NCBI RefSeq assembly: GCF_003001815.1
Contig: NZ_PVMZ01000001.1
Coordinates: forward strand, 496,001 to 560,000
Reading direction: 5' to 3'
Origin: Actinoplanes italicus
GTDB taxonomy: Bacteria > Actinomycetota > Actinomycetes > Mycobacteriales > Micromonosporaceae
Length of the DNA: 64,000 bases
Shown: piece after piece, positions 1-64,000 of the stretch
How positions within the stretch are numbered: the first letter of the stretch is position 1
Layout: every line of letters starts with the position of its first letter
Notes under the pieces: model-generated
Databases searched by the model: none
Told to the model about the DNA's origin: nothing
The model's input: the letters and a program-made list of their open reading frames with translations, nothing else
Translations under genes and position numbers: made by a program

Positions 1-2
1 GT

Positions 3-142
3 GATGCAAGACCCTTGGTGCAAGGCCGGTAATGCAGAGCCCTCGGTGCAAGGCCGGTAATGCAGAGCCCTCGGTGCAAGGCCGGTAATGCAGAGCCCTC
101 GGTGCAAGGCCGGTGATGCAAGACCCTTGCTGCAGGGCCGGT
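3..142. repeat. 28-bp tandem repeat, five copies
   Basis: Five head-to-tail 28-bp units start at 3, 31, 59, 87 and 115. The middle three are identical; the outer two differ at a few bases. Degenerate remnants continue to about 200. The array lies just downstream of the minus-strand ABC operon, and no gene is supported in it. Confidence 0.9.
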
Positions 143-207
143 GGTACAAGCCCCGGTAGTCCGGTCGTGCAGGGCCGGGGAATCGGGGCCGGTGGTTCGG
201 GGAGTCG

Positions 208-918
208 TCAGCTCGTTTCGCCGGCCAGGCTGAAAGAGCCCAGGCGGTTGATGGCGGCTACGGTGCCCAGAACCGTGAAGATTGCGCTCATGACGATTGC
301 CGTGGTCAGGCCGATCGTGGACTCCAGGATGGCGGTCGGGGCGATCTTGTCGGCGATGGTGATGACGTACTGGCCGATGGCCAGGTTCTTCGTGCCGCTG
401 ACGAAGTTTCCGAGCAGGCCCTCCCAGACCAGGATGTAGACCAGGCCGACCAGGACCGGGCGACGGCTCACCAGGCTGAAAAGCAGGAACAACGCCGAAT
501 ATGCCAGCGCGCCCACGACGGCGGCCACGGCCAGGGCCGCGCCCAGTTTCACCGAGCCGGCCAGCACGCCGGTGACGAACAGGGGCACGGCCGAGACCAC
601 GGCGGTCACCGAGGCGGCCACCGCGTACTTCGCCAGGATGATCTCGCGGCGGGCCAGGGGCTTGGTGAGAATGTGGACGATCGTGCCGTCGTCGATCTCC
701 GAGCCCAGGACGCCGGTGCCTACGATCAGGGCCACCACGGGGAGCACCACGACTAGGCCCAGGCCGACGATGACCGCCTGGCCCCACATGTCGGGCGACA
801 CGTCGTACGCCCGGCAGATCGCGGCCAGGCCGATCAGCAGGAGGGGCAGCGGCAGGAGCAGCAGTGCCCGGCGGCGGCCGAAGAGGCCGCGCGCGGTGAT
901 GAAAGCGACCGTGGACAT
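208..918 (-). CDS. ABC-2 type transporter permease
   Basis: A 236-residue polytopic membrane protein with about six hydrophobic segments and the ABC-2 permease pattern: a soluble stretch near residues 70-95 (EIDDGTIVHILTKPLARREI) before further helices. It should form the membrane pore for the ATPase encoded immediately upstream, whose TGA overlaps this ATG by one base (TGATG). It is the last gene of a four-gene operon holding two ATPase/permease pairs. The substrate cannot be told from sequence; relatives act in lipid, antibiotic or polymer export. Confidence 0.85.
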   Translation of the reverse strand: MSTVAFITARGLFGRRRALLLLPLPLLLIGLAAICRAYDVSPDMWGQAVIVGLGLVVVLPVVALIVGTGVLGSEIDDGTIVHILTKPLARREIILAKYAVAASVTAVVSAVPLFVTGVLAGSVKLGAALAVAAVVGALAYSALFLLFSLVSRRPVLVGLVYILVWEGLLGNFVSGTKNLAIGQYVITIADKIAPTAILESTIGLTTAIVMSAIFTVLGTVAAINRLGSFSLAGETS

Positions 919-1868
919 CAGCCCTCCAGCAGGTAGGAGAAGACGCTCTCCAGGGACTCGTCGGACGGCACCACCTGGCGCAGCCGGATGCCCTGGTCGA
1001 GCGCGATACGGGGCAGCGCGCGGGTGAAGCTGCCGTAGTCGGAGGCCCGCACGGTCAGGCCGGTGGCCTCGATCTCGATGCCGGCGACCGACTTCTCGGC
1101 GATCAGCGAGACGGCAAGGCGGCGGTCGTCGGAGCTGCGCACGGCGAAGACGTGCGGCCGGTTCGTCATGAGGCGGCGGATCTTGCGGTAGTCGCCGGAG
1201 GCGGCCAGGCGGCCGGCGACGATCACCTGGACCAGGCCAGCGACCTGCTCGACCTCCTCCAGGATGTGCGAGCTGAACAGGATGGTGTGGCCGTTGTCGC
1301 CGAGGCGGTGCAGCAGCTCCATCATGTGCATCCGCTGACGCGGGTCCATGCCGTTGAACGGCTCGTCGAGCAGCAGCACCCGCGGCTCGTGCACCAGTGC
1401 GGCGGCGACCCGCGTGCGCTGGCGCATGCCCTTGGAGAAAGTCTCGATACGACGCTCGGCGGCGTCGGTCATCTCGACGAGTTCGAGGGCGCGCTGGGCG
1501 GCGCCGGCGGGGTCCCGCAGTTTCTGCATCTTGGCGCAGGCGGTCACGAACTGGCGTGCCGTCAGGTAGCCGTGGACCGACTCCCGCTCGGTGACCAGGC
1601 CGAGGTCACGGTAGACGGCCGGGTTGCGCCAGGTGGGCTTGCCGTCGATGGTGACGGTGCCGCGCGAAGGGGCGAGGAACCCCGCCATCATGTGCAGCAC
1701 GGTGGTCTTGCCGGCGCCGTTCGGGCCGAGCAGGCCGGTCACGCCGGGGTGCAGCGACATGGAGATGTCGTTGACCGCGACCACGTTGCCGTACCACCGG
1801 GAGACGGTGGACAGCTCGACCACGCCGGTCGTGGTGGGCGTCTCGGCCGGGAGCGTCTGGGTGGTCAC
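918..1868 (-). CDS. ABC transporter ATP-binding protein
   Basis: A 316-residue ATPase. Walker A is GLLGPNGAGKTT, the signature region is FSKGMRQRTRVAAAL and Walker B is VLLLDEPFNGMDP, followed by the H-loop region LFSSHILEEVE. The roughly 90-residue C-terminal extension is typical of ABC-2 exporters. I chose the GTG at 1868 because it overlaps the upstream permease's stop as GTGA and gives a normal-length N-terminus; the frame stays open upstream but that is antisense-like shadow. It energises the permease at 208-918. Confidence 0.9.
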   Translation of the reverse strand: MTTQTLPAETPTTTGVVELSTVSRWYGNVVAVNDISMSLHPGVTGLLGPNGAGKTTVLHMMAGFLAPSRGTVTIDGKPTWRNPAVYRDLGLVTERESVHGYLTARQFVTACAKMQKLRDPAGAAQRALELVEMTDAAERRIETFSKGMRQRTRVAAALVHEPRVLLLDEPFNGMDPRQRMHMMELLHRLGDNGHTILFSSHILEEVEQVAGLVQVIVAGRLAASGDYRKIRRLMTNRPHVFAVRSSDDRRLAVSLIAEKSVAGIEIEATGLTVRASDYGSFTRALPRIALDQGIRLRQVVPSDESLESVFSYLLEG

Positions 1869-2722
1869 AGCGAGGCCACCTTCCGGTAGCGGGCCAGCAG
1901 GATGAGGAGGCAGGCGACGATCAGGGAGACCGCCTCGATGCCGTAGACCGGGCCGAAGCGGCCCAGCTCGATCTCGAAGTCGCCACCCATCCACTGCCCG
2001 ACCGCGATGAGCAGGAACGGCGGGCTGGCCAGGAAGGCCAGCTGGTTGGCGGTGGTGGACGGCAGGGAGCTGAGCACACCCACGATCGGTGTGGTCACCA
2101 GGAACACCGCGACGATGCCACCGGCCGCGAACGCCTGCTTGCCGGTCAGGGAGGCGACCAGCAGGCTGATACCGGCGAACATCAGGGCGCAGAGGAGGCT
2201 GAAACCCCAGCCCGGCAGCAGGTCGCCGAGCTCGTTCCACACGCCCTTGAAGCCGTCCTTGGTGGTGAACGCCCCGCCGAGGAACATGATGAACTGCGGT
2301 ACGCCGAGGAGCAGCCACACCGCGCTCACCATGGCCGCGTACTTGGCGATGACGTAGTCGGCGGCGCGCAAGGGCCGGCTGAAGTAGAGCGGAAGCGTGC
2401 CGGCCCGCAGATCACGGGAGACCAGCTGCGGTGCGACGATCGCCGCGAAGAAGATGATCAGGAAGTTCATCTGCACGGTGAACTGCGTGTAGGTGAGGAT
2501 CGTCTCCCCGATGACGGAGCGGACCGCGGCCGCGATCACCGCGACCAGGAGCATGATGCCGAAGACCAGCCAGGGGAAGATCTTCGCCTTGGCGGATCGG
2601 CCCAGCCCGAACGCCGCGCGCAGCCCGTGCACGTAGAGCGCCTGCTGCATCGCGAACCGGCCCAGCCGCGGGCCCTCGTATCGCTGGTATCCGATGTCAT
2701 GGATGACGCCGGCCTCAGACAT
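1865..2722 (-). CDS. ABC-2 type transporter permease
   Basis: A 285-residue integral membrane protein with a cytoplasmic N-terminus (residues 1-45) and about six helices. The segment VSRDLRAGTLPLYFSRPLRAADY after the second helix matches the characteristic ABC-2 loop. Its start overlaps the end of the upstream ATPase gene by 8 bp, so it is probably the partner of that ATPase (2715-3629). The operon therefore holds two exporter pairs, which could also mix as heterodimers. Substrate unknown. Confidence 0.85.
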   Translation of the reverse strand: MSEAGVIHDIGYQRYEGPRLGRFAMQQALYVHGLRAAFGLGRSAKAKIFPWLVFGIMLLVAVIAAAVRSVIGETILTYTQFTVQMNFLIIFFAAIVAPQLVSRDLRAGTLPLYFSRPLRAADYVIAKYAAMVSAVWLLLGVPQFIMFLGGAFTTKDGFKGVWNELGDLLPGWGFSLLCALMFAGISLLVASLTGKQAFAAGGIVAVFLVTTPIVGVLSSLPSTTANQLAFLASPPFLLIAVGQWMGGDFEIELGRFGPVYGIEAVSLIVACLLILLARYRKVASL

Positions 2723-3629
2723 CGGCCGTCTCCTTCGTGGTGAAGAGCTCGGCGACGCGGTGCCGACGCTGGTCGAGGCGGTGCAGGTTGAGGTCGAGGT
2801 CGGTGACGGCGTGCAGGATCCGGTCGTAGGCCTCGTCCGACTCCAGAGGCACGAGGAGCATGCGGCCGTCCCGGGTGACCACCAGACCGCGCTGCTCGAG
2901 TGCGGCGGCCAGCTCGTCGGTGCCGTCGGCGACCTCGACCGCGAGGATGTCGGACGCCTCGGTCATGGAGGAGATCCGGTCGGCGCGCAGGAGGCGGCCG
3001 CCCTCGATGGCGATGAGGGAGTCGCAGATCCGCTCGACCTCGCCGAGCAGGTGCGAGCAGACGACCACGGAGATGCCGAACTCGTTGCCGATCCGGTGGA
3101 TCAGGCTGAGCATCGCGTCGCGGCCGGCCGGGTCGAGGCCGTTGGTCGGCTCGTCGAGCAGCAGCAGGTCGGGGTCGTGCACGAGTGCCTGGGCCAGCTT
3201 GACCCGCTGCTTCATGCCGGTGGAGTAGCCACCGATCTGCCGATACCGCTCCTCGTAGAGGCCGACGTGCCGCAGAGCCTCGGAGGCGCGCTCGCGGGCC
3301 GTGGTCTTCGGCAGCCCGCTCATCCGGCCCAGATGGGTCACGAATTCGGCGGCCGAGACGTCCGGCGGCAGGCAGTCGTTCTCCGGCATGTAGCCGACGC
3401 GGGCGCGGACCTGGTCGGTCTGGGTGACCGGGTCGAGGTTGAAGACCCGGACGCTGCCGCCGCTGGGCGCCAGCAGTCCGAGCATGATCTTGATGAAGGT
3501 GCTCTTGCCGGCGCCGTTGGCGCCGACCAAGCCGATGACGCCGGCATCGACGGCGACGGTCAGGTCCGCGAGGGCGGTCACCCCGCCGCCGTACGTCTTG
3601 GTCAGCCCGTCCGTAACGATGATGGTCAC
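2715..3629 (-). CDS. ABC transporter ATP-binding protein
   Basis: A 304-residue ABC ATPase, first gene of the four-gene exporter operon. Walker A is GLVGANGAGKST (about residues 33-44), the signature is YSTGMKQRVKLAQAL and Walker B is LLLLDEPTNGLDP. A C-terminal regulatory extension of about 80 residues follows. It overlaps the next permease gene by 8 bp, implying translational coupling. It hydrolyses ATP to drive export of an unknown substrate. Confidence 0.9.
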   Translation of the reverse strand: MTIIVTDGLTKTYGGGVTALADLTVAVDAGVIGLVGANGAGKSTFIKIMLGLLAPSGGSVRVFNLDPVTQTDQVRARVGYMPENDCLPPDVSAAEFVTHLGRMSGLPKTTARERASEALRHVGLYEERYRQIGGYSTGMKQRVKLAQALVHDPDLLLLDEPTNGLDPAGRDAMLSLIHRIGNEFGISVVVCSHLLGEVERICDSLIAIEGGRLLRADRISSMTEASDILAVEVADGTDELAAALEQRGLVVTRDGRMLLVPLESDEAYDRILHAVTDLDLNLHRLDQRRHRVAELFTTKETADV

Positions 3630-3709
3630 GCGCTCAGCCTAGAAAGCCGCCGCACTCAATCGGATCCGGATTACCCCTGAGGCTCTCTCAGGGTCTCTCA
3701 GCCTCCTCT

Positions 3710-3812
3710 CAGCTGACGCTCACCGAGGAAGGGAGGGAGGCGACAGACAGGCAGGCGGGAGGAAGGCAGGTAGACGGGCAGGCGGGCAGGCGGGCATCAG
3801 CTGACGCTCACC
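3710..3812. repeat. Duplicated 3' end of the GH26 gene with simple repeats
   Basis: The 15-mer CAGCTGACGCTCACC occurs at 3710-3724 and again at 3798-3812, where it is the last codons of the GH26 gene. The DNA between is a run of GGCAGGCGG-type simple repeats. It looks like a short slippage duplication of the gene's 3' end. Confidence 0.75.
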
Positions 3813-5104
3813 TGGAACACCGGCAGCTTGCCGAGGCGGCGGTACTCGCGTAGCGCGTCCGGCGTGCTGTCCACCGACGAGTCCTGCCCCTTGTGGTTGG
3901 CCGGGGTCTCGAAGTGGACCATCGCCTTGATCTTGGGGAACCGGCCGATCTGGTCGCCCACCTCGCGGTAGAACTCGGCCATGTGGTCCGGGTTGCGCTT
4001 GGAGAACCAGACGCCCCATTCGGCGACCATGAGCGGTTTGCCCGGATGCCGCCGGGTCACCCAGTTGTAGAAGCCCGGCCAGTTCGGCTTGCTCGCCGAC
4101 CGGCGGTTGAGCAGCTCGTCGAAGTCGCCGTGGCCGTAACCGGGGTCGCTGTAGGAGTAGGTGTCGAAGCCGATCCAGTCGACCACGTCGTTGCCCGGGT
4201 ACATGTGCTGGAACCAGCTCTTGGTCGTGTGCGGCACATACGCCATGTGAACCAGGACGGTCACCACGTTGTGGGCGCCCTTGGCCCGCAGCCGCTTCAC
4301 CACGTGCCGGAACATCGCGGCGTAGTCGCGGGCGGTGTAGCCGGAGCCGGCCCTCTCGCGCACCTGGTCCTCGGCCTCGTGGTGGATCGCGAAGAAGAAC
4401 TTCTCCCGGTAGTTCTGCCTGATGTGCGAGGCGAGCCGGTCGAGGAACTCATCGGTACGCCGGTCACCGCGGGCGATCTGGGCCCAGGTGGCGCTCTCCG
4501 GTTTCCAGTTGAGCAGCAGGATCCGCTTGCGGCCGGGTTCGCGGGAGATGGCGATCTCCTGCTCGGTGGGGAAGAGCTGCCGGATCCCGCGGTGGTAGGC
4601 GTGGAACACCGCCTGGTGGCGGCCGGTCTTGCGCTCGAACTCGGCGAGCGCCTGTACTCCACGGGCCTCGGTGCGCGCGCCGGGCGCCACTCCCCAGAGC
4701 ACGCCACAGGTCGGGACGAGCTTGGAGCCGGTACGGCAGCGCCGCTCCCCGGACTCCTGCGGATGACTGATCAGCCGGTCGACCCCGGCTCCGGTGGCCA
4801 TGGGCAGCGGGGTCCAGCCCGGGGTGGCGCCGGGCCGGGGCGCGAGCCCGTCGGGCAGCGGGGCCGGGGCGAACGTCCCGACCGGCGGTGCGGGTGGCGT
4901 CACGGCCGGGTCGGTGAAGCCGGTCGGGACGGCTCGGCCGGGCCGATCGGCCGGGTCGGCGGGGGCAGGGGGATCGACGAAAGCGGGTGGGCCGTACGGA
5001 ACCCCGAGCTGGTCGACGCCTCCGGTCCACGCCCAGGAGAGCGTGGTTGTCACGGACATGGCGAACGCCGTGGTCAGCGCGGCGATGCGCAGGCTCTTTC
5101 TCAC
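3797..5104 (-). CDS. Secreted glycoside hydrolase, GH26 (beta-mannanase-like)
   Basis: A 435-residue exported protein. A signal peptide (about residues 1-26, MRKSLRIAALTTAFAMS...) leads into a Pro/Ala-rich linker (about 35-110) and then a TIM-barrel domain. The acid/base Glu is probably in FAIHHEAED and the nucleophile Glu in MVAEWGVW, the placement seen in GH26 endo-beta-mannanases. It diverges from the polysaccharide operon at 5286 and has a distant GH26 relative at that operon's other end (14301-15293), so it probably trims or degrades the polymer made by this locus. The true substrate is unproven. Confidence 0.8.
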   Translation of the reverse strand: MRKSLRIAALTTAFAMSVTTTLSWAWTGGVDQLGVPYGPPAFVDPPAPADPADRPGRAVPTGFTDPAVTPPAPPVGTFAPAPLPDGLAPRPGATPGWTPLPMATGAGVDRLISHPQESGERRCRTGSKLVPTCGVLWGVAPGARTEARGVQALAEFERKTGRHQAVFHAYHRGIRQLFPTEQEIAISREPGRKRILLLNWKPESATWAQIARGDRRTDEFLDRLASHIRQNYREKFFFAIHHEAEDQVRERAGSGYTARDYAAMFRHVVKRLRAKGAHNVVTVLVHMAYVPHTTKSWFQHMYPGNDVVDWIGFDTYSYSDPGYGHGDFDELLNRRSASKPNWPGFYNWVTRRHPGKPLMVAEWGVWFSKRNPDHMAEFYREVGDQIGRFPKIKAMVHFETPANHKGQDSSVDSTPDALREYRRLGKLPVFQVSVS

Positions 5105-5285
5105 AATGGCCGAGTATCAAAGGATCATGCCCGAATGTCCAGTAACACCATGATTTAAACCCAAATAGGTATTTCGTGGCTTTCATCCAGACTGGGGAAA
5201 GATCACGATTCGATCGACAGCCCGACTCGACCCACTCGATCGGGCCTGGAAAACTGTCCCCCAAACAGCAGCAGGGGGATTCGAA
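5105..5285. promoter_or_regulatory. Divergent promoter region with an RBS-masking hairpin
   Basis: This 181-bp gap between the divergent GH26 and APS-kinase genes has the most AT-rich patch nearby (about 5145-5180), suiting back-to-back promoters. In the plus transcript TCCCCC (5257-5262) can pair with GGGGGA (5274-5279), which is the ribosome-binding site of the GTG at 5286. The pairing is seen; regulation of translation is inferred. Confidence 0.5.
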
Positions 5286-6806
5286 GTGAATGGTTCGGTA
5301 CTTCCCGAGGACGTTCTCCGTGACGCTCCCTCCTTCACGCCGCGCCCCTATGAGCTGGCGGATCTCGAGCTGCTGCTCTCCGGCGCGTATGCGCCGCTCA
5401 CCGGCTTCCTCGGGCGCGCCGACCTGGCCGCCCTGTCCCGCACCGGCCGCCTCGCCGACGGCACGCCGTGGCCGGTCCCGGTGACCTGCGAGGTGCCCGG
5501 TGAGGTGGCGTCCGTGCTGGACCCGTCCGACCCGGGCCGCCGCGCCCTGGTGCTCACCGACATGGAGGGTGCCCCGGTCGCCGCGATCGAGGTGACCGAC
5601 GTCTGGCAGACCGGCGAGAACCGGTTCGGCATCGGTGGCCCGGTCCGCCGGATGGGTGACGGCGGGCACGGCCCGTTCCAGCGGCTGCGCCGCACGCCGG
5701 AGGAGGTCCGGGCGCTGATGCCACCGGGCCGGGTGCTCGGCGTGATCGCCGACCGGCCGCTGCACCGGCCGCAACTGGCGCAGATCGCGCACGCCGCCCG
5801 TACCCTCGCGGCTCATCTCTTGATCTTGATCCCGGTCAGCGGACCGGGACCGGACGGCCTGCCTCCGGAGGCGCTGGTCCGCTCGATCTTCGCGGCTCGC
5901 GACCGGATGCCCCCGGCAACCGTGGTGGCCGTGCCGCTGCTCACCCGTGGCGACGAGATGCGTGACGCGCTCCTGCGCGCCCGGGTCGCCGGCGCGTACG
6001 GCGTGACCCACGTGCTGTCCACCGGCGACACCCTCTCCGGGGCGGGTCTGCGCGTGCTGGTCCCGCGTGAGCTCGCCTACGACAACCGGGACGGTCAGTG
6101 GCGCTGGCGCGACGACATCCCTCCGCGCAACCGCCGCCTGGCGATGCCCCCGGCCGAGATCGACGACCTGCTCGACCGGGGTTTCCCGCTGCCCGAGTGG
6201 CACACCCCGCCGGCCGTCGCCAAGGAACTGTCCCGGGTACGCCCGCCGCGCCGGCACCGTGGTCTCGTGGTGTTCTTCACCGGCCTGTCCGGTTCCGGCA
6301 AGTCGACGGTCGCCCGCAACCTGGCCGACGCCATGCGGGAGAACGGGGATCGCACCATCACCCTGCTCGACGGTGACGTGGTGCGTCGCGAGCTGACCGC
6401 CGGCCTCGGCTTCAGCAAGGCCGACCGGGACCGCAACGTGCGCCGGATCGGCTGGGTGGCCGCCGAGGTGGGCCGCCATCGGGGCATGGCGGTGGCCTGT
6501 CCGATCGCGCCCTACGACGCGGCACGGCGGGCGGCACGGCGGATGGCGGTCGAGGCGGGGGCCGGGTTCATCCTGATCCATGTGGCGACGCCGCTCGAGG
6601 TCTGCGAGAGCCGGGATCGCAAGGGGTTGTACGCCCGGGCGCGCGCCGGCCAGCTGCGTGGCATGACCGGAATCGACGACCCGTACGAGGAGCCGGCCGA
6701 CGCCCAGCTGACGCTGGACACCACGACGATGACCGTTCCCGAGGCGGTCGAGATGGTGCTCGGTTACCTGGTCGAGAACGGGTGGGTGGAGCCCAAACTG
6801 ACCTGA
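5286..6806 (+). CDS. cysC: APS kinase with degenerate ATP-sulfurylase domain (PAPS supply)
   Basis: A 506-residue two-domain protein. The C-terminal half (about 320-506) is an intact adenylylsulfate kinase: P-loop GLSGSGKST at 333-341, LDGDVVRRELTAGLGFSKADR and PIAPYDAARR. The N-terminal half has the ATP-sulfurylase fold layout, but the motifs are altered. The QxRNPxH region reads ADRPLHRP (155-162), and a GRDHAG motif is absent where STGDTLSG stands. It therefore probably makes PAPS from APS only, with sulfurylase activity doubtful. GTG start with AGGGGGA upstream. It opens an operon that also encodes a sulfotransferase, which would use the PAPS. Confidence 0.88.
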   Translation: MNGSVLPEDVLRDAPSFTPRPYELADLELLLSGAYAPLTGFLGRADLAALSRTGRLADGTPWPVPVTCEVPGEVASVLDPSDPGRRALVLTDMEGAPVAAIEVTDVWQTGENRFGIGGPVRRMGDGGHGPFQRLRRTPEEVRALMPPGRVLGVIADRPLHRPQLAQIAHAARTLAAHLLILIPVSGPGPDGLPPEALVRSIFAARDRMPPATVVAVPLLTRGDEMRDALLRARVAGAYGVTHVLSTGDTLSGAGLRVLVPRELAYDNRDGQWRWRDDIPPRNRRLAMPPAEIDDLLDRGFPLPEWHTPPAVAKELSRVRPPRRHRGLVVFFTGLSGSGKSTVARNLADAMRENGDRTITLLDGDVVRRELTAGLGFSKADRDRNVRRIGWVAAEVGRHRGMAVACPIAPYDAARRAARRMAVEAGAGFILIHVATPLEVCESRDRKGLYARARAGQLRGMTGIDDPYEEPADAQLTLDTTTMTVPEAVEMVLGYLVENGWVEPKLT

Positions 6807-6896
6807 CCCCATCACTCCCGGCGGGTTCGGGACGTTAGCCCTCTGGGGCGAAACGCCCAAACCGACACACCTTTCCCGGAAGGTCGCCGAAGACTG

Positions 6897-8609
6897 ATGG
6901 AACCGTCCCGCCCCTCGTCCGATCTCTCGCACTACCTCGGTGCGTTCCGCCGGCACTGGTGGATCGCCCTGGTGGCCACGGGTGCCGGCCTGGGTGGCGG
7001 CGCGGTCCTGACCCAGGCCATGCCGAAGGTCTACGAGTCGTCCGCCTCGGTGCTCGTCGAATCGGTCGGCCAGGACACCAACGCCGAGGGTGGCCGGACC
7101 AAGGGCACCGTCAACCTGGACACCGAGGCCCAGCTGGTCGGCTCCGGGGCGGTCGCGGTCAAGGCGGCCACCCTGCTGCGCAGCGACGTGTCGCCGATCG
7201 AACTGGCCAAGTCGGTGTCGGTACAGGTGCCGGCGAACACCACCGTCCTGGTGATCACCTTCAAGGCGGACGATCCGCGGGAGGCGCAGGCCGGTTCGCA
7301 CGCGTTCGCCGAGGCGTACCTGCGCAACCGAGAGGAGACCGCCCGTGCCCAGCTGGACAAGCGGATCCGCTCGCTCAACCTCAAGGTCCGGCAGCTGACC
7401 ACGGTCCTGACCGGGATCAACGCGAAACTGGCCGTCGCGGCCAAGGGCAGCTCCACCGAGAGCAACCTGCAGAGCCTGCGCAACAACTCGCAGAACCAGC
7501 TCAACTCGCTGACCGGACGCCTCAACGAGCTGACCACCACGATGGTCGGTGGCGGCAGCATCATCAGCGACTCCCGACTGCCCGAGGAACCGACCAGCCC
7601 GAACGCGTGGCTCAACATCGGCACCGGCGGCATGCTCGGCCTGTTGCTCGGGCTCGGACTGGCCTACCTGCGGGAACGCTTCGACCGGCGGCTCGTCACC
7701 CCGAACGACGTCCGCGACCGGGGCCGGGTTGCGGTGCTGGCCGCGCTGGACGAACGCAGCACCCCGCACTTCGACGACGTGCTGCAGCCGTACGGGCCGG
7801 GCGGGCGGGTGTTCAACCGGCTGCGCAACGAGGTGCTCGCGGCACTGCGCGACGACGACCGGATCATCGTGGTCACCGGCACCAGCCGCGGCTCGGCGAG
7901 CACGCTGGTCGCTGCGAACCTGGCGGCGGCGCTGGCCCGTACCGGAAGTGATGTCGTCCTGATCGGCGCCCACCTGCCGGACAGCGTCATCGACGCGGCG
8001 CCGCTGGCCCGGATGTTCGGGGTCTCGGCGATGCCCGGCCTCTCCGACCTGCTGGCCGGACGGGTGAGCCTGACCCGCGCCCTGCAGCGCACCCCGCGTA
8101 TCCCTTCGCTGCGCGTGGTCACCACCGGCGGTGCGGCCACCGCGGCCGGGCTGATGCAGTCGCAGCGACTCAAGGACACCCTGCAGACGCTGCGCCAGCA
8201 GGGTGGATACGTGGTCATCGAGGCGCCGTCGACCAGCAGCAGCGCGGACGCGCAGAGCCTGGCCAGCCTCGCCGACGCGGCGATCCTCGCGGTCGAGCTG
8301 CGCCGGTCCCGGCGGCCGGCCCTGGTCGACGCCACCGAGCAGCTGCAGCGGGTCGGCACGCGCCTGCTCGGCGCCGTGGTGCTGCCGCGGCTCGCCGAGA
8401 TGCGCCCGGCCGATCCGATCGTGCCCGCGATCACCCTGCCCGCCCCGATCGAGGATGACGCGGACGCGGACGGCGCGGCCGCGGGCGAGGGCCCGACCCA
8501 GCAGCTCTCGTTCGCCGGCAGGCAGCGTCCGGGCGGTCAGGACGGCGGCGACGCCACCGCGGTCATCGACCTCACCAGCGCCGGCACCGCGGACGGCGAC
8601 GACAAGTGA
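6897..8609 (+). CDS. Wzz/BY-kinase-like polysaccharide co-polymerase, kinase motifs degenerate
   Basis: A 570-residue protein with the Wzz layout: helix about 22-42, an extracytoplasmic coiled-coil-rich domain (60-225), a second helix (240-257), then a cytoplasmic BY-kinase-like domain. The nucleotide-binding motifs are damaged. The Walker A position reads GTSRGSAST (328-336) with no lysine, Walker A' is VVLIGAHLP without its Asp, and Walker B is VVIEAPS. No C-terminal tyrosine cluster is present; the tail is acidic and disordered. It probably sets polymer chain length without kinase activity. The stop overlaps the next start as GTGA. Confidence 0.82.
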   Translation: MEPSRPSSDLSHYLGAFRRHWWIALVATGAGLGGGAVLTQAMPKVYESSASVLVESVGQDTNAEGGRTKGTVNLDTEAQLVGSGAVAVKAATLLRSDVSPIELAKSVSVQVPANTTVLVITFKADDPREAQAGSHAFAEAYLRNREETARAQLDKRIRSLNLKVRQLTTVLTGINAKLAVAAKGSSTESNLQSLRNNSQNQLNSLTGRLNELTTTMVGGGSIISDSRLPEEPTSPNAWLNIGTGGMLGLLLGLGLAYLRERFDRRLVTPNDVRDRGRVAVLAALDERSTPHFDDVLQPYGPGGRVFNRLRNEVLAALRDDDRIIVVTGTSRGSASTLVAANLAAALARTGSDVVLIGAHLPDSVIDAAPLARMFGVSAMPGLSDLLAGRVSLTRALQRTPRIPSLRVVTTGGAATAAGLMQSQRLKDTLQTLRQQGGYVVIEAPSTSSSADAQSLASLADAAILAVELRRSRRPALVDATEQLQRVGTRLLGAVVLPRLAEMRPADPIVPAITLPAPIEDDADADGAAAGEGPTQQLSFAGRQRPGGQDGGDATAVIDLTSAGTADGDDK

Positions 8610-9970
8610 CCGCGGTCGCGGCGGTGGCGCACGCCGAGCCCGCACCGCGAACCACCAAGAACCGGGCGCTGCCCGCCTGGCCGGTCGCCGGCGTCCTGCT
8701 GTTCTACCCGCTCTGGTGGGCGCTCGGCCTGGGCGTGCTGATCTTCCCGATGGCGGCCGCGGTGATGCTGTTCCTGCTGATCCGGCGGCGTGCGGCCGGA
8801 CGGGCACTGCGGCTGCCACCGGGCTTCGCCTGGTGGGCGATCTTCCTGATCGCGGTCGTGGCCAGCATCGCGGCGCTGGGCGCGGACCCGGCGGGCACGG
8901 TCGCCGAACGCGCGAGCGACCGGCTGGTCGCCGTGGTCTACAAGCTTTCGATGTACGTCTCGCTGACCGTCCTGCTGATCTACGCCGGCAACCTGACCGA
9001 GGCGGAACTGTCCCGCCGCCGGCTCGTACGGCTGCTCGGCGGCATGTTCGTGCTGACCGTGGCGGGCGGGCTGCTCGGCATGGTGGCCGGGAACTTCGAG
9101 TTCACCGCGCCGATCGAGTGGCTGCTGCCGTCCGGAGTTCGCAACAAGGGCTTCGTGCGGTCGCTCGTGCATCCGTACGCCGCGCAGATCATGGACATCG
9201 TCGGCGACGCCAAACCGCGCCCGGCCGCCCCGTGGGGCTACACCAACACCTGGGGCAACAACTTCTGCCTGCTCGCACCGTGGCTCGTGGTGGCCGCCTG
9301 GTGGAGCCGCAGTTCCGGAAAGAAGTTCCTGGCCGTGCTCTGCCTGGCCGTCTCGGTGGTCCCGGCGGTCGCCTCGCTGAACCGCGGGCTGTGGATCGGT
9401 GTCGGCCTGCTGGTGCTCTACGTGGCGTTCCGCTACGTGATGGCCGGCCGGCTCTGGATCCTCGCGTTGCTGCCGATGATGGCGGGCGGTCTGACGCTGG
9501 CCATGATCGCCACGCCGCTCGGCGACACGGTGGAGGCCCGGCTCGACAACGGCAAGTCCAACGGCGTCCGCTCGTTCCTGATCGACAAGGCGCTCGACGG
9601 ATTCACCAGCTCACCGGTGATCGGATACGGCGGCACCCGCAACACCCTCGGCGGGCGCAACTCGATCACCGTGGGCGAGAGCGCGGGCTGTGAGCGCTGC
9701 GGCAACTTCACGGTCGGCGGCAACGGGCAGCTCTGGCAGTTGATCTATGCGCACGGTGCGGCCGGCACCGTGGGCTATCTGGGCTTCTTCGCGTACGGCC
9801 TGTGGCGGTTCCGCCGCGACCGGAGCCCCATCGGCATCGCCGGCAGCGCGGCGCTCGTGACGTCGTTCTCCGCGATGCTCTGGTACAACTCGCTGGTCAC
9901 CCCTCTGGCCTTCATGGTTCTGGCATATGCGCTGCTCTGGCGCAACTGGACAGATGGGGAGAACACTTGA
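8606..9970 (+). CDS. O-antigen ligase/polymerase family membrane protein (Wzy-like)
   Basis: A 454-residue protein with about ten to twelve hydrophobic helices and a large outside loop (about residues 160-230) after the central helices. This is the organisation of Wzy/WaaL-type polymerases, which join undecaprenyl-linked repeat units on the outer face of the membrane. A second loop carries two Cys residues (AGCERCGNF). GTG start overlapping the Wzz-like gene by 4 bp; its TGA overlaps the next gene's TTG. With the Wzx- and Wzz-like neighbours it completes a Wzx/Wzy-dependent pathway. Confidence 0.82.
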   Translation: MTAVAAVAHAEPAPRTTKNRALPAWPVAGVLLFYPLWWALGLGVLIFPMAAAVMLFLLIRRRAAGRALRLPPGFAWWAIFLIAVVASIAALGADPAGTVAERASDRLVAVVYKLSMYVSLTVLLIYAGNLTEAELSRRRLVRLLGGMFVLTVAGGLLGMVAGNFEFTAPIEWLLPSGVRNKGFVRSLVHPYAAQIMDIVGDAKPRPAAPWGYTNTWGNNFCLLAPWLVVAAWWSRSSGKKFLAVLCLAVSVVPAVASLNRGLWIGVGLLVLYVAFRYVMAGRLWILALLPMMAGGLTLAMIATPLGDTVEARLDNGKSNGVRSFLIDKALDGFTSSPVIGYGGTRNTLGGRNSITVGESAGCERCGNFTVGGNGQLWQLIYAHGAAGTVGYLGFFAYGLWRFRRDRSPIGIAGSAALVTSFSAMLWYNSLVTPLAFMVLAYALLWRNWTDGENT

Positions 9971-11196
9971 GCCCGGTTAAGACCGCCCCCGCGGAACTGA
10001 CCGCCGGAGACGCCGCCCTCCGGACCCAGTACCTGACCGAGGTGCTCGCACTGCTCTATCCACGGCCGTGCCGGACCGACGGCACAGCCGGCCCGCTCGT
10101 GACCGAGTACCTCGTGGTCCCGAACGCGCACCGGCCACGCCTGCTGGTGCCGACGCTCTCGCCCGCGGTCGCCGCCGCGGCGGTACGCAGGTACGCCGAA
10201 CCGCAGTCCCGGATGGCCCGGCTCAAACGGGACGCCGTGGTGGCGGCCGTGCGCACCCGCGCCACCGGCTTGCTGTTCCGCGACCGGATCCGCGTGACCG
10301 GCCCGGTGTCGGCCGGCATCGACGGCTACCTGAGTGACGCCCTGCGCCGCGACCTCGCGGTGAGCATCCACATCGGTCCGGCCCGGGCCAACCGCAAGCC
10401 GGTGCTCCAGCTGCTCAGCCCCGATGGCGACACGTTCGCCTTCGGCAAGATCGGAACCGGCCCGCTGACCCGCAGCCTGGTCAAGGCCGAGACCGCGGCC
10501 CTGATCGCGCTCGCGAACAGCGGCCTGCGCAAGCTGACCGTTCCCCGGGTGCTGCACGCCGGCCAGTGGCGGAACATGCAGGTGCTGGTCCAGTCGGCGC
10601 TGCCGGTCTGGCTGCCCCGCGCGCCGCTGACCCAGCGCCGGCTCACCGCCGCGATGCTCGACATCGCCGGCTGCTGCGGGCACACCACCGGGCCGCTGAC
10701 CGGCAGCGGGTACTGGCACGAGCTGAAGTCCCGGCTGGCCGCGGTCGCCGACCGGCCGGAGGGCGCCGGGCTGGCCGCCGCCGTGGACGTGCTGGCCGCG
10801 CACAGCGGGGAGACCACGCTGCGGTACGGCGCGTGGCACGGCGACTGGGCCCCCTGGAACATGGCGAACCTCGCCGACACGCTGCTCGTCTGGGACTGGG
10901 AGCGGTTCGCCACCGGTGTGCCGCTCGGCTTCGACGCCATCCACCACGAGCTGCAGAAACGTATCCAGTCCACCGGTGACGCCCGGGCCGCGGTCGAGGC
11001 GACCGTGCACCGGGCCGACGAGCTGCTCGCCCCGTTCGGGGTGGCGCCGGTGGCCCGCGAGATCACCGCCCTGCTCTACCTGGTCGACCTCGCGGTCCGT
11101 TACCTGACCGACAAACAGGCCGAGGCCGGCGCCCGGCTCGGCGTGCTCGGGACCTGGCTGCTGCCGGTGCTGATCCGGCGTGTGGAGGAGCTCTAG
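9967..11196 (+). CDS. APH/choline-kinase-fold phosphotransferase in polysaccharide operon
   Basis: 409 residues from the TTG at 9967, which overlaps the preceding TGA (TTGA); the frame is open further upstream but lies inside the polymerase gene. The C-terminal part carries the aminoglycoside-phosphotransferase signature: HGDWAPWNM (Brenner-type catalytic HGD...N) followed by VWDWERF (metal-binding Asp). The N-terminal 150 residues match nothing I recognise. In this operon it could phosphorylate a sugar or a polymer end, but that is inference. Resistance to an aminoglycoside is unlikely given the context. Confidence 0.72.
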   Translation: MSPVKTAPAELTAGDAALRTQYLTEVLALLYPRPCRTDGTAGPLVTEYLVVPNAHRPRLLVPTLSPAVAAAAVRRYAEPQSRMARLKRDAVVAAVRTRATGLLFRDRIRVTGPVSAGIDGYLSDALRRDLAVSIHIGPARANRKPVLQLLSPDGDTFAFGKIGTGPLTRSLVKAETAALIALANSGLRKLTVPRVLHAGQWRNMQVLVQSALPVWLPRAPLTQRRLTAAMLDIAGCCGHTTGPLTGSGYWHELKSRLAAVADRPEGAGLAAAVDVLAAHSGETTLRYGAWHGDWAPWNMANLADTLLVWDWERFATGVPLGFDAIHHELQKRIQSTGDARAAVEATVHRADELLAPFGVAPVAREITALLYLVDLAVRYLTDKQAEAGARLGVLGTWLLPVLIRRVEEL

Positions 11197-11199
11197 ATC

Positions 11200-12078
11200 A
11201 TGCGTGTACGCAATCTGCCGGCCCCGGTGAAGCGGGTCGTGCACCTGGGCTCGCGCTCGTACGGACGGCTCACCGCAGAGAGCCGGATGCTGCCGTCTTT
11301 CCTGATCTGCGGCGGGCAGCGCTGCGGCACCACCTCGCTGTACCGCGCGCTTGCGGCACATCCGGTGGTGCTCAAGGCGGTGCTGCACAAGGGCGTGCAC
11401 TACTTCGACACGTCGTACGACCGGGGTGCGGGCTGGTATCGCGGTCACTTCCCGACGCTGCGCAGCGCGGAACGGATCGGCGAGAAGTACGGGGTCCGCG
11501 CGCAGACGTTCGAGTCGAGTCCGTACTACATGTACCACCCGCAGGCCGCCGCCCGGATCGCGCGCGATCTTCCGTACGCCAAACTCGTGGTCCTGGTCCG
11601 TGACCCGGTGGAACGCGCCTACTCGCAGCACCACCACGAGGTGGCCCGTGCCTACGAGTCGGAGCAGGACTTCGGGGCGGCGCTGACCCTGGAGCCGGCC
11701 CGGCTGCACCGCCAGGAGGAACGGCTCGCGCTCGACCCCACCTATTACAGCTTCGCCCACCAGCATCACGCGTACCGGGCCCGTGGCGAATACGCCCGAT
11801 ACCTGAGCGTGATGGCCCAGCATGTCGGCCGCGAGCGGATCCACGTGGTGGAGAGCGAGCGGTTCTTCAGCGAGCCGGAGGCCGTGTACGACGAGGTGTG
11901 CGGGTTCCTCGGGCTGCCCGTGGGACTCGACCACCCGGCGTTCGAACGGCACAACGCCCGTCCGCGGCAGGCGGAGATGGACCCCGGGCTGCGTCGTGAC
12001 CTGAGCGAGTACTACCGGCCGCACGACGAGGCGCTGGCCGGCTGGCTGGGGCACACCCCGGTGTGGCGCCGCGGGTGA
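11200..12078 (+). CDS. Sulfotransferase (PAPS-dependent, heparan-sulfate-type fold)
   Basis: A 292-residue cytosolic sulfotransferase. The 5'-phosphosulfate-binding loop is FLICGGQRCGTTSLYRAL near residues 28-45, and the 3'-phosphate-binding stretch is LVVLVRDPVERAYSQHHHE. HFEVHR-like carbohydrate motifs are not evident, but the overall length and motif spacing match N/O-sulfotransferases acting on polysaccharides. It starts 3 bp after the kinase gene and its stop overlaps the flippase gene. PAPS would come from the APS kinase at 5286. The acceptor is presumably the repeat unit or the polymer of this locus. Confidence 0.88.
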   Translation: MRVRNLPAPVKRVVHLGSRSYGRLTAESRMLPSFLICGGQRCGTTSLYRALAAHPVVLKAVLHKGVHYFDTSYDRGAGWYRGHFPTLRSAERIGEKYGVRAQTFESSPYYMYHPQAAARIARDLPYAKLVVLVRDPVERAYSQHHHEVARAYESEQDFGAALTLEPARLHRQEERLALDPTYYSFAHQHHAYRARGEYARYLSVMAQHVGRERIHVVESERFFSEPEAVYDEVCGFLGLPVGLDHPAFERHNARPRQAEMDPGLRRDLSEYYRPHDEALAGWLGHTPVWRRG

Positions 12079-13577
12079 CGGCGACTGCTGCACCGCTGGA
12101 CCCGGCTCGCGAGACCCGGGGTGCGGCCCGCGGCGGACTGGCCAACATGGCCGGTTCGGTGCTGGCCGGCGGCACCGGGATCGCGGTCACCTGGATCGTG
12201 GCGCGAGCGCTCGGACCGGAGGAGGCGGGTGCCTTCTTCGCCGCGACGGCCGCGTTCGTGCTGGTCGGCGGCTTGGCGAAGCTGGGCACCGCTACCGGGC
12301 TGGTCTACTGGCCGGCCCGGCTGCGTGCCACCGGACAGGACCGTCTGCTGGGCGCCTGCCTGCGTGCCGGTATCCCTCCGGTGGTGGTGTTCTCGCTGGT
12401 GCTGGCGGTCGTAATGTGGCTGGCCGCGCCGTGGATCGCCCAGCTGACGGCCGGTGAGTCGCCGCACGTGATCGGCCGGCACACCACCGGCCTCCGGGTG
12501 CTTGCCGTCTTCGTCCCGTTGCAGGCGCTGACCGACGTGCTGCTCACGGTGACCCGTGGCTACCGGAGTATGCGGCCGACCGTGCTGCTGGACCGGGTGC
12601 TGCGCAGCGGGCTGCAGCTGCTGGCGGTCGGCGCGGCCGGGGTCGCCGCGATGTGGGCCACGGCCTCCCTGCCGGTGTTCGCGCTGGCCTGGGCCGCCCC
12701 GTACCTGCCCGTCGTGGTGCTCGCCGCCTTCGCGACGCGGAGGGCGTACCGCACCGGGTTGGATCCCTCCGCGACCACCCGGAGCGAACGACGGCGGGTG
12801 AGCCGGGATTTCTGGGTCTTCACCGCCCCGAGGGCGGTCGCCGCGGTCGCCCAGCTGGCGCTGCAGCGGGTGGACGTGCTGCTCGTGGCAGCTCTGGGCG
12901 GACTGGCGCCGGCCGCGGTCTACGCGGTGGGCGGCCGGTTCGTGGTGCTGATCCAGTTCGCCAACCAGGGCCTGTCGCAGTCGGTGCAGCCGCGGCTCGC
13001 CGAGGCGCTCAGCACCGGCGACCATGCGGCCGCCAAGCGGCTCTACCAGACCGCGACAGGCTGGCTGGTGCTGGTGACCTGGCCGATCTGCCTGCTGGTG
13101 ATCGCGTTCGCGCCGCGCTATCTGGCCCTGTTCGGCGAGGGCTACGCCGCCGGGGCGCCGGTGGTGCTGGTGCTGGCCGCCGCGATGCTGCTGGCGACCG
13201 GATGCGGGATGGTCGACATGGTGCTGGCGATGGCCGGCCGCACCTCGGCGAACCTCGGCAACGTGCTGACCGCCCTGGTCGTCACGATCGGGCTGGACGT
13301 GCTGCTGATCCCGCGGTGGGGCGCGCTCGGCGCCGCGATCGGGCTGGCCGGGGCGATGGTGGTGAACAACCTGCTGCCGCTGGCGCAGGTCTACCGGAGC
13401 ACCCGCCTGCACCCATTCGGACGCGGCACCCTGCTGGGTGCGCTGCTGGCGGTGGCCTGTTTCGGATTTGTCGTTGTTTTTCCGGCCGCGCTGGTGGTCG
13501 CCGTCCCGGCCTATGCCGCCGGCGTCTGGCTGCTGCGCGGACCGCTGACGCTCGGCGCATTTAGGAGGAAGTCTTGA
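12075..13577 (+). CDS. Polysaccharide flippase (Wzx/MATE-like)
   Basis: About 500 residues with twelve to fourteen hydrophobic segments. The N-terminal pattern (GLANMAGSVLAGGTGIAVTWIVARALGPEEAGAFF, in pieces) is typical of the oligosaccharide flippase family. It should move lipid-linked repeat units to the outer leaflet for the Wzy-like polymerase. I prefer the GTG at 12075, which overlaps the sulfotransferase stop as GTGA; a GTG at 12063 is also in frame. Its own TGA overlaps the next gene's TTG start. Confidence 0.85.
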   Translation: MTATAAPLDPARETRGAARGGLANMAGSVLAGGTGIAVTWIVARALGPEEAGAFFAATAAFVLVGGLAKLGTATGLVYWPARLRATGQDRLLGACLRAGIPPVVVFSLVLAVVMWLAAPWIAQLTAGESPHVIGRHTTGLRVLAVFVPLQALTDVLLTVTRGYRSMRPTVLLDRVLRSGLQLLAVGAAGVAAMWATASLPVFALAWAAPYLPVVVLAAFATRRAYRTGLDPSATTRSERRRVSRDFWVFTAPRAVAAVAQLALQRVDVLLVAALGGLAPAAVYAVGGRFVVLIQFANQGLSQSVQPRLAEALSTGDHAAAKRLYQTATGWLVLVTWPICLLVIAFAPRYLALFGEGYAAGAPVVLVLAAAMLLATGCGMVDMVLAMAGRTSANLGNVLTALVVTIGLDVLLIPRWGALGAAIGLAGAMVVNNLLPLAQVYRSTRLHPFGRGTLLGALLAVACFGFVVVFPAALVVAVPAYAAGVWLLRGPLTLGAFRRKS

Positions 13578-14308
13578 CCAGCGATTACACCGAGGTGTTC
13601 CAGGACACCGAGGCGGTCGAGAAGTACGAGACCGTGACGTACGCCCCGGACAGCTACGCGTCGCGGATCAACGACCGGCAACGGGAGTACCTGCGGTCCC
13701 TGGTGCGCCGCGAGTTCACCGAGAACCCGCCGGTGCACCACGACTTCGCCTGCGGCACCGGACGGGCGATCCGCGCGCTGCACGGCCTGGTCCGGGAGGC
13801 TCACGGATACGACACGTCGGCCGAGATGATGGCGAAGGCGGCCGAGGTCGGATCCCGCGCGTACTGGCACCGGGTGGCCGGGGAGGGTCCCGTGCCGCAG
13901 CCGGTGGCCGCCGGCTTCCCGGCCGTCGTCACGATCTTCCGGCTTCTGCTCAACGTGGACGACAGCATCCGCGACCGGGCGCTCGCGTTCGCCGCCAAGG
14001 TGCTGCCGCACCGCGGATCCGGGGTGCTCGTGGTGGAGAACCACGGCAACGCCGGCTCGGTGCGGCACCTGCGGGCACGACGGCACGACGGCGAGCGCTG
14101 GTTCGCCGAGCTCTCCCACGAGCAGGTCGAGAAGCTGCTGGCCCGGCACGGTTTCGAAATCGTGGAGCGGCGCGGTTTCTCGATGCTCACCCCGTCGCTG
14201 CACGACAGCCGGGTGGCGCGGATCGCCGACGCGGCGGCCCGCAGGCTGCCCGGCAGCGACGGGTACGCGGTGAACGTCCTCTACACCGCCCGGCGCGTCC
14301 ATGCGTAG
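13574..14308 (+). CDS. SAM-dependent methyltransferase (class I)
   Basis: 244 residues with motif I HHDFACGTGRAIRAL (about 55-70) and the acidic strand-2 end HGYDTSAEMM. This is the Rossmann-fold core of class I methyltransferases. The TTG start overlaps the flippase TGA and is preceded by a good site, AGGAGGA at 13563-13569, within the flippase's last codons. In this operon it may O-methylate a sugar of the polymer or its reducing end, a known chain-terminating device in other Wzx/Wzy systems; the target here is inferred. Confidence 0.8.
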   Translation: MTSDYTEVFQDTEAVEKYETVTYAPDSYASRINDRQREYLRSLVRREFTENPPVHHDFACGTGRAIRALHGLVREAHGYDTSAEMMAKAAEVGSRAYWHRVAGEGPVPQPVAAGFPAVVTIFRLLLNVDDSIRDRALAFAAKVLPHRGSGVLVVENHGNAGSVRHLRARRHDGERWFAELSHEQVEKLLARHGFEIVERRGFSMLTPSLHDSRVARIADAAARRLPGSDGYAVNVLYTARRVHA

Positions 14309-15293
14309 GTTCCTGCCGGCGCTCCTCGCGGCGCTTCTTCTGGCCGGCTGCTGGTCGAACGACCGCGACGAACCGGCACCGCAGCCGTCGCCCGACCTGT
14401 CCGCTCCACCGCGCGCGGTGGCGATCAACCCGGGACCGTTCGAGGCGGGGCCGTACCAGCCGCCCAAGCGCGGTGCGCTCTTCGGCGCCTGGATCAAGCC
14501 CGAGGAGCTGACCCATGTGGGACGGCTCACCGCGGTCGCGGCGCTGGAACAGTCGATGGACCGCAAGCTCGACTTCATCAACACGTACCGCCGGTTCGAG
14601 CAGATGATGGGCACGCCCTCGGACGAGGCGTTCCTGGCCGACGGCGCGTCCCTGATGATCAGTTGGGCGACCGGCGACAACCGGTCCATCCTGGCCGGTG
14701 AGCATGACGATCTGATCCGTAAGCAGGCGGTCGCGATCCGGAAGATCAAGAAGCCGGTGCTGCTGCGGATGCGCTGGGAGATGGACCGGCCCAACCTGCA
14801 GGCCACCATGTGGTCCGGCGAGGACTACATCGCCGCCTGGCGGTACGTCCGCAAGATCTTCCAGCAGGAGAAGACCGAGAACGTGTCCTGGGTGTGGTGT
14901 CCCACCGCCGAGGGCTTCATCCGTGGCGACGCTCCGGCGTTCTACCCCGGCGACGACCAGGTCGACTGGACCTGCGTGGACGTCTACGCCGGGTTCGAGT
15001 TCAAGCCGATCGGGCAGCTGATGGGACCGTTCCTGGAGTGGGCCGCGCAGCGACCGAAACCGATCGTGATCGGCGAGTTCGGCGTGGCCAAGGCGTGGGG
15101 TTCGGAGTCGCGGGCCGCCTGGATCAAGGACGCCGAGCGGACCTTCAAGGCGAACAAGCAGATCAAGGCGGTCGCCTACTTCGAGTCGGACCCGGAGGGC
15201 AACGGGCCCAATCAGCAGTTCCAGCTGACCGGCGACAAGCGTGCGTTCCGGGCCTTCCAGCGGCTGGTCAAGGACCCGTACTTCAACCGCTGA
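14301..15293 (+). CDS. GH26-type glycoside hydrolase lipoprotein
   Basis: 330 residues. The signal peptide ends in a lipobox, LLLAGC (Cys17), so the protein is anchored on the outer face of the membrane. The barrel domain shows probable acid/base Glu in LLRMRWEMDR and nucleophile Glu in IVIGEFGVAKAW, plus VDWTCVDVYAG, as in GH26 enzymes. It overlaps the methyltransferase gene by 8 bp and ends the operon. The GH26 gene at 3797-5104 encodes a related enzyme in soluble secreted form. It probably processes the polysaccharide at the cell surface. Confidence 0.82.
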   Translation: MRRFLPALLAALLLAGCWSNDRDEPAPQPSPDLSAPPRAVAINPGPFEAGPYQPPKRGALFGAWIKPEELTHVGRLTAVAALEQSMDRKLDFINTYRRFEQMMGTPSDEAFLADGASLMISWATGDNRSILAGEHDDLIRKQAVAIRKIKKPVLLRMRWEMDRPNLQATMWSGEDYIAAWRYVRKIFQQEKTENVSWVWCPTAEGFIRGDAPAFYPGDDQVDWTCVDVYAGFEFKPIGQLMGPFLEWAAQRPKPIVIGEFGVAKAWGSESRAAWIKDAERTFKANKQIKAVAYFESDPEGNGPNQQFQLTGDKRAFRAFQRLVKDPYFNR

Positions 15294-15428
15294 GCCGGCT
15301 CTTCAACTTTCGCCGTCAGGCGCTGAGCCGGCTCTTCAACTTTCGGCCGTCAGGCGCTGAGCCGGCTCTTCAGCTTTCGCCGTCAGGCGCTGAGCCGGCT
15401 CTTCAGCTTTCGGCCGTCAGCCGCTGAG
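15289..15428. repeat. 33/34-bp tandem repeat at operon end
   Basis: Four units alternate 33, 34, 33 and 34 bp (starts 15289, 15322, 15356, 15389), plus a 6-bp remnant. This suggests duplication of a 67-bp dimer. Each holds GAGCCGGCTC, a 10-bp palindrome that could give a weak hairpin. The array begins in the GH26 stop region and runs into the last codons of the convergent VOC gene. Confidence 0.9.
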
Positions 15429-15791
15429 GCGCTCGAGGAACTCCAGGCGGTTGCCATGGCCGTCGGCCGAGTAGAGCCGCCGGTGGCCCGGGAAGTGGGG
15501 ATCCCACACGACCGGGTGGCCGGCGGCCTCGAGCGTGGCCGCCAGCGCGTCGAGGTCGCTGATCAGCACGCCGGGGTGCGACTTGCGAGCCGGGACGAAG
15601 TCGGGGACCGGCGACAGGTGCACCTCCCAGCCGCCCGCGCGGAACCAGCAGCCACCACGGGCGGCCAGCACCGGCGGCTTGACGATCTCGGCCATGCCGA
15701 GCACACCGCTGTAGAAGGCCCGGGCCGCACCTTCCCCGCCCGGCGGGATCAGCAGTTGCACATGGTGCAGGTCATCGATTCGAAACCCCAT
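15417..15791 (-). CDS. VOC-family (glyoxalase/bleomycin-resistance fold) protein
   Basis: 124 residues forming one vicinal-oxygen-chelate module pair: LHHVQLLIPPGGEGAARAFYSGVLGM at the start (given in part) and DGHGNRLEFLERL at the end. Metal-ligand-like His11 and a C-terminal Glu are present. The reaction is unknown; the family includes dioxygenases, glyoxalases and drug-binding proteins. It is transcribed against the polysaccharide operon. A strong palindrome lies 11 bp upstream of its ATG, and the 33/34-bp repeat has grown into its 3' end. Confidence 0.85.
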   Translation of the reverse strand: MGFRIDDLHHVQLLIPPGGEGAARAFYSGVLGMAEIVKPPVLAARGGCWFRAGGWEVHLSPVPDFVPARKSHPGVLISDLDALAATLEAAGHPVVWDPHFPGHRRLYSADGHGNRLEFLERLSG

Positions 15792-15801
15792 GCCAAAACT
15801 T

Positions 15802-15823
15802 TAACAGTACGATCGTACGGTTA
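15802..15823. promoter_or_regulatory. 22-bp operator-like palindrome between VOC and DUF4262 genes
   Basis: The core GTACGATCGTAC is a perfect 12-bp palindrome. The flanks TAAC and GTTA extend it, so 10 of 11 base pairs match across 22 bp. It sits 11 bp from the VOC start and 79 bp from the DUF4262 start, suiting a TetR-like dimer controlling one or both. A near-copy of its core lies upstream of icd (26472-26489). Confidence 0.6.
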
Positions 15824-15901
15824 GCCAGGCTCCGAAAATTGTCGTACGTGTGTTCCATAGTGAGCTCAGTCAGCCAGGCGGAGCCCAACGGGGGTGTCAC
15901 G

Positions 15902-16834
15902 ATGTCCTACCTCGACGACTTCTTCGACGAGCAGAGCGAGATCATCGAAAAGTTCGGCTGGGCCGTCGTGCACGTGGTCCCGACCGAGGACGACCCTCCC
16001 GACACGGTTCCGTTCGCCTACACGGTCGGCCTGACCGGGTACGGCTTTCCCGAGCTGGTCATCGCCGGGCTGCCACCGGAGACCGGGCACGTGCTGCTCA
16101 ACGAGATGGCCGGGCGGGTCTGTGACGAGGGGCTGCTGCTGCGGCACGGGCACCGGATCCGCGGGCTGCTCGAGGGGCAGGACGTGCGGGTGGTCGGCGG
16201 CGAGATCTCCGAGGTGCTGTTCCCTGGCGCGGCGCTGATGCGTTACGGGGACGGGCGGGTCCGGCTGCTGCAGCTCACCTGGCCCGACCCGAAGGATCGG
16301 TTCCCGTGGCAGAGCGGCTACGACTCGGGCGACTACCCGCAGCCGACCATCGGGGCGATGCTCGTGCGGACCGGTCTGCGGTGCACGACGTTCCGCGGCG
16401 TCCCGGGCCCTCGATCGCGGCGGACCCGCGCCCGCGGCAGTTCCGGCTCCAGCTTTGGCGGCTCCGGCTTTGGCGGCTCCGGCTTTAGGGACTCCGGGGG
16501 CCCGGGTGACTCCAGCAGCTCCGGCGGCCCAGGTGGCTTCGGCGGCTTCGGTGACTCCGGCGACTCGGGCGACTTCGGCGGCCCAGGTGGCTTCGGCGGC
16601 TTCGGTGACTCCGGCGACTCGGGCGACTTCGGCGGCCCAGGTGGCTTCGGCGGCTTCGGTGACTCCGGCGACTCGGGCGACTTCGGCGGCCCAGGTGGCT
16701 TCGGCGGCTTCGGTGACTCCGGCGACTCGGGCGACTTCGGCGGCCCAGGTGGCTTCGGCGGCTTCGGTGACTCCGGCGACTCGGGCGACTTCGGCGGCCC
16801 AGGTGGCTTCGGCGGTGAGGGCGGTCAGCCTTGA
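15902..16834 (+). CDS. DUF4262 protein with glycine-rich repeat tail
   Basis: 310 residues from the ATG at 15902; an in-frame TTG at 15839 is possible but would put the start close to the operator. Residues 1 to about 160 form a DUF4262-type domain (IEKFGWAVVHVVP, FAYTVGLTGYGFPELVIAG), whose function is unknown. The rest is a Gly/Ser/Asp/Phe tail made of an 18-residue unit (GGPGGFGGFGDSGDSGDF) repeated about five times. The tail is not part of the family and seems a recent minisatellite expansion. The gene converges on the TagA-like gene 12 bp away. Confidence 0.8.
   Translation: MSYLDDFFDEQSEIIEKFGWAVVHVVPTEDDPPDTVPFAYTVGLTGYGFPELVIAGLPPETGHVLLNEMAGRVCDEGLLLRHGHRIRGLLEGQDVRVVGGEISEVLFPGAALMRYGDGRVRLLQLTWPDPKDRFPWQSGYDSGDYPQPTIGAMLVRTGLRCTTFRGVPGPRSRRTRARGSSGSSFGGSGFGGSGFRDSGGPGDSSSSGGPGGFGGFGDSGDSGDFGGPGGFGGFGDSGDSGDFGGPGGFGGFGDSGDSGDFGGPGGFGGFGDSGDSGDFGGPGGFGGFGDSGDSGDFGGPGGFGGEGGQP
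16522..16813 (+). repeat. 54-bp in-frame tandem repeat inside the DUF4262 gene
   Basis: About five copies of a 54-bp unit (18 codons), virtually identical at the DNA level including third positions. That indicates recent expansion by slippage or recombination rather than old protein-level selection. Confidence 0.95.
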
Positions 16835-16846
16835 GCCGGCCCCGCT

Positions 16847-17842
16847 TCAGCGGCGGCGGGCGCGGGCCAGCAGGCGCAGGGCGTATGGGGCGTCGTGCCG
16901 CAGGTAGCGCCCGGCCAGGCGACGGGGCTCGACGCCGAGGCGGTGCGCCCATTCCAGGCCGGTGCGCTGCATCCAGCGTGGGGCCCGCTCGATGTCGCCG
17001 GCGACGAAGTTGACGGCGGCACCGCAACCGACGAACCATGCGCCGGGCAGATAGGGCCGCAGACGCTCGATGACCAACTCCTGCTTGGGGAAGCCGAGCC
17101 CCACGAAGACCATGTCCGGTTCGGCGGCGACGACCTCGTCGCAGAGGGCACCGTATGCGCCCTCGTCCTCCTCGAAGCCGAACGGCGGACTGAGCGTGCC
17201 CGCGATCCGCAGTCCGGGACATTCTCTGGCCAGCCGGGTGGCGGCCCTCATCGCACCGTCCCGGATGCCCTTGACCCCACCCACCTTCACCGTGCCGCCG
17301 CTCCGCCCGGCCGCGCCACCTCCGACCCCGGCCGTGGCGCCTCCGACCCCGGCCGCGGCGCCTCCGACCCCGGCCGTCGCGCTCTTGATCCCGGCCGCGG
17401 CACTCTTGGTCCCGGCCGTCCTGACCGTGCCGCGTCCGGCTTCGGCCGTCCGGATCGCAGCGCTCTTGGCCCCCTTCAACGCGCCGCTCGCGATCGGGGT
17501 TCCGCCGATCACGAAGATGGAGCGGGCGTCGCGGCCGAGACCCTCCGAGAGCGACCAGATCAGGCTGCTGCCGGCAACCCGCTCGGGCAGCGGCGCACCC
17601 CCGAGACGGCTGGCCCAGATCAGCGGCATGCCGTCGGCGACGATCAGATCGGCGTCGTCGAGGTGCCGCCGGACCGAGGGGTCGGCGGAGGCCCGGCGCA
17701 GGATGTCGACGTTGGGGGTGATGATCCGGCCACCCCGGCCATAGGCCAGCGACTCCCGGACCACGGCCACGACCTCGTCCTCGGTGATGCGGTCGATACC
17801 GGTCCCATCCAGGTCTACACGGTCGAAAGCCTCGATAGTCAC
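16847..17842 (-). CDS. WecB/TagA/CpsF-family glycosyltransferase with low-complexity insertion
   Basis: 331 residues. The family blocks are clear: ITPNVDILRRA, ADLIVADGMPLIWASRLGG, then MVFVGLGFPKQELVI and FVGCGAAVNFVAGDIERAPRW. These enzymes add the second sugar (for example ManNAc) to undecaprenyl-PP-linked sugars. Between the two halves, residues of about 119-195 are Ala/Gly/Val/Ser low-complexity, replacing a normally short loop. In DNA this is a stretch of 21-bp-like repeats (about 17258-17488). GTG start with AGGAGG before it; divergent from the sulfotransferase at 17905. Confidence 0.85.
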   Translation of the reverse strand: MTIEAFDRVDLDGTGIDRITEDEVVAVVRESLAYGRGGRIITPNVDILRRASADPSVRRHLDDADLIVADGMPLIWASRLGGAPLPERVAGSSLIWSLSEGLGRDARSIFVIGGTPIASGALKGAKSAAIRTAEAGRGTVRTAGTKSAAAGIKSATAGVGGAAAGVGGATAGVGGGAAGRSGGTVKVGGVKGIRDGAMRAATRLARECPGLRIAGTLSPPFGFEEDEGAYGALCDEVVAAEPDMVFVGLGFPKQELVIERLRPYLPGAWFVGCGAAVNFVAGDIERAPRWMQRTGLEWAHRLGVEPRRLAGRYLRHDAPYALRLLARARRR

Positions 17843-17904
17843 CTAACGCCTCCTTCTGCCTGCTTCACTCGTTACCAGAGCGAAACGAGCGAAGGCGAGC
17901 CAAA

Positions 17905-19005
17905 GTGGCACAAGTGCTTTTTCTGGGTGGATTAGGACGAAGTGGAACAACGCTCGTCGAACGCCTGCTCGGTGAGCTCCCCGGGATGTGCGCGCTCGGC
18001 GAGGTCGTCCACCTGTGGCAACGCGATGTCCGCGACGACGAGCGATGCGGCTGCGGCTCGCGGTTCTCCGGCTGCACCTTCTGGCGCCGGGTCGGTGACC
18101 TGGCCTTCAACGGCTGGACGAACGTCGATGTGGACCGGGTGCACGCCCTGCGCGACACGGTCGAACGGACCCGGCACATCCCCCGCCTCGCCACCGCCGG
18201 TTCCGCACCGGCCGAGGTGCGTGAATACGCCTCCTACTACGCCCGGGTCTACGCCGCGGCCGCCGAGGTGGCCGGCGCCCGGGTGGTGATCGACTCCTCC
18301 AAGCACTCGGCCCTCGCCCACGTGCTGCGCTGGGCCGACGACATCGACCTCCGGGTCGTGCACGTGGTGCGGGACGCCCGCGGCGTGGCGTACTCGTGGA
18401 CCAAGAAGGTCACCCGCCCGGAGACCGACGGCACCGACGAGATGACCCGCTACTCCCCCGGCCGCTCGGCATTGCTCTGGAACGCGCACAACGCCGCCTT
18501 CGGCCTGCTCGCCCGGTGCGGCGTGCCGGTCCGGCGGATCCGCTACGAGGAGTTCCTCACAGACCCGCGGGTCGGCCTCATCCGGCTCGCCGACTTCGCG
18601 GGCGTCAAGCTGCACCCCGAGGATCTCGAGTTCCTCCGCAACGGGCACGCCGACCTGCGTGTCGGGCACAGCGCGGCCGGCAACCCTATGCGCTTCACGG
18701 TCGGCCGGCTACCGCTGCGCCGCGACGACGCCTGGGTCCGGGCCCTGCCCAGCGCACAACGCCGGCTGGTCGGCGCGGTCTGCGGGCCGATGCTCCGGGC
18801 GTACGGCTATCCGCTCAACGTCGCTCCGGAACCGCTCTACGTCACATCGGACCCGCTCAACGTCCCATCGGACGCGCTCAACAACCCACCGGACCCGCTC
18901 AACGTCACATCGGACGCGCTCAACAACCCACCGGACCCGCTCAACATCGCACCGGACCCGCTCAACGTCACATCGGACCCGCTCAACATCGCATCGGAGG
19001 CGTGA
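17905..19005 (+). CDS. Sulfotransferase with C-terminal heptad-repeat tail
   Basis: 366 residues. PAPS-binding motifs are FLGGLGRSGTTLVERLL at the N-terminus and VVHVVRDARGVAYSW in the middle, with DSSK between them (Sulfotransfer_3-like). A Cys-containing segment (CGCGSRFSGCTFW) follows the first motif. Residues 303-366 are nine seven-residue units of the type PLNVTSD, absent from typical relatives. It is the second sulfotransferase of the locus; its stop overlaps the GT2 start (TGATG). The acceptor is probably the same polymer or its lipid-linked precursor. GTG start. Confidence 0.87.
   Translation: MAQVLFLGGLGRSGTTLVERLLGELPGMCALGEVVHLWQRDVRDDERCGCGSRFSGCTFWRRVGDLAFNGWTNVDVDRVHALRDTVERTRHIPRLATAGSAPAEVREYASYYARVYAAAAEVAGARVVIDSSKHSALAHVLRWADDIDLRVVHVVRDARGVAYSWTKKVTRPETDGTDEMTRYSPGRSALLWNAHNAAFGLLARCGVPVRRIRYEEFLTDPRVGLIRLADFAGVKLHPEDLEFLRNGHADLRVGHSAAGNPMRFTVGRLPLRRDDAWVRALPSAQRRLVGAVCGPMLRAYGYPLNVAPEPLYVTSDPLNVPSDALNNPPDPLNVTSDALNNPPDPLNIAPDPLNVTSDPLNIASEA
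18811..19002 (+). repeat. 21-bp in-frame tandem repeat in sulfotransferase gene
   Basis: Nine 21-bp units code for PLN(V/I)xxD/E heptads up to the stop codon. The DNA copies are very similar, so the tail is likely a minisatellite expansion of the gene's 3' end. Confidence 0.92.
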
Positions 19006-19919
19006 TGAACTGGCCGTCCGTCGGGGTCGTCATCCCCACCCGGAACCGCCCGGAACTGGTCCGCCGGGCGATCGCCGCGGTACGCGAGCAGCGTTACCCG
19101 GGTGAACTGAAGGTCGTGGTGGTCTACGACCAGACCGAGCCCGACTACCTGCTCGCCTCGACTGACGGCGTGCCGGTGCTGGTGCTCACCAACTGGCGGT
19201 CCTCAGGCCTGGCCGGCGCGCGCAACACCGGCCTGCTCGCGCTCGACACCGAACTGATGGCGTTCTGCGACGACGACGACCAGTGGCTTCCCGACAAGCT
19301 GCGCCGCCAGGTCGCCGCGCTGCTGGCCGAGCCGGAGGCCGAGTTCGCCACGTGCGCGATCGAGGTCGAGTACGAGGGCCGCTGCACCCCGAGACTGGCC
19401 GGGCGCCCCCGGGTGACCGTCGCCGACCTGGCCCGTTCCCGGATGTCGATGCTGCACTCCTCGTCGTTCCTGATCCGCCGGGAGGCGCTGGACCCGGAGC
19501 GGATCGGCCTGGTCGCCGAGGACGCGCCCGGTAGTCAGAACGAGGATTGGGATCTTCTGCTCAGGGCGGCCCGCCGCGCGCCGATCGTTCATCTGGACGA
19601 GCCACTGGTCCGGGTGCTCTGGGGACGGACCTCGCACTACGCGTACGAGTACGCCACCAAGATCTCGTCGCTGCGCTGGATGATGCAGCGGCACCCGGAG
19701 ATCAGCGGCTGCCGGCCGGGCGCGGCCCGGGTCTACGGCCAGCTCGCGTGCTGGTCGGCGGCGTCCGGCAACCGGAGCGCGGCCTGGCGTTACACCCGGG
19801 AGGCGGTTCGGGCGAACTGGCGCGAACCGCGCACCGCGATCGCGCTGGCGGCGATGACGGGGGCCGTGAAGGTGGAGAACGTTCTTTCAGCGCTGCACAA
19901 ACGCGGCCGGGGTATCTGA
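19005..19919 (+). CDS. Family 2 glycosyltransferase
   Basis: 304 residues from the ATG at 19005 (an adjacent GTG at 19002 is equally possible). The GT-A fold is shown by VGVVIPTRNRPELVRRAI at the N-terminus, GLAGARNTGL, the metal-binding AFCDDDDQW and a later ED pair in GSQNEDWDLLLR. It would transfer a sugar from an NDP donor onto the lipid-linked repeat unit at the cytoplasmic face. It is coupled to the preceding sulfotransferase, which suggests both act on one intermediate. It is the last gene of the polysaccharide locus. Confidence 0.88.
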   Translation: MNWPSVGVVIPTRNRPELVRRAIAAVREQRYPGELKVVVVYDQTEPDYLLASTDGVPVLVLTNWRSSGLAGARNTGLLALDTELMAFCDDDDQWLPDKLRRQVAALLAEPEAEFATCAIEVEYEGRCTPRLAGRPRVTVADLARSRMSMLHSSSFLIRREALDPERIGLVAEDAPGSQNEDWDLLLRAARRAPIVHLDEPLVRVLWGRTSHYAYEYATKISSLRWMMQRHPEISGCRPGAARVYGQLACWSAASGNRSAAWRYTREAVRANWREPRTAIALAAMTGAVKVENVLSALHKRGRGI

Positions 19920-19957
19920 ACTCACCCTTTCAAACCGACCCGATCACAGGGTACCGT

Positions 19958-19987
19958 TCGGATGTGTTCGAATTAGTGCGGTATAAC
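19958..19987 (+). promoter_or_regulatory. Possible promoter of the deoR-galT operon
   Basis: TATAAC at 19982-19987 is a fair -10 hexamer in an AT-richer patch. The -35 (TCGGAT, 18 bp upstream) is poor. A TTCGAA palindrome at 19968-19973 between them could be part of a DeoR operator. Confidence 0.3.
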
Positions 19988-20025
19988 GACTTGGGCCGGC
20001 TCATCGACCTGGACCGGCACAGCTG

Positions 20026-20802
20026 ATGCTGGCACAGCAGAGACAGGCCGCGATCCTCGACCGGGTCCGTGCCGCCGGAGGTGTCCGGGTCACCGAGCTC
20101 GCCACCGAGTTCGCCGTCTCCGACATGACCATCCGCCGCGATCTGGAGGCGCTCGCCGAACGCGGCCTGCTGGCGAAGGTACATGGCGGCGCGACCACCG
20201 TCAGTCCCGGATCGGCGCACGAGCCGGGTTTCACCGCCAAGTCGGTGCGCGAGCGCGGGGAGAAGGCGGCCATCGCGATGCGCGCCGCGGCCCTGGTCTC
20301 GCCCGGCGACGCCATCGCGCTCTCAGCCGGCACCACCACCGCCGAGCTGGCCCAGCGCCTCGTCGACGTCCCGGCGCTGACCGTGGTGACGAACTCGATA
20401 CCGGTCGCCGACGTGTTCTACCGGGGCGGACGGGCCGACCAGACCGTGGTGCTGACCGGCGGTACCCGTACACCCTCCGATGCCCTCGTCGGCCCCGTGG
20501 CGGTCGCCGCCATCGGCACGTTGCACCTGGACATGCTCTTCCTCGGGGTGCACGGGATGAGTGAGCGGGCCGGTTACACCACGCCGAATCTGATGGAGGC
20601 CGACGTCAACCGGGCCCTGGTGGAGGCGGCCGAGCGTCTCGTCGTGCTCGCCGACCACACCAAGTGGGGCACCGTCGGCATCTCCTCGATCGTGCCGCTG
20701 TCCCGCGCCCACGTCCTGATCACCGATGACGGGCTGGACGACGACGCGCGCGAACTCCTCTCGGAAACCGTTCCTGAACTCGTGGTGGTGAACTCGCAGT
20801 GA
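20026..20802 (+). CDS. DeoR-family transcriptional regulator
   Basis: 258 residues. The N-terminal DeoR winged helix is clear (QRQAAILDRVRAAGGVRVTELA, VSDMTIRRDLEALAERGLL, given in pieces). The C-terminal DeoRC sugar-phosphate sensor carries ALSAGTTTAELAQRL, VVTNSI and VLLADHTKWG-like VVLADHTKWG. It overlaps galT as GTGA, so it probably controls galactose metabolism in response to a sugar phosphate and is autoregulated. The effector cannot be read from sequence. Confidence 0.9.
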   Translation: MLAQQRQAAILDRVRAAGGVRVTELATEFAVSDMTIRRDLEALAERGLLAKVHGGATTVSPGSAHEPGFTAKSVRERGEKAAIAMRAAALVSPGDAIALSAGTTTAELAQRLVDVPALTVVTNSIPVADVFYRGGRADQTVVLTGGTRTPSDALVGPVAVAAIGTLHLDMLFLGVHGMSERAGYTTPNLMEADVNRALVEAAERLVVLADHTKWGTVGISSIVPLSRAHVLITDDGLDDDARELLSETVPELVVVNSQ

Positions 20803-21887
20803 CCCCGACCCGGTCGGCTGTCCGTCTCTCCGACGGCCGTGAGCTGATCTATTTCGACGAATCCCCGGGTAGCGGCCGCGCGGGCTTCCCCGACACCCGG
20901 CAGCTGCCGCCGCCACCGCCGGCCTCCCAGCTGCGCCACGACCCGCTGACCGACGAGTGGATCGCGGTCGCCGCCCACCGCAACACCCGCACGTTCCTGC
21001 CGCCGTCGGACGCGTGCCCGCTCTGCCCGACCAGCGAGCGGTTCGCCAGCGAGATCCCGGCGCCCGGCTACGACGTCGTGGTCTTCGAGAACCAGTTCCC
21101 GTCGTTCAGCGACCGGATCGTGCCGGACGAGATCACCCAGGTCACCGACCTGGTGCCGGTGCGACCGGGCCTCGGCCGGTGCGAGGTCGTCTGCTTCACC
21201 AGCGATCACGACGCCGCCTTCGGCTCACTTCCGCCGTCGCGTGTGCGTACCGTCGTCGATGCACTTGCCGACCGCACCGCGGAACTCTCCGGCCTGCCCG
21301 GTGTCGCGCAGGTCTTCCCGTTCGAGAACCGGGGCGTCGAGATCGGCGTGACGCTGCACCACCCGCACGGGCAGATCTACGCGTACCCGACAGTGACGCC
21401 GAAGACGGCGGCCTACCTGCGCGCCGCCGCGCGGCACGCCGAGAAGACCGGTGGGCGCAACCTCTACGCCGACGTCCTCGCGGCCGAGCAGGAGGCGAAG
21501 GTACGGGTGATCGCCGCCAACGAGCACTGGACGGCGTATGTGCCGGCCGCCGCCCGCTGGCCGTTCGAGGTCCACGTGGCGCCGCACCGGCAGGTGCCCG
21601 ACCTGCCCGCGCTGTCCGACGCGGAACGCGACGCGTTCGGCCCGCTCTACCTCGATGTGCTGCGCCGCTTCGACGGGCTGTTCGGCAAGCCGATGCCGTA
21701 CATCTCGGCCTGGCACCAGGCGGTCGTCGGTGAGGGCCGCGAGCTGGGCTACCTGCATCTGCAGCTGTTCAGCATCCGCCGCGCCGCGGACAAGCTGAAG
21801 TACCTGGCCGGGTCGGAGTCGGCGATGGGCGCCTTCGTCAACGACATCGTCCCGGAGGCCGCGGCGCAGCGGCTGCGCGACATCTGA
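20799..21887 (+). CDS. galT: Galactose-1-phosphate uridylyltransferase
   Basis: 362 residues. The nucleotidyl-transfer site HHPHGQIYAYP holds the catalytic His, and zinc-site features CPLCP and NEHW are present. It converts Gal-1-P and UDP-Glc to UDP-Gal and Glc-1-P (Leloir pathway), a source of UDP-galactose for glycan synthesis such as the neighbouring locus. GTG start overlapping deoR by 4 bp. No galE or galK is in the window. A strong hairpin follows the stop. Confidence 0.93.
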   Translation: MTPTRSAVRLSDGRELIYFDESPGSGRAGFPDTRQLPPPPPASQLRHDPLTDEWIAVAAHRNTRTFLPPSDACPLCPTSERFASEIPAPGYDVVVFENQFPSFSDRIVPDEITQVTDLVPVRPGLGRCEVVCFTSDHDAAFGSLPPSRVRTVVDALADRTAELSGLPGVAQVFPFENRGVEIGVTLHHPHGQIYAYPTVTPKTAAYLRAAARHAEKTGGRNLYADVLAAEQEAKVRVIAANEHWTAYVPAAARWPFEVHVAPHRQVPDLPALSDAERDAFGPLYLDVLRRFDGLFGKPMPYISAWHQAVVGEGRELGYLHLQLFSIRRAADKLKYLAGSESAMGAFVNDIVPEAAAQRLRDI

Positions 21888-21889
21888 GA

Positions 21890-21928
21890 ACGACGACAGG
21901 GCCGGTTCTCGGCCGGCCCTGTCGTCGT
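21890..21928. terminator. Terminator hairpin between galT and the convergent gene
   Basis: A perfect 16-bp stem (21890-21905 with 21913-21928) and a 7-base loop, immediately after galT and 10 bp before the end of the convergent gene. It can serve both. There is no T-tract, as is common in actinobacteria. Confidence 0.85.
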
Positions 21929-21938
21929 GTAGCTCTCG

Positions 21939-22310
21939 CTACAGCTGCTGCTCGTCGACGGTCAGGGTCTCGCCCTCGACGACCGTGTAGACCTGTGCCT
22001 CGGCCCTGTCGAGCGTGCGGGGCGACCACTGGCCGCCGGTGTGGACGTCGAACGCGAGAAGGTACCCGCCGCTCGGCAGGCTGACTTCGTAGTGGCCGGT
22101 GGTGTCCGTCCACAGATGGGTCCAGACGTCGCTGCCGTCGCCGACCCACACACTGATCATGGAATCCGCGACCGGTGCGCCGGTGACTGTGGTGAAGGTG
22201 CCCTCCAGGACGCCGGTGCCGGACGCGGCCGCGGGCGCGGCGAGCGATCCGGCGGCGAGCAGTCCGGTGGCCGCGGCCAGGGCGAGACGCCCGAGAAGTG
22301 ATCTGGTCAT
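21939..22310 (-). CDS. Small secreted protein with a carboxypeptidase-regulatory/Cna-B-like domain
   Basis: 123 residues: signal peptide (about 1-30, cleavage after APAAAS), then one beta-sandwich module. The pattern GTFTTVTGAPVADSMISVWV...GHYEVSLPSGGYLLAFDV (in part) is the usual 'added variant, dressed as gift' beta-fold of regulatory-like domains. ATG at 22310 has GGGGGAAA just upstream. A perfect 12-bp palindrome GATTGATCAATC at 22330-22341 lies 20 bp further upstream and may be an operator. Function unknown; probably binds or stabilises something at the cell surface. Confidence 0.75.
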   Translation of the reverse strand: MTRSLLGRLALAAATGLLAAGSLAAPAAASGTGVLEGTFTTVTGAPVADSMISVWVGDGSDVWTHLWTDTTGHYEVSLPSGGYLLAFDVHTGGQWSPRTLDRAEAQVYTVVEGETLTVDEQQL

Positions 22311-22367
22311 GATTTCCCCCGTGGAAATAGATTGATCAATCCACAGAGGATCATAGACGCAGATGCA

Positions 22368-22401
22368 TCGAGGGGGAGCCCGGGACAGGGCTCCCCCTCG
22401 A
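22368..22401 (-). terminator. adhE terminator
   Basis: A perfect 14-bp stem (22368-22381 with 22388-22401) with loop GGGACA, 29 bp after the adhE stop. It separates adhE from the small secreted-protein gene on the same strand. Confidence 0.88.
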
Positions 22402-22429
22402 CTGTCGAACGAATCACCTGGTCCGCGGG

Positions 22430-25027
22430 TTACGACCCGTAGTAGGCGTTCCTCATGATCCGCTTCATGTCCTCGAGCATCGGCATCCGCGGGTTGGCCG
22501 GCGCGCACTGGTCGAGGTAGGCGTTCATCGCCTGCTGCGGCAGTGCCTCGATGAACTCCTGCTCCTCCACGCCGGCGCCCTTGAACGACGACGGGATCCC
22601 GGCCGCCTCCCTCAATTTCTCCACAGCCTGGGCGTACGATTCGACGCCCTGCTCGGGGGTCTCGGCGGGCAGGCCCAGATGCCGTGCGATCTCCTGGAAC
22701 CGCTCCGGCGCGATGTACCGCTCGTACTTCGGCCAGCTGTTCAGCTTCGCCGGAACGGTGCCGTTGTGCCGGATCACGTGCGGCAGCAGAATCGCGTTGG
22801 TCCGGCCGTGCGCCACGTGGAAGGTGGCCCCCAGGGTGTGTGCCATGGCGTGCACGATGCCGAGGAACGCGTTGCCGAACGACATACCGGCGATCGTCCC
22901 GGCGTTGTGCATCTTCTCCCTGGCGATCGGGTCGTCGGCGCCCTGTTTCACCGCCCGTTCCAGGTTCTCGAAGATCAGCTTGATCGCGTGGAGGGCCAGG
23001 CCGTCGGTGAAGTCGCTCGCGTAGACCGAGACGTACGCCTCGGTGGCGTGGGTCAGCGCGTCGAAGCCACTGTCCGCGGTAACCACCGGCGGCAGGTCCT
23101 TGGTCAGGTGCGGGTCGATGATCGCCACGCTCGGGGTGAGCGCGTAGTCGGCCAGCGGGTACTTCTGACCGGTCGCCGTGTCGGTGATCACCGCGAACGG
23201 GGTGACCTCGGCGCCGGTGCCCGACGTCGTCGGCACGCAGACCAGCTGTGCCAGGTTGCCCAGCGTCGGGAATTTGAAGGCGCGTTTGCGTACGTCGAAG
23301 AACTTCTCCTTCATGTCCGCGAAGTCGACGTCCGGGTGCTCGTAGAGCAGCCACATCACCTTCGCGGCGTCCATCGGCGAACCACCGCCGAGCGCGATGA
23401 TGGTGTCCGGGCCGAACGAGCGCATCAGCTCGGCGCCACCACGCACCGTCTCGATGCTGGGCTCCGGCTCCACCCCGTCGATGATCTGGATGGTCACCGG
23501 CTCCGGGCGCTCGCGCAGCACGTTGCTGATCCTGTCCACGTACCCGAGCTTGGTCATGGTGTGGTCGGTGACGATGGTGACCCGCTTGACGCCCGGCATG
23601 TCCCGGAAGTAGCGGATGGCGTGCGGCTCGAAGTACATCTTCGCGGGCACCTTGAACCACTGCATGTTGTTCGTCCTACGGCCGATGCGCTTGATGTTGA
23701 GCAGGTTGAGGGCCGACACGTTGTCGGACACCGAGGTGTGCCCGTAACTGCCGCACCCCAGCGTGAGGGACGGCCGGAACCCGTTGTAGATGTCGCCGAT
23801 GCCACCCTGCGAGGCCGGCGCGTTCCAGATGATCCGGACCGCCTTCATCCGCTTGCCGAAGCGCTCGGAGAGCTCGGCGTCCCTGGCGTGCACGACCGCG
23901 CTGTGGCCGAGACCGTGGAATTCCACCATCTGCTCGGCGTACCGGATGCCCTGCTCCTCGTCGTCGGCCTTGATGACGGCAAGAACCGGGCAGAGCTTCT
24001 CCCGGCTCAGCGGCTCGGCCGGGCCGACCTCGCCGATCTCGGCCAGCAGGATCGAGGTGTCCTCGGGCACGCTGAAACCGGCCTGCTCGGCGATCCAGGC
24101 CGGCGACTGGCCGACCACCGCGGCATTGAGCTTCTCGCCCACGCAGTCCTTGCCCTCGCCGTCCGGCGGGAAGATGAAGTCCTGCAGGAGCTTCTTCTCC
24201 TTGGCCGTCACCACGTAGGCGTGCAGGCGCTTGAACTCCTTCAGCGCCTGGGACGCGATCTTCCGGTCCAGGATGACGGCCTGCTCGGAGGCGCAGATCA
24301 TGCCGTTGTCGAACGTCTTCGAGAGCACGATGTCGTGAGCGGCGCGGACCACATCGGCGGACGGGTGGACGTACGCTGGAACGTTGCCGGCGCCGACACC
24401 GAGCGCCGGCTTGCCGGTCGAGTAGGCGGCCCGGACCATCGCGTTCCCGCCGGTGGCCAGGATCGTGGCGACACCCGGGTGGTTCATCAGAGCGGCGGTC
24501 GCATCGAGTGAGGGCTGCTCGATCCACTGGACGCAGTTCGCCGGGGCGCCGGCCGCGATCGCCGCGTCGCGCACCACCCGGGCCGCGGCCGAGCTGCACT
24601 GCTGGGCGTTCGGGTGGAAGGCGAAGACAATCGGGTTACGGGTCTTCAGCGCCAGCAACGCCTTGAAGATCGTGGTGGAGGTCGGATTGGTGACCGGGGT
24701 GACCGCGCAGACCACACCGACCGGGTCGGCGATCTCGGTGATGCCATTGACGTCGTCGCGGTGGATCACGCCGACCGTCTTCATCCCGGCCATGCTGTTC
24801 GTGACGTGCTCACAGGCGAAGATGTTCTTGACGGCCTTGTCCTCGAAGACCCCGCGTCCGGTCTCCTCGACCGCCAGCCTGGCCAGTTCGCCGTGCTTGT
24901 CGAGCGCGGCCACCGATGCTTTCCCGACGATGTAGTCGATCTGTTCCTGGGTGAAGTCGGCGTAGGCGTTCAAAGCCCTCTGCGCGTTCTGCACCAGCAG
25001 GCCGATCGTCGCTTCCAGCTCGCCCAC
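22430..25027 (-). CDS. adhE: Bifunctional acetaldehyde-CoA/alcohol dehydrogenase
   Basis: 865 residues, the normal AdhE length. The aldehyde-dehydrogenase half (1 to about 440) has catalytic Cys245 in NGMICASEQ. After a linker, the iron-dependent alcohol dehydrogenase half (about 455-865) shows GGGSPMDAAKVMW and the metal-site histidines in IVHAMAHTLGATFHVAHG. It reduces acetyl-CoA to ethanol with NADH and normally forms spirosomes. GTG start with AGGAGGT upstream. Presence of this fermentative enzyme in a GC-rich, otherwise aerobic-looking actinomycete suggests an oxygen-limitation response, supported by the palindrome at 25120. Confidence 0.95.
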   Translation of the reverse strand: MGELEATIGLLVQNAQRALNAYADFTQEQIDYIVGKASVAALDKHGELARLAVEETGRGVFEDKAVKNIFACEHVTNSMAGMKTVGVIHRDDVNGITEIADPVGVVCAVTPVTNPTSTTIFKALLALKTRNPIVFAFHPNAQQCSSAAARVVRDAAIAAGAPANCVQWIEQPSLDATAALMNHPGVATILATGGNAMVRAAYSTGKPALGVGAGNVPAYVHPSADVVRAAHDIVLSKTFDNGMICASEQAVILDRKIASQALKEFKRLHAYVVTAKEKKLLQDFIFPPDGEGKDCVGEKLNAAVVGQSPAWIAEQAGFSVPEDTSILLAEIGEVGPAEPLSREKLCPVLAVIKADDEEQGIRYAEQMVEFHGLGHSAVVHARDAELSERFGKRMKAVRIIWNAPASQGGIGDIYNGFRPSLTLGCGSYGHTSVSDNVSALNLLNIKRIGRRTNNMQWFKVPAKMYFEPHAIRYFRDMPGVKRVTIVTDHTMTKLGYVDRISNVLRERPEPVTIQIIDGVEPEPSIETVRGGAELMRSFGPDTIIALGGGSPMDAAKVMWLLYEHPDVDFADMKEKFFDVRKRAFKFPTLGNLAQLVCVPTTSGTGAEVTPFAVITDTATGQKYPLADYALTPSVAIIDPHLTKDLPPVVTADSGFDALTHATEAYVSVYASDFTDGLALHAIKLIFENLERAVKQGADDPIAREKMHNAGTIAGMSFGNAFLGIVHAMAHTLGATFHVAHGRTNAILLPHVIRHNGTVPAKLNSWPKYERYIAPERFQEIARHLGLPAETPEQGVESYAQAVEKLREAAGIPSSFKGAGVEEQEFIEALPQQAMNAYLDQCAPANPRMPMLEDMKRIMRNAYYGS

Positions 25028-25119
25028 GGTTCGTACCTCCTCATTTCGATCCGCGGTGATCCCGCAATCTCAGTCTTCGTCAGACGACGGACCGCGCTTA
25101 CCGCGTAAAGACACCGGTA

Positions 25120-25139
25120 CTCGGGACCAAGGTCCCGAA
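25120..25139 (-). promoter_or_regulatory. DosR/DevR-type box upstream of adhE
   Basis: Read toward adhE, the 20-mer is TTCGGGACCTTGGTCCCGAG. It matches 17 of 20 positions of the mycobacterial DosR consensus (TTSGGGACTWWAGTCCCSAA), with both GGGAC/GTCCC arms intact. It lies 93 bp upstream of the GTG. The DNA is also flanked by two direct copies of CGATCCGCGGTGATC (25047-25061 and 25145-25159). Control by a DosR/OsdR-like hypoxia or NO regulator is inferred. Confidence 0.65.
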
Positions 25140-25174
25140 GCGGGCGATCCGCGGTGATCGAAAGGAGTGAAACG

Positions 25175-25209
25175 CCAGAACCCGCCGGCTGAGAGCCGGC
25201 GGGTTCTGG
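25175..25209 (-). terminator. icd terminator
   Basis: A perfect 16-bp stem (25175-25190 with 25194-25209) and a GAG loop, 11 bp downstream of the icd stop and upstream of the adhE promoter region. Confidence 0.9.
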
Positions 25210-25220
25210 GGTAAGACGGA

Positions 25221-26438
25221 TCAGGCGCCGAGCTTGCGCGCCAGGTTCTCGTCGAGCGCGTTCATGAACTCGTCGGTCGACAGCCACGGGGCGTCCCGGC
25301 CGATGAGCAGCGCGAGGTCCTTGGTCATCTGACCGCCCTCGACGGTCTCGATGCAGACCCGCTCCAGCTTCTCGGCGAACTCGGTCACCTCGGGGGTGCC
25401 GTCCAGCTTGCCGCGGTGCTTGAGGCCACCGGTCCAGGCGAAGATCGAGGCGATCGGGTTGGTGCTGGTCTTCTCGCCCTTCTGCCACTGCCGGTAGTGC
25501 CGGGTGACCGTGCCGTGGGCGGCCTCGGCCTCGACGGTCTGGCCGTCCGGGGTCATCAGGACCGAGGTCATCAGGCCGAGCGAGCCGAAGCCCTGCGCCA
25601 CGGTGTCGGACTGCACGTCACCGTCGTAGTTCTTGCAGGCCCAGACGTAGCCACCCTCCCACTTGAGCGCGGCGGCGACCATGTCGTCGATCAGCCGGTG
25701 CTCGTAGGTGATGCCGGCCGACTTGAACTGGTCGGCGAACTCGGTCTCGAAGATCTCGGCGAACAGATCCTTGAACCGGCCGTCGTACGCCTTCAGGATC
25801 GTGTTCTTGGTCGAGAGGTAGACCGGGTAGTTGCGGGCCAGGCCGTACCGGAACGAGGCGCGCGCGAAGTCGCGGATCGACTCGTCGAAGTTGTACATCG
25901 CCATGCCGACGCCACCGGCCGGGAAGTCCGCGACGTGGAACTCCAGCGGCTCGGAGCCGTCCTCCGGCGTGAAGGTGACGGTGAACTTGCCGGCCTTCGG
26001 CGCGACGAAGTCGGTCGCCTTGTACTGGTCACCGTGGGCGTGCCGGCCGATGATGATCGGCTTGGTCCAGCCCGGTACCAGGCGGGGTACGTTCTTCATG
26101 ATGATCGGCTCGCGGAACACCACGCCGCCGAGGATGTTGCGGATGGTGCCGTTCGGCGACCGCCACATCTTCTTCAGGCCGAACTCGTCGACCCGCGCCT
26201 CGTCCGGCGTGATCGTGGCGCACTTGACGCCCACACCGTGCCGCTTGATGGCGTTGGCCGAGTCGATCGTCACCTGGTCGTCGGTCTCGTCCCGGTACTG
26301 GATCGACAGGTCGTAGTACTCGAGGTTCACATCGAGGTACGGCAGGATCAGCTGCTCACGAATCTGCTTCCAGATGATCCGGGTCATCTCGTCGCCGTCG
26401 ATCTCAACGACCGGGTTCTTGACCTTGATTTTCGCCAT
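25221..26438 (-). CDS. icd: NADP-dependent isocitrate dehydrogenase
   Basis: 405 residues of the dimeric, eukaryote-like NADP-IDH type. It begins [20 protein letters not shown], contains the substrate loop [14 protein letters not shown] (Ser/Asn/Arg contacts) and has [19 protein letters not shown] near the C-terminus for metal and cofactor. It catalyses isocitrate + NADP+ to 2-oxoglutarate in the TCA cycle. ATG start with GAGAGGAG upstream. A palindrome at 26472-26489 lies in its promoter region. Monocistronic, judging by its own terminator and divergent neighbour. Confidence 0.96.
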
Positions 26439-26471
26439 CGGCCGGCGCTCCTCTCCCGAAACACACGCTTA

Positions 26472-26489
26472 GCAGTACGAGCGTACTGC
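26472..26489. promoter_or_regulatory. 18-bp operator-like palindrome upstream of icd
   Basis: GCAGTACG and CGTACTGC are perfect 8-bp arms around a 2-bp centre, 34 bp before the icd ATG. Read toward icd it resembles the VOC-gene operator at 15802-15823: both share TACGnTCGTACTGyTAA. A common regulator is possible. Confidence 0.5.
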
Positions 26490-26550
26490 CCACCCACCGA
26501 AGATCGCCGGGCGGCCCCGTACGACTGGCCGCCCTCTACCATCCCAGGGA

Positions 26551-26838
26551 ATGAAGATCCGGCGCGCGGATAAGCACTACGAACCCCGCCACGGCGGTAC
26601 GGGAGATCGACTCGCCGGTGTCGCTCCTGTTGCCGTCGTCACCATCGGTATCGCCGTGTCACTCGTCACCAGCTTCCTTTTCCGGGACGACGTCGCCCTC
26701 GCCGCCGAACACGTCGTCGGCGACCGACCGGCGGCTCTCGTCCTGGCCGGCTGGTCCTTCGTCGCCGTCACCGTCATCGTCATCGTCGTTTCGGTCGTCT
26801 CGCTGGCCGTCGTCCTCACCTTCGGCGGCGTTCCCTGA
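26551..26838 (+). CDS. Small two-helix membrane protein, hypothetical
   Basis: 95 residues: a charged N-terminus (MKIRRADKHYEPRH) and two hydrophobic segments at about 27-45 and 62-90. I recognise no family. The ribosome-binding site is weak, and the last seven codons and stop already belong to the first copy of the 29-bp repeat array. The original C-terminus may therefore have been changed by repeat growth. Supported mainly by its membrane-protein composition and divergent position from icd. Confidence 0.5.
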   Translation: MKIRRADKHYEPRHGGTGDRLAGVAPVAVVTIGIAVSLVTSFLFRDDVALAAEHVVGDRPAALVLAGWSFVAVTVIVIVVSVVSLAVVLTFGGVP

Positions 26839-26984
26839 CATCCTCGCCTTCGGCGGCGTTCCCTGACACCCTCGCCTTTTGGCGGCGTTCCCTGACACCC
26901 TCGCCTTTTGGCGGCGTTCCCTGACACCCTCGCCTTTTGGCGGCGTCCCTGGCACCCTCGCCTTTTGGCGGCGTTCCCTAACAT
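26814..26984. repeat. 28/29-bp tandem repeat, six copies
   Basis: Units start at 26814, 26842, 26870, 26899, 26928 and 26956. Each contains GGCGGCGTTCCCTGACA or a one- or two-base variant. The array fills the whole gap between two small membrane-protein genes and supplies the stop codon of the first one. Confidence 0.95.
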
Positions 26985-26990
26985 CGAGCG

Positions 26991-27641
26991 ATGGTCACCA
27001 ATCGCTCCCGTCGCCGGCAGCCGGCGCGCACGGGGAACCAGCGCGGCGGCAAGTCGAAAGCCCGCCGGGCACCGGTCATACGCCCGGTCGCTCCGCCGCC
27101 GCGTCCGGCCGAGCCCTCGTCGCGCGCGACGGCACTGGGATTCCTGCTCGTGGCCGTCGGCGGCACGGCGTACTTCGTGCTGTTCGCCTACCAGGAGTCC
27201 TCGGCACGCGGCTGGGTCGACGGCATGCGCGCGCTCACCGGCGGCCGGTCGTGGGCCATGACGATCGCCGGGTGGCTGACCATCATCGCCATCTTCGGCC
27301 TCGCCTGGGCACTGATCCTGCTCCGCAAGCGGATCCACCGGAACTGGCTGTGGGCCATCGGCGTGGTGATCGCCGCCCTGTTGCCCACGGTTCTGGCGCT
27401 CATCCCCTACCAGGGGCACTACATCGTGCACCTGATCAGCGGGCCGGGCGGTGGCGCGTTCGTCACCGGGATGCGCTGGGCGAGCGCGGCCGGGTTCATC
27501 CCGTTCGTCGTGGTGCCGTTTGTGGTGCTCAACGAAAATCTCAAACGCCGATTCGGTACGGAGGAACTGCGCGGCAAGACAGCCGCCCTCGTCGTCCTCT
27601 TCGCGATCGTCACCCTGATCTCCGCCCTCGTGTCAGCGTGA
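26991..27641 (+). CDS. Hypothetical four-helix membrane protein
   Basis: 216 residues. A basic, Pro/Arg-rich N-terminus (1-45) is followed by about four hydrophobic helices (roughly 47-68, 85-108, 118-140 and 195-215), with an amphipathic stretch at 150-180. No family motif is recognised. It starts six bases after the 29-bp repeat array, so its promoter or leader must include repeats. No clear ribosome-binding site; possibly leaderless or coupled to the preceding small gene. Confidence 0.65.
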   Translation: MVTNRSRRRQPARTGNQRGGKSKARRAPVIRPVAPPPRPAEPSSRATALGFLLVAVGGTAYFVLFAYQESSARGWVDGMRALTGGRSWAMTIAGWLTIIAIFGLAWALILLRKRIHRNWLWAIGVVIAALLPTVLALIPYQGHYIVHLISGPGGGAFVTGMRWASAAGFIPFVVVPFVVLNENLKRRFGTEELRGKTAALVVLFAIVTLISALVSA

Positions 27642-27653
27642 CCGTCGCCCTTT

Positions 27654-27800
27654 TGCGGCCCTCTTGCCGGCCTCTTGTGCCGGGCCCCTTGCGCCAGCCA
27701 TCGTGCTAGCCCCTTGCGCCGGTCCCTTGCGCCGGTCCTTTGCGCCGGTCCTTTTGCCGGCCGCCCTGCACCGGCTCTCCTGCCGGCATGTCCGCCGGAC
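27654..27800. repeat. Short degenerate CCTTGCGCCGGT-type repeat
   Basis: Ten or so imperfect 12-14 bp units of the type CCCTTGCGCCGGT follow the membrane-protein gene and end before the mdh terminator. No gene is supported here. Confidence 0.8.
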
Positions 27801-27812
27801 TTCTGCGGGCAT

Positions 27813-27847
27813 GAAGACGGCCGGGGCAGCGTGCCCCGGCCGTCTTC
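27813..27847. terminator. mdh terminator
   Basis: A perfect 16-bp stem (27813-27828 with 27832-27847) and a GCG loop, 13 bp beyond the mdh stop. It can also stop transcription from the convergent membrane-protein gene. Confidence 0.9.
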
Positions 27848-27859
27848 GACGAAACGGGA

Positions 27860-28810
27860 TCAGAGACCCGCGACGTCCGCCTGCTTGGCGCGGACCGCCT
27901 CGGCGGCCTCCTTCAAACCGGCCAGCTCGGAGTCGGTGAGCTTGTCCTCGACGACCTTGCGGATACCGGTCGCACCCAGCTCGGCCTCGACGCCCAGGTA
28001 GACACCGGAGATGCCGTACTCGCCGTCGACCCACGCGCAGACCGGGACGACCTCGCCCGAGTCCTCGGCCACGGCCTTCGCCATGCGGGCGGCGGCAGCC
28101 GACGGGGCGTAGTACGCCGAACCCGTCTTCAGCAGCGCGACCACCTCGGCGCCACCGTTGCGGGTCCGAACCACCAGCTCCTCGATCTTGTCGGCCGGGA
28201 GCAGGTCGGACAGCGGCTTGCCGTCGACCGTGCAGCGCGACGGGACCGGAACCATGGTGTCGCCGTGCGAGCCCAGGGTCAGCGCCTTCACACTCTTGAC
28301 CGGGACGTTCAGCTCCTCGGCGATGAAGTTGGTGAAGCGGGCGGTGTCGAGCACACCGGCCTGGCCGAACACCTGGTTCTTCGGGAACTGGGTGGCGAGC
28401 TGTGCCAGCGCGGTCATCTCGTCCACCGGGTTCGAGACCACGATGACGACGGCGTTCGGCGCGTACTTCTTGATGTTCTCCGCCACCTGGCGAACGATCT
28501 TGGCGTTGACCTCGAGCAGGTCCATCCGGCTCATGCCCGGCTTACGCGGCAGACCGGCGGTCACCACGACCACGTCGGAGCCCTCGATGGCCTCGTAGCC
28601 CTCGCCGTTCGGCCCGGTGCTCGCGCCGATGACCTTGGTCTCGTAGCCCTCGATCGCACGGGCCTGGTTGAGGTCGAGCGCCAGGCCGGCGGGCTTGCCC
28701 TCGATGATGTCGGTGAGAACCACCGTCTCGAAGATGTCGTACTCGGCGAGACGCTGCGCGGTCGTGGACCCGTAGAAACCGGCGCCTACGACGGTTACCT
28801 TCTTGCCCAT
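27860..28810 (-). CDS. mdh: Malate dehydrogenase
   Basis: 316 residues of the LDH-like malate dehydrogenase group. The NAD-binding start is KVTVVGAGFYGSTTAQRL; VVVTAGLPRKPGMSRMDLL holds the Arg residues (81/86-type) that bind malate, and LGSHGDTMVPVPS contains the catalytic His. Arg in the mobile loop (LPRKPGMSR) favours malate over lactate. TCA-cycle enzyme, cytoplasmic. ATG with GGGAGAG 6 bp upstream. Confidence 0.95.
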   Translation of the reverse strand: MGKKVTVVGAGFYGSTTAQRLAEYDIFETVVLTDIIEGKPAGLALDLNQARAIEGYETKVIGASTGPNGEGYEAIEGSDVVVVTAGLPRKPGMSRMDLLEVNAKIVRQVAENIKKYAPNAVVIVVSNPVDEMTALAQLATQFPKNQVFGQAGVLDTARFTNFIAEELNVPVKSVKALTLGSHGDTMVPVPSRCTVDGKPLSDLLPADKIEELVVRTRNGGAEVVALLKTGSAYYAPSAAAARMAKAVAEDSGEVVPVCAWVDGEYGISGVYLGVEAELGATGIRKVVEDKLTDSELAGLKEAAEAVRAKQADVAGL

Positions 28811-29045
28811 AGCTCTGCTCTCCCAGTGTCCGGGCGATTTTTCGCGACCGTATCAGCCGGTTAACGCACGATTACCGGCCGGTCCGTTGAACGGGACCTA
28901 AGCCACTGAAGCCGACCTCAATGATCATGACGGATGGCGCCCCTCAACCACAGCCGCTTCCCCATTCAGCCTCACCCGATAACCACTCCACCCCATCCTC
29001 AACCCCCACGCCCCTCCCCAGCCAGCCCCACCTCCAGCCCCCTTC

Positions 29046-29290
29046 CCCACCCCACGCACCCATCCCCAGCCAGCCCAGACACCCAGCCCTGGCCCGCGCA
29101 CCCATCCCGACGCAACTCGATCGGCCAGCCCTGCCCCGCGCACCTGTCCACAGCCAACCCGATCACCCAGCCCCGGCCCGCGCACCTCTCCCCAGGTAGT
29201 CGATCGGTGCGCCCCGGCCCGCGCACCCTTCTCCAGGCGACTCGATCGCCCAGCCCCAGCCCGCACACCCTTCTGCGCCTGGGAAGCAGC
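29046..29290. repeat. Diverged 42-bp tandem repeat in the mdh-DUF559 gap
   Basis: The 660-bp gap 28811-29470 holds the mdh promoter, then C-rich DNA. About five 41-43 bp units (starts near 29083, 29125, 29167, 29209, 29250) share the core GGCCCGCGCACC. All frames are open here because of base composition; a Pro-rich 131-residue plus-strand frame exists, but nothing supports it as a gene. The last 180 bp hold the promoter of the next gene. Confidence 0.8.
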
Positions 29291-29470
29291 CATTCCCCAG
29301 AGCCCGCCTCCAAAAAGCGGCCTAGATGATCGTCCAGCTCAGCGATAGCGCGGTTTCCTCGCAGCACGGCTGCGGCAACACCGTTCGGCCGGCTTGTCAA
29401 GCTTGTCCACACCAGCGCTCTGTCCACAGGCACATCGGCTCGCGGCCGCGATCCGAACCATGCTGAGCCG

Positions 29471-30421
29471 ATGCCGCGCCCACCGACGATCCCCACGCCA
29501 CTCCGCAACCAGCCGTTCCACGGCTCGACCGCAATCCGGGACGGCCTGATCACCAGAGCGATGCTCCGCAGCCCGATCTGGCAACGACTGATGCACGACG
29601 TGTATGCACACCGCGACACCGACATGGATCACCTGGCCTGGTGTCGAGCCGTCGCACTGATCCTGCCGCCGGGCGCGGCGATCGGAGGCCTCAGCGCGGC
29701 ACGTCTGTGGGGCGTCGAAACGGAGGGGACGCAGGTGTCAGTGGCTCTGCCCCGTGATCGCTGGCTACGCGAGGACGACCGGCTGCAAACACATCACACG
29801 ACTCTCACACCGGACGACGTGACGACCGTCGACGGCATCCCGGTGACCACACCGGAGCGCACCGCCTTCGACACCGGCCGACGCCTGCGGCGCGCGGACG
29901 CACTGGTCGTCCTGGATGCGATGCTCCACCGCCATCTGCTCCACCGAGAACGGCTCCAGCCAATGATCGTGCAACGTTTCTCCTGGCCAGGCATCACGCA
30001 GCTGACGGCCCTGACCCGCTTGGCGGACCCGCGCGCCGAGTCTCCGATGGAGTCCCACATTCGTCTGCTGCTCCACGATGCCCGCCTGCCACCTCCGGTG
30101 CCTCAGTTCGAGATCCGGGACACCGCCGATCGCTTCCTGGGCCGCGCCGATCTGGCCTGGCCGGACTCCGCACTGGTCGTCGAGTACGACGGCGACCACC
30201 ATCGCGACCGGCAACAGTTCCGCCGTGACGTGGCCAGGCTGAACGCCTTCCGAATGGCCGGCTGGACGGTGCTCCGTTTCACCGCCGACGACGTGTTCCG
30301 AAACGCGGAACGAGTCGCCGCCACCGTCTCAGCCGCCCTGACCGAGGCATCCAACGATCACCGTCAGCCACCCCGAAAGACGCCGGCCAAGGCACCCGAT
30401 CCTCGTCGGCAGATGCAATGA
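29471..30421 (+). CDS. DUF559 endonuclease-like protein with AbiEi-like N-terminus
   Basis: 316 residues. The N-terminal half (about 15-150) resembles the winged-helix/antitoxin-like region of AbiEi-type proteins (GLITRAMLRSPIWQRLMHDVY, in part). The C-terminal half is a DUF559/Vsr-type PD-(D/E)XK nuclease fold: ESPMESHIRLLL, RADLAWPDSALVVEYDGDHH, then FRMAGWTVLRFTADDVFRN. Such proteins are common in multiple copies in actinomycetes; their role is unknown. It is monocistronic and flanked by repeat DNA. Confidence 0.8.
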   Translation: MPRPPTIPTPLRNQPFHGSTAIRDGLITRAMLRSPIWQRLMHDVYAHRDTDMDHLAWCRAVALILPPGAAIGGLSAARLWGVETEGTQVSVALPRDRWLREDDRLQTHHTTLTPDDVTTVDGIPVTTPERTAFDTGRRLRRADALVVLDAMLHRHLLHRERLQPMIVQRFSWPGITQLTALTRLADPRAESPMESHIRLLLHDARLPPPVPQFEIRDTADRFLGRADLAWPDSALVVEYDGDHHRDRQQFRRDVARLNAFRMAGWTVLRFTADDVFRNAERVAATVSAALTEASNDHRQPPRKTPAKAPDPRRQMQ

Positions 30422-30438
30422 AAGATGCTGGAACGCAC

Positions 30439-30476
30439 AGCGGCGGCCGACCGCCCGCAGGCTGCCGACCGCCGCT
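30439..30476. terminator. purH terminator
   Basis: AGCGGCGGCCG (30439-30449) pairs with its near-complement at 30466-30476, with one mismatch or GU pair. It is 13 bp from the purH stop and 17 bp after the convergent DUF559 gene. Confidence 0.65.
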
Positions 30477-30489
30477 GAACGCGAACGGA

Positions 30490-32058
30490 TCAGTGGTAGA
30501 AGTGGCGAGTCCCGGTCAGGTAGACGGTCAGGCCGGCCGCCGCCGCGGCCTCGATGACCTGTTCGTCGCGGATCGAACCGCCCGGCTGGACGACGGCCTT
30601 CACGCCGGCCTCGATCAGCACCTGCAGCCCGTCCGGGAACGGGAAGAACGCGTCGGACGCCGCCACGCTGCCGGCCGCCCGCTCGGCGCCGGCCCGGTTG
30701 ACGGCGAGGTGCGCCGAGTCGACCCGGTTGACCTGGCCCATGCCGACACCGACGGTTGCGCCGTCGCGAGCGAGCAGGATGGCGTTGCTCTTGACCCCCC
30801 GCACGGCACGCCAGGCGAAGACGAGGTCGGCCAGGTCGGCGCCGGAGAGCGCCTCGCCGGTGGCCAGCGTCCAGTTGGCCGGGTCGTCACCGGTCGCGTC
30901 GACCCGGTCCGCGGTCTGCACCAGCACACCACCGCTGACCTGCTTGATCTCGGTGGCGGGCGGGTTCCACGCGGGGGCGGCGAGCACCCGGAGCTTCTTC
31001 TTCGCCCGGAAGACCTCCAGCGCCTCGGGGGCGTAGGAGGGCGCCACGATCGCCTCGGTGAGGATGCCGTCGAGCTGCTTGGCCAGGTCGAGCGTCACCT
31101 CCTGGTTGACCGCGATCACGCCGCCGTACGCGGAGAGCGGGTCGCAGGCGTGGGCCTTGCGGTGTGCCTCGGCGACGTCGGCGCCGATCGCGATGCCGCA
31201 CGGATTGGCGTGCTTGATGATCGCCACACACGGCTCGGTGAAGTCGTTGGCGCTGCGCCAGGCGGCGTCCGCGTCGACGTAGTTGTTGAACGACAGCTCG
31301 CCACCGTGCAGCAGCTCGGCCTGGGCCAGGCCGGCGGGCGCGTCCTGGTCGAGGTAGAGCGCTGCCTTCTGGTGCGGGTTCTCGCCGTACCGCAGGGTGT
31401 TCTCGAGGCGCAGCGCGAGCCCGTCGAACTCCGGCCATTCGGGTGCCGACGAGGCCAGCGCGGTCGCGGTCCAGCGGGCGACGGCCACGTCGTACTCCGC
31501 GATGTCCGCGAAGGCCCGGGCGGCCAGCGCGCGCCGCTGGGCCAGCGAGAATCCGCCTTCGGCAAGGGCGGAGACGATCAGCGGGTACGCCGAGACGGCC
31601 GTGACGACCGCAACGGACGCGTGGTTCTTGGCAGCGGAGCGGACCATGGCCGGCCCACCGATGTCGATCTTCGCGATGCAGTCCTCGACACCCGCGCCCG
31701 AGGCGACCGTCTCGGTGAACGGGTAGAGGTTGCTGACCAGCAGGTCGAACGGCTCGATGCCCAGCTCGGCGAGCTCCTCGACGTGGCTGTCCAGCCGCAG
31801 GTCGGCGAGCAGACCGGCGTGCACCTTCGGGTGCAGCGTCTTGACCCGGTCACTGAGGATCTCGGGGAAGCCGGTCAGGTCCTCGACCCGGGTCACCGGC
31901 ACGCCGGCCTTCTCCACGGTCGACGCGGTCGAACCGGTGGAGACGATCTGCACGCCGGCCGCGTGCAGCGCCTGCGCCAGCTCGACGATGCCGTCCTTGT
32001 ACCAGACGCTCAGCAGCGCCCGCTTGATCGGGCGGCGCCCCTCGGCAGCGGAACTCAC
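30490..32058 (-). CDS. purH: Bifunctional AICAR transformylase/IMP cyclohydrolase
   Basis: 522 residues. The N-terminal IMP cyclohydrolase domain begins [20 protein letters not shown] and has [13 protein letters not shown]. The AICAR transformylase domain has [37 protein letters not shown] and the C-terminal [13 protein letters not shown] and GTRHFYH. It performs the last two steps of IMP synthesis. The GTG start overlaps purN as GTGA, so the two are co-translated. Confidence 0.97.
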
Positions 32059-32672
32059 GGAATCCGTACCTTTCTGTCCTCGATGGTCCAGCCGTCCCGG
32101 ACCAGGCGGCCGACGTACTCGACCAGCTGTGCCCGCTCGGCCACCTTGATGCGCTCGGTGAGGGTCTCCTCCGTGTCGTCGTCGAGCACGGAAACCACGG
32201 TCTGCGCGATGATCGGCCCGGTGTCGACACCGGCGTCCACGAAGAAGAGCGTCGCTCCGGCGACCTTGACGCCGTACGCCAGTGCGTCGCGCGGCCCGTG
32301 GATGCCGGGGAAGGCGGGAAGCAGCGCATTGTGCGTGTTGATGTAGCGATCGCCGAACGCGTCCAGGAACTGTTTGCCGACGAGCTTCAGGAATCCGGCC
32401 GAGATCACCAGATCGGGCCTGTGCTCGGCGACGTGCTCGGTGAGCGCGGCGTCCCAGTCGTCGCGGGTCGGGTAGGCCTTCACCGAGTCGACGAACGTGG
32501 GGATTCCGGCGGCCGTGGCGTGGTCCAGTCCGGCGATCCCGTCCCGGTCGGCGCCGACGGCGACCACGACGGCCCCGTACGCCGGATCGGCGGTCGCTTC
32601 GAGAAGTGCCTGCAGGTTGCTGCCCGATCCGGAGATGAGGACGACCAGGCGGGCGGGCGCGGGGTCAGTCAC
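32055..32672 (-). CDS. purN: Phosphoribosylglycinamide formyltransferase
   Basis: 205 residues. The start [19 protein letters not shown] binds phosphate. Catalytic residues lie in [15 protein letters not shown] (Asn/His), with Asp in [13 protein letters not shown]. It formylates GAR with 10-formyl-THF in purine synthesis. GTG start; purH follows with a 4-bp overlap. Upstream lies a 318-bp gap with a 42-bp repeat array instead of the short spacing usual between the DUF6350 gene and purN. Confidence 0.95.
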
Positions 32673-32794
32673 CTGTGCACCCTATCCGGGCGTTTACCCG
32701 CCCGGACACGGCGGGGCTCAGCCCTGGCGGAAAGCTCACGCGGCAGAGCTGGGCCGCGGCGGATGTCCCGGAAACGGTGGACGCAACCCCGGAG

Positions 32795-32987
32795 GAAAGG
32801 CGAAGACACGGCGCGGTGGACGAAGCACCGCGGTGTGAAAGGCGAAGACACCGCGCGGTAGGCGAAGCACCGCGGCGTGAAAGGCGAAGACACCGCGCGG
32901 TAGACGAAGCACCGCGGCGTGAAAGGCGAAGACACCGCGCGGTAGACGAAGCACCGCGGCGTGAAAGGCGAAGACGCCGCGGGCCGG
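32795..32987. repeat. 42-bp tandem repeat between DUF6350 gene and purN
   Basis: Four full units (32795, 32837, 32879, 32921) and a partial fifth. Each holds the palindrome ACCGCGCGGT or a one-base variant. They lie in the 318-bp gap between two genes usually co-transcribed and may affect transcription into purN. Frames through them are open because 42 is a multiple of three; no gene is supported. Confidence 0.95.
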
Positions 32988-32990
32988 CGC

Positions 32991-34460
32991 TCAGCCGCGG
33001 CGGAAAGCGCGCGTCGCCGCCGCACCCAGGCTGACGGAGACCGCGACCACGATCGCCGCCACGATGCCGGTCTGCAGCGGGTCGGGGCCGATGTCGGACA
33101 GCCGGCCGGAGCCCAGCGCGCCGCCGGAGGCCCACGCGAGCACGGCCATCAGCAGGCCGGCCACCGGGCCTGCGAACAGGCTCGACGTCACCACCAGCAG
33201 CCAGGACGGCTCCGGGTCGGCAGCCGCGTTCTTGCCCTTGCGGCGGGTGGCCCGCCAGGCGCTGTCGCGGCCGAAACGCAACCGCTGGGTGAGCGTCCAC
33301 CCGGCCACCGCACCGGCGATCACCGGCAGGGCGAGCAGGGTCGTGCCGGCGGCGCCCATCGGGCCTTCGGGCAAGCCCGCGATCAACGGCAGCATGGGCG
33401 GCGCTCCGAGGGTGACCTCGGTCAGCCGGACGATCGTGTCGACGCCCAGCGCGAACCCCGGCCCGAGCAGGTAGGCCGCCACCCAGATCGAGGCGTTCAC
33501 CGCGTACCCGATGCTGATCAGGGTGATGCCGGCCTGGCCCGCCACGCCGGTCTGGTAGTTGGCGATGATCTCCGCGGCCTGTGCGCCGCCGAGCGCGACC
33601 GCGAGGCCACCGATCACCGCGCCGGCGCCGACGATCAGGAACGCGGCGACGAGCCCCGTCCGGATGCCGTGCCGCAGGAACGGTGGCGTCCGCCGGGCGA
33701 TGGTGGCGACGGCACCGGTGCCACGCAGGGCGCCGACCAGGGCTCCGAGGACCCCGAGGACGAAGAAGTGCGACGCGGCGCGTCCGGTGGAGATCTCGGT
33801 GCCGCGGCCATCGGTCAGCTCCGCGGCGAGAACCCCGACCAGGGTGTACGCCGAACCGACCGCCACAGCGGCGAGGAGCGCCCGCGGGACCGACCCGGAG
33901 TGCCGGGCCCCGATGGCACGGGTGACGTGCAGTCCGGCCCGGTTGAGCCGCCAGACGATCAGCACCGTGAGCAGGAGTGGCGCCAGCGCGAGCGGCCCGA
34001 TCGAGGTGCCGATCGGCACGCCGTGGCCGAGCAGCCAGCCGGCCAGCCCGGCGTGCGCGGCGCCGGTCAGGCCCCCGGCGCCCTCGAGTGTGCGTGCCAG
34101 GCCTATCACGGCGGCCACCGGCAGATAGGTCAGCAGGGTCGCCCACACGGTGGCGAACAGTGCCGCCACCAGCAGCGGAGCGCGCTTCACCTGCGGCGGG
34201 CGGCGCTGCGTGGGCACCCGGACGGTCTCGCGCCGGCCGAGCATCGCGTCATCGACGACGACGGTGTCGCGCCGGTCTTCCTCGGGTGGGGTGTCCCGGT
34301 CCTGCTCGTCGGGGCGAATGGCCTCGGTGTGCTGCCCCTCGGGGGCCTCGGCCGGTCTCTGCCGCTCGACGGCGGCGGTGTCACGCACCACGGACTGCAG
34401 CGACTCGGCGACCGCGAACGGGTCCTCCGAGCCGCCGGTACGGTCGGTTGTGCGGGACAT
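32991..34460 (-). CDS. DUF6350 family membrane protein
   Basis: 489 residues. A disordered charged N-terminus (1-90) precedes ten or so hydrophobic helices and a short basic C-terminus. The family is actinobacterial, conserved between sucCD and purN/purH, and includes mycobacterial PerM-type proteins implicated in cell division and persistence. I make the family call from topology and neighbourhood; the molecular function is unknown. It lies 106 bp downstream of sucD, past a strong hairpin. Confidence 0.78.
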   Translation of the reverse strand: MSRTTDRTGGSEDPFAVAESLQSVVRDTAAVERQRPAEAPEGQHTEAIRPDEQDRDTPPEEDRRDTVVVDDAMLGRRETVRVPTQRRPPQVKRAPLLVAALFATVWATLLTYLPVAAVIGLARTLEGAGGLTGAAHAGLAGWLLGHGVPIGTSIGPLALAPLLLTVLIVWRLNRAGLHVTRAIGARHSGSVPRALLAAVAVGSAYTLVGVLAAELTDGRGTEISTGRAASHFFVLGVLGALVGALRGTGAVATIARRTPPFLRHGIRTGLVAAFLIVGAGAVIGGLAVALGGAQAAEIIANYQTGVAGQAGITLISIGYAVNASIWVAAYLLGPGFALGVDTIVRLTEVTLGAPPMLPLIAGLPEGPMGAAGTTLLALPVIAGAVAGWTLTQRLRFGRDSAWRATRRKGKNAAADPEPSWLLVVTSSLFAGPVAGLLMAVLAWASGGALGSGRLSDIGPDPLQTGIVAAIVVAVSVSLGAAATRAFRRG

Positions 34461-34506
34461 CGCGCCTACTTTTCCATGCCGTGGCCACTGCGGCGAGGCA
34501 GATAGG

Positions 34507-34552
34507 ACGGCGCGCCGCCGATCGGGTCGCTCCCCGATCGGCGGCGCGCCGT
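34507..34552 (-). terminator. sucCD terminator
   Basis: A perfect 20-bp stem (34507-34526 with 34533-34552) with a TCGCTC loop, 14 bp after the sucD stop. It should separate sucCD from the DUF6350 gene. Confidence 0.9.
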
Positions 34553-34566
34553 ACTCACAGCGGTGC

Positions 34567-35448
34567 TCAGCTCAAGATGTCGCGCATGAGCTGGGCGGTC
34601 TCGGACGGCGTCTTGCCGACCTTGACGCCGGCCGCCTCGAGCGCGACCTTCTTGGCGTCGGCGGTGCCGGCCGAGCCGGAGATGATGGCGCCGGCGTGGC
34701 CCATCGTCTTTCCGGGCGGCGCGGTGAAGCCGGCGATGTAGCCGACCACCGGCTTGGTGACGTTGGCCTTGATGAACTCGGCGGCCCGCTCCTCGGCGTC
34801 ACCACCGATCTCACCGATCATGACGATCGCGTCGGTCTCCGGGTCCTCCTGGAAGGCCTTCAGCGCGTCGATGTGGGTGGTGCCGATGATCGGGTCACCG
34901 CCGATGCCGACCGCGGTGGAGAAGCCGAACTCGCGCAGCTCGTACATGAGCTGGTAGGTCAGGGTGCCGCTCTTGCTGACCAGGCCGATCCGGCCCTGCG
35001 GGGTGATGTCGGCCGGGATGATGCCGGCGTTGGAGGCGCCGGGCGACGCGATGCCGGGGCAGTTCGGACCGATGATCCGGGTCTTCTCGCCCTTGGCCAC
35101 GTTGTACGCCCAGAACGCCGCCGAGTCCTGCACCGGCACGCCCTCGGTGATCACCACGGCGAGCGGGATCTCGGCGTCGATCGCCTCGACGACCGCGGCC
35201 TTGGTGAACGCCGGCGGCACGAAGATGACCGACACGTCGGCGCCGGTCTCGGCGATAGCCTCGGCGACGGTGGCGAAGACAGGCAGCTCGGTGCCGTCGA
35301 AGTCCACCTTGGTGCCGGCCTTGCGCGGGTTGACACCGCCTACTACCTGGGTGCCCGCGGCGAGCATCCGCTTGGTGTGCTTGGAGCCCTCACCACCGGT
35401 GATGCCCTGGACGATGACCTTGGAGTCCTTGGTGAGCCAGATCGCCAT
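34567..35448 (-). CDS. sucD: Succinyl-CoA synthetase alpha subunit
   Basis: 293 residues from the ATG at 35448 ([21 protein letters not shown]). The CoA-binding Rossmann domain is followed by [13 protein letters not shown] and by [18 protein letters not shown], which carries the phosphohistidine. With SucC it converts succinyl-CoA to succinate with NTP formation in the TCA cycle. It begins 4 bp after sucC ends. Confidence 0.96.
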
Positions 35449-35452
35449 TAGT

Positions 35453-36631
35453 TCACTTCCCCGCAGCCGCGAGCTCGGCGGCACGCTGGGCCGCTCCGTC
35501 CATCGTGTCCACCCGCTCGACCAGCGGGTTGTTCGCTCCGTCGAGGATGGCACGGCCGGCCTCGGCGTTGTTGCCGTCGAGGCGGACCACGAGCGGCTTG
35601 GTGACGGTCTCGCCGCGCTGGGTGAGCAGCTCCAGGGCCTGGATGATGCCGTTCGCCACCGCGTCGCAGGCGGTGATGCCGCCGAAGACGTTGACGAAAA
35701 CGGACTTCACGGCCGGGTCGCCGAGGACGATCTCCAGGCCGTTCGCCATCACCTGGGCGCTGGCGCCACCACCGATGTCGAGGAAGTTGGCCGGCTTGAC
35801 GCCGCCGTGGCTCTCACCCGCGTACGCCACCACGTCCAGGGTCGACATGACCAGACCGGCGCCGTTACCGATGATGCCGACCTCACCGTCGAGCTTGACG
35901 TAGTTGAGGCCCTTCTCCTTGGCTGCCTGCTCCAGCGGGTCGACCGCGGACTTGTCCTCGAGCGCCTCGTGGTCGGGGTGCCGGAAGCCGGCGTTCTCGT
36001 CCAGCGTGACCTTCGCGTCGAGCGCCAGCACGCGGCCGTCGCCCACCTTGGCCAGCGGGTTGACCTCGACCAGCGTGGCGTCCTCGGCGACGAACGCCGC
36101 CCACAGCTTGACGGCGATGTCGACGACCTGGTCGGCGACCTCGGCCGGGAACTTGGCGGCGGTCACGATCTCGCGCGCCTTGGCCTCGTCGACGCCCTTG
36201 CTCGCGTCGATCGCGATCTTGGCGACCCGGTCCGGGTCCTCCTCGGCGACCGTCTCGATCTCCATACCACCGGCGACGCTGGCGATGCAGAGGAACGTAC
36301 GGTTGGCCCGGTCCAGCAGGTAGGAGAAGTAGTACTCCTCCACGATGTCGGCCGTCTCGGCCAGCATCACCTTGTGGACCGTGTGGCCCTTGATGTCCAT
36401 GCCCAGGATGTCGGTCGCGCGGGCCTCGGCCTCGTCCGCGCCGTCGGCCAGCTTGACGCCGCCGGCCTTACCGCGGCCACCGACCTTGACCTGCGCCTTG
36501 ACGACGACCTTGCCACCGAGGCGCTCGGCGATCGCCCGGGCCTCCTGCGGGGTCTCGGCGACACCGCCGCCCAGCACGGGCAGCCCGTGCCGTTCGAACA
36601 GGTCGCGCCCCTGATACTCGAACAGGTCCAC
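35453..36631 (-). CDS. sucC: Succinyl-CoA synthetase beta subunit
   Basis: 392 residues from the GTG at 36631 ([19 protein letters not shown]), chosen because AGGAGA lies directly upstream and the N-terminus matches the family. The ATP-grasp domain has [20 protein letters not shown]; the C-terminal ligase domain has [12 protein letters not shown] and [10 protein letters not shown]. Partner of SucD. The long upstream gap (585 bp) should hold its promoter. Confidence 0.96.
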
Positions 36632-37042
36632 GTGTCTCCTTTCGCTCGCGACGCCAAGCGCCGGCAAGCCGCACCATTGCGTCCCGACCTGTGTGCGCGG
36701 GGCAGCGCGGCGCGCCGCCAGCGTGAGGATCGTCCGGCCTTTCACATGTGCGAAACGGCCTTCATCCGCAGAGTAGCGACCTGAACGGCCTCGGTGAGCG
36801 CGCGGGTGCACGGTGTGCAAGACCACACACTGGAGTGACGAAACCGCAGGTCCGGGACGGTTGAGACGACTGAGCGACGTGTGACCACAGAGAACTCACT
36901 TCAACGTCGGGTGGCGATGTGGTGGCGCATGTCGCTCTCCGCCGCCGGTACGGAAAAAGTCACACGAGCGCGCGTAACCCGTCCGCGGGGGTGTCGTTGA
37001 GTGTGGTGTCGGAGCGCTACGGCGCCTCGCAAGGAAGACGGC
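36632..37042. other. Upstream region of sucCD, no gene seen
   Basis: Over 400 bp with no convincing frame: those present lack ribosome-binding sites and family features. It should contain the sucC promoter and leader. A short AT-richer patch lies at about 36940-36975. The following 160 bp hold structured elements listed separately. Confidence 0.6.
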
Positions 37043-37123
37043 CGATGCCCTGTCGGTCGAGGGGTGGCGGCGGGGCATCGCGCATAGAGGGGCCGGACGT
37101 GTGAGGGGTGCGTCCGGCCTCTC
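37043..37123 (-). ncRNA. Possible small RNA with two C-loop hairpins (6C-like)
   Basis: Two adjacent stem-loops: CGATGCCC/GGGCATCG (37043-37050 with 37073-37080) and a 13-bp stem with one mismatch (37087-37099 with 37111-37123). Read on the minus strand both loops contain CACCCCTC. This recalls the actinobacterial 6C RNA, which has two hairpins with C-rich loops, but the runs here are four Cs, not six. It may instead be a leader of sucC, or a terminator pair. Candidate only. Confidence 0.3.
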
Positions 37124-37146
37124 CCCTTGCGCCGTCAAGATCGAAC

Positions 37147-37203
37147 CCGGCTGTGTCGTACCGCTGTCTCAGCGGCGCTGAGACAGCGGTACGACACAGC
37201 CGG
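37147..37203. terminator. 28-bp perfect inverted repeat downstream of the B12-binding gene
   Basis: Arms 37147-37174 and 37176-37203 are exact complements around one central G. It starts 13 bp after the stop of the gene at 37217-37621, so a terminator is the simplest reading. The arm is much longer than other terminators here and could also be a protein site or a recombination remnant. Confidence 0.7.
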
Positions 37204-37216
37204 TATGACCTGGGAT

Positions 37217-37621
37217 TCAGGCGACCGGCGCCGCCACATTGGCGCGTACCCATTCGACGACGGATTCGAGTGACGTACCGGGTGTGAATAGAGCGGCTAC
37301 CCCGAGTGATTGCAATTCCGTGATGTCGTCCTCCGGAATGATGCCGCCGCCGAATACGACGATGTCCGAGGCGTCACGCTCCGCCAACAGTTCCAACACC
37401 CTCCGGAAGAGTGTCATGTGCGCACCGGAGAGGACGGACAGGCCGATGCCGTCGGCGTCCTCCTGAATGGCGGTCTCGACGATCTGCTCGGGCGTCTGGT
37501 GCAGGCCCGTGTAGATCACCTCCATGCCGGCGTCGCGCAGCGCCCGCGCGATCACCTTGGCCCCGCGGTCATGTCCGTCCAGCCCAGGCTTGGCGACGAC
37601 CACCCTGATCCGTGCTTGCAT
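37217..37621 (-). CDS. Cobalamin-binding subunit of an acyl-CoA mutase
   Basis: 134 residues forming only the B12-binding Rossmann domain. DGHDRG gives the DxHxxG motif whose His ligates cobalt, followed by GLSVLSGAH and [11 protein letters not shown]. It is the size of stand-alone small subunits such as that of isobutyryl-CoA mutase. The catalytic large subunit is not in the window and must be elsewhere. Imperfect palindrome TTAACGAACGGTAA lies 67 bp upstream. Confidence 0.87.
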
Positions 37622-38041
37622 GCTGACCCCTTCGGGCTCTCCGACCCCGGCGTCCGGTCGCCATACCCGCCGGCCTCCGCGGTCACCTTAACGAACGGTA
37701 ACCTGCCGCGCCGGACCGTGGTAGCCAGCGGTTCAAGTCGCCTGGCACAGTGAATAGTCTTCTACGTCACATTACTTAGCGCTTCTCAGTCAATTACAGA
37801 GGGTCGCTACTTCCCCGTTTGCGAAAGCCCATCAATTCGGACAATAGCTGATCAATGCTGACCAGGAACTGTCACGAAATTGGCGCTGCGACTTGTGACC
37901 CGGCGGCCGTTTCGTTACCGTGGCGACGGCTGTCACGCAGGTTCCCCCCGATAGCGACAGCCCGGTCACCCACTGTTCAACCCATTTTCCCGGGGTTCGA
38001 GCATGGAAAGCCGCCGTAATGCCACCGACGGAGGGTCCTTC
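37622..38041. other. Divergent regulatory region upstream of the M23 gene
   Basis: A 420-bp gap between divergent genes. It includes TTAACGAACGGTAA (37688-37701) near the B12 gene and an AT-richer middle (37740-37870). Near the M23 gene a hairpin (GGCTGTC at 37928-37934 with GACAGCC at 37956-37962) has six Cs in its loop. M23 and rpf genes of actinobacteria often have c-di-AMP riboswitches, but I could not fit that consensus here. Confidence 0.5.
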
Positions 38042-38782
38042 GTGCGCCAGCGCTTGTCGTCTGAGCCCGATCGCTATCGCGGCCGGCGCCGCGTTCCGAC
38101 CCCACCGCGCAGCCGTTACGCCGTCGTCGTCACCTCCGCCTTCGTCGGAGCCGGTGTGGTCGCCCTGGGCGCCGCGTCGAACCTCCCGGACAACAAGGCC
38201 GTCGACCCCGACGTTCTGCAGAGCCTCTCGAAGTCCTCGTCGATCACGACCGACGCCCTCGAGAACCGCACCGGCGACAAGGCCGCCTCCCGTGGTGAAA
38301 ACCGCGAGGCCAACACCCAGCTCAGCGCCGAAGAGGCCGCGAAGGATCTCTACCTTCTACCCCTCGACGAGTACGAATTCACCTCCCCGTTCGGTGTCCG
38401 GTTCGGCAAGCTGCACGCCGGCATTGACCTGGCCGCCCCGGACGGCACGCCCTACAAGGCCGTGCACGGGGGTACGGTGACCGCCGCCGGTTACGCGGGT
38501 GGCTACGGCTACTCGATCACGGTCCGGCAGGACGACGGCACCGAGATCATCTACGCCCACTCCCGGCGGCTGCTGGTGCAGAAGGGCGACAAGGTCAAGG
38601 CCGGTCAGGTGATCGGCGAGGTGGGCAACACCGGTTATTCGTACGGCACTCACCTCCACCTCGAGGTGCACGTCAAGGGCACGCCGATCGACCCGATCAC
38701 CTTCCTCGACGAGCGTGGCGTCAGCATCAAGCTCCAGCTCGAGTCGGTGTACGCGGGCGTCCCCGCCGACGGCGCCTCCTGA
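38042..38782 (+). CDS. M23-family metallopeptidase (membrane-anchored or secreted)
   Basis: 246 residues from the GTG at 38042, which has GGAGGG 6-7 bp upstream; an in-frame ATG at 38003 would add 13 residues. A basic N-terminus and one hydrophobic segment (about 35-50) precede a linker and a LytM domain. The domain has FGVRFGKLHAGIDLAAP (Zn ligands His and Asp) and GTHLHLEVH. It should hydrolyse peptide cross-bridges of peptidoglycan. A second M23 gene follows 122 bp downstream. Confidence 0.88.
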   Translation: MRQRLSSEPDRYRGRRRVPTPPRSRYAVVVTSAFVGAGVVALGAASNLPDNKAVDPDVLQSLSKSSSITTDALENRTGDKAASRGENREANTQLSAEEAAKDLYLLPLDEYEFTSPFGVRFGKLHAGIDLAAPDGTPYKAVHGGTVTAAGYAGGYGYSITVRQDDGTEIIYAHSRRLLVQKGDKVKAGQVIGEVGNTGYSYGTHLHLEVHVKGTPIDPITFLDERGVSIKLQLESVYAGVPADGAS

Positions 38783-38904
38783 CCCTTCCCGGCCACCGTG
38801 GTTGCAGGTGGGTTGAACTACCGCCAGACCCTCTCAGTGGCCCTGCCCTCGCACCGACAGACACGTGACAGCACGACGTCACGGCAGTCGGGAGGGACAT
38901 CCGC

Positions 38905-39795
38905 GTGGGGCAGCATTCGTCATCCGGTCGAGGTGGACGTCACCGGCAGGAGAACCTGCACCGGCATCGCGCCCCGGCCTTCCCCGCGCTGTTCGCCACC
39001 CGTAGTCGTTCCGCGCTCTCGGTCACCGCGCTGAGCGCCACCCTGGCAGCAGGTGTCGGCGCCGCGAGCCTGGCCGCCTCGGCCACCCCGATGGGTGGCA
39101 TGGGGACAGCGAGTGGCCTGCCCACCGCCGCACACGCTCCCGCGGCCCTGCCGATCGTGCCCCCGCCCGGTGACGAGGCCCCCGCCAAGACCCACCCCCG
39201 CTTCGAACCCGCCCCGGAGAAGGCCGGAACGGAGGAGCGTGCCGGAACGGAGAAGCGTGCCGGGACAAAAGAGACGGCCGGAACAGCGAATGCCACCACG
39301 CGAAGCGCCGAGCCGGAGAGCGTCACCCCCGGGAAGTTCGGACCGCAGAGCGCCCCGATACGCCGGAAGACCCGCCCACTGCCCAAGTCGAACTGGGTGC
39401 ATCCGCTCGCGTCCGCCGAGGTCACCTCATGCTTCGGGCAGCGCTGGGGCCGCCTGCACGCCGGTGTCGACCTGGCCGCGCCGCACGGCAGCCCGGTCGT
39501 GGCGGCCGGAGCCGGTGTGGTGGTCACGGCCGGCGCGAACGGCGGTTACGGCAACGCGATCCTGATCGACCACGGCGACGGCTGGCTCACCCACTACGGG
39601 CACCTGTCGGCGATCGCCGTCGAGGTGGGTCAGGCGGTCAAGGCCGGTGAGCACATCGGCGACGAGGGTTCGACCGGGCACTCGACAGGACCCCACCTGC
39701 ACTTCGAGGTGCATCGGGGACACTTCCAGAACCCGGTCGAACCGACGGCGTGGATGCACGGGCACGGGGTGGACATCCCCGGATGCTCCGATTAG
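38905..39795 (+). CDS. M23-family metallopeptidase, secreted
   Basis: 296 residues. GTG start with GGAGGGA upstream. A basic N-terminus and hydrophobic segment (about 33-58) act as an export signal. Then comes a Pro/Ala linker with short repeats of the form AGTE(E/K)R (about 112-135). The LytM domain has CFGQRWGRLHAGVDLAAP and STGPHLHFEVH with all zinc ligands. Related to the upstream M23 protein; the pair may have arisen by duplication. Acts on peptidoglycan outside the cell. Confidence 0.9.
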   Translation: MGQHSSSGRGGRHRQENLHRHRAPAFPALFATRSRSALSVTALSATLAAGVGAASLAASATPMGGMGTASGLPTAAHAPAALPIVPPPGDEAPAKTHPRFEPAPEKAGTEERAGTEKRAGTKETAGTANATTRSAEPESVTPGKFGPQSAPIRRKTRPLPKSNWVHPLASAEVTSCFGQRWGRLHAGVDLAAPHGSPVVAAGAGVVVTAGANGGYGNAILIDHGDGWLTHYGHLSAIAVEVGQAVKAGEHIGDEGSTGHSTGPHLHFEVHRGHFQNPVEPTAWMHGHGVDIPGCSD

Positions 39796-39796
39796 G

Positions 39797-42253
39797 TCAG
39801 AGCTTCTCGATCGGCGCGTGCCGCAGGATCAGCCACATCGTCTGGTCACCGAAGTCGATCTGGACCCGGGTGCCCGGACCCTGACCTTCCACCGCCAGTA
39901 CGCGGCCGAGGCCGTACCGCTGATGGTTGACCCTGTCTCCGGGATCCACCTTCGGTGTCTGCTTCAGATCACTGGCGGTGGCGAGTTTACTGGCGTCGAT
40001 GCCGAGCCGTTCGGCGATGCGTTGCGCCTTGGGCGTACCTCCGGAGAAGCCACCGCCGCGCTGGCGGTCACCGGCGCCGTAACCGCCGCCGCGGCCGCCC
40101 ACCCCGCCACCGGTCCCGGACCACGAGGTGTACGACCCACCGGTCCGCTCCCAGCGCACCAGCTCGGCCGGCAGCTCGTCGGTGAACCGCGACGGCGGGT
40201 TGTACTGAGGCTGACCCCACGCCGACCGGGTCACCGCCCGGGACAGGTAGAGCCGCTGCCGGGCACGGGTGATGCCGACGTACGCCAGACGACGCTCCTC
40301 CTCCAGCTCGGTGTTGTCGCCGAGCGCCCGCATGTGCGGGAACACGCCGTCCTCCAGGCCGGTCAGGAACACCACTGGGAACTCCAGACCCTTGGCGGTG
40401 TGCAGGGTCATCAGCGTGACCACACCCTGGTTCTCCGGGTCGTCGTCGGGAAGCTGGTCGGCGTCGGCGACGAGTGCCACCTGCTCGAGGAACCCGGCCA
40501 GCGTGGCGACCTGCTCGGCTCCGGGGTCGTCCGAGGAGTCGACGGAGGCGGCGAGAGACTCGACGCGCTCGGTGTACTCGCGGGCGACGCTCACGAGCTC
40601 CTGAAGGTTCTCCACGCGTCCCTGGTCCTGCGGGTCGAGGCTCTCCTCCAGCTCACTGAGCAGGCCGGACCGCTGCAGAACCGCCTCCAGCACCTCTTCC
40701 GGCGGGGCGGCCAGCGCGAGAACCCGCAGGTCGTCGAGGAGCTGAACAAACTCGTTGATGCTGTTCACCGCGCGGGTGGAGATGCCTGGCGCGTCCTTGG
40801 CCCGGCGCAGCGCCTGACCGAAAGAGACCCGGTCGCGCGACGACAGCGCCTCGACGCACGCCTCGGCACGGTCACCGATCCCTCGTTTCGGGGTGTTCAG
40901 CACCCGCCGGATGCTGACGGTGTCGTCGTCGTTCACGATGGCGCGCAGGTAACCCAGCGCGTCGCGGACCTCCTTGCGCTCGTAGAAGCGCACCCCGCCG
41001 ACCACCTTGTAGGGCAGGCCGACCCGGATGAACACCTCCTCGAACACCCGGGACTGCGCGTTCGTGCGGTAGAAGACGGCCACGTCACCGGGGCGTACGT
41101 CATGGTTGTCGGTAAGCCGGTCGATCTCACGGGCCACCCAGTCGGCCTCGGCGTGCTCGGTGTCGGCCACGTAGCCGACGATCTGCTCACCCTGACCCTG
41201 GTCGCTCCAGAGCCGCTTGGGCTTGCGCGAGGTGTTCCGGTCGATCACGGCGTTCGCCGCGGTCAGGATGGTCTGGGTGGACCGGTAGTTCTGTTCCAGC
41301 AGGATCGTGCGGGCCTGTGGATAGTCCCGCTCGAACTCGAGGATGTTGCGGATGGTGGCGCCGCGGAACGCATAGATCGACTGGTCGGCGTCACCGACCA
41401 CGCAGAGCTCGCTCGGTTCGACATCCCCTGAGGAGACACCGACCAGCTCGCGGACCAGGGTGTACTGCGCGTGGTTGGTGTCCTGATACTCGTCGACCAT
41501 GACGTGCCGGAACCTGCGGCGGTACGCCTCCGCGACCAGCGGGTGCGACTGGAAGAGGTGCACAACGGACATGATGATGTCGTCGAAGTCCAGCGCGTGT
41601 GCCTCGCGCAGCCGTCGCTGGTACAGCGTGTAGGCCTCCGCGAGGGCGCGTTCGTTGGGGCCTTTCGCGCCTTTCGCGAACTCCTCCGGCTCGATCAGCT
41701 CGTTCTTCAGGTTCGACACCTGGGCGGCGAGGCTGCGAGCGGTGTAGCGCTTGGGGTCGAGGTCGAGTTCACGCGACACCAGCGTCATGAGGCGGCGCGA
41801 GTCGTCGGCGTCGTAGATCGAGAAGGTGCTCTTCAGCCCGGCATGCTCGTGTTCGGCGCGCAGGATGCGTACGCAGGCCGAATGGAACGTCGAGACCCAC
41901 ATCAGCCGGGCGCGCGGGCCGACCAGATGGGCGACCCGCTCCTTCATCTCACCGGCGGCCTTGTTGGTGAACGTGATCGCCATGATCTCGCCGGGATGCA
42001 CGTTGCGCTCGGCCAGGAGATAGGCGATCCGGTGTGTCAGCACCCGGGTCTTGCCCGAACCGGCGCCGGCCACGATGAGCAGCGGCCCGCCGGAGTGTGT
42101 CACGGCGTCGCGCTGAGGGCCGTTCAGCCCGGTCAGCAGCGCCTCCGGGTCGAGCCGTGCGGCCGCCGGCCGGGGCGCGGGCCGGGGCGCCTCCGGAGTC
42201 CGCACCGCGGGCAGGGAGAACAGGGCGTCGGAAGGTTCTGAGGTAGGTCGCAT
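39797..42253 (-). CDS. pcrA: UvrD/PcrA-type ATP-dependent DNA helicase
   Basis: 818 residues from the ATG at 42253. Superfamily 1A motifs: Q-motif LNGPQRDAV, Walker A VAGAGSGKTRVLTHRIA, Ia TFTNKAAGEMKERV, II VDEYQDTN, III VVGDADQSIYAFRGA, IV LEQNYRSTQTIL, V TLHTAKGLEFPVVF and VI YVGITRARQRLYLSRA. A Gly/Arg-rich linker leads to a C-terminal Tudor-like domain (DRVNHQRYGLGRVLAVEG), which in PcrA contacts RNA polymerase. It unwinds DNA 3'-5' in excision repair and removal of stalled polymerase. Confidence 0.94.
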   Translation of the reverse strand: MRPTSEPSDALFSLPAVRTPEAPRPAPRPAAARLDPEALLTGLNGPQRDAVTHSGGPLLIVAGAGSGKTRVLTHRIAYLLAERNVHPGEIMAITFTNKAAGEMKERVAHLVGPRARLMWVSTFHSACVRILRAEHEHAGLKSTFSIYDADDSRRLMTLVSRELDLDPKRYTARSLAAQVSNLKNELIEPEEFAKGAKGPNERALAEAYTLYQRRLREAHALDFDDIIMSVVHLFQSHPLVAEAYRRRFRHVMVDEYQDTNHAQYTLVRELVGVSSGDVEPSELCVVGDADQSIYAFRGATIRNILEFERDYPQARTILLEQNYRSTQTILTAANAVIDRNTSRKPKRLWSDQGQGEQIVGYVADTEHAEADWVAREIDRLTDNHDVRPGDVAVFYRTNAQSRVFEEVFIRVGLPYKVVGGVRFYERKEVRDALGYLRAIVNDDDTVSIRRVLNTPKRGIGDRAEACVEALSSRDRVSFGQALRRAKDAPGISTRAVNSINEFVQLLDDLRVLALAAPPEEVLEAVLQRSGLLSELEESLDPQDQGRVENLQELVSVAREYTERVESLAASVDSSDDPGAEQVATLAGFLEQVALVADADQLPDDDPENQGVVTLMTLHTAKGLEFPVVFLTGLEDGVFPHMRALGDNTELEEERRLAYVGITRARQRLYLSRAVTRSAWGQPQYNPPSRFTDELPAELVRWERTGGSYTSWSGTGGGVGGRGGGYGAGDRQRGGGFSGGTPKAQRIAERLGIDASKLATASDLKQTPKVDPGDRVNHQRYGLGRVLAVEGQGPGTRVQIDFGDQTMWLILRHAPIEKL

Positions 42254-42389
42254 CGCGGGAGCAAGTGTATGCCGCCCCACCGACACGAATTCCACGGTGA
42301 CCGGCCCGGATATCAAGGCCCGACTATGAATCCACACCTTAGGCTGACCGGGTTGGTGAAAAAGTCTCTCCGATCGGGGGATCGATCCC

Positions 42390-44231
42390 ATGCCACTTCC
42401 TCAACGGCGTCACCTCGCCGCACCGATAGCCCTGCTGGCCGCCGCAGCCGTGCTCACCGCGATCCCGGGCACGCAGACCGCGGCCGCCGCGCCGCCACCC
42501 GAGTTCGCCCCGGTCTCCGTCTCGTACGGCCAGGCCAAGGGCACCACGGTCAAGGGCCAGTTCCTCAGCTACAACGACTTCCACGGCGCGATCGACCCAC
42601 CGACCGGCAGCGGTGCGGTGGTCAACGCCGGAGGCACCAGCACCCCGGCCGGCGGTGTGGAGTACCTCGCGACATATCTCAAGAGGCTGCGCGCCGAGGC
42701 GACGGCCGAGGGCCGCTCCACGATCACCGCCGGCGCCGGCGACCTGATCGGCGCGACCCCGCTGGTCAGCGCCGCGTTCCACGACGAGCCGACGATCGAG
42801 CTGATGAACCAGGTCGGGTTGCAGGTGAGCTCGGTCGGCAACCACGAGTTCGACGAGGGCGTCAACGAGCTGATCCGGATCCAGCGGGGCGGCTGCCACC
42901 CGGTCGACGGATGCCAGGACGGCGACCCGTACCGGGGCGCGAAGTTCACGTACCTGGCGGCCAACACGATCAGCAAGAAGACGAGGCTGCCGATCCTGCC
43001 GCCGATCGACATCCGGTACGTGAACGGCGTACCGGTCGGGTTCATCGGCATGACGCTGGAGGGCACGCCGAGCATCGTGAACCCGGCAGGCATCAAGGAC
43101 GTCACCTTCACCGACGAGGTGGTGACCGCCAACCGGTGGAGCACGGTGCTGAAGCTGTTCGGTGTGAAGGCACAGGTGCTGCTGTTGCACGAGGGCGGTT
43201 CACAGGCCTCGGTCACGCCGACGCCGGGTGTCTCCGACTGCAACGGCTTCACCGGTCCGCTGGTGCCGATCGTGGCCGGTCTCAACCCGGAGATCAGCGT
43301 CGTCATCTCCGGCCACACCCACCGCTTCTATTCGTGCAAGCTCCCGAACAGCAAGGGTGCCGACACCGTCGTGACCAGCGCCGGCAGCAACGGTCAGCTG
43401 ATCACTGACATCGACTACACACTGGACAGACGGTCCGGGAAGTTCACCGAGATCACCGCGAAGAACGTGATCGTGGAGAACGGTGTGCCGGACGGCAACG
43501 GCGGCTGGAAGCGAGACGCCGCCGGGGCATTCCTGAAGAACCCGGACACCGTCGACGCCGACGCCAAGAAGGTGGCCGACAAGTACCGCACCGCGGTCGC
43601 CCCGATCGCGAACCGGCTGGTCGGCAGCATCAGTACGGACATCGTCCGTACCGCGACGCCGGCCGGGGAGAGTCCACTCGGTGACGTGATCGCTGACGCC
43701 CAGCTGGCCTACACGCAGTCGGCCGGTGCGCAGATCGCCCTGATGAACCCGGGCGGTGTCCGCGCCGACCTGGACGCCGACCAGTCCAGCGGCGGCGAGC
43801 CCTACGGCCAGGTCACCTACGGCGAAGCGTTCACCGTCCAGCCGTTCAACAACCTGGTCGTCACGCAGACCTTCACCGGCGCCGAGATCAAGGACGTGCT
43901 GGAGCAGCAGTTCGTCGGCGCGTTCGGGCAGACCACCCAGCGGATCCTGCAGGTGTCGGCGGGCCTGACCTACACCTGGAGCGCGTCGGCCGCACCCGGC
44001 TCGAAGATCAGCAACCTGTCGCTGAACGGGACGCCGATCGACCCGGCCGCGAACTACCTGGTCACCACGAACGACTTCCTGGCCAACGGCGGTGACGGGT
44101 TCTCCAACCTCAACCAGGGTCCGGACGGGCGGGTCACCGCACCGGGCTTCGACGTGGACGCGCTCGTGGCGTACCTGGCCACCGGGCCGATCGCGCCGGG
44201 ACCGGCCAACCGCATTTCGGTGACCGCCTGA
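42390..44231 (+). CDS. Secreted 5'-nucleotidase/metallophosphatase (UshA-like)
   Basis: 613 residues. A signal peptide (1 to about 34, ending AAAAP) leads into a calcineurin-like phosphatase domain with FLSYNDFHG, SSVGNHEFDEG and ISGHTHRF (di-metal site). The 5'-nucleotidase C-terminal domain has LGDVIADAQL, NPGGVRADL and NDFLANGGDGF for substrate binding. It probably releases phosphate and nucleosides from extracellular nucleotides. No anchoring helix or LPXTG at the C-terminus, so released. Divergent from pcrA. Confidence 0.93.
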   Translation: MPLPQRRHLAAPIALLAAAAVLTAIPGTQTAAAAPPPEFAPVSVSYGQAKGTTVKGQFLSYNDFHGAIDPPTGSGAVVNAGGTSTPAGGVEYLATYLKRLRAEATAEGRSTITAGAGDLIGATPLVSAAFHDEPTIELMNQVGLQVSSVGNHEFDEGVNELIRIQRGGCHPVDGCQDGDPYRGAKFTYLAANTISKKTRLPILPPIDIRYVNGVPVGFIGMTLEGTPSIVNPAGIKDVTFTDEVVTANRWSTVLKLFGVKAQVLLLHEGGSQASVTPTPGVSDCNGFTGPLVPIVAGLNPEISVVISGHTHRFYSCKLPNSKGADTVVTSAGSNGQLITDIDYTLDRRSGKFTEITAKNVIVENGVPDGNGGWKRDAAGAFLKNPDTVDADAKKVADKYRTAVAPIANRLVGSISTDIVRTATPAGESPLGDVIADAQLAYTQSAGAQIALMNPGGVRADLDADQSSGGEPYGQVTYGEAFTVQPFNNLVVTQTFTGAEIKDVLEQQFVGAFGQTTQRILQVSAGLTYTWSASAAPGSKISNLSLNGTPIDPAANYLVTTNDFLANGGDGFSNLNQGPDGRVTAPGFDVDALVAYLATGPIAPGPANRISVTA

Positions 44232-44269
44232 TCAGCGCAAACTTTCGTCCCAACACTCGGGCGGTTTCC

Positions 44270-44299
44270 TTGCGGGACCGTCCGAGACGGGGGCATACT
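44270..44299 (+). promoter_or_regulatory. Promoter of the chorismate-mutase transcript
   Basis: A -35-like TTGCGG (44270-44275), an 18-bp spacer and a -10-like CATACT (44294-44299). A start 7 bases later falls exactly on the GTG of the leader peptide at 44306, implying a leaderless leader mRNA. Confidence 0.55.
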
Positions 44300-44305
44300 C
44301 GGCTC

Positions 44306-44371
44306 GTGATCCAGCAGGCGCGATTCTTTACCTATGGCACCGGACGCCCGGCAGCCGTAGGTCGCTCCTGA
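44306..44371 (+). CDS. Attenuator leader peptide with Phe-Phe-Thr-Tyr
   Basis: A 21-codon frame from GTG to TGA, too short for ordinary gene finding. Codons 7-10 are TTC TTT ACC TAT (Phe-Phe-Thr-Tyr) at 44324-44335. The frame ends 12 bases before a strong terminator hairpin and lies upstream of chorismate mutase, whose pathway makes Phe and Tyr. Slow translation of these codons would report Phe/Tyr shortage. No ribosome-binding site is needed if the transcript starts at the GTG. The arrangement is seen; function is inferred. Confidence 0.65.
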   Translation: MIQQARFFTYGTGRPAAVGRS

Positions 44372-44419
44372 ACCCCAGACCTACATCAAGCCCCGGGCCG
44401 TCCAGCCCGGGGCTTGATG
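44342..44419 (+). promoter_or_regulatory. Phe/Tyr transcription attenuator before chorismate mutase
   Basis: Alternative pairings are visible. The terminator is 44384-44398 with 44405-44419. An antiterminator can form between GGACGCCCGG (44342-44351) and CCGGGCCGTCC (44393-44403, one bulge). A small hairpin pairs GTAGGTC (44357-44363) with GACCTAC (44378-44384). A ribosome stalled at the Phe codons leaves 44342-44351 free to block the terminator; one that reaches the stop codon covers it. Confidence 0.62.
44384..44419 (+). terminator. Attenuator terminator hairpin
   Basis: A perfect 15-bp stem with loop CGTCCA. No T-tract follows. It lies between the leader stop (44371) and the chorismate mutase start (44467). 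Confidence 0.75.
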
Positions 44420-44466
44420 CTGTCCGGGCCGGATTGGCCGGGACGTCAGTACCCGAGGAGCAGGAC

Positions 44467-44757
44467 ATGACCGCCGACGTGATGGACCAGGCGACAGGCG
44501 CGGGCGAGGACGCGGCCGCCGAGAAGATCCGTGGCATCCGCGAGCGCATCAACGAGATCGACAAGACGATCATCGAGCTGTGGCAGGAACGTGCGGCCCT
44601 GTCGCAGGAGGTCGGCAAGACCCGGATGGCCAGCGGTGGTACCCGCCTGGTGCTGGCACGGGAGCGCGAGATCATCGAGCACTTCCGCGAGGCGCTCGGC
44701 CCGGACGGTACCCAGGTGGCGCTGCTTCTGCTGCGTTCCGGCCGCGGCCCGCTGTAG
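44467..44757 (+). CDS. Chorismate mutase (type II, AroQ)
   Basis: 96 residues from the ATG at 44467, with GAGGAG upstream. It is the all-helical AroQ fold: IRERINEIDKTIIELWQERAAL, EVGKTRMASGG and REREIIEHFREAL supply the conserved Arg, Lys and Glu/Gln positions. It converts chorismate to prephenate, the branch to Phe and Tyr. Stand-alone form without prephenate dehydratase. Its leader contains the attenuator above, fitting feedback by Phe/Tyr supply. Confidence 0.9.
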   Translation: MTADVMDQATGAGEDAAAEKIRGIRERINEIDKTIIELWQERAALSQEVGKTRMASGGTRLVLAREREIIEHFREALGPDGTQVALLLLRSGRGPL

Positions 44758-44765
44758 TCGGTGCG

Positions 44766-44798
44766 ACGCGGGACGGGCCAGAGGAGCCCGTCCCGCGT
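44766..44798. terminator. Bidirectional terminator between chorismate mutase and dppF
   Basis: A perfect 13-bp stem (44766-44778 with 44786-44798) and a 7-base loop, lying between two convergent genes that end at 44757 and 44803. Confidence 0.88.
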
Positions 44799-44802
44799 AC
44801 CG

Positions 44803-45760
44803 TCAATGAATTCTGTTGATCTCGGCGAAGTGGCAGGCGCTCGGGTGGGGCGACCGCTCCCGGATCTGCAGGACCGGCTCCTGCTCGGCGCAGACGGGCT
44901 GCGCCTTCCAGCAGCGGGTCCGGAAACGGCAGCCGGACGGCGGGTCGGCCGGTGACGGGACGTCGCCCTCCAGGACGATCTGCCGGCGGTGGCCACGCAG
45001 GCGAGGGTCCGGCACCGGCACGGCGGAGAGAAGCGCCTGGGTGTACGGGTGGGTCGGCTGGTTGTAGATCGCCACGTCGTGACCCTGCTCGACGATCTTG
45101 CCGAGGTACATGACGGCGACCCGGTCGGAGATGTGCCGTACCACGGAGAGATCGTGGGCGATGAAGATGTACGACAGCCCGAAGTCGTCCTGCAGCCGCT
45201 CCAGCAGGTTGATCACCTGGGCCTGGATGGACACGTCGAGCGCCGACACCGGCTCGTCGCAGACGATGATCTCCGGCCGGAGCGCGAGCGCCCGGGCGAT
45301 GCCGATGCGCTGCCGCTGACCACCGGAGAACTGGTGCGGGTATCGGTTGATGTGGTCGGGGTTGAGACCGACCGTGTCCAGCAGGTCCTGCACGGCCTGC
45401 TGCCGCTTGCCGCGCGGCACCACATCCGAGTGGATCTCGAACGGCTCACCGATGATGTCGCCGACCGTCATCCGCGGATTGAGCGAGGTGTACGGGTCCT
45501 GCAGCACCATCTGGATGTTGCGGCGGGCGCGGCGCATCTCACCACCACGCAGCCGGGTCATGTCCTGCCCGCGAACCATGACCGATCCGGAGGTCGGCGT
45601 CTCCAGCCCGACCAGCAGCTTGGCCAGTGTCGACTTGCCGCATCCGGACTCGCCGACGACACCGAGCGTCTCGCCGCGGCGCAACTGCAGGTCGATCCCG
45701 TCGACCGCCCGGATTCCGCCCTTGAAGTGCTTGACCAGGTCCCTGGTCTCGAGGACGACG

Positions 45761-45768
<8 letters not shown>
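44803..45768 (-). CDS. dppF: Dipeptide/oligopeptide ABC importer ATPase, DppF/OppF type
   Basis: 321 residues. Walker [20 protein letters not shown], signature [17 protein letters not shown], Walker [15 protein letters not shown]. The C-terminal oligopeptide-transporter extension has CRFRTRC and CAEQEP, a region that carries an iron-sulfur cluster in some relatives. GTG start with GGGAGG upstream; overlaps dppD by 8 bp. It powers uptake together with the DppD-like ATPase. Confidence 0.92.
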
Positions 45769-46801
<1,033 letters not shown>

Positions 46802-46808
46802 CTTTTCG

Positions 46809-47699
46809 TCACCGCAGCTTCGGGTCGAAGGCGTCGCGGATGGCGTCGCCCAGCATGATGAAGGCCAGCACCGTGGCGGCGAGGAACGCCGACGGCCAGA
46901 CCAGCGGCGCCGCCGCCACCCGGGCCTGGCGCCGCGCCTCGGAGATCTGCAGACCCCAGCTCATCGCGTCGCCCTTGAGACCCACTCCCAGATAGGAGAG
47001 CGTCGCCTCGGCCGCGATGTTGGCGCCCAGCAGCAGCGTGAGCACCACCATGAACGGGGCGATCGCGTTCGGCAGGATGTGGCGGAACATCAACCGGCCC
47101 GGACCCGCGCCGAGCATCCGGGCAGCCGAGACGTAGTCCTGGCCCTTCGCCGCCACCACCGACGACCGCATCACCCGGGCCGCGGAGGTCCAGGTGAGCA
47201 GGCCGAGCGTGACGGTCACGGCGGTGACGCCGTCGTCGCCCGGCCCGGACAGGCGCGCGGACAGGATCACCGCGGCCAGCAGGAGCGGGATGCCGAGGAC
47301 GATGTCGATGCCGCGGGACAGCACAGCGTCGATCGCGCCACCGTAGTAGCCGGCGGCGAGCCCGAAGAGCAGTCCGATCAGCCCGGCGGCCAGGGTGGAG
47401 AAGAGGCCGACCTGAATCGAGTCGCCCGCGCCGTACACCGTCCGGGCGAACACGTCACAGCCCTGGGAGTCGAATCCGAAGAGCGCCGCGCCGGTCGGGC
47501 CCTTGTGCTTGTTCGCCAGCGCACAGGAGGTGGGGTCGGCCGAGGTGAACAACGACGGCAGGAGCGCCATCAGCAGGATCACCAGCACCAGCACCGCCGA
47601 TGCCCAAAAGATCTTGTTGCGGCGCAGATCGCTCCAGGCGTCGCCGGCGAGGCTGCGCGGCCGCTCGTCGACGGTGGCGAGCATGGTCGGGTCACTCAT
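46809..47699 (-). CDS. dppC: Dipeptide/oligopeptide ABC importer permease, DppC type
   Basis: 296 residues. N-terminal helix (about 30-50), a periplasm-type loop, then five helices with the EAA-like loop AARMLGAGPGRLMFRHILPNA that docks on the ATPases. The N-terminal OppC domain is present (LRRNKIFWASAVLVLVIL). It overlaps dppB by 8 bp and is 7 bp from dppD. Confidence 0.92.
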   Translation of the reverse strand: MSDPTMLATVDERPRSLAGDAWSDLRRNKIFWASAVLVLVILLMALLPSLFTSADPTSCALANKHKGPTGAALFGFDSQGCDVFARTVYGAGDSIQVGLFSTLAAGLIGLLFGLAAGYYGGAIDAVLSRGIDIVLGIPLLLAAVILSARLSGPGDDGVTAVTVTLGLLTWTSAARVMRSSVVAAKGQDYVSAARMLGAGPGRLMFRHILPNAIAPFMVVLTLLLGANIAAEATLSYLGVGLKGDAMSWGLQISEARRQARVAAAPLVWPSAFLAATVLAFIMLGDAIRDAFDPKLR

Positions 47700-48618
47700 A
47701 GCGGATCCTGGGGTCGAGGGCGGCGTAGAGCAGGTCGACGACGAGGTTCATGACCAGGAAGAAGATCACCAGCACGCTGACGAAGCCGACGACCAGAGGT
47801 CCGTCCTCGGTCCGGACACCCTGGGCGAGTTTGGAGCCGACGCCCGGGATGTTGAAGACGTCCTCGGTGACGATCGCGCCGGACATCAGCACCCCGAGGT
47901 CGACACCGATCAGCGTGATGACCGGGATCAGCGAGTTGCGCAGCACATGCACCCAGACGACGCGGCGCGGTGCCAGGCCCTTGGCTCGGGCGGTCCGCAC
48001 GTAGTCGGCACGCAGGTTCTCGACAACCGAGGTACGGGTGACCCGCAACTGGGTCGCGACGACCGTGCAGGCCAGGACGATGGCCGGTAGCAGCAGAGCG
48101 TAGAAGGTCGCGTTGCGTGACGCCGTCGCCGGGAACCAGCCGAGCTCCATACCGAAGATCCACTGAGCGACCGGAGCGAGGACGACGACAGGCATGGCCA
48201 GCAGCAGCAGCGTGAACATCAGCGTGCCGTTGTCGAAGAGGCCACCGCGCCGGATCGCGGACCAGACGCCCGCGGCGATCGCGATGACCGCGGCGATGAC
48301 GATCGCCATGAGCGCCAGCCGCACGGTCACCGGCCACGAGCTCGACAGCATCTCGGAGATCTCCCGGCCGGTCAGGGAGTCACCGAGGTCACCGGTGAGC
48401 AGATTGCTCATGTAGTGCCAGTACTGACTGAGAAAGCCGTCGTCGAGGTGATAACGCTCCGTCAGCTCAGCGCGCAGAGTGTCACTGATCGGCTTCTCGC
48501 CCACCAACGCCTGGATGGGGTCGTCCTGGTTGGCGAACATCAGCGCGAATACCACGAAGGTGGCCCCGAAGAACGTCAGGATCATCTGTAGTAGGCGCCG
48601 CACGATGTAGCGGAACAT
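47692..48618 (-). CDS. dppB: Dipeptide/oligopeptide ABC importer permease, DppB type
   Basis: 308 residues from the ATG at 48618, which gives the canonical N-terminus MFRYIVRRLLQMILTFFGAT. An upstream GTG at 48687 would add 23 residues without a ribosome-binding site and lies in the internal terminator region. Six helices; EAA-like loop RTARAKGLAPRRVVWVHVLRN. Forms the channel with DppC. Confidence 0.92.
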   Translation of the reverse strand: MFRYIVRRLLQMILTFFGATFVVFALMFANQDDPIQALVGEKPISDTLRAELTERYHLDDGFLSQYWHYMSNLLTGDLGDSLTGREISEMLSSSWPVTVRLALMAIVIAAVIAIAAGVWSAIRRGGLFDNGTLMFTLLLLAMPVVVLAPVAQWIFGMELGWFPATASRNATFYALLLPAIVLACTVVATQLRVTRTSVVENLRADYVRTARAKGLAPRRVVWVHVLRNSLIPVITLIGVDLGVLMSGAIVTEDVFNIPGVGSKLAQGVRTEDGPLVVGFVSVLVIFFLVMNLVVDLLYAALDPRIRYE

Positions 48619-48690
48619 ACGGGTTCGAACTTCTTCCGCGGAGGGAGCGCCGGCCTCGTGAGCCGGCGACGGGAAAGGTCGGTTCACACA

Positions 48691-48731
48691 GTAGTGGCGT
48701 CACGGTCGCATACCCTCCGTGACGCCACTAC
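48691..48731 (-). terminator. Partial terminator between dppA and dppB
   Basis: A perfect 15-bp stem (48691-48705 with 48717-48731) and an 11-base loop, 16 bp after the dppA stop. As in other peptide importers it would let dppA be expressed above dppBCDF. Confidence 0.85.
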
Positions 48732-48746
48732 GGTCGATCGGTCAGA

Positions 48747-50381
48747 TCAGGCGATCGTTTCGATCTCGTACAGGTTCACCTTGCTGAACAGGTCCATTTC
48801 GACGTTCGCGACCCGCTCCGAGTGACCGAAGACGTTCTGGCCGTAGCGCAGCGGAATGACCGGCATCTCCTCGGCGAGGATGTTCTCCGCCTGCTGCCAC
48901 TTCTTGATCGACTGCTCCGGCGTGGCGGCCTGCGAGCCCTGCTTCACCAGGGAGTCGAAGGTGGTGTTCGACCAGCCGTAGTAGTTCGAGCCGCCGTTGG
49001 TGCCGTACAGCGGGTTGAGGTAGTTCTCCATCAGCGGGTAGTCCATGATCCAGCCGAGGCGGATCAGGCCGATGTCCTGCTTGGCCTGCAGCTTGTCCTG
49101 CATGACCGCGAACTTCGGCTCCTGCTCACCGATGCACTTGACCTGGAGCGCCGCGCGGATCTGGTTGCAGGTCGCGTCGACCCACGACTTGTGACCACCG
49201 TCGACGTTGTACGTGATCTTGATTTCCGCCGGGCCCTTCGCCTCGCGGTACAGATCGCGCGCCTTGGTCGGGTTGTAGTCGCAGGCCTCGCCACAGCTGC
49301 CCTCGCGATAGCCGCTCACCACCGGAGAGACGAAAGACTTGGCGGCGGTACGGGACCCGAGGAACACCTGCGACGCGATCTCATCGCGGTTGATCGCCAT
49401 CGAGATCGCCTTACGGACGTCGGCGCTCTTGTACTGCTCGAGGAAGGTCGGGAAGCCGATGAACTCGAAGACCGAGTTCTCGCTCTTCAGGTACCGCTCA
49501 CCGAGGTCGGCCGGTGCGTTGGCCAGCGCGTCGGTCGGGATGGTGGTCTGCACGTCGAGGTTGCCGCTGACCAGGTCGGCGTAGGCGGCCATCTGGTCGC
49601 CGTAGATCTTCCAGGTCACGCCGTCGATCTTCGGGACCACGCCCTTGAAGTCGCTGTACTTCTCCACGACGATCTTGTCGTCGTGCTCCCACTTGCCCTT
49701 CATCTTGAAGGGGCCGTTACCGATCAGCTTCTCCTCGAAGCCCTTGGCGATCACGCCGGGGGACGAGAACGCCGCGTTGGGCAGCGGGTGGAAGACCGAG
49801 TACGCGATCACCGACTTGAAACTGGCGAACGGGGCGGAGAGCGTCACCGTGAAGGTCAGGTCGTCGACCTTCTTCAAACCTGACAACACGTTGGTCGTCG
49901 GCTTGGGCGCTTTCTCCGGGCCGTCCTTGTCGGGGTCGATCGGGTTCAGATCGGCGTAGCCCTCGATGCGATCGAAGAAGTAGCCACCACTCTGGGCGTT
50001 CGGACCATAAGCGCCGTAGTTCCACGCGTCGATGTAGTTCTGCGCGGTGACCGGCTCGCCGTTGTGGAAGGTGAAGCCGGGCTTGATCTTGATCGTCCAG
50101 ACCTTGTTGCCCTTGGCGACCGAGATCTTCTCGGCGGCCACCTCGACCGGCTTCTTCTCCGCGTCGAAGCTCACCAGCGGGTAGAACAGAGAAGACAGCA
50201 CCTGCGCGCTGCTGCTGTCTGTGGCGTTCGTGGGGAGAAGGTGCTGCGGCTCAGCAATGCTGATCACCACGGCGTTGGCGGACAGTGCCGGATCTTCCGA
50301 GTCACTGCCGGCACAACCGGCGACCAACAAGGAGATGGCGGCCGTTGCGGCCGCCATCTTCCATGGGCGTTTCCCAAGCAT
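48747..50381 (-). CDS. dppA: Peptide-binding lipoprotein of ABC importer (DppA/OppA type)
   Basis: 544 residues from the ATG at 50381, chosen for GAAGGAGG upstream and a normal signal peptide. Lipobox LLVAGC places the acylated Cys at about residue 23. The SBP_bac_5 fold follows: VWTIKIKPGFTFHNGEPVTAQNY, IDWK-type loops and a C-terminal half ending in YGWSNTTFDSLVKQG and PLRYGQNVFGHS. It captures peptides outside the membrane for DppBCDF. First gene of the operon; a palindrome at 50426 lies in its promoter or leader. Confidence 0.93.
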   Translation of the reverse strand: MLGKRPWKMAAATAAISLLVAGCAGSDSEDPALSANAVVISIAEPQHLLPTNATDSSSAQVLSSLFYPLVSFDAEKKPVEVAAEKISVAKGNKVWTIKIKPGFTFHNGEPVTAQNYIDAWNYGAYGPNAQSGGYFFDRIEGYADLNPIDPDKDGPEKAPKPTTNVLSGLKKVDDLTFTVTLSAPFASFKSVIAYSVFHPLPNAAFSSPGVIAKGFEEKLIGNGPFKMKGKWEHDDKIVVEKYSDFKGVVPKIDGVTWKIYGDQMAAYADLVSGNLDVQTTIPTDALANAPADLGERYLKSENSVFEFIGFPTFLEQYKSADVRKAISMAINRDEIASQVFLGSRTAAKSFVSPVVSGYREGSCGEACDYNPTKARDLYREAKGPAEIKITYNVDGGHKSWVDATCNQIRAALQVKCIGEQEPKFAVMQDKLQAKQDIGLIRLGWIMDYPLMENYLNPLYGTNGGSNYYGWSNTTFDSLVKQGSQAATPEQSIKKWQQAENILAEEMPVIPLRYGQNVFGHSERVANVEMDLFSKVNLYEIETIA

Positions 50382-50425
50382 GGGAGAGCCTCCTTCAGGG
50401 GCGCTCACGAGGGGTGTGTGAGTGA

Positions 50426-50448
50426 GTGCCACTGTGACACAGAGGCAC
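50426..50448. promoter_or_regulatory. 23-bp palindrome upstream of dppA
   Basis: Arms GTGCC-A-CTGTG and CACAG-A-GGCAC around a central A: 10 of 11 pairs match. It lies 45-67 bp before the dppA start. The core CTGTGACACAG resembles Crp/Fnr-type sites; it could also fold as RNA. The regulator is unknown. Confidence 0.5.
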
Positions 50449-50625
50449 GAAAACCCGGAGCGCCGTTATCAAGCCGATATTAGCCGTCTACGTCCCGAGA
50501 TGACCTCATGAGCAACCGTTTAGGAGGTTCCAACCGCCCTGAACAGGGAATACTCCATGCGGCTTCCGGGGCAGCACGGAGCGCAGCCTATATGAAAAAC
50601 ACTCAAGAAACCTGCCCGGAACGGC

Positions 50626-51294
50626 TCAGACAAGCCGACGATCGGCTGCCCATCGTGACAGTTCGTAACGGTTGCTCATCTGCAATTTACGCAGAACGTT
50701 CGAAACGTGCGTCTCGACAGTCTTGATCGAGATGAACAGCTCCTTGGCGATCTCCTTGTACGCGTAACCCCGCGCGAGCAGCCGCAGCACCTCGCGCTCC
50801 CGGTTGGTCAACTGATCCAGTTCGGGGTCGGCCACCGGCACGTCAGGCCGGGAGGCGAACGCGTCGAGCACGAAACCGGCCAGCCGCGGGCTGAACACCG
50901 CGTCGCCGTCGGCCACCCGGCGCACCGCCGCGGCCAGCTCGTCCGGTGAGATCGTCTTCGTCACGTAACCCCGCGCACCCGCCCGGATCAGCCCGATCAC
51001 GTCCTCCGCGGCATCCGACACCGACAGTGCCAGGAACCGGACCTGCGGGTGGCTGCGGCGCACCGACTCCAGCACGGCACGCCCACCGCCGTCCGGCATG
51101 TGCACGTCGAGCAGGACCACGTCGGGCTGCACCGCGGCGATCCGGTTGATCGCCTCACCGACCGTGCTCGCCTCGCCCACCACGTCGACATGCTGGCCCA
51201 GCTCGGCACGCACGCCGGCTCTGAACATCGCATGGTCGTCGACCAGGAAGACATTGAGACGCCGGGTTTCCGGCTCGATCACGGGCTCGGTCAT
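50626..51294 (-). CDS. LuxR/NarL-family response regulator
   Basis: 222 residues. The receiver domain has acidic pocket VDD (19-20), phospho-acceptor Asp63 in VVLLDVHMPDGG and conserved Lys in GYVTKTISPDE. The C-terminal LuxR helix-turn-helix (about 158-222) has LTNREREVLRLLARGYAYKEIA and KTVETHVSNVLRKL. Its start overlaps the histidine-kinase stop (ATGA), so the two form a two-component pair. Probable targets include the divergent PspC gene. Confidence 0.93.
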   Translation of the reverse strand: MTEPVIEPETRRLNVFLVDDHAMFRAGVRAELGQHVDVVGEASTVGEAINRIAAVQPDVVLLDVHMPDGGGRAVLESVRRSHPQVRFLALSVSDAAEDVIGLIRAGARGYVTKTISPDELAAAVRRVADGDAVFSPRLAGFVLDAFASRPDVPVADPELDQLTNREREVLRLLARGYAYKEIAKELFISIKTVETHVSNVLRKLQMSNRYELSRWAADRRLV

Positions 51295-52550
51295 CTCACA
51301 GTCTCCTTACCAGCGGTCACACTCTCCCGCGACACGGGAAGCATGAGCCGCACCTCCGTACCGTCTCCGGGGGCGCTCCGGATCTCGGCCCGCCCACCAT
51401 GACGCTGCATGCGCCCGATGATCGACCCTCGTACGCCGTGCCGGGTGTCCGCCACGCCGCCGAGATCGAAGCCGGCGCCGCGGTCCCGGACGAAGACGCT
51501 GAGCTCATCCTCCTCCACCTCGGCGTAGAGCGAAACCGTCTGCACACCCGCGTGCCGGGCAGCGTTGACGAGCGCCTCACGCCCCGCCGCGACCAGTGCG
51601 GCGACCCGGTCGTCGCACTGGGTGTCGCCGACCACCACGGTCTCCACCGTGATCGCGAAGGTGTCCTCGACCTCGGCAGCGGCCTGCTCGAGAGCGGCGG
51701 CGAACCGCTCGGTCGGCGAGCCGGTCGGCCGGTAGAGCCAGTTGCGGAGGCTGCGCTCCTGCCCACGGGCCAGGCGCTGCACCTCCTTGATGTCGGTGGA
51801 GTTGCGCTGGATCAGGGCGAGGGTGTGCAGCACCTGGTCGTGGATCATCGCGGCGAGCTCGGCGCGCTCCTGCTCACGAATGCGGCCCTCACGCTCGGCG
51901 CGCAACTGGCCGAAGGTGCGCCAGACCAGCGGGGCGACCACCACGCCGACACCCAGCAGGCCGACGAACGCGAAGATCACACCGTTGAAGACGGCCGAGA
52001 ACGAGTCGGTCGGCGAGTAGACGGCGACCACGCCGATGATGCCGACCGCGACCAGGATGCCGCCGCCCAGGAAACGGAACAGGAACGCCCGCCGGTCGTT
52101 CTCCGAGACCATCGCCGCGAACCACGGGGTGGAGGCGAGGTTCTCCGAGTTGAACTCACGGCGGCTCGGGTCGGACTGGTGCCAGATCACACCGGCGCCG
52201 ACCGCGATCACCGCGATCATCCAGCCGGCCGTGGTGGCCACCTGGTCCTCGAAGATCTGCGCCTGCAGCAGGACCACACCCATGCCGATCGCCGCGAACG
52301 GCAGCAGTGCGCCCAGGTCACGACGGGTCGGCTCCTCGCCGCTGCGGGCCTCCTGCGGGAGCACCGCCCAGTAGGCGGCGTAGAGCAGCAGGCCGAGGGC
52401 GTTGAAACCGAGCAGGACCACGAGCGTGATGCGGACGGCCAGAACCGGCAAGCCGAGATGGCGCGCCAGCCCGGCGGCGACCCCGGCGACGATACGCTGG
52501 TCGCGCGGACGGTACAGCCGGCGCGGCTGGTTCGCGGTTGCGGTACTCAC
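51291..52550 (-). CDS. PspC-domain sensor histidine kinase
   Basis: 419 residues from the GTG at 52550; the longer frame upstream runs into the divergent gene's promoter. Residues about 8-65 are a PspC domain (RDQRIVAGVAAGLARHLG). Further helices follow, then a HisKA_3 kinase: phospho-His237 in MIHDQVLHTLALI, N-box NAARHAGV and G-boxes DRGAGFDLGG and HGVRGSIIGRMQ. The design resembles MacS/LiaS-like kinases that sense envelope stress. Divergent from a second PspC-domain gene 131 bp away, which supports a shared role. Confidence 0.92.
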   Translation of the reverse strand: MSTATANQPRRLYRPRDQRIVAGVAAGLARHLGLPVLAVRITLVVLLGFNALGLLLYAAYWAVLPQEARSGEEPTRRDLGALLPFAAIGMGVVLLQAQIFEDQVATTAGWMIAVIAVGAGVIWHQSDPSRREFNSENLASTPWFAAMVSENDRRAFLFRFLGGGILVAVGIIGVVAVYSPTDSFSAVFNGVIFAFVGLLGVGVVVAPLVWRTFGQLRAEREGRIREQERAELAAMIHDQVLHTLALIQRNSTDIKEVQRLARGQERSLRNWLYRPTGSPTERFAAALEQAAAEVEDTFAITVETVVVGDTQCDDRVAALVAAGREALVNAARHAGVQTVSLYAEVEEDELSVFVRDRGAGFDLGGVADTRHGVRGSIIGRMQRHGGRAEIRSAPGDGTEVRLMLPVSRESVTAGKETVR

Positions 52551-52681
52551 CCTCCGATCGTCACATGCGGCGCAAGGCCCGGCCACGGGGAACATCCCCG
52601 GTAACCGGCCCGGATATCTCAGGGTGGCCTCAGGGTCACCTCCGGAAGCGCCTCGGGTCACCCCACGAGCAGGATCGGAGC

Positions 52682-54184
52682 ATGACCGACGAACCGTCCG
52701 GTGCCGGGCCTGTGAAGGGTGACCAGGCACCTTCCGACCAGCCCGGAGGCTTCCCGCCCGGCGCCAACGTGCCGCCCTGGGTCTCCACCGCCTCCGCGGC
52801 CTGGGCCCGTCAGCAACTGGTCCGGCCCCTGCAGGGCCGATACGTGGCCGGCGTCTGCGGCGCCGTGGCACGGGCGACCAACACCGACCCGGTGCTCTGG
52901 CGGGTGCTGCTCGCCGTGCTCGGCGTCCTGGGCGGCACCGGCGTGCTGCTCTACCTCATCGGCTGGCTGATCATCCCGTCCGAGGGCGACACCGCCTCCC
53001 CGATCGAGTCGCTGCTCGGCAAGGGCCGGTCCGGCATGGCGCCGCTCTCGGTGGTGCTGCTCGGCGGCGCCGCCCTGCTGACCTTCGCCTTCATCGTCAA
53101 CTCCGGCGCACGGGCCAGCATGCTCGCCGCCGCCGTTGTCCTCGGCGCGTTCCTGCTGATCAAGAGGGGCGGCACGGCCTCGTTTCCGGGTGCTCCGCCG
53201 ACTGCCCCGCCGGGTGCTCCTCCTCACGCCGGCCCGTCTCCGACAGCTTCATCGCCGGCTGCAGCCGCCTCGCCGTACGCCACTGCCTCGCCGTACGCCA
53301 GTGCCTCGCCGTACGCCACAGCTTCACCGCATGCCGCTGCCGCGTCGCACGCCACCGCTGCACCGCAAGCCGCCGCCTCGTCTCAGGCCACTGAGGAGCC
53401 GACGGTTCCGTTCGTGGCGGCGCCCGCGGCCACACCGGCCGCTGAACCGGTGACCCCGCCCCCGGCGTACACCCCGCCCCCGCCGCCGGCCGGAGGCTTC
53501 CGCCCGCCGTTCGCGCCGCACGGGCCGTTCGCCGGGTACACCCCGCCTCCCCCGGCGCCGCCGGCCCCGCCCCGGCCACCGAAGCCGCCGAAGGAGCGCT
53601 CGATCCTCGGCCGGCTGACCTTCTTCGCCGTGATCATGGTGACCGGTCTGATCGGCGCCATCGACATGAGCGGCGTGGACGTGGACGTGTCCGCCTACTT
53701 CGCGGCGGCGCTGGTCACCACGGCGCTCGGCCTGATCGTCGGCGCCTGGTTCGGCCGGGCCCGCGGCCTGATCGCCCTCGCCGTGGTGCTGAGCTTCGCG
53801 CTGGGCCTTGCGTCCGGCCTCGAGGGCCTCGGCCGGGAGTGGACGCCGAGCGTCTACCGGCCCGCCACGGCCGCCGGGCTCGCCGACCAGTACGACTTCA
53901 ACGTCGGCAACGTGACCCTGGACCTGCGCCAGGTCGACTTCTCCGGGCAGACCCAGCTCACCAAGATCAACATGAAGCTGGGCCAGGTGAAGGTGCTGCT
54001 CCCGGAGAAGGTCGACACCTCGGTCGAAGCCGGCGTCGAGGGCGGCCGACTGGTGCTCTTCGGCGAGGAGTTCGCCGACGGTACCTACCAGGAGCGAAGC
54101 GACCTCGGCACGGACGGCGCCGGTGGTGGCAACCTGACCCTGAACATCCGACTCGAAGCCGGAAACGTGGAGGTGGTCCGATGA
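52682..54184 (+). CDS. PspC-domain membrane protein with repeat linker and LiaF-like C-terminus
   Basis: 500 residues from the ATG at 52682. PspC domain at about 48-110 (RYVAGVCGAVARATNTDPVLWRVLLAVLGV in part), two to three helices, then an Ala/Ser/Pro linker (about 165-305) rich in ASPYAT and P-rich units. More helices follow, and a beta-rich C-terminal domain (about 400-500) like the LiaF/DUF4097 'toast-rack' (NVGNVTLDLRQVDF). It is probably the membrane partner regulating the divergent kinase. Stop overlaps the next ATG (ATGA). Confidence 0.85.
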   Translation: MTDEPSGAGPVKGDQAPSDQPGGFPPGANVPPWVSTASAAWARQQLVRPLQGRYVAGVCGAVARATNTDPVLWRVLLAVLGVLGGTGVLLYLIGWLIIPSEGDTASPIESLLGKGRSGMAPLSVVLLGGAALLTFAFIVNSGARASMLAAAVVLGAFLLIKRGGTASFPGAPPTAPPGAPPHAGPSPTASSPAAAASPYATASPYASASPYATASPHAAAASHATAAPQAAASSQATEEPTVPFVAAPAATPAAEPVTPPPAYTPPPPPAGGFRPPFAPHGPFAGYTPPPPAPPAPPRPPKPPKERSILGRLTFFAVIMVTGLIGAIDMSGVDVDVSAYFAAALVTTALGLIVGAWFGRARGLIALAVVLSFALGLASGLEGLGREWTPSVYRPATAAGLADQYDFNVGNVTLDLRQVDFSGQTQLTKINMKLGQVKVLLPEKVDTSVEAGVEGGRLVLFGEEFADGTYQERSDLGTDGAGGGNLTLNIRLEAGNVEVVR

Positions 54185-54702
54185 AGCCGCACCGCATGGA
54201 CGGGGTCTCCCTCAGCTTCGGCCTGATCTTCCTGCTGATCGCGCTCTGGTGGGCGCTCGCCCAGGTGATCACGCTCCAGCTGCCCGCGGTGGGCTGGATC
54301 GTGGCCGGTGGCCTGATCTTCTTCGGAGTGGTCGGCCTGCTCGGGGCGATCCGCTCGGGCCGCCGCGAGGTGCCCGCACCGGTTCCGGCGACCGCCTCGG
54401 TCGAGACGCCGGGCGATCTGCCGCCCGAGGTGCACGCCTCGATCGTCCGCGAACTGCTCGACGATCCGGCCGACAAGTTCGCCCGCGAGCACCACACCGA
54501 CGGGCGCTCGCACGAAAGCCGCGACCACAACGCCGGCGAGCACCCGCAGGAGAGCCGCGACCACAACGCCGGTGAGCACCCGCACGAGAGCCGCGACCAC
54601 AACGCCGGCGAGCGCCCGCAGGAAAGTCGGGAGCACCACGCCGGCGAGCGCCCGCGGGAGAGCCGCGACCAGCCGTCCGGCGACGGTCCGCGGGAGAGTT
54701 GA
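54181..54702 (+). CDS. Membrane protein with 12-residue histidine/glutamate repeats
   Basis: 173 residues. Two helices at about 10-30 and 36-56 are followed by a short acidic segment (70-100). A hydrophilic tail of five 12-residue units of the type SRDHNAGEHPQE (about 110-170), coded by a 36-bp minisatellite, follows. No family known for the tail; His/Glu-rich tails can bind metals, but that is a guess. Translationally coupled to the PspC gene and therefore likely part of the same envelope module. Confidence 0.75.
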   Translation: MKPHRMDGVSLSFGLIFLLIALWWALAQVITLQLPAVGWIVAGGLIFFGVVGLLGAIRSGRREVPAPVPATASVETPGDLPPEVHASIVRELLDDPADKFAREHHTDGRSHESRDHNAGEHPQESRDHNAGEHPHESRDHNAGERPQESREHHAGERPRESRDQPSGDGPRES

Positions 54703-54761
54703 GCCACCCGATGCCCCGCCCGAGGGACGACCGTCCCCGGGCGGGGCAATATGCTCGCGTA

Positions 54762-56009
54762 ATGACCGCGTTTCCGACCGTTTCCGTGGCGCCCGTCCCC
54801 GGCGTGGGTGACCGGGCCGCCCGAGCCCTGACCGCCGAGTTCGCCCGGCAGAACGCGGCCACGTCCGCGCTGCTGGTCGGCGCCGACCATGCCTCGGCCG
54901 TGGTGGCCGCCGCCGTCGAGGCTCTGCTCCCCGACGACACGCTCACCCTGGTTCCCGGTGTCAACAGCAGCACCGACCTGCTCCGTGGCCACATCACCGG
55001 CCTCGGCAGCTGGGTCGCCGACCGGGTGAAGGTCGTCGAGTCCCTCGACGAGGCCCAGCCGGCCGACGTGCTGATCGTGGGCGAGCCCCTGACCGGCACC
55101 GCCGAGGAGGCCCGCACCCTGATCGACCAGCTCGCGAAGTACCTCGCCGACGGCGCGGTCCTCTCGGTGGCCGTTCCGGCGGGCCCCGGCCGCACCCAGG
55201 GTGCCGCCGCCGAGCTGTTCCGTCAGGGCGCGCTCTTCGGCGTCGGCTCTGACCTCGTGATCCGCAACCAGCCGCCGCTGCGCGTGCACAAGCTACGGTT
55301 CAGCCCGGCCGAGGTGTCGACCGCCGCCAGGCTCGCCCCGGCCTTCCGCACCTCGAGCGTGCCGGTGACCCGCAGCATGCACATCGACTCGAACGGCGTC
55401 GCCGCCGCCGGCATCGCGCTCGGCCTGGCCGCGCTGGCCCGCCGGGCCCGGCCGCAGTCCAGGCTGTGGCTGATCCCGGCACTCGCCGCCGCCCCGGTCG
55501 CCGCGTTCTTCCGCGACCCGGAACGGGACGTCCCCACCGACCCGTCGGCGGTGATCTCGGCGGCGGACGGCAAGGTGCTCTCTGTCGAGCGGATGCGTGA
55601 CGAGCGCTTCGGCCCCGACGAGTTCCTGCGGATCGCCGTCTTCCTGTCGGTCTTCGACGTGCACGTCAACCGGGCGCCGGTGGCCGGCCGGGTCGCCGAC
55701 TACTTCGTCGAGGAGGGCGGTTACGCCAACGCGGCGACCGCGGCGGCCGAGCACAACGTCGCCGCCTACACCGTGCTCGACACCGACCACGGCACGGTCG
55801 CGGTGGCGCAGCGGACCGGGCTGATCGCCCGGCGCATCGTGCAGCGGGCGCCGGTCGGCACGCTGCTGGCCAAGGGCGAGCGGTACGGCCTGATCCGCTT
55901 CGGCTCGCGCACCGACGTCTACCTGCCCGCCGACAAGGCGGAGGCGCTGGTGACGGTCGGCGAGCGCGTCGTCGGCGGCTCGACGGTCATCGCCCGATTC
56001 AAGAGCTGA
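54762..56009 (+). CDS. psd: Phosphatidylserine decarboxylase fused to a methyltransferase-like N-terminus
   Basis: 415 residues from the ATG at 54762. Residues 1 to about 190 look like a Rossmann methyltransferase remnant (TSALLVGADHASAVV, PADVLIVGEPLTG) without a clear SAM motif. Residues 205-415 are the decarboxylase: FFRDPERDVP, VFLSVFDVHVNR and the self-cleavage site FGSRTDVYLP (Gly381-Ser382), where Ser becomes the pyruvoyl group. It makes phosphatidylethanolamine at the membrane. pssA lies convergent rather than in the same operon, separated by a repeat array. Confidence 0.88.
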   Translation: MTAFPTVSVAPVPGVGDRAARALTAEFARQNAATSALLVGADHASAVVAAAVEALLPDDTLTLVPGVNSSTDLLRGHITGLGSWVADRVKVVESLDEAQPADVLIVGEPLTGTAEEARTLIDQLAKYLADGAVLSVAVPAGPGRTQGAAAELFRQGALFGVGSDLVIRNQPPLRVHKLRFSPAEVSTAARLAPAFRTSSVPVTRSMHIDSNGVAAAGIALGLAALARRARPQSRLWLIPALAAAPVAAFFRDPERDVPTDPSAVISAADGKVLSVERMRDERFGPDEFLRIAVFLSVFDVHVNRAPVAGRVADYFVEEGGYANAATAAAEHNVAAYTVLDTDHGTVAVAQRTGLIARRIVQRAPVGTLLAKGERYGLIRFGSRTDVYLPADKAEALVTVGERVVGGSTVIARFKS

Positions 56010-56018
56010 TCTTCCGGT

Positions 56019-56060
56019 ACGCCCCGGCGGGCGGCCGCCTTCAGCCGCCCGCCGGGGCGT
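56019..56060 (+). terminator. psd terminator
   Basis: A perfect 17-bp GC stem (56019-56035 with 56044-56060) and an 8-base loop, 10 bp after the psd stop. The tandem-repeat array starts within its right arm. Confidence 0.88.
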
Positions 56061-56580
56061 GGTGACCCACGCCCACCAGCGCCCACCCGCAACGTGGTGA
56101 CCTGCGCCCACCCGCGGACCGCACCTCACCACGCAACACCGGCACACCCACAGCGTGGTGACCTGCGCCCACCCGCGCACCACGCACACCCCACGCCCGC
56201 AACGTGGTGACCTGCGCCCACCCGCGGACCGCACCTCACCACGCAACACCGGCACGCCCACAGCGTGGCGACCTGCGCCCACCCGCGCACCACGCACACC
56301 CCACGCCCACAGCGTGGTGACCTGCGCCCACCCGCGCACCACAGATCACCACGCAACACCGGCACACCCGCAACGTGGTGACCTGCGCCCACCCGCGCAC
56401 CACAGATCACCACGCAACACCGGCACACCCGCAACGTGGTGACCTACGCCCACCCGCGCACCACAGATCACCACGCAACACCGGCACACCCGCAACGTGG
56501 TCACCTACGCCCACCCGCGCACCACAGATCACCACGCAACACCGGCACACCCGCAACGTGGTCACCTGCGCCCACCCGCG
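56057..56580. repeat. 61/49-bp hairpin-forming tandem repeat array
   Basis: Eight full units (61, 49, 61, 49, 61, 61, 61, 61 bp, starting 56092) with partial units at both ends. In the 61-bp form CGTGGTGA near the start pairs with TCACCACG about 33 bases on, so each can fold. It fills the psd-pssA intergenic space; no gene is seen. Not CRISPR, as there are no unique spacers. Confidence 0.95.
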
Positions 56581-56594
56581 TCGGCAGGCAACGC

Positions 56595-56624
56595 AAAAGG
56601 CCGCCCCCGAAGGGGCGGCCTTTT
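56595..56624. terminator. pssA terminator
   Basis: A perfect 13-bp stem including AAAA/TTTT ends (56595-56607 with 56612-56624) and loop CGAA, 11 bp past the pssA stop. It is a classical intrinsic terminator in both directions. Confidence 0.93.
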
Positions 56625-56635
56625 CAGTGCGTCTG

Positions 56636-57598
56636 TCAGGCGCGCTTGGCGCGCATCCACAGGACCGGGCCGCTGACCAGGTAGGTCGCGACGATCAGGA
56701 CGAACGTCATGCGGGCGTCGATCAGGGCGCCCACGATCGGCAGCAGCCACAGCCACGGCGGCAGCTTCATCAGGCGGGCGAGCTTCGCGTACGGAAAGCT
56801 GGAGACCATCGCGAACGCCAGCAGCGTGACCCCACCGAGCAGGACCATACCGGGCAACGGCAGCCCGATCAGCACGGTGAGCGCCAGCACCGCGGCGGCC
56901 ATCGTGGTGGGCACGCCGCAGAAGAACCGGCCGTCCTTCGGCGAGACGTTGAAGCGGGCCAGCCGGATGGCGGCGCAACCCGCCACCAGGGCGGTCGCGA
57001 TCGCGGCGGCGGCCGCCGGCACCTCGTCGGCCAGGGAGGCGTAGACCACCACCGGCGCGGCGAGACCGAACGAGCACATGTCGGCGAGCGAGTCCATCTG
57101 CGCGCCGAACGGGCTGGCCACTCCGAGCTTGCGGGCGAGAGCGCCGTCCAGACCGTCGAAGATCACGCACGCCACAAGGAAGGCTGCGGCGATCCGGACC
57201 TGACCGTCCATGGCCAGGAAGATCGCCATCAGACCGAGGGCGAGGCTGGCCAGGGTGCAGGCGTTGACGAGCGCGAAGCTCGCACGGCGGGACATGGTGC
57301 GCTCACCTGGCAGCAGGGGGATGGAAGCCGGCGCCGGGTCTGGCCCGGCGACGGAAACATCCACAGGAACCCCCGGCGCGGGAATCGTAAAAGTCCGCAC
57401 CGGATCGGAACCGATGTGCAGCACCTCGGCCCGGGTCGCGGTCGCGGCCCGCCCGGTATCGGCTGAGCGGCGGCCCACCCGAACCATCAGGGCCTGCCGG
57501 GCGAGAGATCCGCCGCGGCGCAGCCGGCCAGCCCAACGACGCCCAGCGGGACGGGGACTATCCGTCGTACGACGCCGGCGCCAAGGGGTACTCGGCAC
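56636..57598 (-). CDS. pssA: CDP-diacylglycerol-serine O-phosphatidyltransferase
   Basis: 320 residues from the GTG at 57598, which has GGAGG six bases upstream. A shorter form from the ATG at 57295 (219 residues) is possible and contains the whole enzyme. The CDP-alcohol phosphotransferase motif DG..AR........G...D...D is in FDGLDGALARKLG and FGAQMDSLADM. Six or so helices. It makes phosphatidylserine, the substrate of the psd product. The first 100 residues would be a basic, disordered extension. Confidence 0.85.
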   Translation of the reverse strand: MPSTPWRRRRTTDSPRPAGRRWAGRLRRGGSLARQALMVRVGRRSADTGRAATATRAEVLHIGSDPVRTFTIPAPGVPVDVSVAGPDPAPASIPLLPGERTMSRRASFALVNACTLASLALGLMAIFLAMDGQVRIAAAFLVACVIFDGLDGALARKLGVASPFGAQMDSLADMCSFGLAAPVVVYASLADEVPAAAAAIATALVAGCAAIRLARFNVSPKDGRFFCGVPTTMAAAVLALTVLIGLPLPGMVLLGGVTLLAFAMVSSFPYAKLARLMKLPPWLWLLPIVGALIDARMTFVLIVATYLVSGPVLWMRAKRA

Positions 57599-57805
57599 GT
57601 GCTTCCTCCATGGAGTTCGGTTGTTCCGCCGGGTACTCGCTAGCCCGGCGAAATTGCGGGTTACACCATCGCACAGCCGGACGGCCTTGGCGAGAGGCGA
57701 ACGATCAAAGGAGTGCAACCACCAGAGCCGACCGTTTCATTCCCTGCGCGGTTTCATTCCCTGCACCGACCGACGGAACCTTCTTCGACCTTCTGTTCCC
57801 CTATT

Positions 57806-58732
57806 TTAGCCCGAACGGCTCAAAGCATCCCGGGCCAGCTCGGTGAGGGGCAGGTCGCCGGCCTGTTCGGGCGTGAACCAGGCGGCCTCCGCGGTGGATC
57901 CGCCGGCCGCCTCGGTGACCGCCGCGACGGTCGGTTCGCCGACCGTGACGTGGTAGACGACGCGGATGGTGTGCCAGTCGAGCGGCACCCCTTCGGGCCC
58001 GAGCGCGGACGGGTCGTACCGGTGGGAGACGCCGATCAGACCGGTGATCCGGCCACGCTGGGAGGTCTCCTCGTAGAGCTCACGGGCTAGCGCCTGCTCC
58101 GGTGTCTCGCCGAAGTCGGTGCCGCCGCCCGCAAGGTGCCACATCCCGCCGCCGGGGTATCCGGCGGCGATCCGGGTCAGCAGGATCCGGCCGTCCGGGT
58201 CGGTGGCGTGGGCGTACGCTCCGAACCGTTGAACACGTCCGGGTCTCTCCGGCGTCGGGGCGGCGTCGAAGGCGAGCCCGGCGCTGTCGAAGGCGAGCCC
58301 GGCGCTGTCGAACGCGGCATCGAAGGCGACGCCGAGAGCGCCGGCCGTGAAAGGCAGCAGCGGGCGTGCCGCCACGTCCGCCGGTGTCACCCATTCAGCG
58401 AGGTCGCTCGTGCCGACGGCCTCGTGGCGCAGCGTGCCGCCGGTCACCTCGACGTCGTACAGGATCCGGTCGGTGTGCTCGATCGAGTCGTCGGGCAGGC
58501 GGGCCAGATCGGCGAGCACGGTCCGCACCCCGGTGATCCGCACGGCGTGGCCGGTCTCCTCGGCGAACTCCCGGACCACGGTGTCGTCCGGGTGCTCGCC
58601 ATGGTCGATGCCGCCGCCGGGCAGGGACCACACTCCGGGGAACGCGCCGGCGTCGGATCCGCGGGTGAGCAGCACACTGCCGTCGGCGGAGCGGCACACC
58701 CCGTACGCCGCCGCCCGTCTTCTGATCTTCAC
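57806..58732 (-). CDS. Protein with two tandem Nudix hydrolase domains
   Basis: 308 residues. Domain 1 (about 1-130) has Nudix box GGGIDHGEHPDDTVVREFAEETGH. Domain 2 (about 165-308) has GGGTDFGETPEQALARELYEETSQ, the last Gly of the box replaced by Ser. Between them is a 24-bp-type repeat coding DSAGLAF units. Substrates are probably nucleotide derivatives. A paralogue with the same two-domain layout lies 25 bp upstream in the operon. Confidence 0.88.
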   Translation of the reverse strand: MKIRRRAAAYGVCRSADGSVLLTRGSDAGAFPGVWSLPGGGIDHGEHPDDTVVREFAEETGHAVRITGVRTVLADLARLPDDSIEHTDRILYDVEVTGGTLRHEAVGTSDLAEWVTPADVAARPLLPFTAGALGVAFDAAFDSAGLAFDSAGLAFDAAPTPERPGRVQRFGAYAHATDPDGRILLTRIAAGYPGGGMWHLAGGGTDFGETPEQALARELYEETSQRGRITGLIGVSHRYDPSALGPEGVPLDWHTIRVVYHVTVGEPTVAAVTEAAGGSTAEAAWFTPEQAGDLPLTELARDALSRSG

Positions 58733-58757
58733 CGGCTCCAGACTAGCCAGACCGCAC

Positions 58758-59705
58758 CTAGATCAGCCTCGCCGCCCGCAAGGCATCGGCCGTCACCTCG
58801 GTGATCAGGTCGGCACCGAGCTCGGCGACCTCCTTGAGCGGCATCCAGCGGGCCTCCGCGGTGGAGCCGCCCACGTCGTGGATGGTCACCTCGGTCGGGC
58901 GGTCGACGACGACCCGGTAGAACGCCCGGACACCGTGCCAGTCGATCGGGTAGCCCTCGGGGCCGAGCGAGGCGGCGTCCCGGTGGCTGGCCACGCCGAG
59001 CAGCTCGACGATGCGGCCCTCCTGCCCGGTCTCCTCGACGAGCTCGCGAAGCAGGGCGGTGCCGGGCTGCTCCCCGTAGTCGGTGCCGCCGCCGGGCAGG
59101 TGCCAGCAGCCGCCGCCCGGGTAGCCGTCGGAGATCCGGGTGAGCAGGAGATTCTCGTACGGGTCGGTGGCGATCGCGTAGGCCGCGAACCGCTGCGCCC
59201 GGTGCAGCCCGTCCGGCCCCTCGTAGGCATAGAAGGACGGGAAGACCGGCGCCTCCTCGGGCCGCAGGTCTCCGGCATTGGCGGAGAGCCCGAGCGCGGC
59301 CGCCGTGAACGGCCGGAGTTTCAGCTTCTCGGCCTCTTCGAGGGTGTGCCAGCGGGCCAGGTCGGTGGGGTGGCCGACCCGGTCGATGAGGTTGCCACCG
59401 CGCACCGACACCGAGTAGACGAGCCGGTCCGTGTGGATGGTGACACCGCGGTGCGGCATGGAGCGCATGTCGGCCAGGACGTCATGCAGCCCGGTGACGG
59501 TGACGGAGAGCCCGGTCTCCGCCGCTGTCTCGCGGACGACGGTGTGGTTGGGGTCTTCGCCGTGATCGACGGCGCCACCGGGCAGCGACCAGACTCCGGG
59601 GGTACCGGATTTGGACGAGGCCCGGACCAGGAGGACGCGGCCCTCGCCGTCGCGGGCGACGGCGTAGGCGGCGATCCGGCGGAGCGGTTCCAGTGCGGGG
59701 GTCAC
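58758..59705 (-). CDS. Protein with two tandem Nudix domains, first box degenerate
   Basis: 315 residues from the GTG at 59705, chosen because a consensus promoter ends just upstream of it. Domain 2 has an intact box (GGGTDYGEQP...RELVEETG). In domain 1 the catalytic core reads RETAAETG: the first Glu of the EE pair is Ala, so that domain may be weak or inactive. Paralogue of the gene at 57806-58732, implying duplication of an already fused pair. Confidence 0.87.
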   Translation of the reverse strand: MTPALEPLRRIAAYAVARDGEGRVLLVRASSKSGTPGVWSLPGGAVDHGEDPNHTVVRETAAETGLSVTVTGLHDVLADMRSMPHRGVTIHTDRLVYSVSVRGGNLIDRVGHPTDLARWHTLEEAEKLKLRPFTAAALGLSANAGDLRPEEAPVFPSFYAYEGPDGLHRAQRFAAYAIATDPYENLLLTRISDGYPGGGCWHLPGGGTDYGEQPGTALLRELVEETGQEGRIVELLGVASHRDAASLGPEGYPIDWHGVRAFYRVVVDRPTEVTIHDVGGSTAEARWMPLKEVAELGADLITEVTADALRAARLI

Positions 59706-59724
59706 GGGCCGCAATTCTGCCCGG

Positions 59725-59754
59725 AATATGTTACCTCTCAAGAACTTCTGTCAA
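59725..59754 (-). promoter_or_regulatory. Promoter of the Nudix operon with overlapping palindrome
   Basis: Read on the minus strand: TTGACA (59749-59754), an 18-bp spacer and CATATT (59725-59730), a near-consensus vegetative promoter. An inverted repeat CTGTCA...TGACAG (59748-59765) overlaps the -35 and could be an operator. Confidence 0.65.
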
Positions 59755-59791
59755 ATTCCTGACAGTGGGATAGCGGTGAGTAATCGCAGCT

Positions 59792-59813
59792 CAGGGCGGG
59801 TTACACCGCCCTG
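59792..59813 (-). terminator. guaA terminator
   Basis: CAGGGCGG/CCGCCCTG, 8-bp stem, loop GTTACA, 24 bp after the guaA stop and upstream of the Nudix promoter. Confidence 0.7.
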
Positions 59814-59836
59814 GGCGATTGATCCACTACTGACCG

Positions 59837-61384
59837 TTACTCCCACTCGATGGTGCCCGGCGGCTTGCTCGTGACGTCCAGCACGACCCTGTTGATCTCA
59901 CGGACCTCGTTGGTGATCCGGTTCGAGATCTTCGCGATCAGGTCGTACGGGAGTCGCGACCAGTCCGCCGTCATGGCGTCCTCGGAGGAGACCGGACGCA
60001 GCACGACCGGGTGGCCGTAGGTGCGGCCGTCGCCCTGCACACCCACACTGCGCACGTCGGCGAGCAGCACGACCGGGAACTGCCAGACCTCACGGTCGAG
60101 CCCGGAGGCCGCCAGTTCCTCACGCGCGATCAGATCGGCGGCACGCAGGATGTCGAGACGCTCACGGTCGACCGCCCCGATGATCCGGATCGCGAGGCCT
60201 GGGCCGGGGAACGGGTGCCGCTGCACCATCTCCTCGGGCAGGCCCAGTGCAGAGCCGAGCGCACGCACCTCGTCCTTGAACAGGGTGCGCAGCGGCTCGA
60301 TGAGCGCGAACTGGAGGTCGTCAGGAAGGCCGCCGACGTTGTGGTGCGACTTGATGTTCGCGGTGCCGGTGCCGCCGCCCGACTCCACCACGTCCGGGTA
60401 GAGGGTGCCCTGCACCAGGAACTCGATGTGCCGCTCGGCGTCGAGTTCGCGAGCCGCCTGCTCGAACGTCCGGATGAACTCACGCCCGATGATCTTGCGC
60501 TTCTGCTCCGGGTCGGTGACACCGGCCAGGTGTCCCAGGAACTGCTCCGAAGCGTCGACGACCTTCAGACGGATGCCGGTCGCGGCGACGTAGTCCTTCT
60601 CGACCTGCTCAGCCTCTCCCGCACGAAGCAGGCCGTGGTCGACGAAGATGCAGGTCAGCTGGTCGCCGACCGCCTTGTGGACGAGAGCCGCAGCGACCGC
60701 CGAGTCGACGCCACCGGAGAGACCGCAAATGACCTGCTTATCGCCCACGACGGAGCGGATGGCCGCGACCTGGTCCTCGATGATGTTCCCGGGAGTCCAG
60801 GTGGGTGAAATGCCGGCGATGTCGTACAGGAAGCGCTTGAGCATCTCCTGGCCCTGCTCGGTGTGCGCCACCTCGGGGTGGAACTGCACACCGGCACGCT
60901 TCGTGGCCAGGTCCTCGAAGGCGGCGACGGGAGCGCCGGGCGTGGAGGCGGTGACCGTGAATCCGTCGGGCGCGACCGCGACGCTGTCGCCGTGGCTCAT
61001 CCACACCGGCAGGTCGGCCGGAAGCTCGCGGAGCAGGGTGCCGCCGCGACTCTCGAGCAGCGTGCGGCCGTACTCCCGGGAGCCGGTGTGCGCCACCGTG
61101 CCGCCGAGGGCCTGGGCCATCGCCTGGAAGCCGTAGCAGATGCCGAAGACCGGCACGTCATGAGCGAACAGACCGGCGTCGAGCGTGGGGGCCCCCGGCT
61201 CGTACACGCTGGAGGGGCCGCCGGAGAGGATGATCGCGGCGGGATTCTTCGCCAGCATCTCGGCCACCGGCATCGAGTGCGGGACGATCTCGGAGTAGAC
61301 ACGGGCCTCGCGGACCCGGCGGGCGATCAACTGAGCGTACTGGGCGCCGAAGTCGACGACGAGGACGGGACGCGGGGTACTCAC
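59837..61384 (-). CDS. guaA: GMP synthase (glutamine-hydrolysing)
   Basis: 515 residues from the GTG at 61384 ([21 protein letters not shown]). The class I amidotransferase domain has catalytic Cys in [12 protein letters not shown] and His/Glu in [11 protein letters not shown]. The PP-loop ATPase domain has [15 protein letters not shown]. The C-terminal dimerisation domain ends PPGTIEWE. It aminates XMP to GMP using glutamine and ATP. Monocistronic by its own terminator. Confidence 0.96.
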
Positions 61385-61421
61385 CCGGCGAGGATACCGG
61401 CGGGTGAGCACCCCGAACTTG

Positions 61422-63242
61422 TCAGGCCCGGTAGTACGTGCGGATCGTCGTGTACCTCACGTTGCCCGCCTTGTCGTAAGCGCGGACCCGTACCTTCATG
61501 GTCTTGCTCTGGCTGGACACCTTGAAGCTGAGCACGTAGCCCGCCTTGGTGTCGGTCGCCACCACCTTGCCGTTCACGAGCAGCTGGACCTTGCTGATCC
61601 CGGACTTGTCACTCGCTTTGGCGTACACCTTCACTGTGCCCTTGACCTTGGCCTTGTTGGCCGGAGCCTTGGTCACCGAGACGGCCGGGATGATGTTGTC
61701 GGCCGTGTACCAGCGGGCGGGCAGCCAGATGTTGTTGCCGGCCTTGTCGTACACCCGCAGCTGGACCTTGACCGGCCCGTTGCGGCCGTTGGTCCGCAGG
61801 GTCGGCGCGAACGGGGCGACGTAGTCCCAGCCGTGCCACTTGCCGTCGACGTAGATGTCGACGTTGCGGATCCCGGACCAGCCGTCGGCCAGACCCGTCG
61901 GGGTGACCGCGACGTTGCCGCGCACCTTCGCGTTCGCCGCCGGCGTGTATCCGGTGGCGGTCGGCAGGCCCGTGTCGTTGCCCTTGTTCAGCGCCGCGGC
62001 CGCGTCGACCGTGCCGAACATCGTCCAGGTGTTGTCCTTGCGGGCCGAGTACGTGAGCGCGTACCGCAGCCCCCAGCCCTGGTAGGTGGGCCGCCGCGAG
62101 GCGACAAGCGCCGCGACGCCGGAGACCAGCGGTGCCGCGAACGACGTGCCCTGCACGTGGTACCCGTACAACCGGTCCCAGCACTCGTCGCCCGCGGACG
62201 CGTTGTCGAAGCAGTAGGTCCCGTTGCGGGTCATGGCTGCCGTGATGCCCGGCGCGGAGACGTCCACCCAGTTGCCGAAGCTGGAGAAGCCGGCCCGGGC
62301 GGTGGTCCCGCCGCTACGCGTGTTGGACGCACCGACCGCCAGCACGTCGGGGTACGCGGCGGGGTACTGCCACGTCGAGGTCCCCTCGTTGCCGGCCGCC
62401 GCGACGACCAGCGCGCCCTTGGCGTTGGCCCAGGCCACCGCGTCCTTCATCACCGGCGAGGAAGCCGGGCCGCCGAGCGACAGGTTGATCACCTTGGCGC
62501 CCTGACCGGCCGCCCAGATGACGCCCTCGGCGATGTCGGAGTGCCAGCCGCTGCCGCTGCTGTCGAGCACCTTGACCGGCAGGATCTCGCACTGCGCGCA
62601 GACACCGGCCATGCCCGTGCCGTTGTTCGGCGTCGCGGCGATCAGCGAGGCCACCATGGTGCCGTGGCCCTCGTCGTCGGAGGGGTCGGAGTCGCCGCTC
62701 TCGACGAAGTCGTAGCCCGGCAGAACCTTGCCGGTCAGATCACCGACCTCGCTCACGCCGGTGTCGACGACCGCGACCTTGACCTTGGCGCCGGTCGTGG
62801 TGTCCCAGGCGGCCGGGACCCGCAACTGAGCGAGTTCCGGCTGCCGGCCCTGGACGAACAGCGGGTCGTCCGGGGCCACGTCCATCTTCTTGACCTGCGG
62901 ATCGACCTGGACGTACGAGACGTTCGGGTCGAGCTTGAGGGCCGCCGTCAGGGCTGCCGCGCGACTGCTCGGCACCTGGATCGACTTGGCCCGGATCTCA
63001 CTGAGCAGGCGGCGTGCGGTGCTGCCGCCGGCACTGTCGGCCTGGGCCAGGCCGAACCGGCTCAGGGTGGGAAGTGTGACATCCGCCTCGACGCCCGGCC
63101 GCAGGCCGACCAGGAGACGGACGGGAAGCTCGCGGCCGGCACCCGTGACCGAGGCGCCCGCGACCGGCGCGAGAACGCTGCCCGTGACGAGCGCAGTGGT
63201 GGCGACGAGACCGACGACGATCCGTCGGCGAGTGGATTTCAT
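61422..63242 (-). CDS. Secreted S8 (subtilisin-like) serine protease
   Basis: 606 residues from the ATG at 63242. Signal peptide 1 to about 30; an inhibitor-like propeptide to about 120. The peptidase domain has Asp160 (AVVDTGV), His193 ([10 protein letters not shown]) and Ser367 (GTSFAAP). Two Ig-like beta domains (about 430-600), the second with [14 protein letters not shown] and [10 protein letters not shown], may bind a surface or substrate. Substrate unknown. It is divergent from the LCP gene. Confidence 0.92.
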
Positions 63243-63373
63243 TCTTGGATTGCCTCCCCGTGGGGCGATCCGCCGCGGACCGGCGAATCGCCGCGCCAGC
63301 GTACCGGTGATCTTCAATCTGGCAATAGCCCGCGGCATTGAGCGTCACCGGCTTCTCATTTACTGTTCGCGCT

Positions 63374-64000
63374 ATGCGGAATAGCAAGATCACCTGGTCG
63401 ATCGTGGCCGGCACTGCCGTGGCCCTGGTCGCCGGAGTGGGCGTCGCCATCGCGGTCAGCCGGGACTCGTCCGGGCCCGCCGCCGCGCCGGGAGCGTCCA
63501 CGAGCGCCGCGCCGGCCGTCAGCAGCACCCCGAGCGCCTCTCCCGCGCCGTCCCCCGGCGCTGACATCAAAGGGCCGCTCGACCTGGTACTGATCGGTGT
63601 GGACACCCGGGTGAGCATCCCCGGCTACGAGCCGCACGCCGACACGATCATGCTGCTCCACGTGGAGGCCGATCTGCAGTCGGGCTACTTGTACTCTTTG
63701 CCGCGAGATCTCCGGGTCGACATTCCGGCGTACAAGAAGTCCGGATTCCGTGGCGGACGACACAAGATCACCGAAGCGATGAGCCGGGGATCCCGAATGC
63801 CCGGTTCTAACAAGAAAAGCGTCGAGCAGGGTTACGAACTGCTCACGAAAGCTCTCAGTGCGTATACCGGCATCAAGACTTTCCACGGCGGGGCGATCCT
63901 CAATTTCCAGGGCCTCGACAAGCTCGTCGACGAGCTTGGCGGCATCGATCTGGTGGTCGACCAGAAGGTGAAGTCGCGGCACCGCAGGCCGGACGGCAAG
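63374..64000 (+). CDS. LytR-CpsA-Psr (LCP) family protein, partial at window end
   Basis: The frame is open from the ATG at 63374 to the window edge (209 codons seen). One N-terminal helix (about 7-28) and a Ser/Ala/Pro linker lead into an LCP domain: LDLVLIGVDTR, HADTIMLLHVEADLQSGYLYSLPRDLRVDIP (in part) and GGIDLVVDQKV. LCP enzymes transfer polymers from undecaprenyl carriers to peptidoglycan, so this could anchor a wall glycopolymer, perhaps the one made at 5-20 kb. The C-terminus is not visible. Confidence 0.85.
   Translation, partial: MRNSKITWSIVAGTAVALVAGVGVAIAVSRDSSGPAAAPGASTSAAPAVSSTPSASPAPSPGADIKGPLDLVLIGVDTRVSIPGYEPHADTIMLLHVEADLQSGYLYSLPRDLRVDIPAYKKSGFRGGRHKITEAMSRGSRMPGSNKKSVEQGYELLTKALSAYTGIKTFHGGAILNFQGLDKLVDELGGIDLVVDQKVKSRHRRPDGK

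Follow-up and report, generated by a model that had tools for sequence, protein, structure and literature searches.

The chorismate mutase (CM) gene of Actinoplanes italicus is preceded by a short reading frame with Phe and Tyr codons and by potential RNA hairpins, which raises the question of whether its transcription is governed by a ribosome that senses these amino acids. We analysed the locus within a stretch of 64,000 nucleotides (hereafter the window, to which all positions refer; leader and CM features lie on the plus strand) from the 11.15-Mb host genome, whose nearest named relatives by CM (96% identity) were Actinoplanes sandaracinus, A. xinjiangensis and A. philippinensis. The leader and CM follow pcrA/uvrD, which lies on the minus strand, and a 5'-nucleotidase-like gene (42390-44231) that in Actinoplanes separates pcrA from the leader; beyond CM come oligopeptide ABC transporter genes, again on the minus strand. 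The pcrA gene was observed directly upstream of the leader, and divergent, in Salinispora and Micromonospora as well as in several other families. The CM gene (44467-44757, 96 aa) has a Shine-Dalgarno sequence, GAGGAG, at 44455-44460 by direct reading. Its product exceeded the cut-offs of both NCBIfam models, NF005894 (106.8 bits, cut-off 73) and TIGR01808 (74.8 bits, cut-off 52.15), and is an AroQ chorismate mutase of the Rv0948c type; it also matched Pfam CM_2 and PDB 2qbv/Rv0948c (E 1.4e-18). A second CM in the same genome (L002, C10:140786-141016, minus strand, 57% identity) was without a leader, as were the CM paralogues L111, L192 and L193. Another match to the leader model in this genome, at C2:687869, was read as chance.

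The promoter, the 21-codon GTG frame, its Phe-Phe-Thr-Tyr codons and the hairpins before an aroQ-type gene were all found where the first-pass annotation had placed them. A -35-like hexamer (TTGCGG, 44270-44275) is separated by an 18-nt spacer from a -10 hexamer (CATACT, 44294-44299), which lies 6 nt before the GTG at 44306 of the predicted leaderless frame VIQQARFFTYGTGRPAAVGRS (44306-44371, GTG start, 21 codons, TGA at 44369-44371). A CTTGCG-type element was present at the same place in most Micromonosporaceae leaders. Among 150 distinct relatives the -10 box was CATACT in 141 and the leader start codon was GTG in 145 and ATG in 5, while the distance from the -10 box to the start codon was 6 or 7 nt in all 150, the informative part being this narrow range, as the search pattern itself demanded a -10 box 5-8 nt upstream. 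In Streptomyces lividans the -10 box stands on average 6.3 nt from the start site, and the clearest -10 boxes occur on leaderless transcripts (PMC8079986). Given the constant spacing and the S. lividans mean, the transcript is predicted to start at the leader codon; transcription probably begins at or beside GTG 44306, with the leader translated without a Shine-Dalgarno site, and the constant spacing argues against a transcript start after 44419. A leaderless attenuator before a stand-alone CM in an actinomycete had been presented as notable, which was overstated, since actinobacteria are already known to have leaderless leader peptides (PMC8079986). A scan with a sigma-70 consensus tuned to E. 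coli, which was set aside, returned no promoter and one unrelated terminator-like site.

The control codons, Phe-Phe-Thr-Tyr (TTC TTT ACC TAT), occupy 44324-44335. The three positions before the conserved Tyr and the Tyr position itself encoded Phe or Tyr in 45, 47, 40 and 49 of 49 divergent sequences, respectively (at least 80% each), and one divergent genus (L178) had Phe codons and no Tyr. Phe was written TTT:TTC in a ratio of 204:64 in the leaders (204/268 TTT) vs 3:72 in the genes of the window (3/75), a preference that may leave the stall site free of pairing or make its decoding slower. Beyond the Phe/Tyr block most Micromonosporaceae share a similar peptide tail (GTGSPAAVGRA). Natural deletions of 1-2 nt in or after the block altered this tail or brought an early stop with the RNA folds kept, the frame being lost after the Phe codons in L025, L026, L076, L084 and, separately, L164, and an RPSRRSR-type tail was found in genera g5, g12, g14 and g15, again with the folds retained. 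These natural frameshifts support selection at the RNA level after the Phe/Tyr block. We also searched for the conjunction of a -10 box 5-7 nt before an ATG or GTG, a short ORF with at least three of four Phe/Tyr codons and a hairpin with 12 bp or more; the window contains it once, and 30 first-order Markov sequences as long as the window gave no instance.

Folding of the leader RNA was far below that of shuffled sequences (z -5.0). A 1:2 pause hairpin (44330-44362, -20.5 kcal/mol), whose strand 1 begins at the control codons, joins 44330-44338 with 44354-44362 and 44340-44343 with 44348-44351 (ACCUAUGGC.CCGG with CCGG..GCCGUAGGU). The antiterminator consists of two helices between a 5' side at 44342-44363 and a 3' side at 44378-44403: the outer 2:3 helix pairs GGACGCCCGG (44342-44351) with CCGGG-C-CGUCC (44393-44403; CCGGGCCGTCC in the DNA, with one bulged C), and the inner pairs GUAGGUC (44357-44363; GTAGGTC) with GACCUAC (44378-44384; GACCTAC). 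The terminator hairpin 3:4 (44384-44419, -32.0 kcal/mol) has the arms CAUCAAGCCCCGGGC/GCCCGGGGCUUGAUG. In the antiterminator the terminator's 5' arm is occupied, and 44393-44403 either pairs with 44342-44351 or sits in the terminator stem and loop; as predicted folds, the two are mutually exclusive, with one strand shared. The first-pass annotation had already proposed mutually exclusive hairpins, and the exclusion stands through the pairing of 44342-44351 with 44393-44403. The 7-bp GTAGGTC/GACCTAC helix alone was rejected as antiterminator, and the outer helix is needed for exclusion because this 7-bp helix shares only one base with the terminator. The same annotation had called the terminator perfect, which holds for its stem of 15 perfect bp but not for what follows, as there is no U-run in this genus. 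In the window the stem is followed by CTTGATG (CTTGATGCTG), as in Actinoplanes and its allies, where the longest T-run was 2 in 43 of 46 sequences; T3-T6 followed the stem in 70 of 83 other Micromonosporaceae sequences. The missing U-run counts against an attenuator in Actinoplanes.

Reading these elements together, we consider it highly likely that a ribosome-mediated transcription attenuator controls CM, the enzyme at the branch that leads to Phe and Tyr. With Phe- and Tyr-tRNA charged, the ribosome would proceed to the TGA and cover strand 2, whereupon the 44384-44419 hairpin would form and transcription would end. Under a shortage of Phe, and probably of Tyr, the ribosome would halt at 44324-44335 and cover strand 1, leaving strand 2 (44342-44363) to pair with 44378-44403; with the terminator 5' arm thus occupied, RNA polymerase would continue into the CM gene. 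CM, which feeds Phe and Tyr synthesis, accordingly appears under this model to be switched on when Phe or Tyr runs short. We modelled the switch with a ribosome assumed to cover 13 nt, counted from the A-site codon, and a transcript reaching up to the terminator loop. The antiterminator held about 19 modelled pairs with the ribosome on the Phe/Tyr codons (positions -3 and -2); this fell to 14 once the last Tyr was reached, to 9 on the Gly that follows and to fewer than 3 three codons past Tyr, and because the modelled pairing drops there, the switch point is placed where the Phe/Tyr block ends. Full-length equilibrium folding gave no switch, the completed terminator being most stable at every ribosome position, and switching must therefore be kinetic. 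With the ribosome absent and the 3' arm unmade, the model favoured the antiterminator over the 1:2 hairpin in the window, a preference that would weaken basal termination.

Aligning the leader across Micromonosporaceae, a check that had been proposed for this locus, found the Phe/Tyr codons and the pairings conserved at all orthologous loci examined and beyond, with compensatory changes. Leader DNA was present in 61/61 genomes of the genus and the CM gene in 149/151 genomes of the family; leader and structure were found together at 49/49 named orthologous CM loci and in 78/78 fetched family regions (at L107, L144 and L178 the leader was recovered or confirmed by covariance model). Within the family, 96% of the 1:2 hairpin cells were paired, and the lower stem of the terminator showed compensatory changes. 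Cells with two-sided changes numbered 33 for the 1:2 and 3:4 hairpins vs 11.5 in shuffles (0/500 shuffles reached 33) and 22 for the outer antiterminator helix at the level of the order vs 8.6 (0/500 reached 22); these shuffles keep relatedness in, and slid versions of the same helices scored lower. One example is column 36/52 of the 1:2 hairpin, with a double change from C-G to G-C in 12 order-level sequences; another is the outer antiterminator helix, which reads GGAGUCCGG/CCGGGCUCC in Micromonosporaceae and GGACUCCGG/CCGGAGUCC in family f15. All 49 family sequences formed the antiterminator (-18 to -36 kcal/mol), and each strand fitted its own partner better than those of other species, with a mean of -28.9 for own vs -26.2 for swapped partners in the family (0/5000 swaps as good) and -27.8 vs -22.8 in the order (0/10000), the latter remaining significant among non-Micromonosporaceae sequences alone. 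Swapping within the Streptomyces-like genus gave -34.3 for own vs -34.2 for swapped partners and did not discriminate between them. Two-sided compensatory changes thus support both the pause hairpin and the two-part antiterminator as predicted. An alignment made with the RNA model (A2) was left out, having reverse-strand terminator matches mixed in.

A first RNA model found matches in 227/299 genomes of the order, the weak ones of which may include plain terminators. Nineteen of 20 matches fetched from other families stood before CM (leaders e.g. FFYGPGTPAPVAA), and a second RNA model reached the class Actinomycetes. In genera labelled Streptomyces-like and Mycobacterium-like, labels inferred partly from CM similarity, matches were found in 60/61 genomes (58 at E 2e-5 or better) and in 52/60 genomes (41 at E below 1e-4), respectively. 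The Streptomyces-like leaders start with ATG (e.g. MLTQTTFLFTYGNRPTGCHGRAA), with CM downstream wherever the next gene was read, and at 4/4 Mycobacterium-like loci read (L266, L267, L269, L271) the leader (VLSWQRRFFYGYRSAVPVGI) stood before a close Rv0948c orthologue. The attenuator before CM would therefore span Micromonosporaceae, Streptomyces-like and Mycobacterium-like genomes, Rv0948c orthologues included.

The remaining match of the 20 fetched, L249, stood before a DAHP synthase with the control block WYVF. At 300-430 (match orientation), directly before the synthase gene, L249 has the leader VITRWYVFPDRVSRSGAC together with a hairpin that ends in a T7 tail. DAHP synthase was also downstream at all loci read in family f31 except L280; the leaders there, MRTAFWFWYGDG and MQRNFWRFYGYRP among them, carry Phe, Trp and Tyr codons near position 1500 in match orientation (L288-L314, L259, L268, L277). 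In the f31 antiterminator swap test 0/5000 swaps were as good. Trp occurred in the control block of 28/30 f31 DAHP synthase leaders vs 4/180 CM leaders (Fisher p 3e-28, although the sequences are related and their true independence is lower; f31 and L249 represent at least two lineages). Trp codons that are common before DAHP synthase and rare before CM are fitting for a sensor matched to its pathway, and the homologous DAHP synthase attenuator, with its Phe/Trp/Tyr codons, probably senses all three aromatic amino acids. It is likely, though less firmly so than attenuation of CM itself, that one homologous attenuator family extends across Actinomycetes, in which the sensor codons swap with the enzyme's place in the pathway and the RNA switch stays constant. 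Such a family would offer a set of naturally occurring sensor-codon variants built on a single RNA scaffold.

Attenuation of this kind is already known. The enterobacterial pheL-pheA system has in common with the CM leader its Phe codons, mutually exclusive hairpins and control of chorismate mutase activity; the pheL leader has a Shine-Dalgarno site, its target is a bifunctional CM-prephenate dehydratase, and it concerns Phe only. The leaderless trpL, leuL and ilvL leaders of S. lividans, belonging to the Trp, Leu and Ile/Val pathways (PMC8079986), share control codons, hairpins and a start codon at the transcription start, which is predicted for the CM leader; none of the 8 leaders in that survey stands before CM (PMC8079986). 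In Corynebacterium glutamicum, an aroR leader before aroF (DAHP synthase) is reported to have Phe-Tyr-Phe codons and transcription that rises on Phe limitation (Neshat et al. 2014, via PMC11802643, PMC4046766). By these descriptions, on which alone the two are set side by side, aroR is like the CM leader an actinobacterial leader peptide with Phe/Tyr codons on an enzyme of the aromatic pathway, but it targets DAHP synthase and is, in the sources consulted, reported for Corynebacterium only. Mycobacterium tuberculosis ilvB1 shows ribosome-mediated attenuation with a mapped terminator and uORF (PMC13236596); it resembles the CM leader as a case of such attenuation (predicted for CM) in an actinobacterium and differs in responding to branched-chain amino acids, and the main text of that paper does not mention CM. 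Seliverstov et al. 2005 stated that, in Actinobacteria, the phenylalanine and tyrosine operons showed no conserved RNA structures upstream (PMC1262725). The window and five relatives gave no gathering-score match to Rfam leaders (Phe_leader and others) or T-box, and a permissive threshold gave chance-level matches only. In the literature searched no leader was described before an actinobacterial chorismate mutase, and the attenuator family, its CM target and its breadth appear new, though an earlier listing may exist. The CM leader lends itself to work on attenuation coupled to leaderless translation, in which the ribosome must load on the first RNA bases, and in strain engineering for aromatic products in actinomycetes it would be a control element open to deletion.

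Three other readings were weighed against attenuation. The leader might control CM translation, or act through Rho or pausing rather than intrinsic termination, its folds hiding the CM ribosome binding site or exposing a Rho site. The hairpin without a U-run in the window would suit this, as would the lack of obvious terminators in other actinobacterial leaders (PMC1262725), but T3-T6 follows the stem in most sister genera and covariation links strand 2 to the terminator arm, and we regard this reading as unlikely. It gains in Actinoplanes from a possible pairing of GCTCCT at the leader end (44364-44369) with AGGAGC before CM (44456-44461); this complement to the Shine-Dalgarno sequence is not conserved, most leaders ending in GCGCC TGA, and Shine-Dalgarno sequestration by GCTCCT was ruled out on that ground.

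Far less probable still is nascent-peptide arrest, in which a conserved peptide would stall the ribosome on a ligand and not on a shortage of charged tRNA. The similar tail in most Micromonosporaceae speaks for it, yet RNA pairing alone can account for the tail's identity, the lineages with 1-2 nt deletions change the tail or stop early with RNA folds intact, the Streptomyces-like and Mycobacterium-like leaders have different tails, and before DAHP synthase the control codons change to include Trp. Under an equally improbable reading the short ORF is not translated, and the hairpin does no more than terminate the upstream gene or form a fixed structure at the 5' end. The upstream gene, however, varies, being the 5'-nucleotidase gene in Actinoplanes and divergent pcrA elsewhere, and the promoter, leader and hairpins remain with CM despite this change, while an untranslated ORF is at odds with the retention of Phe or Tyr at each of the four control positions in the 49 divergent sequences.
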